From: Thalassospiraceae bacterium LMO-JJ14
GTDB lineage: Bacteria > Pseudomonadota > Alphaproteobacteria > Rhodospirillales > Casp-alpha2
Direction of reading: 5' to 3'
DNA length: 64,000 nt
Assembly: GCA_021555105.2 (NCBI GenBank)
Contig: CP134604.1
Span: 2,046,001-2,110,000 of the forward strand
Positions 1-64,000 of the stretch are shown here, piece after piece; the first letter of the stretch is position 1, and the number at the start of each line of letters is the position of its first letter. The translations under genes and the position numbers were made by a program. The notes beneath the pieces are model-generated. The model was not told the origin of the DNA. It saw only the letters and a list, made by a program, of their open reading frames with translations, and made no database searches.

Positions 1-2
1 AC

Positions 3-3000
3 CAGAACGAAGAACGCGGCCTGAATTTTGATTTTCGCGAAGGGCAGTTCCGCGAGGACCGGGTCTTCGAAGATGTCAGCCGTCCAGAGGATGAAGAAGA
101 GATTCGCCGTGAGGGCGATTCAGAGGATAACGGCACCGAAGAACTGATTGTTCCGCCGCAAAAACCCGACGAAGAACCACCGACGATCCCGAGTGAAGTA
201 GACGACAATCCCGAAACGCCGGTTGCCCGCAATGCAGTGCTCGACGAAGACGATCTTGCTGGTGGTACTGATGGCGCTGGTCCGCGAGCGATCACGCAGC
301 CGCTGGTCATCGATTTCGGTGACGACGGTGCGGGGACAGTTCGTTTACAGATTCCAGAGGAATTGCGAGAAATTCAGGCAGGTCCGGATGGCACGACTCT
401 GGATGTGCAGTTGTCCGATGACGGATCGCAGGTGACGGCAGTCGATTCCGAAGGGCAGCCTGTCTTTACGGTCACCCTTAATCAGTCCGGCGGCAGCTTC
501 AGTTATACATTCGAACTGCAAGGGTCCATCAATCACGGCGATGCCGAGCAGATCGATTTCCCTATCGGTATCGCGGTCACCGACAGTGACGGAGACCTCG
601 CTGTCGGGCAATTCTCGGTCGGCGTGGTCGATGATGTGCCCGTTGCCCGTGACGATGAAACTTTACGGATGGAAGAGGGCGGCAATGCCGTCGGCACTGA
701 AAATGGTGCCGATAATCTGCTGGCCAATGATGAGGTGGGCGCCGATGGCGCCTTGATTTTCCAGTTCACTTACACCGACGAGAACGGTGAAGAACAAACG
801 GCGCGCGCCGGTGAAACTGTCGATACCGAAAACGGGACACTGACAGTCAGCGCCGACGGATCGTGGACATTCGAAGCAGATGAGCGGATCGATCATGACG
901 GCGGCGAGGTTGTGGCCGACAGTTTTACATATTCAATTGTCGATGCAGACGGAGACACCTCATCGGCCACGCAAACGATTGAAATTACCGATGATGGCCC
1001 GAAAGTCAGCTTCCCGCCGGGACAAGACGATTCCGACGGACAAGGTGATCTTGCGACCTTGTTCGAGGACGATATTGCCGGGGGTAATGCATCCGTGACG
1101 CAGGCGCTTTCCATCGACTTCGGTGCCGATGGCGAGGGCAGTGTCGCGCTCAGCGTGCCGCAGGAACTGGAAGACATGAACCTGACGGCGGACGGCCAGC
1201 CGGTGGAGTATGCATTGTCCGATGACGGACAGTCGATCATTGCCACGGCTGATGGCGAGCCGGTGTTTACGATGTCGCTTTCTGAAGAAGGCGGCGAGTT
1301 CAGCTACACTTTTGAACTCCAGGGGAATTTGGATCACCCGGATGCCGGATCGGATGTGCTTTCAAACCTGCCGTTTGGTCTTTCGGTGACGGATGGAGAT
1401 GGGTCGACAGCGACCGCAGAAATTAAGATCAACGTTGTCGACGATCAACCTGAAGCGGTCGGCGAAGCGACGCTTACAATGGAAGAAGGTAGCGGCACCA
1501 TCGGTTCGGATGAAGGTGGCGCAAACCTTCTGGCCAACGACGATGTGGGCGCCGACGGCGGCGAGATCACGTCGTTCACGTACACGGACGAGGCCGGCAA
1601 CGAGCAGACGGCGGATGCGGGTTCGACGGTGGACACCGAGAACGGCTCGCTGACGGTGAATGCCGACGGCTCCTGGTCGTTCACGGCCGACCCCAATACG
1701 GACCATTCCGATGGCGCGGTCACGGACGGCTTCACGTATACCATTACCGACGGCGACGGTGACACCTCCCAGGCGACACAACGCATCAACATTACTGACG
1801 ACGGGCCGGAAATCCCCAAGAACCCGCCCTCTGGTAACGATGACGGACCGGATCTGGGCCGGGCCGATCTGGTGGTCGACGAAGACGACATGGGCTCTGC
1901 GACGCAGGCGATTGAAGTGGACTTCGGCTCTGACGGGTTTGGCTCTGCGAGCCTGAGCATACCGCAGGAATTGCAGGACATGAACCTGACGTCGGGCGGC
2001 GAGGCGATCAGCTACGCCGTCAGTGACGACGGTCAGACGATCACGGCATCGACGCCGGACGGCGCAGCGGTGTTCACCGTAACGCTGGACGCGAATGCGG
2101 AGACGGGAGATCTATCTTACACGGTTAATCTGCAGGGCAACGTTGATCACGCCGAGAGCGGTGCGGGCGACGATCTGATGTCGAACCTGCCGGTGACGCT
2201 GACGGTGACCGACGGTGACGGCACGGAAGCGAGCACCAATCTTGAGATCGGCATCCGGGACAATAATCCGGCAGCCACGGACGACGCGGCGGTGAGCCTC
2301 GACGAAGGAGGCGCCAACCTGAGCGTCAACGCGGAGAACGGTCTGCTCAGTAACGACGATGTGGGTGCGGACGGCGGCCAGATCACGTCGTTCACGTACA
2401 TGGATGAGACCGGCAACGAACAGACGGCGGACGCCGGGTCGACGGTCGACACCGAGCACGGGACGTTGACGGTAAACGCGGATGGGTCGTGGAACTTCGA
2501 GAGCGACGCCATTGTCGATCATTCGGACGGAGCGGTCTCTGACGTCTTCACCTACACCATCACCGATGGGGATGGGGACACGGCGACGGCCAGCCAGTCG
2601 ATCAATATCACTGACGAAGGTCCGAAGATCGTGCCACCGGATGGCGAGCCGGGCACGGACGGTTACTCGATTACGCTGGACGAAGGCAATCTGGGCGAAA
2701 GGACGGCGACGCTCAGCGGGCAGATACTGAATATCGACTTCGGGGCAGATGGCGAGGGTAGTGTTGCACTTTCGATCCCGCAGAAACTCGAGGACATGAA
2801 CCTGACGGCGGATAGTGAGCCGGTGACGTTTACGGTAAGCGAGGACGGTCAGAGCATTACCGGCACGACGCCGGACGGCAACCCGGTGATGATGATCACG
2901 CTATACGAGGACGGCGGGAATTATTCCTACAGTGTTGAGCTTAGCGACAACCTGGATCACACCGGCGTCAACGGTGAGACGATCTCCGATATTCCCGTAA

Positions 3001-6000
3001 CCCTGACAGTCACGGACGGCGATGGGGATACGGCTTCAACATCTTTGAACGTTAACGTCATCGATGACGCACCTGAGGCCGTTGATGACGGGACCTTTAA
3101 CGTCGCTGACGGCGGGGTGGAAATCGGCACCGATAACGGTGCGGATAACCTGCTCTCGAATGACGATCTGGGCGCCGATGGGGCCGAGATCACGTCCTTC
3201 ACCTATACAGACGAGAACGGTGTGACGCAGATCGCGGATGCCGGGTCGACAGTCGATACGCAACAGGGGCAGCTGACCGTGAACGCGGACGGGACCTGGT
3301 CTTTCGAGAGTGATGACCAGATCGAAAGTGCCGACGGTTCGCCGGTCATGGATAACTTCTCTTACACGATCACGGACGGTGATGGGGATACGTCAACGGC
3401 GAACGTAACTATCAATGTATCCGACGGGACGTCCGAGCCGCCTGAACTGGTCGTCGGCGATGCGGAAGGTTACGAAGACTACGCCATTACGCTGGATATC
3501 GATGCCGGCCTGTCGGATGCCGACGGTTCGGAAAGCCTTTCGATCACGATTACGGGTGTGCCGGAAGGCGCATCGTTGTCGGCCGGGACGGATAATGGTG
3601 ACGGCACCTGGACGCTTGAAGAGGGTGATCTGGACAGCCTGACCGTTACGCCGCCCACGGATTCCGATGCCGACTTTGATCTTTCGGTGTCCGTGACGTC
3701 GACGGAAAGTGCGACTGGAGAGACCTCGACGGTAACGGACTCGATTTCAGTCAAGGTCGATGCCGTGGCCGACGACACAACGGTCGGCGGCAGTGCCGAA
3801 GCCGAAGGTATCGGCAGCGGCGGTCATGCAGTCACCGTCAACTTAAATGCCAGGTTCGGCGATTACGAAGACGGCTCGGAAAGCCACTTTGTGCTCGTTG
3901 AAGTTCCGGAAGGCTGGGACGCCCCAGAAGGCTCGACGATTGTGAATGGCAGCGATTTCGACAGCCTGCCGGACAAGCAGTTCATCAAGATCGAGGTCGA
4001 CAATGCCGATCTTGCCGATAACGACGGCTCCGCGCAGGTTTTGGTAACCTTCCAGGTTCCGGATGACCAGGCTTCGGGGGATATCAACTTCGATGTCTAT
4101 TCCGGTGCGGTAGAAACGCCGGAAGATGGTGAAATCACGCTGGATAACAATACCAGCTTCAGCGGTGCGCAGGTTACGGCAAGCTACGAGAACGGTGCGC
4201 CAACGGTGGAAGCCGGCGAGGTTCGCCTGGATGAAAACAATCTGGGTAACGGCACGACATCCGCGAGCGGTGATATCAACATTGATTTCGGTGCCGATGG
4301 CGAAGGCACTGTGACGATCGGTGTTCCGGCGGAACTGCAGTATATGCGCCTGACCTCGGGTGGCGAGGAGATCACCTTTACCGTATCCGAAGACGGCCAG
4401 TCGATCACCGGTTCGACGCCGGACGGCAGCCCGGTGATGACGATCACGCTGAACGAGGACGGTGGCGATTATTCCTATACCGTCGAGCTTCAGGCGCCGG
4501 TGGACCATGATGGCGCCATTGGCGATTTGATCAATGACATGCCGGTAACGCTGACCGTTACCGACGGTAACGGCGAGTCCACGGAAACCACCCTGAACAT
4601 CGATATCGCCGATGCGGCGCCGGAAGCGGTCGATGACGGGACGTTCAATGTCACGGATGGCGGGGTGGAAATCGGCACCGGTAACGGTGCGGATAACCTG
4701 CTCTCGAATGACGATCTGGGCGCCGATGGGGCCGAGATCACGTCCTTTACCTATGCCGACGAGAACGGTGAGACGCAGACCGCGGATGCCGGTCAGACCG
4801 TTGATACGAAGCAGGGGACGCTGACCGTCAACGCCGACGGGACCTGGTCATTCGAAAGCGACGAGCAGATGGAAAGTGCTGACGGTTCGCCGGTCATGGA
4901 CAGCTTCACCTACACGATCACGGACGGTGATGGGGATACGTCTTCGGCCACTGTTTCGATCAATGTGACAGATGGCACGGCGCAGGAACCGGAACTCGTC
5001 GTCGGCGATGCGGAAGGTTATGAAGACAACGCCATTCCGCTGAACATCGATGCGAGCCTGACGGACACCGACGGTTCGGAAAGCCTGTCGATCACGATTT
5101 CCGGCGTGCCGGATGGGGCGACGCTGTCGGCCGGGACGGACAACGGTGACGGCACCTGGACGCTTGAAGAGGGTGATCTGGACGGTCTGACCGTCACGCC
5201 GCCAACGGATTCCGATGTCGATTTCGATCTTTCGGTGTCTGTGACCTCGACGGAAGCATCGACCGGTGACAACAGTACCGTCGAATCGACGTTCACGGTC
5301 GAAGTCGATGCCGTTGCCGATGACGTGGGAGTGTCCGCGGAGATCAAGGCGACCATCGTGCCGGGCGAAGGTGACAGCGGCGAGCCGGAAACGGTCAAGA
5401 TCGGAATCGACAACTACGATGAAGGGGATGCTGGCTTTACCGTGTCCGGCCGTACACTTGATAGTAACGGCAACCTCTCCGAAGGGTCGACTGACAATAT
5501 CAGCGTTAAATCCAGCGGTTATCCGACCGGGTTCGGTGTGAAAGGCGATGCTTCCAATGGTGCCGACAGCGAAATCGGCTACGAGGACGGCGAGTCCGAG
5601 CAGGTCGTGATCGACTTCGATAGCGATGTATCCGAAGCCAACGTCACCATCGCATGGCAAAATCCGAATGAGGATTGTCGAATCACGCTGTATCGCGACG
5701 GGGAGCCTGTCGGCGAAGTTGTGATCGAGGGGGGCACCGACGGCGTCGACAGCCTTGGTACGTTCAAGGCGGACGATGGCGGATTATTCGACCAGATCGT
5801 CTTCGAGGCGACGGGTGAAAACAGCGATTTCCTGGTGCACGAAATCTCGTTCGAGGTTGCCCCGCCAGCACCGGATCCTGTCTGCGAGGTGGTGATAGAC
5901 GTATCTGCCACGTTCGGGGACTACGAGGATGGATCCGAAAAGCACTTTGTCTTCGTTGAGGTGCCGGAAGGGATGACGCCGACCGACGAGAATGCCCAGA

Positions 6001-7982
6001 CCGTCGAAGGTAACGCCGACAATGGGCTGCCGGACGGGCAAACCTTCGTCGTGGTGCAGGTTGATGCCGCCGACATTCAGGCAGGCAACGGTTCCGTGAC
6101 TCTCCCGGTGTCATTCACGGGACCTGTCCCCGAGGACGGTGACAGCATCGACGCAAACGTGTTTGCAGGCGCGGTCGAGACAAACCTGGACGGCGGCGAA
6201 ATCACCTTCGACAATAACATGACGTTGAAGGGCACTACGGTGTCCGCTGATACGGGCGACATCACCGTTTCATATCCGGAAATGGACATCGACGATGCAT
6301 CGGGCCTCGAGGATACGGCGATCCCGTTGGACCTGAACATCAGCCTGACGGATACGGATGGTTCGGAAAGCATGTCCGTTACCATTTCCGATGTGCCGGA
6401 GGGCGCGATGCTTTCGGCCGGTAAGGATAACGGTGACGGCACCTGGACGCTGAAAGAAGGCGATCTGGAGAGCCTGACCATCACCCCGCCGCATGATTCC
6501 GATGTCGATTTCTATCTCAAGGTGGATGTTGCAGTCACAGAAAGCACCACTGGAGAAACCAAGACATTCTCCGAAGACGTCAAGGTTGAGGTTGTTGCTG
6601 ATGCCGATGCGCCGACACTGGATGCAAGCCTTTCCGTCAGTGAGGATGGCGGAAATGATGGAGGTGATACAGTAGGTAAAGGGCAGCACAATAACCGCGG
6701 CCACGGAAATAACGTCGATGGTGTTGACGATGATAACCCGGGCCAGGGTGGCGGCGGACCAAATGCACACAAGGAAGGCGATAACTTCGATGAAGATGAA
6801 GGCCAGCGTGGCGGGGACGGTGGGGCAGGTTCCTGGCGCGGCGATGGCAACGGCTCCGGTAAGCATCACTCAGGCTCTGGTGTCGGCAAGGGGCATTCGC
6901 AAGCCGCTGGAGATGATCAGCACGCCGGCGGGGGCGATGATGGCTCCACGACATACGACCTGGATATCGAAAGCGCACTCAGTGATATCGACGGCTCCGA
7001 AAGTCTGACCATTACACTTGGTCCGGTACCATCAGGCGTCAGTTTCTCGGCCGGGACCGATAATGGCGATGGCACATGGTCACTTGAAAGCAGTGATTTG
7101 CAGGATCTTCAGATGACCGTCGATGCAGGTGTGAACGAGGACTTTGACCTGCCGATAGTCGCTGCTTCAACGGAAGCGGAGAACGGTGACAGTGAATCAG
7201 TCAACATGAGCCTCAATGTTGAACTGCCAGAAGATCATGGCACGCCGGTTGAGCAACATGACAATCCTGATCATGGGACAGGACACGGGACCGGGCATGG
7301 CACTGGCCATAATACGGGGCATGATACTTCTCATGGAAAGGACGGGAACACCAGCCATGGCAAGGGTGGCGATACCGAACACGACAGGGGCGAGAAAACC
7401 AGCCACGGCAAAGGCGGTGATACTGATCATGGAAGAGATCATGACAGGGGCCACGGCAAGGGTGGCGATACCGACCACGGCAGGGATGGTAAAACCAGCC
7501 ACGGCAAAGGCGGTGACACGGATCATGGAAGAGATCATGACAAGGGCCACGGCAAGGCCGACGATACCAGCCATGGCGGTCAGCATGGGAACAACGGCTT
7601 CGGCAATGGCGACCAGGATGCCCCGGGGGGCTCTATCGATCACAATAATGCGGAAAATGCCGGGGGTGGCGATGGTGACCGTCTGATGGCGGCGTTGGAA
7701 AAATTTTCCAATTCCGAACCGTTAAATGATGGCGGTGGTGGCGATACATTCCGGAATGTCGGTGCCGGTCGCGGTGGGGGCGGCGATGAGGGTAACTGGT
7801 TCGACGAACAGCAGCAGGCCGCAGTTGATGACGATATCTTCGGTAAGACCGAACTAGAGCAGAAAGAAGAAGAGGACCAGAAAGCTGAAGAAGCCCAACG
7901 TGAAGAAGAAGAGGGCGGTATGCAGATCCCGGTCGAAGACAATGGCGGCGAGGCGGATTTCGAGGACCATAGTCTGGTCTGA
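3..7982 (+). CDS. Giant acidic repeat protein with T1SS-143-like and cadherin/VCBS-like modules (5' partial), probable surface adhesin
   Basis: The reading frame is open from the left edge, so the start lies outside the window. The GTG at 237 is internal to the frame. The first ~75 codons are an acidic, Pro-rich linker. Five modules of the T1SS-143 type follow (openings near 237, 1057, 1870, 2670 and 4210, signature LDEDDL or LDENNL then IDFGADGEGS). Each is paired with a VCBS/cadherin-like module (NLLSNDDLGADG, LTVNADGTWSFES, YTITDGDGDTS). Four modules with the signature GVPEGASLSAGTDNGDGTW lie near 3550, 5100, 6390 and 7020, and two with FGDYEDGSE near 3855 and 5915. A Gly/Asp/His-rich insertion (about 6645-6950) and a His/Gly repeat tail (about 7236-7590) follow. 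The C-terminus is Glu-rich and ends DFEDHSLV. I saw no RTX nonapeptides. These families are typical of type I secreted adhesins; surface adhesion is inferred. Confidence 0.85.
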   Translation, partial: QNEERGLNFDFREGQFREDRVFEDVSRPEDEEEIRREGDSEDNGTEELIVPPQKPDEEPPTIPSEVDDNPETPVARNAVLDEDDLAGGTDGAGPRAITQPLVIDFGDDGAGTVRLQIPEELREIQAGPDGTTLDVQLSDDGSQVTAVDSEGQPVFTVTLNQSGGSFSYTFELQGSINHGDAEQIDFPIGIAVTDSDGDLAVGQFSVGVVDDVPVARDDETLRMEEGGNAVGTENGADNLLANDEVGADGALIFQFTYTDENGEEQTARAGETVDTENGTLTVSADGSWTFEADERIDHDGGEVVADSFTYSIVDADGDTSSATQTIEITDDGPKVSFPPGQDDSDGQGDLATLFEDDIAGGNASVTQALSIDFGADGEGSVALSVPQELEDMNLTADGQPVEYALSDDGQSIIATADGEPVFTMSLSEEGGEFSYTFELQGNLDHPDAGSDVLSNLPFGLSVTDGDGSTATAEIKINVVDDQPEAVGEATLTMEEGSGTIGSDEGGANLLANDDVGADGGEITSFTYTDEAGNEQTADAGSTVDTENGSLTVNADGSWSFTADPNTDHSDGAVTDGFTYTITDGDGDTSQATQRINITDDGPEIPKNPPSGNDDGPDLGRADLVVDEDDMGSATQAIEVDFGSDGFGSASLSIPQELQDMNLTSGGEAISYAVSDDGQTITASTPDGAAVFTVTLDANAETGDLSYTVNLQGNVDHAESGAGDDLMSNLPVTLTVTDGDGTEASTNLEIGIRDNNPAATDDAAVSLDEGGANLSVNAENGLLSNDDVGADGGQITSFTYMDETGNEQTADAGSTVDTEHGTLTVNADGSWNFESDAIVDHSDGAVSDVFTYTITDGDGDTATASQSINITDEGPKIVPPDGEPGTDGYSITLDEGNLGERTATLSGQILNIDFGADGEGSVALSIPQKLEDMNLTADSEPVTFTVSEDGQSITGTTPDGNPVMMITLYEDGGNYSYSVELSDNLDHTGVNGETISDIPVTLTVTDGDGDTASTSLNVNVIDDAPEAVDDGTFNVADGGVEIGTDNGADNLLSNDDLGADGAEITSFTYTDENGVTQIADAGSTVDTQQGQLTVNADGTWSFESDDQIESADGSPVMDNFSYTITDGDGDTSTANVTINVSDGTSEPPELVVGDAEGYEDYAITLDIDAGLSDADGSESLSITITGVPEGASLSAGTDNGDGTWTLEEGDLDSLTVTPPTDSDADFDLSVSVTSTESATGETSTVTDSISVKVDAVADDTTVGGSAEAEGIGSGGHAVTVNLNARFGDYEDGSESHFVLVEVPEGWDAPEGSTIVNGSDFDSLPDKQFIKIEVDNADLADNDGSAQVLVTFQVPDDQASGDINFDVYSGAVETPEDGEITLDNNTSFSGAQVTASYENGAPTVEAGEVRLDENNLGNGTTSASGDINIDFGADGEGTVTIGVPAELQYMRLTSGGEEITFTVSEDGQSITGSTPDGSPVMTITLNEDGGDYSYTVELQAPVDHDGAIGDLINDMPVTLTVTDGNGESTETTLNIDIADAAPEAVDDGTFNVTDGGVEIGTGNGADNLLSNDDLGADGAEITSFTYADENGETQTADAGQTVDTKQGTLTVNADGTWSFESDEQMESADGSPVMDSFTYTITDGDGDTSSATVSINVTDGTAQEPELVVGDAEGYEDNAIPLNIDASLTDTDGSESLSITISGVPDGATLSAGTDNGDGTWTLEEGDLDGLTVTPPTDSDVDFDLSVSVTSTEASTGDNSTVESTFTVEVDAVADDVGVSAEIKATIVPGEGDSGEPETVKIGIDNYDEGDAGFTVSGRTLDSNGNLSEGSTDNISVKSSGYPTGFGVKGDASNGADSEIGYEDGESEQVVIDFDSDVSEANVTIAWQNPNEDCRITLYRDGEPVGEVVIEGGTDGVDSLGTFKADDGGLFDQIVFEATGENSDFLVHEISFEVAPPAPDPVCEVVIDVSATFGDYEDGSEKHFVFVEVPEGMTPTDENAQTVEGNADNGLPDGQTFVVVQVDAADIQAGNGSVTLPVSFTGPVPEDGDSIDANVFAGAVETNLDGGEITFDNNMTLKGTTVSADTGDITVSYPEMDIDDASGLEDTAIPLDLNISLTDTDGSESMSVTISDVPEGAMLSAGKDNGDGTWTLKEGDLESLTITPPHDSDVDFYLKVDVAVTESTTGETKTFSEDVKVEVVADADAPTLDASLSVSEDGGNDGGDTVGKGQHNNRGHGNNVDGVDDDNPGQGGGGPNAHKEGDNFDEDEGQRGGDGGAGSWRGDGNGSGKHHSGSGVGKGHSQAAGDDQHAGGGDDGSTTYDLDIESALSDIDGSESLTITLGPVPSGVSFSAGTDNGDGTWSLESSDLQDLQMTVDAGVNEDFDLPIVAASTEAENGDSESVNMSLNVELPEDHGTPVEQHDNPDHGTGHGTGHGTGHNTGHDTSHGKDGNTSHGKGGDTEHDRGEKTSHGKGGDTDHGRDHDRGHGKGGDTDHGRDGKTSHGKGGDTDHGRDHDKGHGKADDTSHGGQHGNNGFGNGDQDAPGGSIDHNNAENAGGGDGDRLMAALEKFSNSEPLNDGGGGDTFRNVGAGRGGGGDEGNWFDEQQQAAVDDDIFGKTELEQKEEEDQKAEEAQREEEEGGMQIPVEDNGGEADFEDHSLV
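7236..7590 (+). repeat. His/Gly-rich coding repeat with a 96-bp tandem period
   Basis: This part of the giant acidic protein reads as GHGTGHGTGHNTGHDTSHGK and then repeats of SHGKGGDTDHGRD type. At DNA level a unit of about 67 bp starting AAAACCAGCC at 7395 recurs almost unchanged at 7491, a period of 96 bp or 32 codons. The regular histidines and acidic residues could bind divalent metal, which is an inference from composition only. Confidence 0.8.
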
Positions 7983-8100
7983 TCAGCGAATACCAGACAT
8001 CAAACGAAATGCGCCCTTTAATTGGAACGCCTTTTTTGTAAGGGCACAAATATTGCCGGGCTGGACTGCTTCAGGATTGCGGCTGATTTCCCAGAGCGCT

Positions 8101-11100
8101 TTACGGTACGTCGATATGTATGGTTTCAACCGTCTGGTTGCCGTCACTGTCGGTAATCGTGACGTTGAAGCTGTCGTCGGCATTGGTTGTATTGATGTAT
8201 TCGAAGCTGCCGTCGCTATCAAGATTAAGCGTGCCGTTGGCCGCAGAACTGACGCTATAACTGAGGGTGTCGTTGCTGTCGGCATCGGCACCAAGGATCA
8301 GGCCTTTGTAGGACGCGCCGGCGGAGATGCTGATGTTGTGTAGATTCTCGTGCGTGCCGCCGATGATCGATCCGTCATGGTCGTTCCCGGATTGATCCGT
8401 TGCTATGTGTCCGACACCTTCATCAAAGGTCCAGTATCCGGCCAGTCCCTGCTCAGCTCCATTGAGCTGTTTATCATAGGTGTTGGTAATTTCAGTTGCC
8501 GTGCGCACGTCGTTCCAGACCCGGACTTCTGCTATGGAACCATTGAAATATTGGCCGAAGACACTTTTCCCGATGCTTGCTACACCGCTTGTCACGTCAA
8601 TGCTTGTCGTGCCGGTTTTATCAAGTGAGCCATCAACATAAAGGCTTATGGTGCCATTCATGCCGCCTGTGAAGGATGCGGCGACATGATGCCATGAGCC
8701 GTCGGCGACGGTGGCGTTGCTCATGGTCCCAACCGAACCTGGGTTGTGCAAAGCAATTTTTCCGCCTGTGATGAAGAACAAACTACTGGCTTCAGTATCG
8801 GTATTGTCGCCAGCAGCAAAAACGTACTGATTGTTGGTCACGTCACTGGTTTTGATCCAGGCTTCATAAGTGAAGGCGTTGGTTCCCGGTAACAAATTGG
8901 CATCGGATCCTAAATCGACGTAATCGTTAGAGCCATCCAGTGTGATTGCATAATTCGTCGGCAATGTCGGGTCCTGGCCGACACGAATAGAAACCGTTTC
9001 CTGCTCGGTTTCGGCGCCGGCGGCGCGGAGCGTAAAGGCGTCGGTGCCTGAGTAGCCTGCATTCGGGACGTAATTCCAGACGCCGGTTGTGCTATCTATT
9101 GTTACGGTGCCGTTTCCAGCGGCCGTCTGAACTGTATACGTTGCCGATGTATTGGTGTCGCTCGCGGTAAGCTGTCCGGTGGCGATGGTATCTTCGCTGA
9201 TACGCATGCTGTTGGTGCTGATGTCCGGTGTCACGTCGACAATTGACGCACCGTTATTCAGCGTCAGATCATTACTGCCGGCATAATCGTTCACGGCACC
9301 GGAACCGTTATCGCTGCCGCGCCAGTAGGCGTTGAGACCGGTCTCGGAACCGTTGAGTTCCTGGTTCATGTATTGCTGAATTTGTGCGGTCGTAAGATCC
9401 GTGCCCCAAATACTGACCTCGGCCATGTCGCCGTTAAAGTTCCGGCTCGACCCACCGTCGCCAAGGGTGATTGCGCTGGCTGTTGTGTTGATCGTCACGT
9501 CCAGCTCATCGTCATCGTAAAGCGCCGTGACAGTGCGTAATTGCACACCATCCTGATAGACCCTGAGATCACGTAGCTTGTTACTACCCGACGGTAGCAC
9601 CATTGTATAATGATGCCATTGTCCATCGTCGGTTGCAGTTTCCGGGAGGAAGGTGATAGCGGCGCCACCGATATCGATAGAAACACCCTTTCCGCCCTCA
9701 AGGCTGCTGCCCGGTTGGTCCCAACCATTCAGCCCGAAAATCAGGTTCAATCCTGATCCGCCACCGCCATAGGATACCATCGACTGTGCGCTGTCGCTGG
9801 AGGTTTTGGCCCACAGCATTATGGTTCTGGCTGCTGCACCACTGGGGCCGAGGGTCGTTGTCGCCGTCGAGGCGCTATCGTTGGTGCCGTCAAAATGTAA
9901 TGCCTTGTCTAGGAAGCTGACGGATATGCCGCCACCAGCACCGCTGTCAACAACCTTGGCGCCGTTCGTCAATGTGCCGTCGTTGCTGTTTTCCCTGTTG
10001 CCGCTGCCGCCGTCGGTCATGGTAAAAGCACTGTCGCGAACCGTGTTTCCGCTGACGTCGTCGAATGTATACTGCGTCAGCAAGTTAGTCGTGTCGTAGT
10101 CGTAGGACCGAGACATGCCATCGCGAATTTCGGCTTCAGTGCGGGCGTCGCCCCAGACACGAACGTTGTCGAGTTGTCCGTTGAAATGCTGCAGCGGTGA
10201 GTTGGCACCTTCCTGATATGCGCCGATCGTCAACGGGTTGCTGTTCAATGTTGGTGTGCCGGTGATTCCGGTGGCAGAGGCTTCAAGGATGCCATCCACA
10301 TAGAGTTTCATGGACGAACCGTCGTAGACCCAAGCACCGTGATGCCAGACGCCGTCATTGACATTCGATGTCGATGTTATGCCGTTTGTGCTCAGACCGT
10401 TGGTGGCGGTTGCCAGCTTGCCCTGATAAATAGCCATCGAATAACCGTTCAGGGAGGTGTTTACACCCTTGGAAACAATCCGCCCCGCCTGCAATTCGTC
10501 GCTGCTGCCGTGGGCCGATGTCTTGAACCAGGCTTCGAGGGTCCATGTTGTCGTATTTAGCGCGGCGTCATGGGCGACGGTAACGTAATCGTTCGTGCCA
10601 TCCAGTTGCAGCACATCGCCGGTCGGGCCGGTGGCGGCGACGCCGGGGTCGTTCCCGTTGTCGATGATCTGCGCGTCGTTCCCGTTGTCGGCCATGTCGC
10701 GGACAACGCCGTTCTCGATATCCTCAAAAGTGTAATAGGCGACGAGGCTGTCCTCGGAACCGGTCAGAGTCGTGTTGAAGTTGGCCTTGATCTCGTCGCC
10801 GGTCCGTGCGTCGTTCCAGATGCGGACGTCGGCGACGGCGCCGTGCATCGGGCTTTCGTTCGACCAGTTAGATTGTCCGATGTAGTTATTGGTGCGGACC
10901 ACGTCCTGCGCGACCTGCTGGCCGGTGGTCGTCTTGACCAGTTCGCCGTTAATATAGAGGTGTCCGTTTCCGTCGCCGTCGTTGACACCCGCGACGTGCA
11001 CCCATTCGCCGGTCGGCGCCGTCGTGTCGGATTTGACAGAACTGCTTGTTGAGCCATTGCGCGTATCGAATGAGAAAACATCCGAACCCGGATCGATGGC

Positions 11101-14100
11101 CAACAGCAGGTTGTCATCATTTTCGCCCTGGCCCAGATCGATGATCCGCATCCAGTTGTTGTCCGTGAAGGCGGCCGGATTGTAATAGACCCAGGCCTCC
11201 ATCGTATAAGCGCCGGATATGTTCTCCGACATCGGACCGATGTCGACGTAATCGTCGACACCGTCGAATTGCAGGGCTGATTGCGTCGGAGACACGGTGG
11301 CCTCTGTCGCCGCCGTGACGGTCAGTGTGATGGTCTCGTCATCCGTGCCGGACGTGGCACCCGTAGCACGGACGGAAAAGCTGTCAGAGCCGATGTAATT
11401 GGCATTCGGTGTATAGGTCCAGTCGCCGGTATCGGAATTCAGACTGACGGTGCCGTGATCCGGCTGATCTGTAACGGTAAATGTCGCATCGCCCGTAACG
11501 TCGGCGGTGGTCATGGTGCCGGAGAAGGTATCGGCGGTCGACAGGCTGACGGTGTTTCCTTCGATGCCAGGACGCGGATCGATGATTGTTGGATTGCCAT
11601 TGGCGGTACCGGTGTTGGTATTGGAGCTGCTGTCGGTAATCGAATTGGTGCCGTCGAATTCCTCAAAATTATAATTTAGTGTCAGGCCACTCTCATTGCC
11701 GGTCAGTGAGTGATTGTAATTGGCAGCAATCTCGGCTGCTGTACGCACATCGTTCCAGATGCGGAAGTCCGAGATCGCGGCATCTGTATCGGCGTTGGCG
11801 GTGTAGAGAGGATGGCCGATATAAGCACTTGTCGTTGTAATTTGCGACGCATCAAGTGTAACGGTGGCGCTGGCAAACTTTTCACCATTTATGTAGATCG
11901 TCGCGATATCGTTTGTGGAATCTATGGAAACGGCAACATGGGTCCATTCGCCGACGTTGATGGTTGGACCGACGACGGTTTGTTCGCCACCCGATCCGCT
12001 TGTGCTGATCGAGAATCGTGATTTCCCAGTATTATCCTGAATGACGAAGGCCATATAGTCATTAGGACTTGTCGTCGGGGATTCTCCGAAGTCGAAAAGC
12101 CGTTGGAAGTCTGCACCGCCACCCCATTTAACCCAGCTTTCAATTGTCATGTCGGCTGAATTTGTTGCGCTGCCGGGAATAGAAACATAATCGCCGGTGC
12201 CGTCGAGACTGATGGCGCTGACCGGCAGGTTGATGGAATTAATGCCGTCACTGACTTGAAGTGTGATGTCGCGGTTGTTGGACGTCCTGTCCTCAATAGT
12301 AACCCCGTCGGCGCTTTCCATAGTAAAGTAGGCGGCCAGGTTTGCTTCCGATTCGGAAAGCTGTTTGTCGTAGTGCGATGCGATTTCATCTGTCGTGCGA
12401 GCGTCCGACCAGATGCGAAGATCGTCCATCATTCCCTTGTAGGACGGGTTCGTACTGTAATTGTCATCGCCGATCAGTAAATCGACGGTACTGGCAAGTT
12501 GCGACTGAGTTAAAGTGGCCGTGCTGACGGGCGATCCGCTTGCCACGCCATCGACGTAAAGTTCAATTGTATTAGCCGTGTCATTGTAGACAGCCGCTAT
12601 GTGGTGCCATCCGCCGTCATCAACATTAGTTGTGTGTCCGACAGCGACAAACGAATCATTGTCACCTATATAGAAGATAGGTGTATTCCCATTGTCCTGA
12701 AGGCTGAGTTTCCAACCATTGTAGACGCTCGCATTCGGCTGGTTCATTTTATCCAGAATGCCTGCATGCGGGCCGTTGGTGTTGCCATTGACCCATAACT
12801 CGACAGTAAAGCCGCTCGACGTTGCATTGAGGGCGTTGGTATGCGCGATGGTGCCTGCCACGCTGGCACCATCCATTTGCAGGACGGCGCCGGCGATGTT
12901 CGGATCATGATCGGCGCTGACCGTAACGGTAATCGTCTCCTGATCGATAAAGCTGCCGTCGGTCGCCTGAAGCTGGAAGCTATCGGAGCCCGAGTAATTA
13001 GCCCCCGGGGTATATGTCCACTCGCCGGTCGATGAATTGATGCTGACCGTGCCGTGCTGGGCCGCCGTAGTAACGGAGTAACTCGCAGTACCGACGACAT
13101 CCGACGCCGTCATGGTGCCGGTGGTGGCGGTGTCTTCGTTTGTGACAATGCTGGAGGCGAGCAGATCGAGGCCGCCGTCCGAATAGCTCGGCCCCGCCGC
13201 ATCGTTCGGATGATTGGCGAGGGAATAGGTCGGGCTGTTCAGCGCCGTCCCGCTGTTCGATCCCGCGCTGTCATTGCCGGTACCGTCCTCGAACGTGTAG
13301 TTGGCGACCAGCGTGCCCGACTGGTTGCCGGTCAGCGTTGATTGGAAGTTGGCGGCGATTTGAGCCGCCGTACGCGCCGTGTTCCAGATCCGGACATCAT
13401 CGATATGACCGTTGAAGTACTGACCCGCCGTGCTGCCGCCAGCATTGATGGCATAACCGATGCCGAGATTGCCGCTGTCTTGCTTCGGTATTGCCGTCAC
13501 CGAAAGCGTATTTTCCAGTTGCCCGTCGAGGTAGATCGAAACCAGATCGTTTGTGTTATCGAAGACTGCGGCAAAGTGATGCCATGACCCGTCGTTGACT
13601 TTGATGTCGGTTTTGAGCGCCGTGCTACCACCCGCATCGTTGTTGAAGCGAAGTTCTGCATATCCGTTGGGGTCAACGTCTATACTGTATTGCATGCCGC
13701 CATCAAGACTATCGGCATTCTTGAACAGGATGCGCTGATAGTCGCCAGGGCTGGCTGAGGTCTTGAACCAGCTTTCAAGAGAGAACGAGCCCGTTGTGCC
13801 GAAGTTGAGCGACGCGTCATCGGATACGGTATATCCCTGATTGGTGCCGTTGAGCGTCGCGGCGACGGACGTCACCTGCAGGTCGTTGTTGTTCGACGTG
13901 ACATCGTTGACGGACGTGCCGTCGCGATCCTCGAACGTGTAATAGGCCTGTAGCCCGGTTTCGTTGCCTGCGAGTTTCTGTGTGTAGTTCTCGCGGACTT
14001 CCGTTGCTGTCCGCGCCGTCGACCACATTCGCACATCGGCAAGCCTGCCGTTGAACGCGCCAACCGTCGAATTAACCGGATTGTAGCCGCCGATGGCGAC

Positions 14101-17100
14101 CTCGCCGACCTGGATATCGTATGTCACGCTGTCGACGGACTTCACCAGTTCGCCATCAACATAGAGTTTTAGGATATCCGTACCGCCGTCGTAGACAACC
14201 GACGTATGGTGCCAGTTGCCGTCGTTGACGGTCAGATCGGCAGCGTTGATAAGCTCGCTACCCGGATTGGAGACGGCCAGCTTGCCGTTGCTCAGGTACA
14301 GTTTAAGTGAGCCGTTCGTGACTTCGCGACCGAGATCAAGAAGGCCGCCCGTGGTCGAAGTGGTCTTGAACCATGTTTCCATGGTGAAAGAACCCGTACC
14401 CACCTGCATGCCGGACGGTGTGGCTGTCAAAACGTCATCAACGCCATCGAAGACGGCCGAAACTGCGTTGACCTCGTTCGATGTGACATTGACTGCCTGT
14501 ACGTCGACGGTGATCTGTTCGGCATCGGTTTCGCCGCCGCCGGATGCGGTGACATAGAACTGCACCTGGCCGTTGAAATTGTCGACCGGCGTGAATGTCC
14601 AGCCGCCAGTGCTGTCGATATTGACCGTGCCCTTGTTGGCGATGGTCAGGGACGTGGTGGCGGAATGCGAGGCACTCGAATTCACACCGAAGGTTGCGGA
14701 TGTCGGCACGACATCGTTCGTGGTCATGGTGCCGCTGGCGGTGTGGTTTTCCTGTACGGCGACGCTCAGGCTATGGATAGCAGGCGTGCTATCGACGAAA
14801 GTCGGATCGTCCGTGCCGACCGTATTGCTGGCGCCGAGCATGGCGTTATTGTTGCCCGCCGTGTCCGTGACTGTTTGACCAGAGCTTTCGTTGAATTCGT
14901 AATGCGCGACCAAGGCACCACTGGCATCGCCGGCGATGGATTGGTCGTGATAATCCGCAATCTGCTGGTCGGTACGAACCGTGTTCCAGACCCGCACATC
15001 GGCAATGTCGCCAGTGAAGGTTCTGGTCAGGCTTGTGCCGTCGGTGTCGATCTGCGTGCCGATCTTGAACGTCGCATTGGTTGCGGTCGCGGCGCTGACC
15101 ACGTCGAGGGTATTACTGTAGGTGCCGGTGGAAACTGCTTCACCGTTGATGAAGACGGTATAGGTACGTTCGCTGACGTCGCGCGTGACTGCGACGTGGG
15201 CCCATTCGTTCGCAGAGAGCGTGGCGACAGTCGTGATACCGGGCTCGGAACTGCCGTTTTCATGGAACGCATTCAAGGTGCCGTCAGATTTCAGATTCAG
15301 ACCGAACAGGTACGTGTCGGCGGGGATGGCGTCGCCGTTCTTGCCGCCAAGCGAGATCAGCGCCTGTGTGCCGCTGATGGCATCCGGTTTGACCCAAAGC
15401 TCAACCGTCATGTCGCCGTCGAGTTGCAGTTCGTTGCCCGTGCCAGAACCTGCATTGATGAAATCGCTGCCGTCGAGCGATATGGCTTTTTGCGGCAGGT
15501 TGAGAACGTCCGCGCCGTTGGTCAGCGTGCCGGTCAGGTTGTTGCCGGAACGGTCGGTCACCGTCGTGCCGTTTGTGGTGTCGAACGTCCAGTTCCCGGC
15601 GAGGCCATCGCCGGTCGACACCAGCTGATCGTAGTTGGCCTGTATCTCGTCAGCTGTGCGCGCGTCGTTCCAGATGCGGACGTCGTCGATCATGCCGTTG
15701 ACGTAACGCCCGGCATCGTCGCGGCCGATGTAAAGCGGTCCATTGTTGACGCCATCGGTGGTGAAGGCCTGCGGGTCGCTGACCCGCTCGCCGTTCACAT
15801 AGAACGTCACGTTGGTGCCGTCGAAGGACGCGGCAACATGCGTCCATTCACCGGCCTGAACGATGCCATCGGATGTCTTTACTGTCGCCGACGCCTGCGA
15901 GAAAACCCCGATGTGCCCGTTCTCGACGAAGAGACGGTAGTTGACGTTGCCGCCGCTAGACTTGTCGATGATGTTCTGGAGCGCAGTCGTGCTCTCGAGG
16001 TTGATCCAGGTCTCCATCGTGAATGCGCCGGAGAGATCGAGCGCCGCGTTATCTGCCACCGTGACGTGGTCGTTCGTGCCGTCGACAACGAGTACACCGC
16101 CGTTCGTGACGGGGGAACGCTGCGCCGCGTCGGCGTTGATCGTGACGTTAATCGTCTCGCTGTCTGTGGTGCCGTTGGCGCCGGTCGCGGTCAGCACGAA
16201 GCTGGCCGAACCGTTGTAGTTTTCGTGCGGCGTGTAGGTCCAGCGGCCTGTGGACGTGTTCAGCGTTACTGTGCCGTGCGCGTTCGTGGCGTCGACGGCG
16301 AAGGTGGCGGAACCGTCGGCGCCGCCCGAGTTCATATTACCCTGAACGACCTCGTTTTCGTCGATCGTGATCGCGTTGGCGTAGATGTTTGGCGAAACAT
16401 CGACGCGATTGTAATCGCCGATCGCGGTGCCATCGTACGTGCCGGAATTCGCGGTGTTGGTGACGGTGCTGCCGGACGTTTCCTCGAACGTATAGTTCGC
16501 CAGTAGGTTTCCGTCCTGATTGCCGGTCAGGGCCGTGTTGTAGTTCGCCTGGATTTCCTCGCCGGTACGCACGCCGTCCCAGACCCGGACATTGTCGAGC
16601 TTGCCGTCGAAATAGTGGCCCGTCGACTGCGCCGGATCCGTCGTGGCGATGAACAGGCTCGCAGTGCCCAGAAAATCACCGTCAAACTGTTCCACTGCAA
16701 CCAGTTCGCCGTTCAGGTACAGGCGTGCGACATTGCTGTCGGCATCGTACGTGCCGGCCCAATGGTTCCAGACGTCTGTGCCGTCGCCGTTCGGGCCGGT
16801 CGTATCGGTGTAATCGATCCGGTAGTTGCCGGTGTTCTGATTGAAGCTGTAGCGGAACGTGTTGCTGTCCATGAAGCCGGCGTGGAAGAAGTGCTGGTTG
16901 CCGCTGGTACCGTCATTGCTGGTGAGCGCCAGATCAATGTTTGCGGTCGAGTCCCGATAGGCATCGAATTCCCAGCTAAACGATTTGTTGGCGAGATTGA
17001 TGCCGCTGGTAGAGACGTAATCGCTGCTGCCGTCGAATTCCATCGACGCACCGAGTGTGTTGTTGACGCGCGCGTTACCGGCAAGCGTCGCATCGTTGTT

Positions 17101-20100
17101 GTTCGACGTTGCGTCCTGCACCGTCGTACCGGTGGCGTCGTCGAAGTTCCAGTATCCGGCGAGGCCGTTTTCGGAACCTGACAGCTTCTGGTCGTAGTTT
17201 TCGCGGATTTCATCGGCGGTGCGCAGATCGTTCCAGACGCGCACGTCGTCGATCAGGCCTTCGAACTCCTCATCAATTGCCGGGCGGCCACCAATGGCGA
17301 AGGCGCCGGTGCCGGACGTGATGGAAGTCGGGATGAAGCCGTCCGTTTTGGTTGAAACCAGTTCGCCGTTCGCGAAAAGCTGAACCGTGCGTGCGCTGGC
17401 ATCGTAGGTGAGGGCCAGATGTGCCCAGGTATCAACCGATACGTCGTAACCGGTATCGGTCCAGTTCCAGGTTCCGCCCGGGCCATTGAAAGCAAACTGA
17501 ATGCTTCCGTCGGCAGCGCGGCTGAGCAGATACGCATTTTCTTTCCCCGCGATAACGCCGCCCAGGGGACTGGCGCTGCCGGGGCCTTGCGGATTGATCC
17601 ACGCTTCGATTGTCAGGTCGCCCGTGATGTCGAGGGCATTCACATCGCCGACGTAGGCCCATGAATTATTGCCGTCCACTTGAAGCACGCCGTCGTGCGC
17701 TTCGAAGTTGGTATCGGATTTGATGGTGATGGTGATGATTTCGTCATCGGAGAAGTTGACGCTGTTATGTGTCGAGGCTGCCCGCAGGGTGAAGCTGTCC
17801 GAGCCGTAATAGCCGTCGGCCGGATCGTAGGACCACGCGCCGGTCGAGCCGTTGATCGTGACGCTGCCGCCGTTTGCCGTCGTTAAGGTCGTCGTGCCGC
17901 CGACGATGGAGTAGGCGGGTGTGCCCGGTACGTCGATGCCGGTCATGGAACCGGCGGCAACTTCGCTAGACTGAATTTCAATGGCATTGCCGTGCACGGA
18001 AGGCTCGGACCCGCTGGCCGGGTCGACGATGTTGGCCCCACCCGTCAGCGTGCCGTTATTGTCGCCGGCGATGTCCTGAACCACGTTGCCGTCAGTGTCG
18101 TCGTCGAAGCGATAGTACGCCTGCAGATTGGTCTCGTTGCCTGCCAATTGCTGGTCGTAGTTGTCGCGGACTTCCTCTGCCGTGCGAATAACATTCCATA
18201 TCCGGACTTCCTCGATCTGCCCTTCAACGTAATCGGAATGAACGGGACGGGCGCCTATGGTCAGCGGATTGCTCGTGGTGTAAATGGTCGTCGGAATGTT
18301 GGCATGGGTCATCTCACTTACAAGGTCGCCGTCGGCGTACAGTTCAATCCGTCCTGCGCTTTCGTCATAGGTCAGCGAAAGATGCGTCCAGGTATTGAGT
18401 GCCAAATCATATCCAGTATCGACCCAACTGAACGCATTTGAGGCGCTGGCGATGGCGACGTTAATACTGCCGTCTGCAAAACGGCCAAGGGCGAACTGCC
18501 CTTCCTTGGCGATGATTGGGCCGCCGGTCGTATTGCCCAGATTGCCGGTGCCGGAAATATTGACCCAGGTTTCGACCGTGAAATCGCCGTCCAGGGCGTT
18601 TTGGGTTGCGTGTGCGACCGTGACGTAATCGTTGGTGCCGTCGAGGCTGAGCGCGCCATCGGAGATTTGCACCGCATTGCCGTCGTCAACGCTGTTGATG
18701 GTGACGGTGATTTGCTGGTCGTCGTTGAAGACGGTCCCGTCTGAATCGGTACCGGAGACGCGCAGCGTAAAGGTGTCGGTGCCGTAATAATTTTCAACTG
18801 GCTTGTAGGACCAGGTGCCGTCCGTGTTCATGGTAACGGTGCCGTGTTGGCCGTTCGTCTGTGCGGAATAGGTCGCCGTGCCCGGTACGTCATTGGCCAG
18901 CATGTGGCCGGTCGCGACCTCATCTTCCTGAATGACCAGCGTCGTCGCGGTGGTGTCGTTATCAAGATCGATCCACGTCGCGCCGGAAACCGTCGCATCA
19001 GGCGCCTGTGTGCCACCTGTGGCGTCGTTGGCAGCGGTCGAGCCCGTGCCTTCGGCAAAGTCGTAATAGCCGACCAAGCCGCTGGTGGCGGGATCGATCT
19101 CGTTGCCGAACTGGTCGGCAACCTGCTCGTCGGTGAGTTTGGTGTTGTAGATCTGGACCGGGCCGACTTCGCCTTTCCAAGGGGTCCAGTACGCATCCGG
19201 ACTGTCACCGATCTGCAGGTCTTGTCCGCCCCAGTTCCACGCGGCAGACGATTGTACAGAACCGACGAGCTGTCCGTCGACGTAGACCTTGTTAAGACCG
19301 CCTGCAGCCTGATCGTATACGACCGTCACCTGGTGCCATGCGCCGTCAATGACGCCGGGGTTGGAGACACTGATCTCGGCGTTGAGGCTATCCGCGTCCT
19401 TGCCTTGAACAAGAACGTCGCCGTCCGGCTCGACGGCAATCAAAAGGCCGTTATAAGACGTTGTCGCGTCGTGACGACCCATGAGGATGGCGCCATTCGT
19501 CGGGTTGGCGCTCGTGTCCCACTTGAACCAGGTCGACCATGTACCCTGCGCGCTGTTCAGGCTGGTATCGTTAGCAATGGTGATGACGTCGTCGGTGCCG
19601 TCGAACGACAGTCCGCCCTTGAGATCGTCGATGACCTTGGCGCTGCCGTTGATCGTCAGGTCACGGTTATTGCCGGACTGATCCTGCACCGCTGTGGCCG
19701 ATGTCTGATCGTCGAACTTGTAATAGGCCTGGAGATTGGTCGTGCCGCTGGCGACCGGTTGGTCGATGCCGTCGCGGATCTGCTCCTGTGTCCGTGCCTC
19801 GGACCAGATCTTGACTTCGTCGAACAGCGCATTGGTCGGTTGCGATCCGCCGTCAAGATCAATACCAAGGCGCAGTGCCTGCGCGACATTAGTGAGTGTC
19901 ATGGTACTGTTGGCCTGTGACGCCACCAGTTCGCCGTTGACGTAGGCTTTGAGAGTGGACCCGTCGTGCGTGAAGGCGAGGTCATACCAGGTGTCGGTTT
20001 GTAGCGTGAAGTTGCTGCTCGCGGATGAGCCGGTGGACGCGTAGAAGTTCAGCTTCCCGCTGGAATCGACGTAGGGCACGTAGCGCGCGTTGCCGCCTGT

Positions 20101-23100
20101 TGTGTCGTAAATCGTCAGAATGCTCTGCGTGGCAGCAGGCAGTTCGGCGAAGTTGACCTTGAACTCGATCGTAACCTGATTTGAGATCGTGTTTGTGCCG
20201 ATCGATCCGCTGGCGTGCGCCCCGGACTCGCCTTCCGTGTGCAGCACGCCGTCGTTGATAACGATGGAGTTCTCGGCATCATTGTTGACGGTGACCGAGA
20301 TCGTCTCGCTGTCGAACGTCGAATTGTCGCCGCTGGCGGTCAGATTGAAGTTGTCCGTGCCGTACCAGTTGTTGGCAGGTTCGTAGGTCCATGCACCGGA
20401 CGACGTGTCGATGGTCACGGTGCCGCCGTTGGCGGTTTCGACTGAAACCCGGCCATCCGCATCCGCGGCGCTGGTCGTCTTGCCGGTGACGGAGACGGAG
20501 TAGGTGGGCGTGCCCGCGACGTCGTTGGCCGACATCTCACCCGAGAGAGTTGCGTTTTCTTGTATCTCGCCGGATGTGCCCTGAATGGTGGGCGCCGTCG
20601 CCACCAGGGTCGCGTCCGTTCCCGCGTTATCGACAATGGCGAGATCAAGTGTGCCCGAAGTATCCAGGAGGTTGCTCGAAACGACTTCATCCAGAGGATA
20701 ATGCGCGATCAGCTTGCCGCCCTCGTTGCCGGTGTAATTCTTATCGACGTTGTCGGCGACTTCGGCGACGGTCCGGGCGACGTTCCAAATACGGACGTCG
20801 GAAATCTGACCGGTGAAATCATTGCCGCCACCGAGGCCAGTGCCGATGCGGAAAATGCCGCTTGAAAGGTCGAAAGCGGCAAGCGTTGTTACGCCGACCA
20901 CTTCGCCATCGACAAAAAGCCGGGTGATCCCCGTCGAGTTATCGTACGAAACGGCGAAATGATGCCAAAGCCCGTCATTGACCGCGGTCGTGCCCTTCAC
21001 ATCGGCAGCGTTGTCACCGGTCGACCGGTTGAACCCGAGGCTTCCGTCACTTTCAATTCGAAGCGCCGTGCCATTGCTGGTCGTCGAATTGCCCGAGTTT
21101 TCACCGATGCTCATCATTGTTTGCACGCCGGCTGCATCGGTTCTCACCCGCATTTCGTAGGTAAAGCTGCCGGAGCCGGTCAGGACGGAATCCCCGGCAA
21201 CCAAATCCTTCCGCAACGTGTCGTTGCTGCCGTCGAAGTTCACTGCGTGGAGCGGAATGGAAATGATCTTCGTATCGCCGGCCAGTGTCCCGTCAAGCGC
21301 ACTACCGGTCGCCGTCGCCTTGTTGTCGAGAGTGCTGCCGTCCGGATCATCGTCGAAGCGGTAATAGAGCGTTAGGTTATTCTCGTTACCGGCAAGCTGT
21401 TTCTGGTAATTGGCGGAGATTTCGTCGGCGGTGCGGGCATCGGACCAGATGCGGACCTCGTCGATCTCAAGAAGTTGGGTTTGGGAGTCGCTGCCGATAC
21501 GCGAAGCGTCTTCCGGTATCGTCAGCGAATAGGTTGTGGTTGTTTCCAACTGGCCGTTGACGTACAGCGAGATGTTGGTGCCGTCATACGTGACAGCGAC
21601 GTGGTTCCATGCCTGGTCGTTGACGGATGTCGTGCTGACGACGTCGGTCCCAGCATACGTATCGAACTTGAGTTTGCCGTCTTCTAAGAACAGGAACGCG
21701 CCTTCGCCGGCGGTATTGGAATCGCCGAGCATGATTAGGTCCATGCGACCGGCGGTCGTGTTGCCCGTCCGTATCCACGCTTCAGCCGTGAACGCATTGG
21801 ACCCGAACGCCAATTGGGATTTCGATCCCAGATCGACGTGGGCGGCGTTACCGTCCAGTTGCAGTATTCCATCCGGCATGCCGACCGAGTTCTCGTCTCC
21901 GGCACCGGCGACGTTTACCGTGATGGTCTCGGAATCGCTGCCTGACGTGGCGCCGGTGGCTTTGAGCGTAAAGCTGTCACTGCCGGCATAGTTCGTGGCC
22001 GGGGTGTAAGTCCACTCACCCGTGCTGGAATCGATCGTTACCGTGCCGCCTTTGGTCGTCGTGAAGCTGGTAACCGTCGTGGAGCCGTTGTCGATGCCGT
22101 ACGTCGTGGTGCCGACGACGGTGTTGTCGTGCACCATCTGGCCGGTCGCGGCCGTGTTCTCCGCCGTGTCGACGGTATTGCCGTAAATCTGCGGTGCGGC
22201 ATTCTCGGCAGGGTCGACGACCGTCGGTTCCGCACTGTCGCCAAGCGTGTCCGACGCGCCGAGGCTGCCGTCGTTGTCGTTGGAGGTCTGGTCCTGAACG
22301 GTGCCGTTCTGAACATCATCGAACTGGAAATAGGCCTGCAGATTGGTTTCCGAACCAGATAGCTGCTGGTCGTAGTTCTGACGAATATCCTCGGCGGACC
22401 GTGCTTCGGACCAGATACGTACTTCGTCCAGCTTACCGTCCAGATAGCGCCCCTGTGTATCCCGGCCGATCAGCAGCGGGCCATCGTTAACGGTGCCGAT
22501 TTCGCTCACCGTTGCCGCCCCGGCGAGTTCCCCGTTCACGTATATCTTCAGGCTGTTGGCAGCGGCGTCATAGGTATAGGCAACATGTGTCCATGAACCG
22601 GCGGAGACCGAAGCGCCGCTCGGCGCAACAACGCCGCTTTCGGGTGACCAGAACTGCAGTTGCCCTCCAGACTGGATGCTCAAGCGATAGTTGGTGTCGT
22701 CGCCCGAAGTCGTTCCCTTATCCAGGAGAGACTGTAAGTTCGTTGTGTTGTCGAGATTGACCCACATCTCGGCGGTGAAGCTGTCGCCGCCAGCAAAATC
22801 GAGCGAATTGCTGTCCGCCACCTGTACGTAGTCGTTACTGCCGTCGAAGTTTAGATGCTTGCCGGCGACTTGAACGTCCAGATCTGCATCGACGCTGAAG
22901 CTGAGCTGATGGACGTTGACCGCGCCATTGGTGTCGGTGACCTGCACCGTGATCGTGTCGCCGCCGTGATATCCGCTGGTCGGCGTGTAGGTCAGCGTGC
23001 TGTCCGTCGAATTATCCGTGAAGTTGCTGATCGCGCCGTGTTCCGGCTGATCGAGCAGCTTGAACGTGAACGGTCCCGTCAGGCCGGTCGTCGGCAGCGT

Positions 23101-26100
23101 TACGTCGACGCTGCCGTCTTCGGACAGCACGATGTCGTTGTCGATCTGGATATTGTCGAAGCGGACAACCTGCTCGCCGCCGGAGCCTGTGTCCTCGCGG
23201 CTCGTCAGGACGACGTAGTTGCTGCCCGAATAGTCCGTCGTGTCGGTGGCGGTGATGGTGGCCGTGTTGGCGCTGTTGCCGACCTCGGTCACGGTCAGTC
23301 GGACCATCGAGCCGTCATCGTAGACGTCGAACGTGTATTCGGTGTCCTTGCGGAAATCGATGGAGCCATTGCCGGAGTTGGCAACGGATGTCAGCGAGCC
23401 GTTGACGAAGCGATCGATCAGAATGCGGTCATCGCCTTCGACGGCAGAGAAGTTGAGGCCATTGCTCGGCAGACCGTTGGCGTCTGTCGACGACGGATCG
23501 GTCCGGGTCATGACGTGCATGAACCCGCCCGTGCCGCTGTCGAACATGAACGTGCCGGTGACGTGAACTGGATCGGTCGCCGCCGGTTTGTGCTGATCAG
23601 CGGTGCGCACCAGTTCGCGGTTCTGCACGACCAGCTCGCCGGTGCTCGTATCGACATAGGCGATGTCGTTGGAGCGGCTGTCCCCGTGCGAGCCTTCGAC
23701 CACCGCCCATTCCGTCGTGTTCGGCCCAGGGAACAGCAACGTTGTGGTTGTCGTCGTGGTGCCAGAAATGGAGCCGTTGTTGGTGTTTGAGGATCCATCC
23801 GTGATCGTTGAGCCGGAAATGTTGGCTGCGCGCCAATAGCCGACCAGAGTAGACTCGCCTGCGGGGTTCGAGAGGTCAGGGAGGTGCTCGGCCGCGATTT
23901 CCGAGTCCGAGCGTGCCTCGTTCCAGATGCGAATATCGTCGATCAAGCCGGTAAAGAAATCGCCGTTGGCATTTTCGTTGGACCCCACTCTGACCGATCC
24001 CGTGACGACGTCCTTCGAAACTCCGGTGAACGTCTTAACGAGTTGGCCGTCGACATAGAGTTTCAGTGTGCTGTTGCCATCGTGTGTCGCCGCGACGTGA
24101 TGCCAGTCGCCGTCGGCCACACTGTCGGCACCGCCCGTGCTGCCGGCGGCATAGACGGTTTCACCGCTATGGTCGGTGTGGATGTATTTTAGCTCTCCGT
24201 TTTCGACGACCAGTTGGCCGGCGGTGCTTGACGGATTGGTCGCCGTGATGCTCAGGCCGTCGATCTCTTGTGTCGAGTTCGCGCCGCCCGTGCGTCCGGT
24301 GAAGATGTAATCGTAAGAGGTCTTGGTCGCGTTCTCGTAGGCCGTGATCCTGTGATTGGTGAGGATGTTCGTGCCGCCGACCGTAACGGTCAGGCCTGAA
24401 TGCGTATAAGAGACGTCGACCTCCACACCGCTGGCGCTCGTGAAATCGACCGAAGTGTTGGCGGAACCAATGCGCGAACCATTCCACCACACTTCGACAC
24501 CTTGCTCATCGCCAGAGACATCGGTGTTGTCGAGGGTGTCGAACGTGACGCTCAGACCGCTGGAGAGGGGGTCTTCCCCTAGGCCAAGCGTGCTTGCCAG
24601 GCCGTAATGGAAGCCAACGCCGTCTGCGATGCCATTGCCGCTGTCGGTGATGTACAGATCGAAATTCGCGTCGAAGTACGTCGCGCCGCGCAGGTTGCTC
24701 GGTGGGTCGATGGTGGCTGTGGCATTCTGGCCATGGTTGTCACTCGATGAGACGAGCAGGTCGTATGTGCCGATTCTGTTGCTGTCGGTGCCATTGGTCG
24801 AACCGACTGCGATGTAATACTCACCCGAGTAAGGTGCCGTATAAGTGTGAACGGCATCGTCGCCGGTACCGCCACTGTCGCCACTGTAGCCAGAGAGCGC
24901 GTTACCGTTGTAGTCAAAAATACCCTCCAGGTCCGGATCTTCGAGCGTGCGTCCGCCGCCGCTGTCCTGACCGAGAATATTGATCGTGTAATCCCGTCCT
25001 TTGACCAGAATGACTCGAATCCAGTCGACGTCTCCCGCCGACTGCAGTTCGCCGCGTAAGGCGCTGCCGATCGACGTTTGCCCGGTGGTCGATGTGCTTT
25101 CAGCGCCATTACCGTCACCCGTGTTGGTGAGGTCATAGTCCACGGTAAGGCGCAGTCGACCGTTATGTATTCCTGCATCGCCGCTGAGCGACAGGCCGCT
25201 CGAATTCGAGAAATTGGTGTTCAGCACCGTCGCCGTTTGTATTTCGCCGAACGAGAACAGTGTATTTCGGCCTGCAGCGTTGTCCGTGCTGTTTATCCAT
25301 GCCTCCAGTGTCAGCGGATCATTGCTGTCCGTCAGCGTGGTCGCATTGCCGAGCGTGATCCGGTCGTTGCCGTCGAACGACAGTACCGTCCGCGCACCGG
25401 TGTGAGACACGAAATTATCGAACTGAACTTCGTTGAAATCGACGATGCGCGTGGCACCGGTGGTGTTCGCGTTCTGGCCGTCCGACGCGGTGAAGGTGAT
25501 CGTCTTCTCGGCGGATGTATCGGAATCGTGGTCGGCGGTGCGGATTGTCACCGCGCGGGCGAGGGCCTGCACGGCATCGTTGGAAGCATTGCCGTTCAGG
25601 TTGATTTTCAGCGCCTGGTTCGACGTGCCGTTCAGCGTGCCGTCGATGGTGCCGATTGTCGTTCCGGCATAGGTGACGTTGGTGCCATCGAATCCGATTT
25701 GCCCGGCGCCGTTGCCGAAGTTGTTGATCGACAAGACATCGCCGGTGGTCTTGTTCGTTGTGATGGCGATTTGCAGGTAACCCGTGCCGGTATCGGCATA
25801 GGTGCCCGTGGCCGACCCGTTCGCGTCAGGATCGATCAGCGCGAGGCCCGGATCGATCAACACAGCCCTTGCCACGTTGGCCGGTGTCGTGCGCCCGCTG
25901 GCGGCGGTGATCTTCGGCGCATCATCGACGGCGGCAACGTTCACGGTTGCGGTTTTCGTATCGGCCACAGCAGTAAACTGCTTGCCGTCTCCGACGGCGA
26001 ACTTGAACGTCGCCGTGCCGTTGTAATCGGCGGTCGGCACGAACTTCAGTTGTCCGGCATCAAGTTGCGCTTTGGTAATCTCTGCATTGACGGGAATATC

Positions 26101-29100
26101 AGCGCCGTTCAGTTGCAGCTTGCCCTGTGCCGAGGTCGGCAGTTGCGTGATCTTGATCGCCGTGAGGGTATCGCCCGCATCGCCATCGCTGAACGAGAAG
26201 TTGGCTGTCGTCAGCGTAAGCGTGGTGTCTTCGGTCCCATTGACCGAGAAATCCGACGTCGTCGGGCGCTGGTTGTTATAGGCTTCGACGCTCGTCGAGA
26301 ATGTCTCTTCCGCGCCGTTGGCGTCGGTGAGGGTCATGTTGATGGTGCGATTTTCCTGCACCACCGTGCCCGCCGAGTTTTCGAACTGCAGCGATTTCAG
26401 CACTGCCTGTACCCGTGCCGTCGTCGCATTGGCGTTAAACGTGATCAGCAGAACCTTGCCGGTGGTATCTGTGCCGACGGTCGTGTCTGCGGTGCCGCCA
26501 AGGGTGGCGTCGATGGTGCCGACCACAGTGCCGTCGACGGTGATGTCGTTTCCGGAAAGGGCGACGACCAGACCATCGACCGTTTGCGCTTTAACCGACA
26601 GCGTATCGTCTTTCGATCCGCCTGCCGTACCTGTGCCGGATGCGGCGGCAGGCGCGGACATTTCGACACGGACCGTGCCACCGTTGAAGTTACCCTCCGC
26701 ATCGGCCAGCGCGATTGCGGAATCAAGCGCTACCGCGCCACCACCAGCAGAGAAGATGGCATTGCCGCCGCCGCCTGCCGTCAGGTCCGGTGCGTCGTTG
26801 ACGGTCAGGATGAAAGTGTTTGAAGCATTCCCGCCCGTGGATGAGCCGTTCACCGTGATGGTGTGGCTCTGATTTACAGCGCCCGCGGCGGGCGTGCCTG
26901 TGATGGAGGTGCCGTTGAAGCTTGCCCACGACGGCAGGCCCGTCACGGACATGCTGATGCCGTCGCCTTCCGGATCGCTGAACAGGTTGCTCAGAGAAAG
27001 ATCGAGCGCATCGCCCTCATTGGCCACCAAGTCGCTGACCGGGCTGGCCACCGATGGCCCTTTGTTTGGCGGCGGCGGCGGTGGCGGCGGCGGCGGCGGT
27101 GGCGGCGGCGGTGGTGGCGGTGGCGGCGGCGGTGGCGGCGGTGGCGGCGGCGGCGGTGGCGGCGGAGGTGGAGGTGGAGGTGGAACATACAAACCACCGC
27201 CTTTATCCCACGGCATGCGAATTTCGTCCGGCGGCGGTGGCGGCGGCGGTGGCGGCGGAGGTGGCGGCGGCGGTGGCGGCGGTGGCGGCGGAGGAGGTGG
27301 CGGCGGCGGTGGCGGCGGTGACGAGATGTCACCTCCATCGCCGTTCCCATCCCCGTCACCGGTGTCACCATTGCCTGTATCGCCGTCATTCCCGGCGTCG
27401 GCATCTCCCTGACCACCGGTATCTCCGTCCGTTCCCGGAGTCCCTTCGTTACCGGCATCGTTCGATTGCCCGGTTTCGGCGCTCAACCCAGAGCCTGAGC
27501 CCGTGCCGCCACTCGGTTGTGTGTCCGTCGGCGGAGAGAATGCGATGTCAACGTTGTTGCCTGAGGCCCCCTGACTTCCCTGTGGGTCTGGTGGCGGCGG
27601 TGGCGGTGGCGACGTTTCCGCCGTTTGCGTCGTTGAATCCGTGCTGCCGGTTGTTGTGCCAGCATCCGGTGTTGCGTCGTTGGCGGCAATGGTTGAAACG
27701 GTTTCTGCATCACTCGCGGCTTCTGTCGGCGTGGCGCCGTCCGTTACCGCATTCGAAAGCTGTTGCGTAAAGGCCTCGGTCGCGGCAGCAGCTTGCTCTG
27801 GCGACATGCCGGACGTGTCCGGCCCAAGATTGTCCGCATTCCCGGACGCAAGCTGGGCAAGGACCGAGTTCTGTTCACCGGCGGTAGCCTCAGCGGTGGC
27901 CGTTGCGGCGGCGGTCGACGATTCCGTGGCCCCGGCAAGGGCAGCATCAGGCGGCGCACCGTCTGCAAGCGCACCGGTCAGTGATTGCTGGAATGCTTCG
28001 TTTGCCGCCGCAGCTTGTTCCAGCGACATACCGGACGTGTCGGGACCCAGATTGTCGGCATTGCCTGAAGCAAGCTGGGCAAGGACCGAGTTCTGTTCGC
28101 CTGCTGAGGCTTCCGCCGTTGCTGTCGCAGCGGCCTGCGATGCATTGCTGGCGGCCTGCAGGGCGTCAGTGGCGGAACCCCCATTGTCGAGCGCTTGGTT
28201 CAGTGCTTGCTGAAAAGCTTCGTTGGCGGCGGCGGCTTCCTCGGGCGACATGCCGGTGGTGTCCGGACCCAATGCGCCGCTGTCGTTGTTGCCCGATGCA
28301 AGCGCGGCGAGCAGGGGATCTGCATTGGCTTCGTCGGCCCGCTGTTCGGCAGTGACCAGACTGCTGGATTCGGCGGCTTGATTGGCCTGTTGAAGTGCGT
28401 CACCGATGCTGCCACCTTCGCCAAGTGCGGCGACAAGGGCATCCTGGAACGCGGCAGCGGCATCGCCCGTGCCGTCTCCTTCAAGCGCCCCGACGGTTTC
28501 CTCGACGCCTTCGCCGGACGCGAGCGCCGCGATCAGCGCATCGCCTGGAGTTGCGGCGGCAAGTTCAGCGTCAATCTGGTCCTGGACCGCTTGTGCTTCC
28601 TCGGCTTGTGCCAGTGCTTCGCCGATGTCGGCGCCGCCATCCAATGCGGCCTGCAAGGCTTCCTCGAATGCCGTTGCGTCTTCCCCGACGGCCTGGTCGA
28701 CGTTCTCGCCGGTCGCCAGTGCATTGGCGATGGCGGCATCCTGCTCACCTGCCTGCTGTTCCTGGTTGACTTGCAGGGCGCTGAGAAATGCCTGATCGGC
28801 GGCGACAACGGCATCTTCCGCGCTCAACCCTTCGGACATGATGTCGACGAGGGTGGAGCGGAACGCGTTAACGGCTGCGGCTATGGATTCCGGCGTGGCA
28901 TTGAGGTCGGCGGCCCGGGCCAGGCTGCTTTCCAGCATCTGGCCCATGGCTTCATCAATATCCTGACCCTGGGATATCGCCAGAAGTAAGGTGGCCAGGG
29001 CTTCGGGGTCCAAGTCTATGGCAGTGCCGGGAGAACCACCGGGTTCGCCCGGCGCGCCGTCGGGGGGCGGTTCTGACTGAGCGACATCCGATGTGACGTC

Positions 29101-29199
29101 TGGCTCATTGCCCACCTGTGCGACAACGATCTCGCCGGTATCGTCAGGTGTGGTCGATGGCGCCGTTTTGGGCGTATCGGGTGGGTTGTCTAAAGCCAT
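8101..29199 (-). CDS. Giant 7,032-residue LamG/cadherin-repeat protein with polyproline rods, probable secreted or surface adhesin
   Basis: One uninterrupted frame runs from an ATG at 29199 with a poor GGGGC ribosome site. No Sec signal peptide is visible. Order by residue: hydrophilic N-terminus with VVAQVG (1-60); Ala-rich 74-residue repeats (about 60-500); Gly/Asp-rich linker (565-625); 30 prolines (628-657); 15-residue spacer; 39 prolines (673-711); cadherin-like modules (712-1260); a LamG module beginning near 1268 that holds a PPC-like (about 1363-1491) and an L-type-lectin-like (about 1503-1650) insertion; a second concanavalin-like domain (about 1820-1990). After that LamG modules alternate with Ig/cadherin-like modules (TGEWTYTPxxNYxGSDSFTL). 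I count 19 LamG modules by the VRIWNxARTxxEI motif, the last near residue 6897. The protein ends in a VCBS-like module with no RTX repeats, and I saw no cysteine. LamG domains often bind sugars or Ca2+; adhesion and type I export are inferred. Confidence 0.9.
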   Translation of the reverse strand: MALDNPPDTPKTAPSTTPDDTGEIVVAQVGNEPDVTSDVAQSEPPPDGAPGEPGGSPGTAIDLDPEALATLLLAISQGQDIDEAMGQMLESSLARAADLNATPESIAAAVNAFRSTLVDIMSEGLSAEDAVVAADQAFLSALQVNQEQQAGEQDAAIANALATGENVDQAVGEDATAFEEALQAALDGGADIGEALAQAEEAQAVQDQIDAELAAATPGDALIAALASGEGVEETVGALEGDGTGDAAAAFQDALVAALGEGGSIGDALQQANQAAESSSLVTAEQRADEANADPLLAALASGNNDSGALGPDTTGMSPEEAAAANEAFQQALNQALDNGGSATDALQAASNASQAAATATAEASAGEQNSVLAQLASGNADNLGPDTSGMSLEQAAAANEAFQQSLTGALADGAPPDAALAGATESSTAAATATAEATAGEQNSVLAQLASGNADNLGPDTSGMSPEQAAAATEAFTQQLSNAVTDGATPTEAASDAETVSTIAANDATPDAGTTTGSTDSTTQTAETSPPPPPPPDPQGSQGASGNNVDIAFSPPTDTQPSGGTGSGSGLSAETGQSNDAGNEGTPGTDGDTGGQGDADAGNDGDTGNGDTGDGDGNGDGGDISSPPPPPPPPPPPPPPPPPPPPPPPPPPPPPPDEIRMPWDKGGGLYVPPPPPPPPPPPPPPPPPPPPPPPPPPPPPPPPPPPPPPPNKGPSVASPVSDLVANEGDALDLSLSNLFSDPEGDGISMSVTGLPSWASFNGTSITGTPAAGAVNQSHTITVNGSSTGGNASNTFILTVNDAPDLTAGGGGNAIFSAGGGAVALDSAIALADAEGNFNGGTVRVEMSAPAAASGTGTAGGSKDDTLSVKAQTVDGLVVALSGNDITVDGTVVGTIDATLGGTADTTVGTDTTGKVLLITFNANATTARVQAVLKSLQFENSAGTVVQENRTINMTLTDANGAEETFSTSVEAYNNQRPTTSDFSVNGTEDTTLTLTTANFSFSDGDAGDTLTAIKITQLPTSAQGKLQLNGADIPVNAEITKAQLDAGQLKFVPTADYNGTATFKFAVGDGKQFTAVADTKTATVNVAAVDDAPKITAASGRTTPANVARAVLIDPGLALIDPDANGSATGTYADTGTGYLQIAITTNKTTGDVLSINNFGNGAGQIGFDGTNVTYAGTTIGTIDGTLNGTSNQALKINLNGNASNDAVQALARAVTIRTADHDSDTSAEKTITFTASDGQNANTTGATRIVDFNEVQFDNFVSHTGARTVLSFDGNDRITLGNATTLTDSNDPLTLEAWINSTDNAAGRNTLFSFGEIQTATVLNTNFSNSSGLSLSGDAGIHNGRLRLTVDYDLTNTGDGNGAESTSTTGQTSIGSALRGELQSAGDVDWIRVILVKGRDYTINILGQDSGGGRTLEDPDLEGIFDYNGNALSGYSGDSGGTGDDAVHTYTAPYSGEYYIAVGSTNGTDSNRIGTYDLLVSSSDNHGQNATATIDPPSNLRGATYFDANFDLYITDSGNGIADGVGFHYGLASTLGLGEDPLSSGLSVTFDTLDNTDVSGDEQGVEVWWNGSRIGSANTSVDFTSASGVEVDVSYTHSGLTVTVGGTNILTNHRITAYENATKTSYDYIFTGRTGGANSTQEIDGLSITATNPSSTAGQLVVENGELKYIHTDHSGETVYAAGSTGGADSVADGDWHHVAATHDGNSTLKLYVDGQLVKTFTGVSKDVVTGSVRVGSNENANGDFFTGLIDDIRIWNEARSDSEIAAEHLPDLSNPAGESTLVGYWRAANISGSTITDGSSNTNNGSISGTTTTTTTLLFPGPNTTEWAVVEGSHGDSRSNDIAYVDTSTGELVVQNRELVRTADQHKPAATDPVHVTGTFMFDSGTGGFMHVMTRTDPSSTDANGLPSNGLNFSAVEGDDRILIDRFVNGSLTSVANSGNGSIDFRKDTEYTFDVYDDGSMVRLTVTEVGNSANTATITATDTTDYSGSNYVVLTSREDTGSGGEQVVRFDNIQIDNDIVLSEDGSVDVTLPTTGLTGPFTFKLLDQPEHGAISNFTDNSTDSTLTYTPTSGYHGGDTITVQVTDTNGAVNVHQLSFSVDADLDVQVAGKHLNFDGSNDYVQVADSNSLDFAGGDSFTAEMWVNLDNTTNLQSLLDKGTTSGDDTNYRLSIQSGGQLQFWSPESGVVAPSGASVSAGSWTHVAYTYDAAANSLKIYVNGELAGAATVSEIGTVNDGPLLIGRDTQGRYLDGKLDEVRIWSEARSAEDIRQNYDQQLSGSETNLQAYFQFDDVQNGTVQDQTSNDNDGSLGASDTLGDSAEPTVVDPAENAAPQIYGNTVDTAENTAATGQMVHDNTVVGTTTYGIDNGSTTVTSFTTTKGGTVTIDSSTGEWTYTPATNYAGSDSFTLKATGATSGSDSETITVNVAGAGDENSVGMPDGILQLDGNAAHVDLGSKSQLAFGSNAFTAEAWIRTGNTTAGRMDLIMLGDSNTAGEGAFLFLEDGKLKFDTYAGTDVVSTTSVNDQAWNHVAVTYDGTNISLYVNGQLETTTTYSLTIPEDASRIGSDSQTQLLEIDEVRIWSDARTADEISANYQKQLAGNENNLTLYYRFDDDPDGSTLDNKATATGSALDGTLAGDTKIISIPLHAVNFDGSNDTLRKDLVAGDSVLTGSGSFTYEMRVRTDAAGVQTMMSIGENSGNSTTSNGTALRIESDGSLGFNRSTGDNAADVKGTTAVNDGLWHHFAVSYDNSTGITRLFVDGEVVGVTTLAAFDLSSGIFRIGTGLGGGNDFTGQISDVRIWNVARTVAEVADNVDKNYTGNEGGKLIAHYPLDEVVSSNLLDTSGTLDLAIVDNAGTDATLVATAPTIQGTSGEIQENATLSGEMSANDVAGTPTYSVSVTGKTTSAADADGRVSVETANGGTVTIDTSSGAWTYEPANNWYGTDNFNLTASGDNSTFDSETISVTVNNDAENSIVINDGVLHTEGESGAHASGSIGTNTISNQVTIEFKVNFAELPAATQSILTIYDTTGGNARYVPYVDSSGKLNFYASTGSSASSNFTLQTDTWYDLAFTHDGSTLKAYVNGELVASQANSTMTLTNVAQALRLGIDLDGGSQPTNALFDEVKIWSEARTQEQIRDGIDQPVASGTTNLQAYYKFDDQTSATAVQDQSGNNRDLTINGSAKVIDDLKGGLSFDGTDDVITIANDTSLNSAQGTWSTWFKWDTSANPTNGAILMGRHDATTSYNGLLIAVEPDGDVLVQGKDADSLNAEISVSNPGVIDGAWHQVTVVYDQAAGGLNKVYVDGQLVGSVQSSAAWNWGGQDLQIGDSPDAYWTPWKGEVGPVQIYNTKLTDEQVADQFGNEIDPATSGLVGYYDFAEGTGSTAANDATGGTQAPDATVSGATWIDLDNDTTATTLVIQEDEVATGHMLANDVPGTATYSAQTNGQHGTVTMNTDGTWSYKPVENYYGTDTFTLRVSGTDSDGTVFNDDQQITVTINSVDDGNAVQISDGALSLDGTNDYVTVAHATQNALDGDFTVETWVNISGTGNLGNTTGGPIIAKEGQFALGRFADGSINVAIASASNAFSWVDTGYDLALNTWTHLSLTYDESAGRIELYADGDLVSEMTHANIPTTIYTTSNPLTIGARPVHSDYVEGQIEEVRIWNVIRTAEEVRDNYDQQLAGNETNLQAYYRFDDDTDGNVVQDIAGDNNGTLTGGANIVDPASGSEPSVHGNAIEIQSSEVAAGSMTGIDVPGTPAYSIVGGTTTLTTANGGSVTINGSTGAWSYDPADGYYGSDSFTLRAASTHNSVNFSDDEIITITIKSDTNFEAHDGVLQVDGNNSWAYVGDVNALDITGDLTIEAWINPQGPGSASPLGGVIAGKENAYLLSRAADGSIQFAFNGPGGTWNWTDTGYDVSVDTWAHLALTYDASARTVQLFANGELVSTKTDGFIPTSITSGTGAFAIGGRPAIDEEFEGLIDDVRVWNDLRTADEIRENYDQKLSGSENGLAGYWNFDDATGTTVQDATSNNNDATLAGNARVNNTLGASMEFDGSSDYVSTSGINLANKSFSWEFDAYRDSTANIDLALTSNDGTSGNQHFFHAGFMDSNTFRYSFNQNTGNYRIDYTDTTGPNGDGTDVWNHWAGTYDADSNVARLYLNGELVAVEQFDGDFLGTASLFIATTDPAQSTGHYFDGKLDNVRVWDGVRTGEEIQANYNTALTGNQDGNLLANYTFEETSGSTVTNTANSGTYDGTAIGDYNRVDVSPNIYANAITIDENEVVQGNMNSGGADGSATFAVDATNAHGTVTLNTSTGRWTYTPHENYNGSASFVLTATGANGTTDSETINVTINADAAQRSPVTNGGVLVVDGTNDHVTVADNAALDLSGAFTMETWINLESTTALQNIIDKSSGGNVNYRLFVENGHIGVFSQASATVKTSDGIVQAGEWTHVAASFDGTNVTFYVNGERVSDPQAFTTDGVNNGPLYIGRDDAGRYVNGMIDDVRIWNDARTADEIQANYDQLVSTGDGLAGNWTFDTTNGTTVTDRSGNNLTGTLTNGADVLNLPQKAISLDGSDFINAGSGTGNELQLDGDMTVELWVKPDAISGTQALISLGGKNGDAIPADTYLFGLNLKSDGTLNAFHENGSSEPGITTVATLSANEWAHVAVTRDVSERTYTVFINGEAVSTGTYSNTLDVVSAATATNATFKIGTQIDTDGTSLTRTFTGDIADVRVWNTVRTDQQIADYHDQSIAGDASGALVAHYEFNESSGQTVTDTAGNNNAMLGASNTVGTDDPTFVDSTPAIHSLSVAVQENHTASGTMTTNDVVPTSATFGVNSSASHSATTSLTIANKGTVNIDSTGGWTFTPVDNFNGQVQFYVTASGGGETDAEQITVDVQAVNVTSNEVNAVSAVFDGVDDVLTATPSGMQVGTGSFTMETWFKTTSTTGGLLDLGREVTNGSLKLYLSNGKLAVSNPGSELINAADLTVNDGNWHHTSVVYDGGTDILKLYVDGELVKSVDSVTYDIQVGEVAIGGYNPVNSTVGAFNGRLADVRMWSTARTATEVRENYTQKLAGNETGLQAYYTFEDRDGTSVNDVTSNNNDLQVTSVAATLNGTNQGYTVSDDASLNFGTTGSFSLESWFKTSASPGDYQRILFKNADSLDGGMQYSIDVDPNGYAELRFNNDAGGSTALKTDIKVNDGSWHHFAAVFDNTNDLVSIYLDGQLENTLSVTAIPKQDSGNLGIGYAINAGGSTAGQYFNGHIDDVRIWNTARTAAQIAANFQSTLTGNQSGTLVANYTFEDGTGNDSAGSNSGTALNSPTYSLANHPNDAAGPSYSDGGLDLLASSIVTNEDTATTGTMTASDVVGTASYSVTTAAQHGTVSINSSTGEWTYTPGANYSGSDSFQLQATDGSFIDQETITVTVSADHDPNIAGAVLQMDGASVAGTIAHTNALNATSSGFTVELWVNGNTNGPHAGILDKMNQPNASVYNGWKLSLQDNGNTPIFYIGDNDSFVAVGHTTNVDDGGWHHIAAVYNDTANTIELYVDGVASGSPVSTATLTQSQLASTVDLLIGDDNYSTNPSYKGMMDDLRIWSDARTTDEIASHYDKQLSESEANLAAYFTMESADGVTIEDRTSNNRDITLQVSDGINSINLPVSAISLDGTGDYVSIPGSATNSADMTIESWVKWGGGADFQRLFDFGESPTTSPNDYMAFVIQDNTGKSRFSISTSGSGGEQTVVGPTINVGEWTHVAVSIDSTNDIATIYINGEKFASATVTLDASQITTTSAYIGHPLYTANADTDAAISDFRIWNDVRTAAEIAANYNHSLTGNESGLTLNYNFEEFDGTNSITDSSSNTNTGTANGNPTIIDPRPGIEGNTVSLSTADTFSGTMTTADVTGDATFTVTDQPDHGTVSLNSDTGDWTYTPNANYIGSDSFSVRATGATSGTDDETITLTVTAATEATVSPTQSALQFDGVDDYVDIGPMSENISGAYTMEAWVYYNPAAFTDNNWMRIIDLGQGENDDNLLLAIDPGSDVFSFDTRNGSTSSSVKSDTTAPTGEWVHVAGVNDGDGNGHLYINGELVKTTTGQQVAQDVVRTNNYIGQSNWSNESPMHGAVADVRIWNDARTGDEIKANFNTTLTGSEDSLVAYYTFEDIENGVVRDMADNGNDAQIIDNGNDPGVAATGPTGDVLQLDGTNDYVTVAHDAALNTTTWTLEAWFKTSAHGSSDELQAGRIVSKGVNTSLNGYSMAIYQGKLATATNGLSTNGITSTSNVNDGVWHHGAWVYDGSSMKLYVDGILEASATGITGTPTLNSNPLTIGAYQEGANSPLQHFNGQLDNVRVWGDARTEAEIRDGMSRSYDYDTTNLLTQYTFDDVSGNTVRDSAFTMTDGGSGNRENSNDGTLTNGAKVVDSGAGGGISVSFLDKALHFDGTNDSASTATTTLGPSGAAARTIMLWAKTSSDSAQSMVSYGGGGSGLNLIFGLNGWDQPGSSLEGGKGVSIDIGGAAITFLPETATDDGQWHHYTMVLPSGSNKLRDLRVYQDGVQLRTVTALYDDDELDVTINTTASAITLGDGGSSRNFNGDMAEVSIWGTDLTTAQIQQYMNQELNGSETGLNAYWRGSDNGSGAVNDYAGSNDLTLNNGASIVDVTPDISTNSMRISEDTIATGQLTASDTNTSATYTVQTAAGNGTVTIDSTTGVWNYVPNAGYSGTDAFTLRAAGAETEQETVSIRVGQDPTLPTNYAITLDGSNDYVDLGSDANLLPGTNAFTYEAWIKTSDVTNNQYVFAAGDNTDTEASSLFFITGGKIALHNPGSVGTMSNATVADGSWHHVAASFTGGMNGTISLYVDGSLDKTGTTSIDVTSGVASIGKSVFGQYFNGSIAEVRVWNDVRTATEITNTYDKQLNGAEQGLAGYWTFDEGVGHIATDQSGNDHDGSIIGGTHENLHNISISAGASYKGLILGADADSNDTLSYSVSSAANGTLNLDSDGSFEYINTTNADDSFNVTITDSDGNQTVETIHIDVP
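27067..27318 (-). repeat. Two polyproline-coding tracts (39 and 30 Pro codons)
   Basis: On the plus strand, 27067-27183 and 27229-27318 consist of NGG triplets in frame with the minus-strand giant gene, so they read as 39 and 30 consecutive CCN proline codons. The 15-residue spacer is DEIRMPWDKGGGLYV. In the protein the 30-Pro tract comes first. Codon choice mixes CCG, CCA and CCT, which breaks the DNA into imperfect triplet repeats. Polyproline rods act as stiff spacers and need EF-P for translation, by general knowledge. Confidence 0.9.
27699..28330 (-). repeat. 74-residue (222-bp) Ala-rich tandem repeats in the N-terminus of the giant LamG protein
   Basis: The plus-strand motif for the MSxEQAA region begins near 27801, 28023 and 28245, an exact spacing of 222 bp. 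The encoded unit contains AGEQNSVLAQLASGNADN, GPDTSGM and AAAANEAFQQ. More degenerate copies continue towards the start codon, to about 28810. The composition suggests long amphipathic helices. I do not recognise the family. Confidence 0.75.
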
Positions 29200-29236
29200 A
29201 TTGGATTTTGTTGCCCCGAGACCTTTTTCATATTGC

Positions 29237-29284
29237 CTAAACTTTTATAAAATTACCACTCTTGCGGCAGTGATACACGTCACT
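29237..29284 (-). promoter_or_regulatory. Candidate CRP-family-dependent promoter of the giant LamG gene
   Basis: A perfect 16-bp inverted repeat AGTGA-N6-TCACT lies at 29269-29284, close to the CRP consensus TGTGA-N6-TCACA. On the minus strand a TATAAA -10 candidate lies at 29244-29249. This places the repeat centre about 40 bp upstream of the expected start point, as in class II CRP promoters, and there is no good -35 element. The start codon is about 40 bp further downstream. The site is seen in the sequence; the regulator is inferred. Confidence 0.4.
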
Positions 29285-29670
29285 CAACATTGCCAGTGTT
29301 AATGGTGATAACTAATTGAAAACAATAGTAAAAAAATAGCTTTACCGCGTGCTCAGCAAGACTCCTTTATACGGCTGGATTAAACTATTCATCAGCACCA
29401 TTCGCTGGAGCATTCTATTACATTTTTCTGACGGTTACGTTACGGCGGTAAGGACGGCTTTTCAGCACTAAATTGGTTTTGATTTGTTACAAAAAGTTGC
29501 CCAGCGATCCATGCCAAAGGATCGTGATAATTCGTGATCATTACAGCAAGCGGAGAATCAGCGGGAATATGTTAAAAAATGGATGCCATAGACGGAAAAT
29601 AACAACTTAATCGACTGGAATATCGGACTAATATAGCTTAACTAATAAATGGTTATGCTTAAATAAAGAG
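29285..29670. other. AT-rich gene-free spacer
   Basis: No convincing coding frame is present. The region is visibly richer in A and T than its flanks. It holds a duplicated CGTGAT motif near 29532-29550. Near 29636-29660 there is an imperfect inverted repeat (AGC-A-TAAC against GTTA-A-GCT on the minus strand) that could end the tRNA-Thr transcript. Nothing else could be recognised. Confidence 0.5.
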
Positions 29671-29746
29671 TGGTGCCGGCGACAGGAATCGAACCCGTAA
29701 CCTACCGCTTACAAAGCGGTTGCTCTACCAATTGAGCTACGCCGGC
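29671..29746 (-). tRNA. tRNA-Thr (anticodon UGU)
   Basis: On the minus strand the sequence folds as a standard cloverleaf. The acceptor is GCCGGCG paired with CGCCGGC, the D arm is GCTC-GAGC, the anticodon stem-loop is ACCGC-TTTGTAA-GCGGT, and the T loop is TTCGATT. The anticodon TGT reads ACA threonine codons. CCA is encoded (29671-29673). Confidence 0.97.
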
Positions 29747-29763
29747 ATCTGCATCCGGCCCGC

Positions 29764-29792
29764 AACATAATCGGGACACGCCGCCGGGACAA
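29764..29792 (-). promoter_or_regulatory. Sigma70-type promoter of tRNA-Thr
   Basis: On the minus strand TTGTCC (29787-29792) and TATGTT (29764-29769) are separated by exactly 17 bp. They are followed by a GC-rich discriminator GCGGGCC, as in stringently controlled stable RNA promoters. The predicted start lies about 10 bp before the tRNA. Confidence 0.65.
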
Positions 29793-30091
29793 TACTGTAT
29801 TCCATAATGTTGATGCCCCGCCTCATTGGCGTAAGAAAGCAAGAAACCGACCTTCATTCCCATAGCGATTTTGAACTCACATTCAGCAACCTTCGGTATT
29901 GAGCGACACATACCTGTACATTCAGGGAAAATAATGGGTTACACTATAAAATATGTACAAATTGCGTAGTATGATCTTGTCCCCACCCTGTTCTCGGTTG
30001 CATTCACAGTGATCATTGCCTACGAAGACAGGGCTTGAAGGGACGCGTGCAGTTGCAACGCCGGCGTATCTATGACGAGGGATGGCAGTCG
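29793..30091. other. Gene-free spacer before the ion channel gene
   Basis: No supported gene is present. A TATAAA at 29945-29950 is a possible -10 for the downstream channel gene, but no good -35 accompanies it. The first part is shared with the divergent tRNA-Thr promoter. Confidence 0.4.
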
Positions 30092-30928
30092 ATGGACGGC
30101 ATTCGCGAGACACTGGGCAATCTCGTAGATCATACCATTACACAGCGCTTCATCGTGTTTGTGCTGTTTCTGAATGCCGTGACCCTTGGTCTCGACACTT
30201 CCCCGGATGTTATGGGGCAGTACGGCGATCTGATCGATACCATCAACACAATCATCCCCGTTATATTCGTTATCGAAGTCGGTACCCGTTGGATTTCCAG
30301 AGGAAACCGCTTCTTCAAAGAATCCTGGAATATTTTCGATATCATCATTATTTCGGTTTCGTTCCTGCCGTCGGGAAGTGCTTTTTCAGCGCTCCGCGCA
30401 CTGCGTATCCTGCGGGTTCTGCACGTTATCTCTTTGGTGCCGAGAATGCGTCATGTCGTGGCGGCAATGATCCGTTCGCTGCCGCAGATCGGCTCGATTC
30501 TGGCCTTGCTGGTGATCATTTCCTACATTTCGGCGGTCATCGTGACGCATCTTTACGGGGCGGATTACCCAGAATTATTCGGTTCCATCGGGCGTTCGAT
30601 GCTGACACTGTTCCAGTTGATGACACTCGAAGGCTGGGCGGCTGAGGTCGTGCGTCCAGTGATGGAAACGCATCCGAATTCAGTGTTCCTGTTTATTCCC
30701 TATATGCTGATGACGGCGTTCGCCATTCTGAACCTGTTCACGGCGGTGCTTGTCGACAGCATGCAAATCCTGCAGCAGAATTATACTTATGAACGCTCAG
30801 AGCAGCAGACCGCGCGGGTCGTGACGACGGAGCTGATCGATGTCAAAGCCGACCTATTGAGTCTGACCCAGGAAATAAAGCAACTGCGCAACGAACTTGA
30901 ACGCACAAACAAAAACAGCAGTGCCTGA
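30092..30928 (+). CDS. Single-domain voltage-gated cation channel (bacterial Nav/Cav family)
   Basis: This is a 278-residue inner-membrane protein with six transmembrane segments. S1 is at about 18-36, S2 45-66 and S3 78-93. S4 (98-118) carries R102, R105 and R108 at every third position, with His111 where a further arginine is often found. The pore loop has the selectivity filter TLEGWAAEV at 178-186. S6 is at 197-224, and a C-terminal coiled coil (243-272) probably holds the tetramer together. The length matches NaChBac and NavAb. The ATG at 30092 was chosen because GAGGGA lies 9 bp upstream and it directly precedes S1. Classic sodium channels have LESW; Gly181 resembles the filter reported for prokaryotic calcium-selective relatives, so ion choice is open. 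No operon partner is evident. Confidence 0.9.
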   Translation: MDGIRETLGNLVDHTITQRFIVFVLFLNAVTLGLDTSPDVMGQYGDLIDTINTIIPVIFVIEVGTRWISRGNRFFKESWNIFDIIIISVSFLPSGSAFSALRALRILRVLHVISLVPRMRHVVAAMIRSLPQIGSILALLVIISYISAVIVTHLYGADYPELFGSIGRSMLTLFQLMTLEGWAAEVVRPVMETHPNSVFLFIPYMLMTAFAILNLFTAVLVDSMQILQQNYTYERSEQQTARVVTTELIDVKADLLSLTQEIKQLRNELERTNKNSSA

Positions 30929-31038
30929 ACGCCATCTGTTTCCCACATGCAACGCCTCAACTCTTTGCTTCAACTTCGTTCTATGCCAGCATGTGCGGCG
31001 TGAAAGCGTTGGTATCAGGCTAGGACTGGAATGATTTT

Positions 31039-31470
31039 ATGTTTCTAAATCTATTGACGGATCGGCAAAAGCAGTCGTTCCTCGCACTGGCAACGAAAAT
31101 CGTTATGGCCGATGGCGAGGTGGTGCCGAAGGAACACGTCACGCTGAATGTGCGGGTCGCTGAAATGGGCGGCAATTTCAAAGCGCCGCCTGACGAGATC
31201 TACGGAGAGCCTAATTTTGCTGTCTTCGATACACCGCTTTCACAGGCAATTGTCGTGCTGGAGCTTTTGGTGATTGCCTATTCGGATGAAGAATATCACG
31301 AGAATGAAAAGCCGATTGTCGATCAGCTCATCGACAAATTCGAGATATCGCCTGATCACTTGGAGATGTTCGAGAATTGGGCGAAACGGCAATCTCCGCT
31401 CAGTGTCGAAGGCTGGAACTTCTTATCAGAAGTCAGTCCTATCGGCGAGAACCCGGGCGGCGGCAATTAA
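31039..31470 (+). CDS. TerB-like (tellurite-resistance-like) domain protein
   Basis: This 143-residue soluble protein has an N-terminal helical motif LALATKIVMADGEVVPKE and a second related motif AYSDEEYHENEKPIVDQL around residues 80-100. These are typical of TerB-like domains, where acidic residues may bind metal. No other ter genes are near, so tellurite resistance should not be assumed. It starts 110 bp after the channel gene and ends 5 bp before the convergent rlmB. The exact function is unknown. Confidence 0.7.
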   Translation: MFLNLLTDRQKQSFLALATKIVMADGEVVPKEHVTLNVRVAEMGGNFKAPPDEIYGEPNFAVFDTPLSQAIVVLELLVIAYSDEEYHENEKPIVDQLIDKFEISPDHLEMFENWAKRQSPLSVEGWNFLSEVSPIGENPGGGN

Positions 31471-31475
31471 TCGGT

Positions 31476-32315
31476 TCATCGTGCTCGCGTCAGCACATAT
31501 AGCGCAATCGCTGCTGCATTTGATAAATTCAGGCTTTCCTGGTCCGTATCCATGGGGATGCGAACAAGCTGGTCACAGGTTTCACGGGTAAGCCGCCTGA
31601 GCCCCGAACCCTCAGCCCCCAGCACGATCACTCGCCTGGGCGTTGGATCGACGGCGCCGATGTCATCTTCGGCATATCCATCAAGCCCTAGACACCAGTA
31701 ACCGGCATCTTTCAGGGTCCAGATTGCGCGCGCCAGATTGGTGACACGCACCAGAGATACGTGCTCCAGAGCGCCGGATGCGGCTTTCGCCATGGAGCCT
31801 GTTTCAGGCGGCGCGTTGCGATCCTGGATGATCAGTGCGCGCGCACCGAAGGCACGGGCCGAGCGCATGACGGCGCCGATGTTGCGGGGATCAGTAGCCT
31901 GATCCAGAACGACCAGAGTGTCAGGTGCCTGATCTTCGGGGGCTATTGCGTCCTCGACGTAAAGTTCGGGCAGAGGGTCGACCAAAAGTGCCAGCCCCTG
32001 GTGGACGCTGTCCGGACCAAGGACGGCTTCGATTTCGGCCCGGTCGACGGATTCGGCGTTAAATTCGGTGATATTTCTCCCTGGCAGGGCTTTTTCAAGG
32101 GATTCAATGCCTTGTTTCGTGGCAATCAGGCGATGTCTTCGGCGTTTCGGGTTCAGCAGCGCTGCACTGACGGCATGAAGGCCGAATAGCCATAGAGCGT
32201 GCCCGTGCGGACTTTGCCCGATACCTTTTGTGCTGCTGCGTACCGACGTTCCAGTGGGCCGCGGGGCGTTAATTCGGCTTCGTGCCGATCTCGGGGTGCG
32301 CTTGCGCTTGCTCAT
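31476..32315 (-). CDS. rlmB: 23S rRNA (guanosine-2'-O-)-methyltransferase, TrmH/SpoU family
   Basis: The 279-residue protein has a basic N-terminal tail, a substrate-binding domain (about 40-110) and a SPOUT knot domain (130-279). The three SpoU motifs are clear: DPRNIGAVMRSARAFGA (142-158, with N145 and R151), VLGAEGSGLRR (231-241) and IPMDTDQESLNLSNAAAIAL (253-272). It methylates the 2'-O of G2251 in the peptidyl-transferase loop of 23S rRNA in E. coli. The ATG at 32315 is preferred over upstream starts because AAAAGG precedes it. It is divergent from the tRNA-tuf operon, a common alphaproteobacterial arrangement. The assignment to RlmB rather than another TrmH paralogue rests on length and context. 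Confidence 0.88.
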   Translation of the reverse strand: MSKRKRTPRSARSRINAPRPTGTSVRSSTKGIGQSPHGHALWLFGLHAVSAALLNPKRRRHRLIATKQGIESLEKALPGRNITEFNAESVDRAEIEAVLGPDSVHQGLALLVDPLPELYVEDAIAPEDQAPDTLVVLDQATDPRNIGAVMRSARAFGARALIIQDRNAPPETGSMAKAASGALEHVSLVRVTNLARAIWTLKDAGYWCLGLDGYAEDDIGAVDPTPRRVIVLGAEGSGLRRLTRETCDQLVRIPMDTDQESLNLSNAAAIALYVLTRAR

Positions 32316-32399
32316 GTGGCCTTTTATCATACCATTGAGTGATGTTCCGCAAGTCAATTTGATGTTTTGAATTTGCTTGGGATTTGTCACGTTTAGGCG

Positions 32400-32429
32400 T
32401 TGACAATACTGCGGAAATCTTCATATTCC
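32400..32429 (+). promoter_or_regulatory. Sigma70-type promoter of the tRNA-Tyr/tRNA-Gly/tuf operon
   Basis: A consensus TTGACA at 32400-32405 is followed after 18 bp by TATTCC at 32424-32429. The predicted start near 32436 lies about 40 bp upstream of tRNA-Tyr. Confidence 0.6.
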
Positions 32430-32436
32430 GACCGCC

Positions 32437-32462
32437 CGATCCACCGCCCCCGCGGTGGATCG
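32437..32462 (+). promoter_or_regulatory. Perfect 11-bp inverted repeat at the predicted transcription start of the tRNA-tuf operon
   Basis: CGATCCACCGC (32437-32447), a C4 loop, then GCGGTGGATCG (32452-32462) form a perfect hairpin at or just after the predicted +1. It could be a 5' stabilising hairpin of the precursor RNA or a DNA-binding operator. The function is unknown. Confidence 0.6.
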
Positions 32463-32475
32463 TCACGTATTCGTC

Positions 32476-32560
32476 GGGGGGATGCCCGAGTGGCTAAAGG
32501 GGACGGGCTGTAAACCCGTTGGCTATGCCTACGTTGGTTCGAATCCAACTCCCCCCACCA
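32476..32560 (+). tRNA. tRNA-Tyr (anticodon GUA)
   Basis: An 85-nt class II tRNA with a long variable arm. The acceptor is GGGGGGA paired with TCCCCCC, the anticodon stem-loop ACGGG-CTGTAAA-CCCGT holds GTA, the T arm is GTTGG-TTCGAAT-CCAAC, and CCA is encoded. It is the first product of the tuf operon. A CTCCGG/CCGGAG hairpin at 32563-32578 separates it from tRNA-Gly. Confidence 0.97.
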
Positions 32561-32602
32561 TTCTCCGGGGTGCCGGAGGGGCGGATAAGTGAAGAGGCGC
32601 TG

Positions 32603-32676
32603 GCGGGTGTAGCTCAATGGTAGAGCCCCAGCCTTCCAAGCTGGTTACGAGGGTTCGATTCCCTCCACCCGCTCCA
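32603..32676 (+). tRNA. tRNA-Gly (anticodon UCC)
   Basis: A 74-nt cloverleaf with acceptor GCGGGTG paired with CACCCGC. The anticodon stem-loop CCAGC-CTTCCAA-GCTGG gives anticodon TCC, and CCA is encoded at 32674-32676. It is transcribed with tRNA-Tyr upstream and tuf downstream. Confidence 0.97.
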
Positions 32677-32771
32677 ACGCCGGCGAAGTGCGACCGCTGG
32701 GTTTTTATTTAGGTTTTTTTGTTTTCGGACCACTGATCGGGCCGAGGCGACAAGGAAAAGAGAGAACGAAG

Positions 32772-33962
32772 ATGGCCAAGGAAAAGTTTGAGCGTAACAA
32801 GCCGCACTGCAACGTTGGCACGATTGGCCACGTTGACCATGGCAAGACGACGCTGACGGCGGCGATTACGAAGGTTCTTGCGGAAGCCGGCGGCGGTGAA
32901 GCAATGGCATTTGATATGATCGACAAGGCGCCTGAAGAGCGTGCCCGTGGGATCACGATTTCGACGGCGCACGTCGAGTACGAGACGGAAGCGCGTCACT
33001 ACGCGCACGTCGACTGCCCGGGTCACGCGGATTATGTTAAGAACATGATCACGGGTGCGGCGCAGATGGACGGTGCCATTCTGGTTTGTTCGGCTGCTGA
33101 CGGCCCGATGCCGCAGACGCGCGAGCACATTCTTCTGGCCCGCCAGGTTGGTGTTCCGGCGCTTGTTGTTTTTATGAACAAGGTCGACCAGGTTGACGAC
33201 GAAGAGCTTCTTGAGCTTGTCGAGATGGAAATCCGCGAGCTTCTGTCGAGCTACGATTTCCCGGGCGACGATATTCCGATCATCAAGGGTTCGGCTTTGG
33301 CCGCGCTTGAAGGCCGCGATGACGAGATCGGCAAGAACGCCATTCTTGAGCTGATGAAGGCTGTTGACGATTACATTCCTCAGCCTGAGCGTCCGGTCGA
33401 TCAGGACTTCCTGATGCCGATCGAGGATGTTTTCTCGATTTCCGGTCGTGGGACGGTTGTGACGGGCCGCGTTGAGCGCGGTGTGATCAACACCGGCGAC
33501 GAAATTGAAATCGTCGGCATCAAGGCGACGCAGAAGACGACGTGCACGGGTGTCGAGATGTTCCGCAAGCTGCTTGACCAGGGTCAGGCCGGCGACAACA
33601 TCGGCGCGCTGCTGCGCGGTACGAAGCGCGAGGAAGTTGAGCGCGGTCAGGTTCTGGCGAAGCCGGGCTCGATCACGCCGCACACGAAGTTCTCTTGCGA
33701 AGCGTACATTCTGACGAAGGAAGAGGGTGGCCGTCACACGCCGTTCTTTGCCAACTACCGTCCTCAGTTCTACTTCCGGACCACGGATGTGACCGGGACG
33801 GTTGAGTTGGCCGAAGGTACGGAAATGGTGATGCCGGGCGACAACATCTCGATGAACGTGACGTTGATTGCCCCGATCGCCATGGACGAAGGTCTGCGTT
33901 TTGCTATCCGTGAAGGCGGCCGCACCGTTGGTGCCGGCGTCGTCGCGAAAATCATCGAGTAA
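32772..33962 (+). CDS. tuf: Elongation factor Tu, copy 1
   Basis: The 396-residue GTPase carries aminoacyl-tRNA to the ribosomal A site. The motifs are GHVDHGKT (19-26), DCPGHADY and NKVD, followed by the two beta-barrel domains. The ATG at 32772 gives the conserved [12 protein letters not shown] start; the frame upstream of it is not conserved. It follows tRNA-Gly and precedes tRNA-Trp and secE. The coding sequence appears identical at DNA level to the second copy at 54356-55546. Identity stops about 8 bp before the ATG and within a few bp after the stop. Confidence 0.98.
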
Positions 33963-34013
33963 CGGGAGTTACAAGGTCGCGGCTCCGTACTGGACGGGGG
34001 CGCGAGGCGGCAT

Positions 34014-34089
<76 letters not shown>

Positions 34090-34208
34090 CGCTTCTTTAC
34101 CGATGAAGAGGTTGCGTAAGGCGATTTGAAACTACATCTCAAGGGAATGATCCCGGGGATGACTTGAAGAGCAGGTTCTTTTTTGAAGCTGCAAGGTGTG
34201 TAAGGCCA

Positions 34209-34406
34209 ATGGCAAAAACCAATCCGGCACAGTTCGTTCGCGAAGTCCGACAGGAAGCCTCGAAGGTGACCTGGCCGACGCGCAAGGAAACCGGTATTTC
34301 GACGGCGATGGTGTTCGTATTCTGCATCATCGCGGCGATCTTTTTCTTGTTGGTCGATCAGGTCTTGCAGTTAGGTGTGAAGTTCTTGTTCGGACTCGGA
34401 GGCTGA
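34209..34406 (+). CDS. secE: Preprotein translocase subunit SecE
   Basis: A 65-residue one-span inner-membrane protein that clamps SecY in the SecYEG translocon. The amphipathic helix contains EVRQEASKVTWPTRKE, the SecE hallmark, followed by one transmembrane segment (about 34-56). It is the short form usual in alphaproteobacteria, lacking the two extra segments of E. coli SecE. The ATG at 34209 is preceded by TAAGG. It ends 4 bp before nusG, so the two are cotranscribed. Confidence 0.95.
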   Translation: MAKTNPAQFVREVRQEASKVTWPTRKETGISTAMVFVFCIIAAIFFLLVDQVLQLGVKFLFGLGG

Positions 34407-34410
34407 TCCC

Positions 34411-34941
34411 ATGGCCATGCGTTGGTACGTCGTTCACGTTTACTCCGGCTCGGAGAAAAAGGTTGCTCAGTCGATTGAGGAGCAGGTGCGTCAGGCGGGG
34501 ATGGAAGATCTTGTCGAGGAAGTCCTGGTGCCGACCGAAGAGGTTGTCGAAATGCGCCGCGGCGCCAAGCACAATTCCGAACGCAAGTTTTTCCCGGGCT
34601 ATGTGCTGGTTCGCATGGAACTTTCCGACGAAACCTGGCACCTCGTGAAGAACACACCGAAAGTGACCGATTTTCTTGGCGGTCAGGGCCGTCCGTCGCC
34701 GATTACGGATGCCGAAGCCGAGCGCATCATTTTCCAGGTCAAAGAGGGCGTCGAGCGTCCGAAGCCGTCGATCACTTTCGAAGTGGGCGAGCAGGTTCGG
34801 GTTTGCGACGGTCCGTTCAACTCATTCAATGGCCTTGTCGAGGATGTCGACGAGGAACGGGCACGTGTGAAGGTTGCGGTCAGCATCTTCGGGCGTGCAA
34901 CACCTGTCGAGCTGGAGTATTCGCAAGTCGAAAAGCTCTAA
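34411..34941 (+). CDS. nusG: Transcription termination/antitermination factor NusG
   Basis: The 176-residue protein has the N-terminal NGN domain (MRWYVVHVYSGSEKKVAQSI), which binds the RNA polymerase clamp, and the C-terminal KOW domain (VGEQVRVCDGPFNSFNG), which contacts Rho or S10. It travels with RNA polymerase and couples transcription to translation. Length is normal. It lies directly after secE. Confidence 0.97.
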   Translation: MAMRWYVVHVYSGSEKKVAQSIEEQVRQAGMEDLVEEVLVPTEEVVEMRRGAKHNSERKFFPGYVLVRMELSDETWHLVKNTPKVTDFLGGQGRPSPITDAEAERIIFQVKEGVERPKPSITFEVGEQVRVCDGPFNSFNGLVEDVDEERARVKVAVSIFGRATPVELEYSQVEKL

Positions 34942-34991
34942 CACAGGTTAACGGTGTGGAAGGCCCGCCAAGGCCGGACCACGCACTCAGA

Positions 34992-35008
34992 TACGGGATG
35001 ATCCCGTA
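34992..35008 (+). promoter_or_regulatory. Hairpin in the rplK leader, candidate ribosomal-protein autoregulation site
   Basis: TACGGGA-TGA-TCCCGTA is a perfect 7-bp stem 43 bp before the rplK start. In many bacteria L1 represses its operon by binding a structure in the rplK leader. That role here is inferred from position only. Confidence 0.35.
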
Positions 35009-35050
35009 AATGTAACGGGGCTTCAGCCTCATAGATAAACTGAGAGAGAC

Positions 35051-35482
35051 ATGGCAAAGAAAATCGCTGGCTACGTAAAGCTGCAGGTACCGGCGGGGCA
35101 AGCAAACCCGTCGCCGCCGATCGGTCCGGCCCTTGGTCAGGCCGGCCTCAACATCATGGAATTCTGCAAGGCGTTTAACGCCGAGACCCAGAACATGGAA
35201 CCGGGCATGCCGATTCCCGTGGTTATTACGGCCTATGGCGATCGGACGTTCTCGTTCATCACCAAGACCCCGCCGGCCAGCTACTTCCTGAAGAAGGCAG
35301 CAAAGGTCAATAAGGGGTCGGGCACGCCGAACAAGAACAAAGTCGGCAAGGTGACCATGAAACAGCTCCGTGAAATCGCGGAACTGAAGATGAAAGATCT
35401 CAATGCGAACGATATCGAAGCCGCAGCAAGCATGCTTGCCGGTTCGGCACGTTCCATGGGTATCGATGTGGAGGGCGCATAA
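35051..35482 (+). CDS. rplK: 50S ribosomal protein L11
   Basis: The 143-residue protein starts [20 protein letters not shown] and has the Pro-rich [11 protein letters not shown] motif. It forms the base of the GTPase-associated stalk with 23S rRNA helices 43-44 and is normally methylated by PrmA. GAGAGAGAC precedes the ATG. It is the first gene of the rplKAJL cluster and overlaps the ribosome site of rplA. Confidence 0.98.
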
Positions 35483-35483
35483 C

Positions 35484-36173
35484 ATGGCTCGCAAAGGTAA
35501 GCGTTATACGGCTGCGCTCGATAACATTGATCGGAATGCCGTCTACACGATCGAAGACGCCGTTAAAATCCTCAAGGACAACGCCAAGAGCAAGTTCGAT
35601 GAAACCATCGAAGTTGCAATGAACCTGGGTGTCGATCCGCGCCATGCCGACCAGATGGTCCGTGGTACGGTGTCGCTGCCGCATGGGACCGGCAAGTCCT
35701 TGCGTGTCGCGGTTTTCGCCAAAGATGCGAAAGCGGATGAAGCCCGCGAAGCCGGTGCGGACATCGTTGGTGCCGAAGATCTGATGGAACAGATTCAGGG
35801 CGGCATGATGGATTTCGACCGCTGTATCGCGACCCCCGACATGATGGGGATCGTTGGTCGCCTCGGTAAGGTTCTGGGTCCGAAGGGCCTGATGCCGAAC
35901 CCGAAACTCGGCACCGTGACACCGGATGTCGCCGGTGCGATCCAGGCAGCGAAAGCCGGCCAGATCGAATTCCGTGTTGAGAAAATGGGTATCATTCATG
36001 CCGGTGTCGGCAAAGCGAGCTTCTCCGCCGAGCAATTGCAGGAGAATATCGCGGCTTTCGTCAGTGCCATCCAGCACGCGAAACCGACCGGCGCCAAGGG
36101 CACGTACATGAAAAAAGTCAGCGTCACCTCGACGATGGGGCCTGGCATTAAATTGGACCTGAACGCGCTATAA
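35484..36173 (+). CDS. rplA: 50S ribosomal protein L1
   Basis: The 229-residue L1-stalk protein helps release deacylated tRNA and is often a translational repressor of its own operon. The motifs [20 protein letters not shown] and [17 protein letters not shown] are conserved. The ATG at 35484 has GGAGGG within the end of rplK; the frame upstream of it is not conserved. Confidence 0.98.
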
Positions 36174-36262
36174 TCGCAATCAGGTCTTGAAGAATTCGGC
36201 CGAAACGTTTATGCGTCCGGTCGAATAGGGGCGGCTCCGGCAAGTTTCGGGGCCGTTCTGAC

Positions 36263-36329
36263 CTGTCCGAGACCGTAGGTACACCTGTTTATTCAGGTGT
36301 TTAATGGGATTTCCCACCTGCATAGACAG
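36263..36329 (+). promoter_or_regulatory. L10-type ribosomal protein leader upstream of rplJ
   Basis: The 321-bp gap between rplA and rplJ holds a nested structure. An outer stem CTGTC/GACAG (36263-36267 with 36325-36329) encloses a hairpin ACACCTG-TTTATT-CAGGTGT (36281-36300) and a short GGGATTTCCC element (36306-36315). In bacteria the L10-L7/L12 complex binds a leader of this kind to repress rplJL translation. The remaining ~160 bp before rplJ show no gene. Confidence 0.65.
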
Positions 36330-36494
36330 TGTCGATGCCAATTCTTTTGATATTATTTTCAATGGATTGGCTTGGACTGTTGTACTGGACAGGGCGAGCC
36401 GGCCTTGATTGAAGCGCATCTTCGGGTGAGTTCGTATCAAGGTCAAAGTGCAACAGGGGTTCAATTGTGAACCACTTTTGACTGGAGACGATCC

Positions 36495-37013
36495 GTGGAC
36501 CGATCGGAAAAAAAAGAACTGGTCTCGTCGCTCCGTGGAACGTTCGAGAACGCATCAATCGTCGTCGTGACCCACTATACCGGGCTTAACGTCGCCGATA
36601 TCAGCGATCTCAGAACGAAGATGCGGGACGCCGGCGCCAGCTTCAAAGTTACCAAAAATCGGCTCACTCGTCTCGCTTTGGAAGGCACGCCCTACGATCA
36701 GATCGGCGATCTTTTCACCGGTCCCACGGCCATCGCTTATTCCGATGATCCCGTGGCGCCTGCGAAAGTCGCTGTGGATTTTGCCAAGAAGAACGACAAG
36801 CTCGTCGTTCTCGGCGGTGCAATGGGTGACGTTCGACTTGATGAAAATGCCATCAAGCAGCTCGCCACTCTGCCGTCGCTTGACGAACTCCGCGCCAAGA
36901 TCGTGGGTATGCTGAACACACCGGCGACGAGAGTTGCAGGCGTCCTTCAGGCGCCGGCAGGTCAGATCGCACGGGTGCTCAGCGCGCGTAGCCAACAAAG
37001 TGAAGCGGCGTGA
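36495..37013 (+). CDS. rplJ: 50S ribosomal protein L10
   Basis: The 172-residue stalk protein anchors L7/L12 dimers through its C-terminal helix. The start is GTG with GGAG 7 bp upstream, giving MDRSEKKELVSSLRG. The motif VVVTHYTGLNVADISDLR and the FKVTKNRLTRLA segment are typical. A regulatory leader precedes it and rplL follows after 45 bp. Confidence 0.97.
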   Translation: MDRSEKKELVSSLRGTFENASIVVVTHYTGLNVADISDLRTKMRDAGASFKVTKNRLTRLALEGTPYDQIGDLFTGPTAIAYSDDPVAPAKVAVDFAKKNDKLVVLGGAMGDVRLDENAIKQLATLPSLDELRAKIVGMLNTPATRVAGVLQAPAGQIARVLSARSQQSEAA

Positions 37014-37058
37014 CGCCGTAAACGATTGTCAATAGTTCAAGCCTTAGGAGACTGATAA

Positions 37059-37439
37059 ATGGCTGATCTTGAAAAGATTGCTGAAGAACTGTCGAACCTG
37101 ACGGTTCTCGAAGCTGCTGAGCTTTCCAAGCTCCTCGAAGAAAAATGGGGCGTTTCCGCCGCAGCACCGGTTGCTGCTGCAGCCGCGCCGGCCGCTGGTG
37201 GTGGTGATGCCGCCGCTGCGGAAGAAAAAGACGAATTCGACGTTATTCTTGCCGCTGCTGGCGACAAGAAGATCAACGTGATCAAAGAAGTCCGCACCAT
37301 TACCGGTCTGGGCCTCAAAGAAGCGAAAGATCTCGTCGAAGGTGCACCGAAACCCGTCAAGGAAGGTGCCAAGAAAGACGAAGCCGAAGAGATCAAGAAG
37401 AAGCTGGAAGAAGCCGGCGCTACCGTCGAGCTTAAGTAA
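37059..37439 (+). CDS. rplL: 50S ribosomal protein L7/L12
   Basis: The 126-residue acidic stalk protein recruits translational GTPases. It has an N-terminal dimerisation helix pair, an Ala/Gly hinge (about 36-55) and the C-terminal domain with EKDEFDVIL and [17 protein letters not shown]. It is the last gene before the hairpin that separates ribosomal genes from rpoBC. Confidence 0.98.
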
Positions 37440-37450
37440 GCTTTTGGTGG

Positions 37451-37474
37451 ACGCGGCCGCTTCGGCGGCCGCGT
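37451..37474 (+). terminator. rplL-rpoB intergenic hairpin (attenuator or processing site)
   Basis: ACGCGGCCGC-TTCG-GCGGCCGCGT is a perfect 10-bp stem capped by a UUCG-type tetraloop, 11 bp after rplL. No U-tract follows, so it is more likely an attenuator or RNase-processing element that sets the ratio of L7/L12 to RNA polymerase than a full terminator. Confidence 0.6.
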
Positions 37475-37757
37475 CGCCTGCTTGCGCATCGCCGCTGTAT
37501 TTCAAGGCTGGTGCGTTGATTGGTTAGAACATTAGTTCAGGGAACGTATATCGTTCCCAGCCCATTATCGGGCACGACACTGCAGACGCGCTTTTACCCG
37601 CATAGGCCTTGCCGCGGCCGGGAAAGTGGAAGCGCAGAATTCGCGGGTCGGGATCATCGGTGCGGCATGCCGTTAGGTCTCTCCCACATGCAAACGGTCT
37701 CCGTTTGGAACGCAGGGAATGGCGTTCGAATGGGGCATTAGGAAATCGAGGGACGTA
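37475..37757 (+). other. Structured rpoB leader
   Basis: This stretch has no supported gene. It holds two perfect hairpins: GGGAACG-TATAT-CGTTCCC (37540-37558) and CAAACGG-TCT-CCGTTTG (37691-37707). The second lies about 50 bp before the rpoB start. Their role is unknown; positions suit regulation of rpoBC expression. Confidence 0.5.
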
Positions 37758-40700
37758 ATGGCGAGCAGCTTTACGGGACGCAAACGCGTGCGGAAATATT
37801 TCGGCCGACTACAGGCCGCCGTTGAAATGCCGAACCTGATCGAGGTTCAGCGCACTTCTTACGAACAGTTTCTGCAACGCGACACGCCTAGAAACGAGCG
37901 GACGGACACCGGTATTCAGGAAGTTTTCAAATCGGTTTTCCCGATCCGTGACTTTTCCGAGCGCGGTACGCTTGAGTTCGTTTCCTACGAATTCGAAGAC
38001 CCGAAATACGACGTTGAGGAATGCCAGCAACGCGGCATGACCTATGCAGCGCCCCTGAAGGTGACGCTCCGTCTTGTGGTTTGGGATATCGACGAGGAAA
38101 CCGGGGCTCGCTCAATCCGCGACGTCAAGGAACAGGACGTCTACATGGGCGACATGCCGCTCATGACGGGTAAAGGTACCTTCGTCGTGAATGGTACGGA
38201 ACGTGTGATCGTCTCACAGATGCACCGTTCACCGGGCGTCTTCTTCGACCATGACAAGGGCAAAACCCATTCTTCAGGTAAATACCTGTTTGCCGCGCGT
38301 ATCATTCCCTACCGCGGCTCCTGGCTCGATTTCGAATTCGATGCCAAGGATCTGGCTTATGTGCGTATCGACCGTCGCCGCAAATTGCCGGTGACGACGC
38401 TTCTGCTTGCGCTCGACGATGAAGAAACCGCGAAGAAGCGCATCAAGGCCGCTGCAGACGAGGTTCCGATCGATCCGTCGGAAATCACCGGCCTGACGCC
38501 CGAAGACATTCTCAAGTATTTCTACGACGTGGTCAGCTACGAGCGCGTCAAGCGCGGTTGGAAGACCCCGTTCAACCCGGATATGTTGCGTGGCGTCAAG
38601 CTGACGGCCGACCTGATCAACGCCAAGACCGGCCGTGTCACCGCCGAAGCGGGGACAAAGATGACGCCGCGTCTGCTGCGCCAGCTTGCCGAGAAGGGGA
38701 TGGAAGAGCAGGTCGTTACCGACGAGGAACTGATTGGCCGTTATGTCGCAAGTGACATCATCAATCAGGAAACCGGCGAGGTCTATGTCGAAGCCGGTGA
38801 CGAAATCGTCGAAGATACGCTGGAAATGCTGGCCGAAGCCGGTGTCGACGTTATCGACACACTGGCCATCGACCACGTCAATGTCGGCCCGTACATCCGT
38901 AACACGCTTGCCGTCGACAAGAATACCAGCCGTGATGAAGCGCTGATCGATATTTACCGTGTCATGCGCCCGGGCGAGCCGCCGACCCTGGAAACCGCCG
39001 AAGCGCTGTTCCATGGTCTGTTCTTCGATTCCGAACGTTACGACCTGTCATCGGTCGGCCGCGTCAAGATGAACGCGCGTCTTGGTTTCGAAACCGAAGA
39101 CACCCTTCGTGTGCTGCGCAAGGAAGACATTCTCGCCGTCGTCAAAACACTCGTTGAGTTGAAAGACGGCAAGGGTGAAATCGACGATATCGATCACCTC
39201 GGCAACCGCCGTGTGCGTTCGGTCGGCGAACTGATGGAAAATCAGTACCGTGTCGGCTTGTTGCGTATGGAACGTGCGATCCGCGAGCGCATGAGCTCTG
39301 TCGAAATCGACACCGTCATGCCGCATGATTTGATCAATGCCAAGCCGGCAGCGGCGGCGGTGCGTGAATTCTTCGGCTCTTCGCAGCTGTCGCAGTTCAT
39401 GGATCAGACCAACCCGCTTTCGGAAGTCACCCACAAACGGCGCCTGTCGGCGCTCGGTCCGGGCGGTCTGACCCGCGAACGAGCCGGCTTCGAAGTGCGC
39501 GACGTGCACCCGACGCACTATGGCCGTATCTGCCCGATCGAAACGCCGGAAGGCCCGAACATCGGTCTGATCAACTCGCTGGCAACGTTCGCCCGCGTTA
39601 ACAAGTACGGTTTCATCGAAACGCCTTACCGCGAAGTTAAAGACGGCAAGGTGACGTCCGATGTCGTGTACATGTCGGCAATGCAGGAGGGGCGCTATAC
39701 CATCGCCCAGGCCAACGCCGAGTTGGACGCCAAGGGGCAGTTTGTTGACGACCTCGTTAGTTGCCGCCGTGGCGGTGACTTCCTGTTGTCACGTCCGGAA
39801 GACATCAATTACATCGACGTCTCGCCGAAACAGCTCGTTTCCGTCGCAACCGCGCTGATCCCGTTCCTCGAGAACGATGATGCGAACCGTGCGCTGATGG
39901 GCTCGAACATGATGCGTCAGGCGGTCCCCGTGATCCGCGCCGAAGCACCGTTCGTCGGTACCGGTATGGAAGCCGCCGTGGCCCGTGATTCCGGTGCGAC
40001 GGTCGTTGCCCGCCGCTCGGGTATCGTCGATCAGATCGACGGCGCGCGTATCGTCGTCAACGCCACCGACGAGACCAACACCTCGGAAACCGGCGTCGAT
40101 ATCTACAACCTTCTGAAGTTCCAGCGTTCGAACCAGAACACCTGCCTGCACCAGCGTCCGCTTGTGAAGGTCGGTGACCGGGTCGAAGCCGGGGATACCA
40201 TCGCCGACGGCCCGTCGACTGAGATGGGGGACCTGGCGCTTGGCCGGAACGTGCTCGTCGCGTTCATGCCATGGAACGGTTACAACTTCGAAGACAGTAT
40301 CCTGATTTCCGAACGCATTGTACGAGACGACGTCTTTACCTCGATCCACATCGAGGAATTCGAAGTCATGGCCCGCGACACCAAACTGGGTCAGGAAGAA
40401 ATCACCCGTGATATTCCGAACGTCGGTGAAGAAGCCCTGAAGAACCTGGACGAAGCCGGTATCGTATACATCGGTGCCGAGATCGAGCCGGGCGATATCC
40501 TGGTCGGCAAGGTGACGCCAAAGGGTGAAAGCCCGATGACGCCGGAAGAAAAACTTCTGCGCGCCATCTTCGGCGAAAAAGCCTCCGACGTCCGCGATAC
40601 ATCACTGAAACTGCCGCCGGGCGTTGCCGGGACGGTTGTCGAAGTGCGGGTGTTCTCGCGCCGTGGCGTCGACAAGGACGAACGTGCTCTGGCTATCGAG

Positions 40701-41906
40701 CAATCTGAAATCGAACGCTTGGCCAAGGACCGTGACGATGAACGCGCGATCCTCGAGCGGTCCTTCTCGCAACGTCTGAAGACGCTGATCCTCAAGAAAA
40801 AGGCAGTCAGCGGTCCGAAGGGCCTGAAAGACGGGACGGTCATCACCGAGGAAGTGCTCGAAGAGTACACCGTCGGCCAGATCGCCCAGATCGTCGTCGC
40901 CAATGACAAGGTCATGAGCGACGTCGAGGCCCTGAAAGCCAAGTTCGAGAGCGACATTGCCCTGTTGCAGGCGCGATTCGACGACAAGGTCGAAAAGCTG
41001 CAGCGTGGCGACGATCTCAGCCCTGGCGTCATGAAGATGGTCAAGGTCTTCGTCGCGGTGAAGCGCAAGCTGCAGCCGGGCGACAAGATGGCCGGCCGTC
41101 ACGGCAACAAAGGGGTGATTTCGAAAATCATTCCTGCCGAAGATATGCCGCATACCGAAGACGGGACGCCGGTCGATATCGTGCTGAACCCGTTGGGTGT
41201 GCCGTCACGGATGAACGTCGGTCAGATTCTTGAAACTCATCTGGGTTGGGCCTGCCGCGGTCTCGGACAGCAGATCGGTGAGCTTCTGGATACCGGCAAA
41301 GCGCCGCAGACGGTTCGCTCCAAGCTGAAAGAGGTTTACGGCGAGAAGAACTATAAGGACGACATCCAGTCGCTCGACGATGACGAAATTATGGAACTTG
41401 CCGGCAACCTGCGCGGTGGCGTACCGATCGCAACCCCGGTCTTTGACGGGGCGCGTGAACCGGACATCGTTGAAATGCTGGATATGGCCGGGCTCGATTC
41501 CTCCGGTCAGGTCACCCTGTTTGACGGCCGCACCGGCGAGCAATTCCATCGCCCGGTCACGGTCGGCTACATTTACATGCTGAAACTGCACCACCTGGTG
41601 GACGACAAGATCCATGCCCGTTCCATCGGCCCGTACTCGCTTGTTACCCAGCAGCCGTTGGGTGGTAAGGCGCAGTTCGGTGGTCAGCGCTTCGGTGAAA
41701 TGGAAGTGTGGGCACTCGAAGCTTACGGTGCCGCCTATACGCTCCAGGAAATGCTCACCGTTAAATCGGATGACGTCTCCGGCCGGACGAAGGTTTACGA
41801 AGCCATCGTCCGTGGCGACGACACATTTGAAGCCGGCGTGCCGGAATCCTTCAACGTTCTCGTGAAGGAACTCCATGCACTCGGCCTCAATGTTGAACTC
41901 CGCTAA
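37758..41906 (+). CDS. rpoB: DNA-directed RNA polymerase subunit beta
   Basis: The 1,382-residue catalytic subunit begins [17 protein letters not shown], preceded by GAGGGA; an in-frame ATG at 37719 is not conserved. The rifampicin region (about 541-575) reads [15 protein letters not shown] and [12 protein letters not shown], with Asp, His and Ser at the classic resistance positions as in sensitive enzymes. [11 protein letters not shown] and the C-terminal [19 protein letters not shown], which contact the template and beta', are present. It is followed 31 bp later by rpoC. Confidence 0.98.
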
Positions 41907-41925
41907 CCGGCAACGTCCCGAATAA

Positions 41926-46110
<4,185 letters not shown>

Positions 46111-46137
46111 GAAAAAGGTGCAAGAGCAAGAAAAACG

Positions 46138-46170
46138 GGCGCGTATCCTTCGGGGTACGCGCCTATTTCT
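46138..46170 (+). terminator. Terminator of the rplKAJL-rpoBC transcription unit
   Basis: GGCGCGTATCC-TTCG-GGGTACGCGCC forms an 11-bp stem (one T-G pair) with a UUCG-type tetraloop, 27 bp after the rpoC stop, followed by TATTTCT. It divides the polymerase operon from the liv genes. Confidence 0.7.
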
Positions 46171-46207
46171 ATGCGACAAGCCGTACAGCCAGAGCTGCGC
46201 TGATACG

Positions 46208-46236
46208 TTGTCTGGGGGGGAAGGATCATTTAACCT
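46208..46236 (+). promoter_or_regulatory. Candidate promoter of the liv-type transporter operon
   Basis: TTGTCT (46208-46213), a 17-bp spacer containing a G7 run, and TAACCT (46231-46236) lie between the rpoC terminator and the binding-protein gene. The match is moderate. Confidence 0.4.
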
Positions 46237-46300
46237 CTGGCCCGGGTGCGCGCGTGGGGACAGTCCCGGCGCTGAAACGATAACCGGGGAGAAAAATCGG

Positions 46301-47470
46301 ATGAAACGCTCAGGTATGCTTGCCGCTGCAGCGGTAATCAGTGGGATCGTATGTTCGCCGCCATTGGCTGCTGACGCGGTAAAGGTCGGGATGATCACGA
46401 CACTTTCAGGTGGCGGCGCATCGCTCGGCATCGATATACGCGATGGCTTTGAGTTGGCGCTCAAGCAAAAAGGCGGAAAGCTCGGTGGCGTAGCAACGGA
46501 GCTGACCGTCGTCGATGATGCGCGCAAGGTCGAAACGGCCAAGCAGATCGCAACACGCATGATCAAACGTGATGATGTGGATGTAGTGACCGGTATTGTC
46601 TGGTCCAACCTGGCAATGGCGGTTGTTCCCAGTGTCACCCGCGCCGGCAAGTTCTATATCAGCCCGAACGCGGGTCCTTCGGCACTTGCAGGCAAGCAGT
46701 GCCATGCGAACTATTTCAACGTCGCATGGCAGAACGATAATCTGCACGAAGCCATGGGTCAGTACCTGCAGGACAAGGGGTACAAGAACGTTTATCTGAT
46801 GGCGCCTAATTATCCTGCGGGTAAGGATGCGCTGGCGGGATTCAAGCGTTTCTATAAGGGAAATGTTACTGCGGAAGTCTATACCAAGTTGGGTCAGGTC
46901 GATTATGCAGCCGAGATCGCCAACCTCCGCGCTGCCAAGCCGGATGCCGTATTTTTCTTCCTGCCGGGCGGCATGGGCGTCAACTTCGTCAAGCAGTACG
47001 CCCAGTCGGGTTTGAACAAGGAAGTGCCTCTGTTCGGGCCGGCGTTTTCTTTCGATGAGGGAATTTTGAAAGCCGTGGGTGAAGCTGCGGTCGGCACCTT
47101 CAATACGTCGCAGTATTCACATGACCTGGACAACGCGGCGAACAAGGCCTTCGTGAAGGCGTTCACGGAGGCTTATGGCCGCAAGCCGTCCCTGTATGCA
47201 TCCCAGGGGTATGACGCAGCGATGCTGCTGGATAGCGCCATCGCCAAAGTCGGCGGCGACGTTAAAGATGCTGGTGCTTTTCGCGCAGCACTTAAGGCTG
47301 CCGATTTCAATTCCGTGCGTGGCGCCTTCAAGTTCGGCCCCAACCATCACCCTGTTCAGGATGTCTATGTTCGTAAAGTGGTGAAGGATGGCGCGGGCGT
47401 TACCAATGAACTGGTCGGCAAAGTCTTTACCGCGCATGCCGATGCATACGCCAAAGAATGCAAGATGTAA
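46301..47470 (+). CDS. Branched-chain amino-acid-type ABC transporter substrate-binding protein (LivJ/K-like)
   Basis: The 389-residue periplasmic protein has a Sec signal peptide (MKRSGMLAAAAVISGIVCSP, likely cleaved after an Ala near 24-28). The mature start is VKVGMITTLSGGGASLGIDI, typical of type I periplasmic binding proteins (Peripla_BP_6). GGGGAGA precedes the ATG at 46301. The ligand is not certain: relatives bind branched-chain amino acids, aromatic acids, amides or urea. A terminator directly after the gene suggests it is made in excess over the permease and ATPase subunits. Confidence 0.85.
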   Translation: MKRSGMLAAAAVISGIVCSPPLAADAVKVGMITTLSGGGASLGIDIRDGFELALKQKGGKLGGVATELTVVDDARKVETAKQIATRMIKRDDVDVVTGIVWSNLAMAVVPSVTRAGKFYISPNAGPSALAGKQCHANYFNVAWQNDNLHEAMGQYLQDKGYKNVYLMAPNYPAGKDALAGFKRFYKGNVTAEVYTKLGQVDYAAEIANLRAAKPDAVFFFLPGGMGVNFVKQYAQSGLNKEVPLFGPAFSFDEGILKAVGEAAVGTFNTSQYSHDLDNAANKAFVKAFTEAYGRKPSLYASQGYDAAMLLDSAIAKVGGDVKDAGAFRAALKAADFNSVRGAFKFGPNHHPVQDVYVRKVVKDGAGVTNELVGKVFTAHADAYAKECKM

Positions 47471-47492
47471 TCAGCAGGCGAGATCGCAAGAG

Positions 47493-47528
47493 ACCGGAGA
47501 TGGCAGGCGTGCCGTCTCCGGTTCTTTT
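47493..47528 (+). terminator. Rho-independent terminator between the binding-protein and permease genes
   Basis: ACCGGAGA-T-GGCA, loop GGCG, TGCC-G-TCTCCGGT form a 13-bp stem including one T-G pair, followed by TCTTTTG. Such partial intra-operon terminators favour binding-protein expression. Confidence 0.75.
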
Positions 47529-47561
47529 GTATCCGGCTGAATTCATCGGCAGAACCATATC

Positions 47562-48485
47562 ATGACCACCGTGCTGTTTCTGGAACAAGCCCTGAACGGT
47601 CTTCAGCAGGGTGTGACGCTGTTTCTGATGGCCGCCGGACTGACGCTGATCTTCGGCATCATGAATATGATTAATTTGGCGCACGGCTCATTGTACATGG
47701 TCGGCGCCTACGTGACGGCAAGCACAGCGGCCGCCAGTGGCAGTTTCACCGTCGGGGTCATCGCCGGCATGATTGCCGCAGGTCTGACCGGTGCGGTTCT
47801 GGAGCGACTGGCGTTACGCCGATTGTACGCACGCGATCATCTGGATCAGGTTCTTGCCACTTTCGGGGTCATCCTGACCTTCAACGAACTGACAAAGATC
47901 ATCTGGGGTGCGCAGGCGCTGTTCATGACGACGCCCGCATGGCTTTCGGGCACGCTTGAGGTTATTCCCGGTGTGCCTTATCCGTCGTACAGGCTTTTCA
48001 TCATTGCCGTGGGTTTGCTAGTGGCAGTCTTGCTGCGGTATCTGATCGTGATGACCAGATTGGGTATGCTGATCCGGGCCGGGGCAACAAACCGGGAAAT
48101 GGTTGGGGCGCTCGGCGTCGATATTGACCGGTTGTATACGGTGGTATTCGGTATCGGCGCGATGCTTGCCGGTTTGGCGGGGGCCATGGCCGGCCCCGTG
48201 CTGGCAATCGAGGTCGGCATGGGCGAGCGGATTCTGATCCTGACGTTCGTTGTCATCATCATCGGCGGCATCGGATCCATACGCGGTGCTCTTGTCGGCG
48301 CCTTACTGGTCGGCATGGTCGATACATTCGGGCGCGCCTTTATGCCGTTGATCATGCGGTCCTTCTTCGATCCTTCATCTGCCGACAGCATCGGCGCATC
48401 CGTTTCCAGCGTGTCGATCTATATTTTGATGGCGCTGGTGCTGATCCTGCGACCGCGCGGCCTTTTTCAGGCTTATGGGAACTAG
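47562..48485 (+). CDS. livH: Branched-chain amino-acid-type ABC transporter permease LivH
   Basis: The 307-residue inner-membrane permease has about eight hydrophobic segments. The N-terminus is FLEQALNGLQQGVTLFLMAA and is followed by GIMNMINLAHGSLYMVGAY, the LivH signature. The cytoplasmic coupling segment is GMLIRAGATNREMVGALGV. The C-terminus LRPRGLF is typical. It pairs with the downstream LivM to form the transmembrane pore. Confidence 0.92.
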   Translation: MTTVLFLEQALNGLQQGVTLFLMAAGLTLIFGIMNMINLAHGSLYMVGAYVTASTAAASGSFTVGVIAGMIAAGLTGAVLERLALRRLYARDHLDQVLATFGVILTFNELTKIIWGAQALFMTTPAWLSGTLEVIPGVPYPSYRLFIIAVGLLVAVLLRYLIVMTRLGMLIRAGATNREMVGALGVDIDRLYTVVFGIGAMLAGLAGAMAGPVLAIEVGMGERILILTFVVIIIGGIGSIRGALVGALLVGMVDTFGRAFMPLIMRSFFDPSSADSIGASVSSVSIYILMALVLILRPRGLFQAYGN

Positions 48486-48495
48486 GGTCGGCAGG

Positions 48496-49491
48496 ATGAA
48501 ATTTTCCAGACGCACTTTGGTTCATCTTATCGGTCTTGCAGTACTGATCTTTTTGCCGTTGTTGGCGGAGCTTGGCGGTGAACCTTTTCTCGTCAATGTT
48601 TCAAGCCGGGTCCTGATCTATGCCCTGGCGGCGGTCAGTCTGGATCTGATCTTGGGATATGGGGCGATGGTCAGTTTCGGGCATGGCGCTTTTTTCGGTA
48701 TCGGCGCCTATGTCGTCGGCATTCTCACGCATCATGCATTCAATGCGACGGATATCGCTTTCCTGCCAGGTATATGGACAGGGACGACAAGTGCAATTGT
48801 CCAGTGGCCTTTGGCCGTTCTTGTCAGTGGTTTTTTTGCGTTGGTCATCGGCGCGCTCAGCCTGCGTACGCAGGGTGTCTATTTCATCATGATTACATTG
48901 GCTTTTGCGCAGATGCTTTATTATTTCATGATTTCACTGCCGACATATGGGGGCCAGGACGGGTTGAGCCTGTGGGAGCGCTCTTCACTCGGTACGCTTG
49001 ATCTATATGACGAGCGGACTTTTTACTACGTCTGCCTTTGTGCGCTGCTGGGGTTCCTGTTTCTTACACGGAAAATCGTCGCCAGCCGTTTCGGCATGGT
49101 GATTCGGGGATGTCAGCAGAACGAGACACGAATGCGCGCGCTCGGGTTTCCCACCTACCGCTATAAACTGGCCGCTTTCGTCATCGCGGGCATGGGGGCG
49201 GGACTGGCCGGCGCGCTCGCGGCCAATCACACGGAATTCGTTGGCCCCGGTCTGATGCACTGGACTCGCTCCGGTGAAATCATGGTGATGGTGATCCTGG
49301 GTGGCATGGGCACGCTGTTCGGTCCGATTCTGGGGGCAGCAACGCTTTTGATCATGGAGGAAGTGCTGATCCAGTATACAGAGCACTGGATGATCATCCT
49401 CGGGCCGTTCCTGCTGTTTGTGGTGCTGTTTGCCCGGCGTGGTATATATGGCTGGCTTATCGGCACGGAGAAGGGGGCGGACGATGACTGA
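48496..49491 (+). CDS. livM: Branched-chain amino-acid-type ABC transporter permease LivM
   Basis: The 331-residue permease carries the LivM signatures LILGYGAMVSFGHGAFFGIGAY and LRTQGVYFIMITLAFAQM, and the coupling segment GMVIRGCQQNETRMRALGF. The ATG at 48496 is preferred, with GGTCGGCAGG upstream; an alternative ATG at 48475 overlaps the end of livH. Its stop overlaps the livG start by 8 bp, indicating translational coupling. Confidence 0.92.
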   Translation: MKFSRRTLVHLIGLAVLIFLPLLAELGGEPFLVNVSSRVLIYALAAVSLDLILGYGAMVSFGHGAFFGIGAYVVGILTHHAFNATDIAFLPGIWTGTTSAIVQWPLAVLVSGFFALVIGALSLRTQGVYFIMITLAFAQMLYYFMISLPTYGGQDGLSLWERSSLGTLDLYDERTFYYVCLCALLGFLFLTRKIVASRFGMVIRGCQQNETRMRALGFPTYRYKLAAFVIAGMGAGLAGALAANHTEFVGPGLMHWTRSGEIMVMVILGGMGTLFGPILGAATLLIMEEVLIQYTEHWMIILGPFLLFVVLFARRGIYGWLIGTEKGADDD

Positions 49492-50233
49492 TCCCGTTCT
49501 CGATGTGCAGCAATTAAGCAAGTCATTCGGCGCGGTGCAGGCATCTGACAAGTTATCGTTCAGCGTCGCACCGGGGCAGGTACATGCACTGATCGGCCCG
49601 AACGGTGCCGGTAAGTCGACGGCGATCGCGCAAATAGTTGGCGAGTTACCACCGGATAGTGGGCGGATTTACTTTTCGGGTCAGGATATCACCGACCTTC
49701 CGACGTATCAGCGCGCTCAAGGTGGCATGCAGCGGTCTTACCAGATCACCAGCCTGTTTCAGGGGCTGACGGTCGAGGACAATGTTGCGATGGCGATACA
49801 GGCGCAGCAGGGTCACAGTTTCAGCTTCTGGGAAGCGGCGAGAAAAGTGTCGGCGCTCCGCACCCCGGCAATCGAAGCCCTGAAACAGGTAGGGTTGGAA
49901 GGCAAGGCCACGCTCCCGGTCACGGCGCTTTCGCACGGAGAGCAGCGTCAGCTCGAGCTGGCCATGGTGATGGCGGCAAAGCCGACCCTTTTATTGCTCG
50001 ACGAACCGATGGCCGGGATGGGCCAGAGCGAAAGCCGCGCCATGATGGAGATTCTTAGACCGTTGAAGGGACGTATCAGCATATTGCTGGTTGAGCACGA
50101 TATGGATGTCGTGTTCTCGCTGGCTGATGTGGTGAGCGTGTTGGACAAAGGGACCGTCCTGATGACCGGATCGCCGGACGAGGTCCGAAGCGATTCCCGT
50201 GTGCGCAGCGCATATCTGGGGGACGAGGGCTGA
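49484..50233 (+). CDS. livG: Branched-chain amino-acid-type ABC transporter ATP-binding protein LivG
   Basis: The 249-residue ATPase has Walker A GPNGAGKS (38-45), the signature LSHGEQRQLELAM with His in place of the usual Gly, Walker B LLLLDEPMAGM, and the H-loop VEHDMDVVF. VEHDMDVVF is typical of the LivG branch. It overlaps livM by 8 bp and livF begins 1 bp after it. Confidence 0.93.
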   Translation: MTDPVLDVQQLSKSFGAVQASDKLSFSVAPGQVHALIGPNGAGKSTAIAQIVGELPPDSGRIYFSGQDITDLPTYQRAQGGMQRSYQITSLFQGLTVEDNVAMAIQAQQGHSFSFWEAARKVSALRTPAIEALKQVGLEGKATLPVTALSHGEQRQLELAMVMAAKPTLLLLDEPMAGMGQSESRAMMEILRPLKGRISILLVEHDMDVVFSLADVVSVLDKGTVLMTGSPDEVRSDSRVRSAYLGDEG

Positions 50234-50234
50234 T

Positions 50235-50945
50235 ATGAGGATTCTCGAACTCGAAGCCGTCGAGACCTGTTACGGACCCAGCCAAGTGCTGTTCGGCGTT
50301 GATTTCACTGTCTCGCCCGGCGAGGTGGTAACGCTCATGGGGCGGAACGGCATGGGCAAGACGACAACCGTGCGCAGTATTATGGGGCTGTCACCCCCGG
50401 CACGGGGGCGGATTCGCTTTGACGGTAAGGATCTTGTCGGCATGCCGGCTTATCGAATCGCCCAATTGGGTATTGGATACGTGCCCGAGGGCAGGCAGGT
50501 GTTCCCGAATCTGACGGTCTTTGAAAATCTGGTTGCAACGGCATCGAATCGCCATGAAAGCCTTGCTCCATGGTCAGTTGCACGGGTTCTGCAGTTGTTC
50601 CCGCGCCTCGCCGAACGCAAGGAACAGTACGCCCGGACCCTATCAGGGGGGGAGCAGCAAATGCTGGCGATTGGCCGTGCGCTGATGACGAATCCCAAGT
50701 TTCTGATATTGGACGAAGCTACGGAAGGGCTTGCACCGGCCATTCGCGACGAAATATGGGGGGTGTTGGAACACAACCTCAAGAAGGCAGGGCAGGCGAT
50801 ACTGGTCATCGACAAGCACCCGAAAGCCATGGCACGCCTTGCTGACCGCCATTTCGTCATGGAGAAGGGGCGGATCGTATGGTCTGGCGACTCCGCCGCG
50901 CTTTTGGCCGGTCGGACGATGCAGGAACGGTTCCTCGGTGTGTGA
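50235..50945 (+). CDS. livF: Branched-chain amino-acid-type ABC transporter ATP-binding protein LivF
   Basis: The 236-residue ATPase has Walker A GRNGMGKT (36-43), the signature LSGGEQQMLAIGRALM, and Walker B FLILDEATEGLAP, the LivF-type form. It forms the nucleotide-binding dimer with LivG. It is the last gene of the cluster. An imperfect GCTGCG/CGCAGC hairpin at 50971-50999 lies downstream without a U-tract. Confidence 0.93.
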   Translation: MRILELEAVETCYGPSQVLFGVDFTVSPGEVVTLMGRNGMGKTTTVRSIMGLSPPARGRIRFDGKDLVGMPAYRIAQLGIGYVPEGRQVFPNLTVFENLVATASNRHESLAPWSVARVLQLFPRLAERKEQYARTLSGGEQQMLAIGRALMTNPKFLILDEATEGLAPAIRDEIWGVLEHNLKKAGQAILVIDKHPKAMARLADRHFVMEKGRIVWSGDSAALLAGRTMQERFLGV

Positions 50946-51128
50946 TTGCCGTTTCCGCGAAAGATGCAGGGCTGCGTGTGATTCTTGCCGCACCGCAGCA
51001 TAAGCTGCCGTTTTCAGAAATAGGCACATCATGTTGTATGTGAAAGATTGTTTCGGGAAGATTCCGCAGTCTTTCCAAAAAGCGCTTAGGTGACTGATTT
51101 TACGAATTTTTTTTTCATGAAATTCAGG

Positions 51129-51157
51129 TTGACGACACCGGGGGGCACCTATATGTT
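51129..51157 (+). promoter_or_regulatory. Promoter of the rpsL-rpsG-fusA-tuf (str) operon
   Basis: TTGACG (51129-51134) and TATGTT (51152-51157) are separated by 17 bp. This is the best promoter match in the 432-bp gap after livF and lies about 215 bp before rpsL. A T9 tract near 51109 lies just upstream. Confidence 0.6.
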
Positions 51158-51377
51158 CCGCCCCACTCAAGGGATTGGTGGTAGCCGTTTCCGGCTAGAC
51201 GCAGTCGATGACTTGGGTGGAGATAAAAATTTAGCGAAAGCCCCGGACGCGAAGGTCGCTCTGGGGTGACGATATGAGCCATAGCCGGTACGCCCCGCAA
51301 GGTGTGCGCGGTCACGGCTCAACTCATGTTGAGAGCCCGATGGTGGGCGCGAGTATTTTAGGAGTTGGATTGAGCGT
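51158..51377 (+). other. Long structured leader of the str operon
   Basis: About 210 bp of untranslated leader with several inverted repeats, including CTCAAC-TCAT-GTTGAG near 51318-51333 and GAGCC (near 51275) against GGCTC (near 51316). No coding frame is supported. S7-mediated or other feedback is possible but not shown by the sequence. Confidence 0.4.
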
Positions 51378-51749
51378 ATGCCGACGATCAACCAGTTAAT
51401 TCGCAAGCCGCGTAAAGCGCCTGTCACCCGTAACAAGGTGCCGGCCCTTGAGGCGTGCCCGCAAAAACGTGGTGTTTGCACCCGTGTTTATACAACCACC
51501 CCGAAAAAGCCGAACTCGGCCCTCCGGAAAGTCGCACGTGTGCGCCTGACCAACGGCTTCGAAGTGACGAGCTATATTCCGGGTGAAGGTCACAACCTGC
51601 AGGAACACTCGGTCGTCATGATCCGTGGCGGTCGCGTCAAGGATTTGCCGGGTGTGCGTTATCACATCATCCGCGGCACGCTCGATACCCAGGGCGTTAA
51701 TGACCGCCGTCAGCGCCGTTCGAAATACGGCGCGAAGCGTCCGAAGTAA
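51378..51749 (+). CDS. rpsL: 30S ribosomal protein S12
   Basis: The 123-residue decoding-centre protein has [18 protein letters not shown] and [14 protein letters not shown]. Both lysines that mutate to streptomycin resistance are present, so the sequence is of sensitive type. The Asp in KDLPG is the usual RimO methylthiolation site. TTTAGGAG precedes the ATG. Confidence 0.98.
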
Positions 51750-51761
51750 GGGAGCCAGGAT

Positions 51762-52232
51762 ATGTCCCGTCGCCACGCCGCTGAGAAGCGCAAAGTTCTG
51801 CCGGACGCGAAGTTCAAGGATCTGGTTGTCACCAAGTTCATGAACGCGCTGATGAATGACGGCAAGAAGTCCGCTGCTGAAAAGATCGTTTATGGTGCTT
51901 TCGACATCGTTCAGTCGAAGGGTGGCCAGGATCCGCTGCAGGTTTTCCATGAAGCTATTACCAACGTGAAGCCGATGATCGAAGTCCGCTCCCGCCGTGT
52001 CGGTGGTGCGACCTATCAGGTTCCCGTTGAAGTGCGTAATGACCGCCGGCAGGCACTGGCGATCCGCTGGCTCGTGGAAATGTCCCGCAAGCGTTCGGAA
52101 AATACGATGATGGAGCGTCTGTCCGCCGAGCTTCTTGATGCCGCCAACAACCGAGGCGCCGCTGTCAAGAAGCGTGAAGACACGCACCGTATGGCGGAGG
52201 CCAACAAGGCCTTCTCGCATTATCGCTGGTAA
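51762..52232 (+). CDS. rpsG: 30S ribosomal protein S7
   Basis: The 156-residue head protein nucleates assembly of the 30S 3' domain. It starts [18 protein letters not shown] and contains the [12 protein letters not shown] motif. It lies 12 bp after rpsL and 16 bp before fusA. In E. coli S7 represses this operon. Confidence 0.98.
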
Positions 52233-52248
52233 TTTAGGAGCCGATCGA

Positions 52249-54333
52249 ATGTCAGCCCGCGTAACACCGCTCGAGCGCTACCGTAATATCGGGATCATGG
52301 CCCATATTGACGCCGGTAAAACGACGACCACCGAGCGCGTCCTCTATTACACCGGCAAGTCCTACAAGATCGGTGAAGTCCACGATGGTAACGCCACCAT
52401 GGACTGGATGGAGCAGGAGCAGGAGCGTGGCATCACGATTACCTCTGCTGCGACCACCGCATTCTGGAAAGATCATCGCGTAAACATCATTGATACGCCC
52501 GGCCACGTTGACTTCACGATTGAAGTCGAGCGTTCGCTGCGTGTTCTCGATGGCGCCGTTGCCGTGTTCGACTCGGTTGCCGGTGTCGAGCCGCAGTCCG
52601 AAACGGTTTGGCGTCAGGCCGATAAATACGGCGTGCCGCGGATGTGCTTCGTCAACAAGATGGACCGTATCGGTGCCGATTTCTATCGTTGCGTCGACAT
52701 GATCATCGATCGTCTTGGTGCGATTCCGGCTGTGCTGCAGTTGCCGATTGGCAGCGAATCTGATTTCGTTGGTGTCGTCGATCTGATCACGATGCAGGCA
52801 ATTATCTGGAAAGACGAAAGCCTGGGTGCCGAATTCGAATATACCGATATTCCGGCTGATCTTGCCGACAAAGCCGCCGAGTACCGCGAGAAGCTGATCG
52901 AAACCATTGTTGAAGTCGATGACGATGCGATGGAAGCCTATCTCGAAGGTAACGAACCGGACGAAGCCACCATCAAGAAATGCATTCGCAAGGGCTGCAT
53001 CGGAAACGTATTCGTTCCCGTCCTGTGTGGCTCCGCATTCAAAAACAAGGGTGTGCAGCCGATGCTGGACGCCGTAGTAGACTTCCTGCCGTCGCCGCTC
53101 GATGTGCCGGCCATCAAGGGTGTCGACGTCGACGATCCTGAAAAGGCAATGATCCGCAAAAGCGATGACGAAGAGCCTTTCGCGGCGCTTGCGTTCAAGA
53201 TCATGAACGATCAGCACGTCGGGTCGCTGACCTTCTGCCGTATTTATTCGGGCAGTGTTTCACAGGGTGCGACCGTCCAGAATACGGTCAAGGGTAAGCG
53301 CGAACGTATTGGCCGTATGTTGCTCATGCATGCCAACACCCGCGAGCAAATTGAAGAAGCAATGGCCGGTGACATTGTTGCCCTGGTGGGCCTCAAGGAT
53401 ACCACGACCGGTGACACGCTTTGCGACCCGGCCAAGCCGGTCATTCTGGAGCGGATGGAATTCCCCGATCCTGTGATCGAGGTTGCTGTTGAGCCGAAAA
53501 CCAAAGCCGACCAGGAAAAGATGGGTGTTGCCCTGCAGCGTCTTGCTGCCGAGGATCCGTCTTTCCGTGTCAAATCCGACGAAGAGTCTGGCCAAACCAT
53601 CATCGCCGGTATGGGCGAACTTCACCTCGATATTCTGGTCGATCGCATGAAGCGCGAATTCAAGGTCGAGGCCAACGTCGGGCAGCCGCAGGTTGCTTAC
53701 CGTGAAACGATCTCTAAGCCTTACGACTGCGATTACACGCACAAGAAGCAGACCGGTGGTTCAGGGCAGTTTGCCCGCGTCAAGATCATGTTCGAGCCAC
53801 TGCCGCCTGGTTCCGGTATCGAATTCGAAAACAAAGTCGTTGGCGGTAACGTGCCGCGTGAATTTATCCCGGGAGTCGAAAAGGGCATTCGCAGTGCTGC
53901 CGAAAGCGGTGTGATGTGCGGTTTTCCGTGCATTGACTTCAAGGCCCTGCTCTATGATGGCGCGTCGCATGACGTCGACAGTTCGGTCATGGCATTCGAA
54001 ATCGCAGCCCGTGCCGCTTTTCGTGAAGGTATGGCGGCTGCCAAGCCGGTCCTTCTCGAGCCGGTCATGAAGGTCGAGGTCGTCACCCCGGAAGATTATA
54101 TGGGTGATATCATCGGCGATCTGAATTCACGTCGTGGTCAGGTTCAGGATATGGACCAGCGCGGCAACGCCCGAGTAGTGACGGCCATGGTGCCGCTCGC
54201 TAACATGTTCGGCTACGTCAACGAACTACGTTCGATGTCGCAAGGCCGTGCCCAATACACCATGCATTTTGATCACTATGCCGAAGTGCCGAATCAGGTC
54301 TCTCTGGAGATCAAAGAACGGCTCGCCGGCTAA
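52249..54333 (+). CDS. fusA: Elongation factor G
   Basis: The 694-residue translocase GTPase has G1 AHIDAGKT (18-25), G2 [12 protein letters not shown]3 DTPGHVDF and G4 NKMD, followed by domains II-V. It drives translocation and, with RRF, ribosome recycling. The ATG at 52249 follows TAGGAG; the longer in-frame extension into rpsG is not conserved. Confidence 0.98.
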
Positions 54334-54355
54334 TTGAGAACGGAGACGAACGAAG

Positions 54356-55546
54356 ATGGCCAAGGAAAAGTTTGAGCGTAACAAGCCGCACTGCAACGTT
54401 GGCACGATTGGCCACGTTGACCATGGCAAGACGACGCTGACGGCGGCGATTACGAAGGTTCTTGCGGAAGCCGGCGGCGGTGAAGCAATGGCATTTGATA
54501 TGATCGACAAGGCGCCTGAAGAGCGTGCCCGTGGGATCACGATTTCGACGGCGCACGTCGAGTACGAGACGGAAGCGCGTCACTACGCGCACGTCGACTG
54601 CCCGGGTCACGCGGATTATGTTAAGAACATGATCACGGGTGCGGCGCAGATGGACGGTGCCATTCTGGTTTGTTCGGCTGCTGACGGCCCGATGCCGCAG
54701 ACGCGCGAGCACATTCTTCTGGCCCGCCAGGTTGGTGTTCCGGCGCTTGTTGTTTTTATGAACAAGGTCGACCAGGTTGACGACGAAGAGCTTCTTGAGC
54801 TTGTCGAGATGGAAATCCGCGAGCTTCTGTCGAGCTACGATTTCCCGGGCGACGATATTCCGATCATCAAGGGTTCGGCTTTGGCCGCGCTTGAAGGCCG
54901 CGATGACGAGATCGGCAAGAACGCCATTCTTGAGCTGATGAAGGCTGTTGACGATTACATTCCTCAGCCTGAGCGTCCGGTCGATCAGGACTTCCTGATG
55001 CCGATCGAGGATGTTTTCTCGATTTCCGGTCGTGGGACGGTTGTGACGGGCCGCGTTGAGCGCGGTGTGATCAACACCGGCGACGAAATTGAAATCGTCG
55101 GCATCAAGGCGACGCAGAAGACGACGTGCACGGGTGTCGAGATGTTCCGCAAGCTGCTTGACCAGGGTCAGGCCGGCGACAACATCGGCGCGCTGCTGCG
55201 CGGTACGAAGCGCGAGGAAGTTGAGCGCGGTCAGGTTCTGGCGAAGCCGGGCTCGATCACGCCGCACACGAAGTTCTCTTGCGAAGCGTACATTCTGACG
55301 AAGGAAGAGGGTGGCCGTCACACGCCGTTCTTTGCCAACTACCGTCCTCAGTTCTACTTCCGGACCACGGATGTGACCGGGACGGTTGAGTTGGCCGAAG
55401 GTACGGAAATGGTGATGCCGGGCGACAACATCTCGATGAACGTGACGTTGATTGCCCCGATCGCCATGGACGAAGGTCTGCGTTTTGCTATCCGTGAAGG
55501 CGGCCGCACCGTTGGTGCCGGCGTCGTCGCGAAAATCATCGAGTAA
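54356..55546 (+). CDS. tuf: Elongation factor Tu, copy 2
   Basis: The 396-residue protein is identical to copy 1 at 32772-33962, and by reading, the DNA is also identical over the whole coding sequence. It is in the usual place after fusA (22-bp gap). The ribosome-site regions differ between the two copies apart from the last 8 bp before the ATG. The direct-repeat spacing is 21,584 bp. Confidence 0.98.
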
Positions 55547-55560
55547 CGATTAATTTGCCG

Positions 55561-55585
55561 CGCCTCCGGAATAATTCCGGGGGCG
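55561..55585 (+). terminator. Hairpin between tuf-2 and rpsJ
   Basis: CGCCTCCGGAAT and ATTCCGGGGGCG pair over about 11-12 positions with one T-G pair and a minimal loop, 14 bp after the tuf stop. No U-tract follows. It may attenuate or process the transcript between the str and S10 operons. Confidence 0.5.
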
Positions 55586-55610
55586 TTCGCAACTTTGAAG
55601 GTCGAAGGCC

Positions 55611-55919
55611 ATGGAACAACAAAATATTCGTATTCGCCTGAAGGCATTTGATCACCGCGTTCTGGATCAGTCCGCCCGCGAGATCGTGAATACGGCTCAA
55701 CGTACGGGTGCCAATGTTCGTGGCCCGATCCCGTTACCGACGCGGATCGAGAAGTTCACGGTGTTGCGGTCACCGCACATCGATAAGAAGTCGCGTGAAC
55801 AGTTTGAAATCCGGACCCACAAGCGGGTTCTGGATATCGTTGACCCGACCCCGCAAACCGTCGACGCGCTGATGAAGCTCGATCTGGCGGCTGGTGTCGA
55901 CGTTGAGATCAAACTTTAA
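55611..55919 (+). CDS. rpsJ: 30S ribosomal protein S10
   Basis: The 102-residue protein ([20 protein letters not shown]) contains [19 protein letters not shown]. It is part of the 30S head and, as NusE, of antitermination complexes that contact NusG. It is the first gene of the S10 cluster. Confidence 0.98.
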
Positions 55920-55942
55920 GCGCCGTAATTGGGAACAGTGAT

Positions 55943-56779
55943 ATGCGTACCGGTTTAATCGCAAAAAAGATGGGGATGACCCGCATTTTCGCCGAGGGTG
56001 GAGCACACATCCCGGTGACCGTGCTGGCTCTTGATGAAGTTCAGGTTGTCGCCCAGCGCAACGATGAGCGTGACGGTTACACCGCGCTCCAGGTCGGCTA
56101 CGGCAAGGCCAAGGTGAAGCGCGTATCCAAAGCGATGCGTGGCCATTTCGCCAAAGCCAAGGTCGAACCGAAGAAGAAACTCGTGGAATTCCGTATATCG
56201 GCCGACAACATGGTCGACGTAGGTGCGGAACTCGGTGCCAATCACTTTGTTGCCGGGCAGTACATCGACGTTGCCGGGATCACCAACGGTAAGGGATTTG
56301 CCGGCGCCATGAAGCGCCACGGTTTCGGCGGCCTGCGTGCCACGCACGGTGTGTCGATCAGCCACCGTTCGCACGGTTCGACAGGGCAGTGCCAGGATCC
56401 TGGTAAAGTCTTCAAAGGTAAGAAAATGGCAGGTCAGATGGGTAACGTTCGTCGTACCCAGCAGAACCTGATCGTCGCCGCCGTTGACGTTGAACGCGGC
56501 CTGATCCTGGTTCGTGGCGCAGTACCCGGCTCCAAGGGCGGTTATGTGTATCTGAGCGATGCGGTTAAACGCCCGTTGCACGAAGATGTGCCGTTTCCGG
56601 CTGGCCTCAAAAATGAAGCTCCCGCCAGTGAAGAAGGTCTGGTGATTGCTGACGATGTTGCTCCGGACGAAGCCGCTGAAGAAGCGGCGCTGGCCGAAGA
56701 AATGGCTAACGAAGTAGAAGCACCGGCTGAAGACACCGCTGCCGATACCGGCGTCGCCGAAACTGAGAACAAGGAATAA
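55943..56779 (+). CDS. rplC: 50S ribosomal protein L3 with acidic C-terminal extension
   Basis: The 278-residue protein has the L3 core to about residue 222. It contains [20 protein letters not shown], whose Gln is the usual PrmB methylation site. Beyond the core is a 50-60-residue Ala/Glu-rich acidic tail ending AETENKE, longer than in E. coli L3 (209 residues). Such tails occur in some alphaproteobacteria; the role is unknown. Four bp separate it from rplD. Confidence 0.97.
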
Positions 56780-56783
56780 GACC

Positions 56784-57404
56784 ATGAAACTTGACGTGGT
56801 CAGTCTCGATAACAAGAAATCCGGCTCCATCGAACTTGATGATGCTGTGTTCGGTCTTGAAGCGCGCAAGGATCTGCTGGCCCGTGCGGTGAAATGGCAA
56901 CTCGCCAAACGCCGTTCCGGCAACCATCAGACCAAGGGCCGCTCGGACGTCAGCGCAACCGGCACCAAGCCTTTCAAGCAGAAAGGCACCGGCCGCGCCC
57001 GCCAAGGTACGCGCGTAGCGCCGCAGATGCGTGGCGGCGGTATCGTTTTCGGTCCGCAGACCCGCGATCACAGCCACGACCTTCCGAAAAAGGTTCGTAA
57101 ACTGGCTCTGGCAACGGCGCTCAGCGCAAAGTGCGCCGAAGGCAAGCTGGTGATCCTTGATGAAGCCGTAATGAAAGCGCCGAAAACTGCCGATTTGGTG
57201 AAGAAACTTTCGGCACTCGGCTGGGGGCATGCCCTGATTATTGATGGTGAAAGCGTCGACGATAACTTCGCCCGCGCCGCCAACAACATCGTCGGTATCG
57301 ATGTGCTGCCGAGCGTTGGTGCCAACGTTTACGACATCTTGCGTCGTGACACGCTGGTCCTGACCAAAGGCGCCGTAGACAAATTGGTGGAGCGCCTGAA
57401 ATGA
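56784..57404 (+). CDS. rplD: 50S ribosomal protein L4
   Basis: The 206-residue protein lines the exit tunnel through its extended loop ([18 protein letters not shown]). In gammaproteobacteria L4 represses its own operon; that is not shown here. Its stop overlaps the rplW start by 4 bp (ATGA). Confidence 0.97.
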
Positions 57405-57724
57405 ACCGCTACAGCCCCGTAAATTTCCAGCCGAGCAAGGAACGGATCTTCGAACTGATCCGCCGCCCGCTGGTGACTGAAAAAACGACGTTGATGTCGG
57501 AACATAATCAAGTTGCTTTCGAAGTGCCGCTCGATGCCAACAAGCACGAGATCAAAACGGCCATCGAAGAACTGTTCAAGGTCAAGGTAACGGCCGTTAA
57601 CACGCTGCGTCAGAAGGGCAAAACGAAACGTTTTCGTGGCCAGCCCGGGCGCCGCAGCGATTACAAGAAAGCCGTAGTGACGTTAGCCGAGGGTGACAGC
57701 ATCGACGTCACCACGGGCGTCTGA
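57401..57724 (+). CDS. rplW: 50S ribosomal protein L23
   Basis: The 107-residue protein ([21 protein letters not shown]) sits at the tunnel exit, where it docks trigger factor and SRP. It has the conserved internal loop [13 protein letters not shown]. Translation is probably coupled to rplD by the ATGA overlap. Confidence 0.97.
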
Positions 57725-57739
57725 CGGGGGATTTGATCA

Positions 57740-58576
57740 ATGGCACTTAAACAATACAAACCCGATACGCCCGGTCAGCGCGGCCTGGTCCTGGTGGACC
57801 GTTCGCAGCTGTGGAAAGGCGATCCGGTTAAATCCCTGACCGAAGGTCTCCGCAAGAAAGGCGGCCGCAACAATCAGGGCCATATTACTGCACGCCGTAT
57901 CGGTGGCGGTCACAAGCGCCGTTACCGCAAGATCGACTTCAAGCGGACCAAGCTCGATATGGCCGCAGTTGTCGAACGTATTGAATACGATCCGAACCGG
58001 ACCGCTTTCATCGCTCTGCTCAAATATTCAGACGGCGAATTGGCCTACATTCTGGCACCGCAACGTCTGGCCGTTGGTGATGAAGTCGTATCCGGCAAGA
58101 ACGGCGTCGATATCAAGCCGGGCAACGCCATGCCGATGGCGGCGATGCCTGTCGGCACGATCATCCACAACGTGGAAATGAAGCCGGGCAAGGGCGGCCA
58201 AATGGCCCGTTCCGCTGGCACCTACGCGCAAATCATCGGTAAGGATCAGGGCTACGCCCAGGTTCGTCTCAGCTCCGGTGAGATTCGGCTGGTTCGTGGC
58301 GAGTGCATGGCCACTGTCGGGGCCGTTTCCAACCCTGACCAACAGAACATCAACCTTGGTAAAGCCGGTCGTAAACGCTGGCTCGGTAAACGCCCGGCAG
58401 TTCGTGGTGTCGCCATGAACCCGGTCGATCACCCGCATGGTGGTGGTGAAGGCCGGACCTCCGGTGGACGCCATCCGGTTACCCCGTGGGGCAAACCGAC
58501 CAAGGGCAAGAAAACCCGTAGCAACAAGAAGACGGATCGGCTGATTATGCGCAGCCGGCACGTCCGCAAGAAATAA
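57740..58576 (+). CDS. rplB: 50S ribosomal protein L2
   Basis: The 278-residue protein near the peptidyl-transferase centre carries [18 protein letters not shown] and [13 protein letters not shown], including the histidine linked to peptide-bond activity in E. coli. Length and basic C-terminus are normal. Confidence 0.98.
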
Positions 58577-58590
58577 GAGGAGACGGGACA

Positions 58591-58869
58591 GTGCCACGCT
58601 CCGTTTGGAAAGGTCCGTTCGTCGACGGTTATCTGCTCAAAAAGGCAGAAGACGCTCGTGCGTCAACGCGCAGCTCGGTCATCAAGACCTGGTCGCGCCG
58701 TTCGACGATCCTGCCGCAATTCGTCGGGCTTACGTTCGGCGTTTACAACGGCCAGAAATTTATCCCGGTCCTCGTGACCGAGGAAATGATCGGCCACAAA
58801 TTCGGTGAATTCTCGCCGACGCGCACCTACTACGGGCACGGCGTCGATAAGAAGTCGAAAAGGGGTTAA
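58591..58869 (+). CDS. rpsS: 30S ribosomal protein S19
   Basis: The 92-residue head protein ([19 protein letters not shown]) starts with GTG, preceded by AGAGGAGAC. It has HNG-like [20 protein letters not shown] and GEFSPTRTY motifs. It lies 14 bp after rplB and 2 bp before rplV. Confidence 0.97.
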
Positions 58870-58871
58870 TC

Positions 58872-59252
58872 ATGGGCAAGAAGGCCGCTGAGCGTCAATT
58901 GAATGACAACGAAGCGATGGCGTTCGCGAAACACATTCGCGTCAGCCCCCGTAAGCTCAATCTGGTTGCCGAGAGCATTCGCGGCATGGATTGCGGTAAG
59001 GCGTTGTCGCAGCTCATGTTCTCGCGCCGCCGTATCGCACAGGACGTTAAGAAGCTTCTTGAAAGCGCGATCGCCAATGCCGAGAACAATCACCAGCTCG
59101 ACGTCGATCGGCTTTATGTCGCCGAAGCGAGTGTCGGCAAAGCGCTTGTCATGAAACGGTTCCGCGCCCGTGCGCGTGGCCGGGTCGGGCGCATCGAAAA
59201 GCCTTTCAGCAATATGCGCTTGGTCGTTCGCGAGCGTGAGGAGACGGTTTAA
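58872..59252 (+). CDS. rplV: 50S ribosomal protein L22
   Basis: The 126-residue protein forms part of the exit-tunnel constriction with its beta-hairpin ([19 protein letters not shown]), where macrolide-resistance changes arise in other species. Its stop shares one base with the rpsC start. Confidence 0.97.
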
Positions 59253-59929
59253 TGGGTCAGAAAGTAAATCCGATCGGGCTTCGCCTCGGCATCAACCGCA
59301 CGTGGGATTCACGTTGGTTCGCTGACGGTAATTATGCCGATCTTCTGCACGAGGATATCCGTATTCGCGATTTCCTGCGTAAGAAGCTTGCAGCCGCTGG
59401 TGTGTCCAAAATCGTCATCGAACGTCCGGCCAAGAAAGCCCGTGTGACCATTCACACCGCACGCCCGGGTGTCGTCATCGGCCGTAAGGGGCAGGACATC
59501 GAAAAGCTGCGCCGTGAAATCGCTGCAATGACCGATGCTGAAGTTCACCTGAACATTGTCGAAATCCGCAAACCGGAAGTAGACGCCCAGCTGGTTGCAG
59601 AAAATGTTGCCCAGCAAATGGAACGCCGGGTATCGATCCGCCGTGCCATGAAGCGCGCCGTTCAATCGGCCATGCGCATGGGTGCCGAAGGTATCCGGAT
59701 CAACTGCGGTGGCCGTCTCGGCGGTGCTGAAATCGCCCGTATGCAATGGTACCGCGAAGGTCGCGTGCCGCTGCACACGCTGCGCGCCAACATCGATTAC
59801 GGTGAAGCACGGGCACTGACCACATATGGTATTTGCGGCGTCAAAATCTGGATCTACAAGGGCGAAATCATGGCCCACGATCCGATGGCGATGGAAAAGC
59901 TGCAACTCGAACAGCAGCCGCAGCGTTAA
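59252..59929 (+). CDS. rpsC: 30S ribosomal protein S3
   Basis: The 225-residue protein at the mRNA entry tunnel starts [14 protein letters not shown]. It has the KH motif [14 protein letters not shown] and a C-terminal domain with [20 protein letters not shown]. It overlaps rplV by one base. Confidence 0.98.
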
Positions 59930-59954
59930 GCGGGCTTAAGAAGAGGAAAGAGCG

Positions 59955-60374
59955 ATGCTGTCTCCGAAAAGAACAAAGTTCCGCAAGGCGTTCAAAGGCC
60001 GTATCCACGGTCTGGCCAAGGGCGGCACGACGCTGAACTTCGGTTCATATGGCCTGAAAGCGGTTACGCCGGAACGTGTGACCGCGCGTCAGATCGAAGC
60101 TGCGCGACGCGCTATGACCCGTCACATGAAACGTGCCGGCCGTGTATGGATCCGGATTTTCCCGGATGTGCCCGTCACGCAGAAACCTGCAGAAGTGCGC
60201 CAGGGTAAAGGTAAAGGCTCGGTTGAATACTGGGTCGCCAAGGTCAAGCCGGGCCGGATCATGTTTGAAATCGACGGCGTGTCCGCCGAGATTGCCCGCG
60301 AGGCGTTCCGTCTGGCGGCTGCTAAATTGCCGGTAAAAACACGCTTTGTAACGCGTGTTGGTGAAGAGGGTTAA
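59955..60374 (+). CDS. rplP: 50S ribosomal protein L16
   Basis: The 139-residue protein ([19 protein letters not shown]) lies near the A site and contacts tRNA elbows. It contains [20 protein letters not shown] and [17 protein letters not shown]. An RBS AGAGGAAAG precedes it, and rpmC follows after 4 bp. Confidence 0.98.
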
Positions 60375-60378
60375 TCAG

Positions 60379-60582
60379 ATGAAAGCGGCGGATATTCGCA
60401 CCAAGACCGACGACGAGCTGAAGGATCAGCTTGCCGACCTGCGCAAGGAAGCATTCAACCTGCGCTTCCAGGCGGCATCCGGTCAGTTGGAAAAAACATC
60501 ACAGATGCGTCACGTACGCCGTGACATCGCGCGGATCAAGACCGTGCTGGTCGAGCGCGAAGCCGCTCAGGCACAAGGGTAA
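60379..60582 (+). CDS. rpmC: 50S ribosomal protein L29
   Basis: The 67-residue coiled-coil protein at the tunnel exit has [20 protein letters not shown] and [11 protein letters not shown]. The ATG at 60379 gives the family's usual length; the upstream extension overlaps rplP. Confidence 0.96.
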
Positions 60583-60593
60583 GGAACGACAAA

Positions 60594-60830
60594 ATGCCGA
60601 AACGTGTCATGCAGGGCGTCGTCGTCAGCGACAAACAGGACAAGACGGTCACCGTACTGGTCGAACGTCGGGTCATGCATCCGCTGTACAAGAAGTACGT
60701 CAAGAAGTCGAAGAAGTACGCGGCGCACGACGAGGCGAATGCCTCCAAAGTGGGCGATCAGGTTTTCATCCGTGAATGCCGTCCGCTGTCGAAGCGTAAA
60801 ACTTGGGAAGTTGTGACCGAAAGCGCTTAA
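60594..60830 (+). CDS. rpsQ: 30S ribosomal protein S17
   Basis: The 78-residue primary rRNA-binding protein has [19 protein letters not shown] and the conserved [15 protein letters not shown]-terminal segment. It lies 11 bp after rpmC. Confidence 0.97.
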
Positions 60831-60861
60831 GTGCTTTGGTCTAAGTAAAGGAACCGGAACG

Positions 60862-61230
60862 ATGATTCAGGCCGAATCGAACCTCGAGGTCGCTGATAAC
60901 TCAGGCGCCAAAAGGGTCCAGTGCATTAAGGTGCTGGGCGGTTCGAAGCGCAAATATGCGTCGGTAGGCGACATTATTGTCGTCTCCGTTAAGGACGCTA
61001 TTCCGCGCGGTCGAGTGAAGAAAGGCGATGTGATGCAGGCTGTTGTCGTGCGCACCGCCAAGGACATCAACCGCAAGGACGGAACCGCGATCCGGTTCGA
61101 CAGTAATGCAGCCGTGCTGATTAACAAGCAGGGCGAGCCGATCGGGACCCGTATCTTCGGCCCTGTGACGCGTGAACTGCGTGCCAAGCGTTACATGAAG
61201 ATTATTTCGCTGGCGCCGGAGGTTTTGTAA
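60862..61230 (+). CDS. rplN: 50S ribosomal protein L14
   Basis: The 122-residue protein ([20 protein letters not shown]) sits at the subunit interface and forms bridge B8. It contains [15 protein letters not shown] and ends [10 protein letters not shown]. Its stop shares one base with the rplX start. Confidence 0.98.
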
Positions 61231-61547
61231 TGGCTCAGAAAATCAAAAAAGGTGACCGCGTGATCGTTCTCAGCGGCAAGGACAAGGGCGTAACCGGCGA
61301 AGTGGTCAAGGTTGACCCGGACGCGAACCGTGCTGTCGTTACCGGTGTAAACAAAATCAAACGTCACACCGCGGCGTCACAGACGTCGGCCGGCGGGATC
61401 ATCGAGAGGGAAGCAAGCATTCACCTCTCCAATCTCGCCCATGTCGATCCGAAGGACGACAAGCCGACGCGTGTTGGTTTCAAGAAGCTCGATGATGGCC
61501 GCAAGGTGCGCGTTGCTAAGCGCTCCGGCGAAGTCATTGACGCTTGA
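61230..61547 (+). CDS. rplX: 50S ribosomal protein L24
   Basis: The 105-residue assembly-initiator protein has a KOW domain ([20 protein letters not shown]) and [16 protein letters not shown]. It overlaps rplN by one base and precedes rplE by 19 bp. Confidence 0.97.
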
Positions 61548-61566
61548 GCGAGTGGAGAGCAGAAAA

Positions 61567-62109
61567 ATGACCCCACGCTTGCAGGAAGTGTACGCAAACG
61601 AAATCGTCCCGAGCATGAAGTCGGAGTTCAACTATTCGAACCCGATGCAAGTGCCCCGTCTGGACAAAATCGTCATCAACATGGGTGTTGGTGAAGCGTC
61701 CCAGGACAAGAAGAAGATGGACGGCGCCGTTGCCGATCTGATGGCTATCACCGGGCAGAAGCCGATCGTTACCCGCGCCAAGAAATCGATTGCCGGTTTC
61801 AAACTGCGCGAAGAAATGATCGTCGGCTGCAAGGTGACGCTGCGCCGCAACCGGATGTTTGAATTCCTCGATCGCCTGGTGACGATCACCTTGCCGCGTG
61901 TTCGCGATTTTCGCGGACTGAACGGTAAAAGCTTCGATGGTGCCGGCAACTATGCCATGGGCATCAAGGAGCAGATTGTTTTCCCGGAAATCGACTACGA
62001 CAAAGTCGATGCGATCCGTGGCATGGATATCGTGATTTGTACGACCGCCAAAACCGATGCCGAAGCAAAGGCATTGCTCAAGGCGTTCAATATGCCGTTC
62101 GCTAACTGA
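61567..62109 (+). CDS. rplE: 50S ribosomal protein L5
   Basis: The 180-residue 5S rRNA-binding protein has [36 protein letters not shown] and [11 protein letters not shown]. The ATG at 61567 follows GTGGAGAG and gives the normal family start and length. Confidence 0.98.
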
Positions 62110-62131
62110 GCGGCAAGAGGAGTAGAGCGTA

Positions 62132-62437
62132 ATGGCTAAGAAAAGCTCGATCGAGCGGGATAAGAAACGGACCCGGCTGGTGAAGCAGTACGAAGGACGC
62201 CGTGAGCGTCTTAAGGCGGCTGCCAAGGATCCGAACCTGTCGCCCGAAGAACGCTTTAATGCCCGTCTGAAGCTTGCCGAACTGCCGCGCAACTCGGCAC
62301 CGGTTCGTCAACGTCTACGTTGCGAGCTGACCGGACGTCCGCGCGGTAACTATCGTAAGTTCCGTATTTGTCGCATCAAGCTTCGGGAACTGGCCTCCAT
62401 GGGTCAGATTCCGGGCATGGTCAAGTCAAGCTGGTAA
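62132..62437 (+). CDS. rpsN: 30S ribosomal protein S14, zinc-independent form
   Basis: The 101-residue long form ([20 protein letters not shown]) lacks the CXXC pairs of the short zinc-binding type. It ends [16 protein letters not shown], then MVKSSW. It lies between rplE and rpsH as usual. Confidence 0.97.
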
Positions 62438-62450
62438 GGGAGAGACGACG

Positions 62451-62849
62451 ATGTCGATGACGGATCCCCTCGGCGATATGCTGACTCGTATTCGCAACGG
62501 GCAACAAGCCCGTAAAAGCTCGGTCACTTGCCCAGCTTCGCGGCTGCGTTCAAACGTTCTCGAAGTGCTGAAGCGCGAAGGCTTTATTCGCGGTTTCGAC
62601 CAAAGCGATGTGCGTCCTGGCATTTCCGAGATCAAGATCGAACTGAAATACCACGAAGGTGACCCGGTGATCCGGCACCTGAGCAGGGTTTCCAAGCCGG
62701 GCCGCCGGATTTATTCAGGCGTGCGTGACCTTGGCCGTGTTTATAACGGTCTCGGTATCGCCATTCTGTCGACGCCGCGTGGCGTACTGTCGGATGCCGA
62801 AGCACGGGCCCAGAATGTTGGTGGAGAGGTTCTCTGCGAGGTGTTCTAA
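62451..62849 (+). CDS. rpsH: 30S ribosomal protein S8
   Basis: The 132-residue platform protein starts [20 protein letters not shown] and ends with the rRNA-binding segment [18 protein letters not shown] followed by GGEVLCEVF. In E. coli it represses the spc operon. Confidence 0.98.
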
Positions 62850-62882
62850 GAACGCCCCAGGAATAAAACGAGGATTGAAGCC

Positions 62883-63416
62883 ATGTCGCGAGTAGGAAGT
62901 AACCCAGTCACAGTGCCGGACGGTGTCACCGTCGAATTGAACGGCAATGTTGTGACGGCCAAGGGCAAGCTCGGTGAGTTGTCGGTAACGCTGACCGATG
63001 ACGTCAAGGTCGAGCAAGCCGACGGTCAGGTCACAGTGAAGCCGCTGGCGCAGCACAAGCGCGCCCGTCAGATGTGGGGCACAGCCCGCAGTGTGATCGA
63101 CGGCCTTGTCTTTGGGGTGTCCGAAGGGTTCACCAAGAAGCTCGAGATCAACGGCGTTGGTTATCGTGCTCAGGTTCAGGGTAAGGACGTTGTGCTGCAG
63201 CTTGGTTTCAGCCACGAAGTCCGTTATCCGATCCCGGAAGGCATCAAGATCGAGGCTCCGGAACAGAACCAGCTGATCATCAGCGGTGCATCGAAGCAAC
63301 GAGTTGGCCAGGTGGCCGCGGAAATCCGTTCGTATCGTCCGCCGGAGCCCTATAAGGGCAAGGGTGTTAAGTACGATAACGAATACATCCTCCGTAAGGA
63401 AGGAAAGAAGAAGTAA
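62883..63416 (+). CDS. rplF: 50S ribosomal protein L6
   Basis: The 177-residue protein ([20 protein letters not shown]) has two tandem L6 folds and the motif [14 protein letters not shown] at the C-terminus. It lies near the sarcin-ricin loop. rplR begins 1 bp after its stop. Confidence 0.98.
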
Positions 63417-63417
63417 G

Positions 63418-63780
63418 ATGTCGAACGCAAGAAACCTGTTTAAACGCCGGACCATGCGCACGCGTGCGCGTCTGCAACGTCTGGCATCCGGGCGTCCGCG
63501 GCTTTCCGTGTTCCGCTCGGGCAAGCACATTTACGCGCAGATCATCGACGATGTTAGCGGCAATACGCTGGTTGCAGCATCTTCGCTGGAGAAAGACCTC
63601 AAGTCCGCGCTCAAAACCGGTGCCGACAGCAATGCCGCTTCTGAAGTAGGTAAGCTGATTGCAAAACGCGCTACCGAAAAGGGTGTCGGTGAGGTCTTCT
63701 TCGACCGCGGCGGCTACAAGTATCACGGGCGTGTCAAAGCCCTCGCAGACGGCGCCCGTGAGGGCGGCCTGAGCTTCTAG
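63418..63780 (+). CDS. rplR: 50S ribosomal protein L18
   Basis: The 120-residue 5S rRNA-binding protein has [20 protein letters not shown] and ends [20 protein letters not shown] then REGGLSF. The ATG at 63418 gives the normal start [11 protein letters not shown]. Confidence 0.98.
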
Positions 63781-63791
63781 GAGAGCGACGA

Positions 63792-64000
63792 ATGGCAGAT
63801 AATAATTCACCGGAGCGTGGCGGCCAACGTGGCCGTGGTCGTGGTAGAGACCGCGATAACCGGGATCAACGCAACGACGATGGCGATGAACTGGTCGACA
63901 AACTGGTGCACATCAACCGTGTAGCCAAGGTCGTCAAAGGCGGTCGCCGCTTTTCGTTCGCAGCTCTGGTCGTCGTCGGCGACGGCAAAGGCCGTGTCGG
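63792..64000 (+). CDS. rpsE: 30S ribosomal protein S5 (3' partial)
   Basis: The first 70 codons are in the window; the rest lies beyond the right edge. The N-terminus is RG-rich ([16 protein letters not shown]) and then acidic, followed by the conserved [20 protein letters not shown] and GDGKGRVG. Such an RG-rich extension is seen in S5 of several alphaproteobacteria. Length upstream of the core is about 33 residues longer than needed. Confidence 0.96.

Follow-up and report, generated by a model that had tools for sequence, protein, structure and literature searches.

A NavAb-like bacterial channel with a convergent Cav-like TLEGW selectivity filter

Selectivity filters of described channels

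The BacNav filter motif has been stated as TLESWxxG (PMC4225499), and the filters of NavAb and NavMs, which read TLESWSMG, conform to it. The native prokaryotic Cav of Meiothermus ruber, CavMr, carries the filter TLEGWVD and reaches a PCa/PNa above 200, which falls to 11.9 in the mutant G4S; V6T also lowers Ca2+ selectivity, and D7M keeps a PCa/PNa of 144 (PMC7041947). Swapping the filters of NavAb and CavMr gave no current (PMC7041947), and filter rules may therefore not transfer between scaffolds. The same paper covers NavPp, reported with the predicted ancestral filter TLED(S)WTD, in which extra acids go together with Na+ selectivity and Ca2+ block (PMC7041947). It further states that Gly4 has not been seen in canonical BacNavs alongside a polar or acidic residue at position 7, and its own trees were unable to place the ancestor of the eukaryotic Cav channels (PMC7041947).

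In NavAb, the single exchange S178G ("LivAb") yields a Li+-preferring channel with a PLi/PNa of 2.18 and a PCa/PNa below 0.01, and the double mutant S178G/M181A has values of 0.99 and 0.47, respectively; M181A raises PCa/PNa to 0.36–0.47 in this scaffold (PMC12919392). A sequence-only reading of the locus described here had noted that Gly at this position contributes to Ca2+ selectivity in prokaryotic channels near the base of the Cav lineage. This holds for CavMr (PMC7041947), but not for the Gly alone in the NavAb scaffold (PMC12919392).

The channel gene, its conservation and its surroundings

In the window, the whole stretch of 64,000 nucleotides that was analysed, we delineated a gene for a single-domain Ion_trans protein with six transmembrane segments, consistent with Pfam, AlphaFold and structure matches (Table 1). 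Its nearest solved relatives are NavMs and NavAb (E-values of ~1e-58 to 1e-55). The AlphaFold model, computed from an alignment in which plasmid loci were left out, has a mean pLDDT of 91.6 and finds its best structural matches in CavAb, NavAb and NavMs. The protein presumably forms a homotetrameric, voltage-gated cation channel. Eukaryotic Cav channels possess four unlike domains per polypeptide; here there is one domain in 278 amino acids.

Table 1 Features of the channel locus, in window coordinates.
Feature	Coordinates	Strand	Basis or remark
Voltage-gated channel CDS, 278 aa + stop	30092..30928	+	Ion_trans, E = 5e-40; same start kept in both sister-species orthologues (L001, L002)
Voltage sensor S1-S4, residues ~15-113	30134..30430	+	AlphaFold helices 15-34, 38-76, 78-90, 96-113
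S4 charges R102, R105, R108, H111; His in place of the canonical fourth Arg	30395..30424	+	Translation, conservation
S5 pore helix, residues 130-155	30479..30556	+	AlphaFold model
P1 pore helix, residues 166-177	30587..30622	+	AlphaFold model
Selectivity filter and P2 start, TLEGWAAE, residues 178-185	30623..30646	+	Translation, alignments
Gly181 codon	30632-30634	+	Translation
Glu185 codon	30644-30646	+	Translation
P2 pore helix, residues 182-193, NavAb-type length	30635..30670	+	AlphaFold model, alignment
S6 and C-terminal helix, one continuous predicted helix, residues 195-277	30674..30922	+	AlphaFold model
7032-aa ORF	8101-29199	-
143-aa protein with TerB match	31039-31470	+	Directly 3' of the channel gene

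Translation from the ATG at 30092 gives T178, L179, E180, G181, W182, A183, A184 and E185. The numbering and the Gly at the usual Ser site of sodium channels thus agree with the sequence-only reading, as does its remark that the AAE tail is unlike NaChBac (ASG) and the described calcium channel (in CavMr, VD); the tail is unlike NavAb (SMG), too. It had likewise correctly described S4 as having three clear arginines plus His111, in the arrangement R102-x-x-R105-x-x-R108-x-x-H111. Among 104 aligned rows, the fourth charge position is Arg in 84 and Lys in 6, and His occurs in four members of the genus of the window channel and in a distant homologue (L157), the sole row with His outside that genus. 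His at this position is therefore typical of the window clade. Judged from the sequence, His111 should lower the gating charge, and pH-dependent gating through this residue is possible.

Orthologues with the identical TLEGWAAE filter were identified in two sister species of the same genus (G001 and G002), yielding dN/dS values of 0.09 and 0.11 relative to the window channel. The gene is under purifying selection and is a real gene, neither a pseudogene nor a chance ORF. Identity in these orthologues is 100% from S4 through the S4-S5 linker and 97% in the P1-filter-P2 region, with the filter and S4 unchanged in both species; S1-S3 (80 and 65% identical) and the C-terminus (62 and 50%) have drifted. 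The 97% identity of the pore region at a dN/dS of ~0.1 indicates that selection keeps the filter. We found an additional orthologue in the metagenome-assembled genome UBA4468 (DGOK01000120.1, 945-1590), which loses its frame after LNLFTA in S6, and a match in genome G006 with an internal TAA, in a partly masked stretch. These broken frames may be assembly faults or decaying copies.

The source genome encodes four Ion_trans proteins: the window channel, one canonical TLESWSM channel (L024, with the filter TLESWSMGIVRP) located ~42 kb from it, and two potassium channels with the filters TVGYGD and TIGYGD. The canonical channel is presumably Na+-selective; a TLESWSM channel is also present in both sister species and in G006. 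The neighbourhood is kept in the sister species as well, with a giant protein on the opposite strand, a TerB-like protein downstream and then a SpoU methyltransferase. The giant 7032-aa ORF contains long polyproline runs, cadherin-like/bacterial Ig domains and several laminin-G-type domains, and its N-terminal part adjoins the channel in both sister species. The order and strand of the gene encoding the TerB-match protein are conserved in both.

Descent and filter distribution

To place the channel independently of its filter, trees were built without the filter columns. The eukaryotic domains were left out of the final trees because of their very long branches, and 14 TLEDWTD/TFEDWTD rows from outside Alphaproteobacteria served as an ancestor-like group, as proxies for CavMr and NavPp. 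All NavAb-like channels, including the window channel, were separated with a support of 100/98 from this group, from the Bacillus-type channels (NaChBac, 4bgn) and from the TLSSWE (NavRh-type) channels. The window clade itself is supported with 100/100, and the deep branching within the NavAb-like part is poorly resolved. When the window clade was joined to the 14 proxy rows, the log-likelihood was lower by 135 and the tree was rejected (AU p = 1.6e-14). The window channel hence belongs by descent to the NavAb/NavMs-like radiation.

This placement, together with the Ion_trans match and the nearest solved chains, bears out the assignment to the Nav family in the sequence-only reading. The phylogeny that it had proposed puts the channel inside the ordinary sodium channels, the outcome that it had named as a refutation, and the kinship that it had drawn to prokaryotic channels near the base of the Cav lineage is not supported. 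The TLEGW core common to the window channel, CavMr and Cav3 domain I would fit a surviving basal member of the Cav or ancestor-like lineage, but the rejected clade with the proxies for the CavMr group, the NavAb-like placement and the NavAb-type length of P2 render such an origin highly improbable. Since the channel lies inside the NavAb-like group and the grouping with the ancestor-like proxies is rejected, Gly181 does not identify it as part of a basal Cav lineage.

With NavAb and NavMs, the channel shares the fold, length, P2 length, clade and the first three S4 arginines, but its filter has Gly for Ser4, Ala for Met7 and Glu for Gly8, and its S4 has His for the fourth Arg. Having lost both Ser4 and Gly8, it does not match the TLESWxxG motif. 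Another natural BacNav departing from this motif, the non-selective Bacillus channel NsvBa (TLDSWGSG; PMC4225499), deviates at other positions (Asp3, Gly6) and belongs to the Bacillus lineage. CavMr shares the TLEGW core and an acid near the outer mouth with the window channel, but has Val6 and Asp7 where the latter has Ala6, Ala7 and Glu8. Of the traits of the CavMr group, the window channel thus has Gly4, and the acid at position 7 is replaced by Ala184, with Glu185 following one residue later. In NavAb-like channels, the P2 helix begins with one residue more than its counterpart in Cav3.3 domain I and in the short-loop bacterial filters. With both MAFFT and phmmer, this one-residue gap falls so that Glu185 stands opposite the Glu in the TLEGWVE stretch of human Cav3.3 domain I and opposite the acid found in short-loop bacterial channels. 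Domain I of Cav3 (T-type), however, sits in a 24-TM protein alongside three other, dissimilar domains. The engineered NavAb S178G/M181A has residues identical to the window channel at filter positions 1–5 and 7; it was made together with N49K/T206A and has Ser6 and Gly8 instead of Ala6 and Glu8 (PMC12919392). In sum, the channel is NavAb-like by descent, and its filter resembles that of Cav channels by convergence.

Of 289 alphaproteobacterial genomes, 16 contain the exact string ATGACNYTNGARGGNTGG (MTLEGW) and 86 a member of the wider channel family. In 90 distinct sequences aligned from this sample, Ser predominates at filter position 4 with 59 occurrences, ahead of Gly (22), Asp (8) and Thr (1). 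TLEGW is a minority form, yet far from unique; the AAE tail was found, among the homologues collected, only in the genus of the window channel. The best tree required 12 changes between Gly and non-Gly at position 4 on the NavAb side, and an earlier tree required 7 among canonical-length filters, counts that do not separate gain from loss. A single clade of all canonical-length Gly4 filters was rejected (AU p = 0.0025). Ser and Gly have switched repeatedly inside the NavAb-like channels.

An acid (Asp or Glu) within three residues after the Trp was present on the NavAb side in 32/34 Gly4 rows versus 0/27 other rows, a biased sample because some loci had been collected via a TLEGW-containing peptide. 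In the alphaproteobacterial class sample, drawn regardless of the filter, 19 of 22 Gly4 genes have an acid after the Trp. Restricting the analysis to strongly supported branches left 4–5 independent pairs, too few for p < 0.05; random pairings were nearly all in the expected direction and none in the opposite one. On these branches the covariation of Gly4 and acid is thus suggestive and not significant. The acid does not always accompany Gly4, as seen for TTEGWPT/TTEGWPS in tandem pairs outside Alphaproteobacteria and for 3 of the 22 class-sample genes.

Two adjacent channel genes with differing Gly4 filters were observed on the NavMs branch (L019, L020, L021, L184, L187, L188 and L189), with TLEGWPDI beside TLEGWPDV, or TTEGWPT/S beside TMEGWPD or TSEGWPD. 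It is possible that these pairs form hetero-tetramers with an asymmetric filter. Further unusual filters in relatives (L064, L058, L144, L147, L161 and L163) are TFDDWSGG on a Microvirga plasmid, TGDDWGN in Nonomuraea, IMDGWAD/IMDGWAE and SGDDWYN.

Predicted ion selectivity

We lean towards interpreting the window channel as a convergent, Ca2+-permeable NavAb-like channel that discriminates weakly between Na+ and Ca2+, beside its TLESWSM paralogue. Such behaviour is to be expected because both changes of NavAb S178G/M181A are natural here, with an adjacent Glu in addition. Gly181 would remove the Ser hydroxyl and side chain from the outer mouth, making it wider and exposing the Glu180 ring. 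Ala184 takes the place of the Met (M181) that enables divalent exclusion in NavAb. Glu185, if oriented towards the entrance, would form a second acidic ring there, bearing four negative charges, at the site aligned with the acid of Cav domain I. The predicted outcome is a channel activated by depolarisation that would pass Ca2+ together with Na+, at a PCa/PNa clearly higher than that of NavAb S178G and probably from ~0.5 to some tens. Against this interpretation, Gly alone gives NavAb no Ca2+ selectivity (PMC12919392), the filter swaps between NavAb and CavMr yielded no current, and CavMr needs Val6 besides Gly (PMC7041947), where the window channel has Ala. Searching the literature, we found no paper on NavAb G182, the site of Glu185, and no recorded current for the window channel or close homologues.

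The filter might instead be a form of sodium-channel tuning, in which Gly181 raises the permeation of Li+ and Na+, and Ca2+ is excluded or only blocks. The Li+ preference of NavAb S178G, the position of the channel in the NavAb-like clade and NavPp, which pairs extra acids with Na+ selectivity, all agree with such a monovalent channel. We nevertheless regard it as rather unlikely, considering that the divalent-excluding Met is an Ala here, an exchange that lifts PCa/PNa in NavAb, and that a canonical TLESWSM channel is already encoded elsewhere in the genome. At the other extreme, a truly Ca2+-selective channel with a PCa/PNa above 100 could have arisen by convergence within the NavAb-like family, independently of CavMr. 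Cav domains I and III and CavMr combine Gly4 with an acid, and this pairing recurs in separate NavAb-like lineages, among them that of the Roseomonas filter TLEGWVED, which comes close to the filter of CavMr. NavAb S178G/M181A, however, reaches just 0.47, and the Val6 required in CavMr is Ala183 here. Because Val6 is absent, weak discrimination is more likely than strong Ca2+ selectivity, which we consider possible but quite improbable.

A wider and tentative proposal, somewhat doubtful at present, is that native calcium channels of prokaryotes arose several times from NavAb-like sodium channels, independently of CavMr, the window channel being one case in which the sodium-type paralogue was retained. 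Each conversion would have coupled the change from Ser4 to Gly with the loss of Met-Gly and the gain of an acid at the P2 start. Inside the NavAb-like family, Gly4 recurs together with an acidic position 7 or 8, in contrast to the statement in the CavMr paper on canonical BacNavs. Because this combination recurs in the NavAb-like scaffold, the one richest in structures, the filter step from Na+ to Ca2+ would be traceable in natural sequences rather than in designed mutants. The two filters within one genome would provide a matched native pair.
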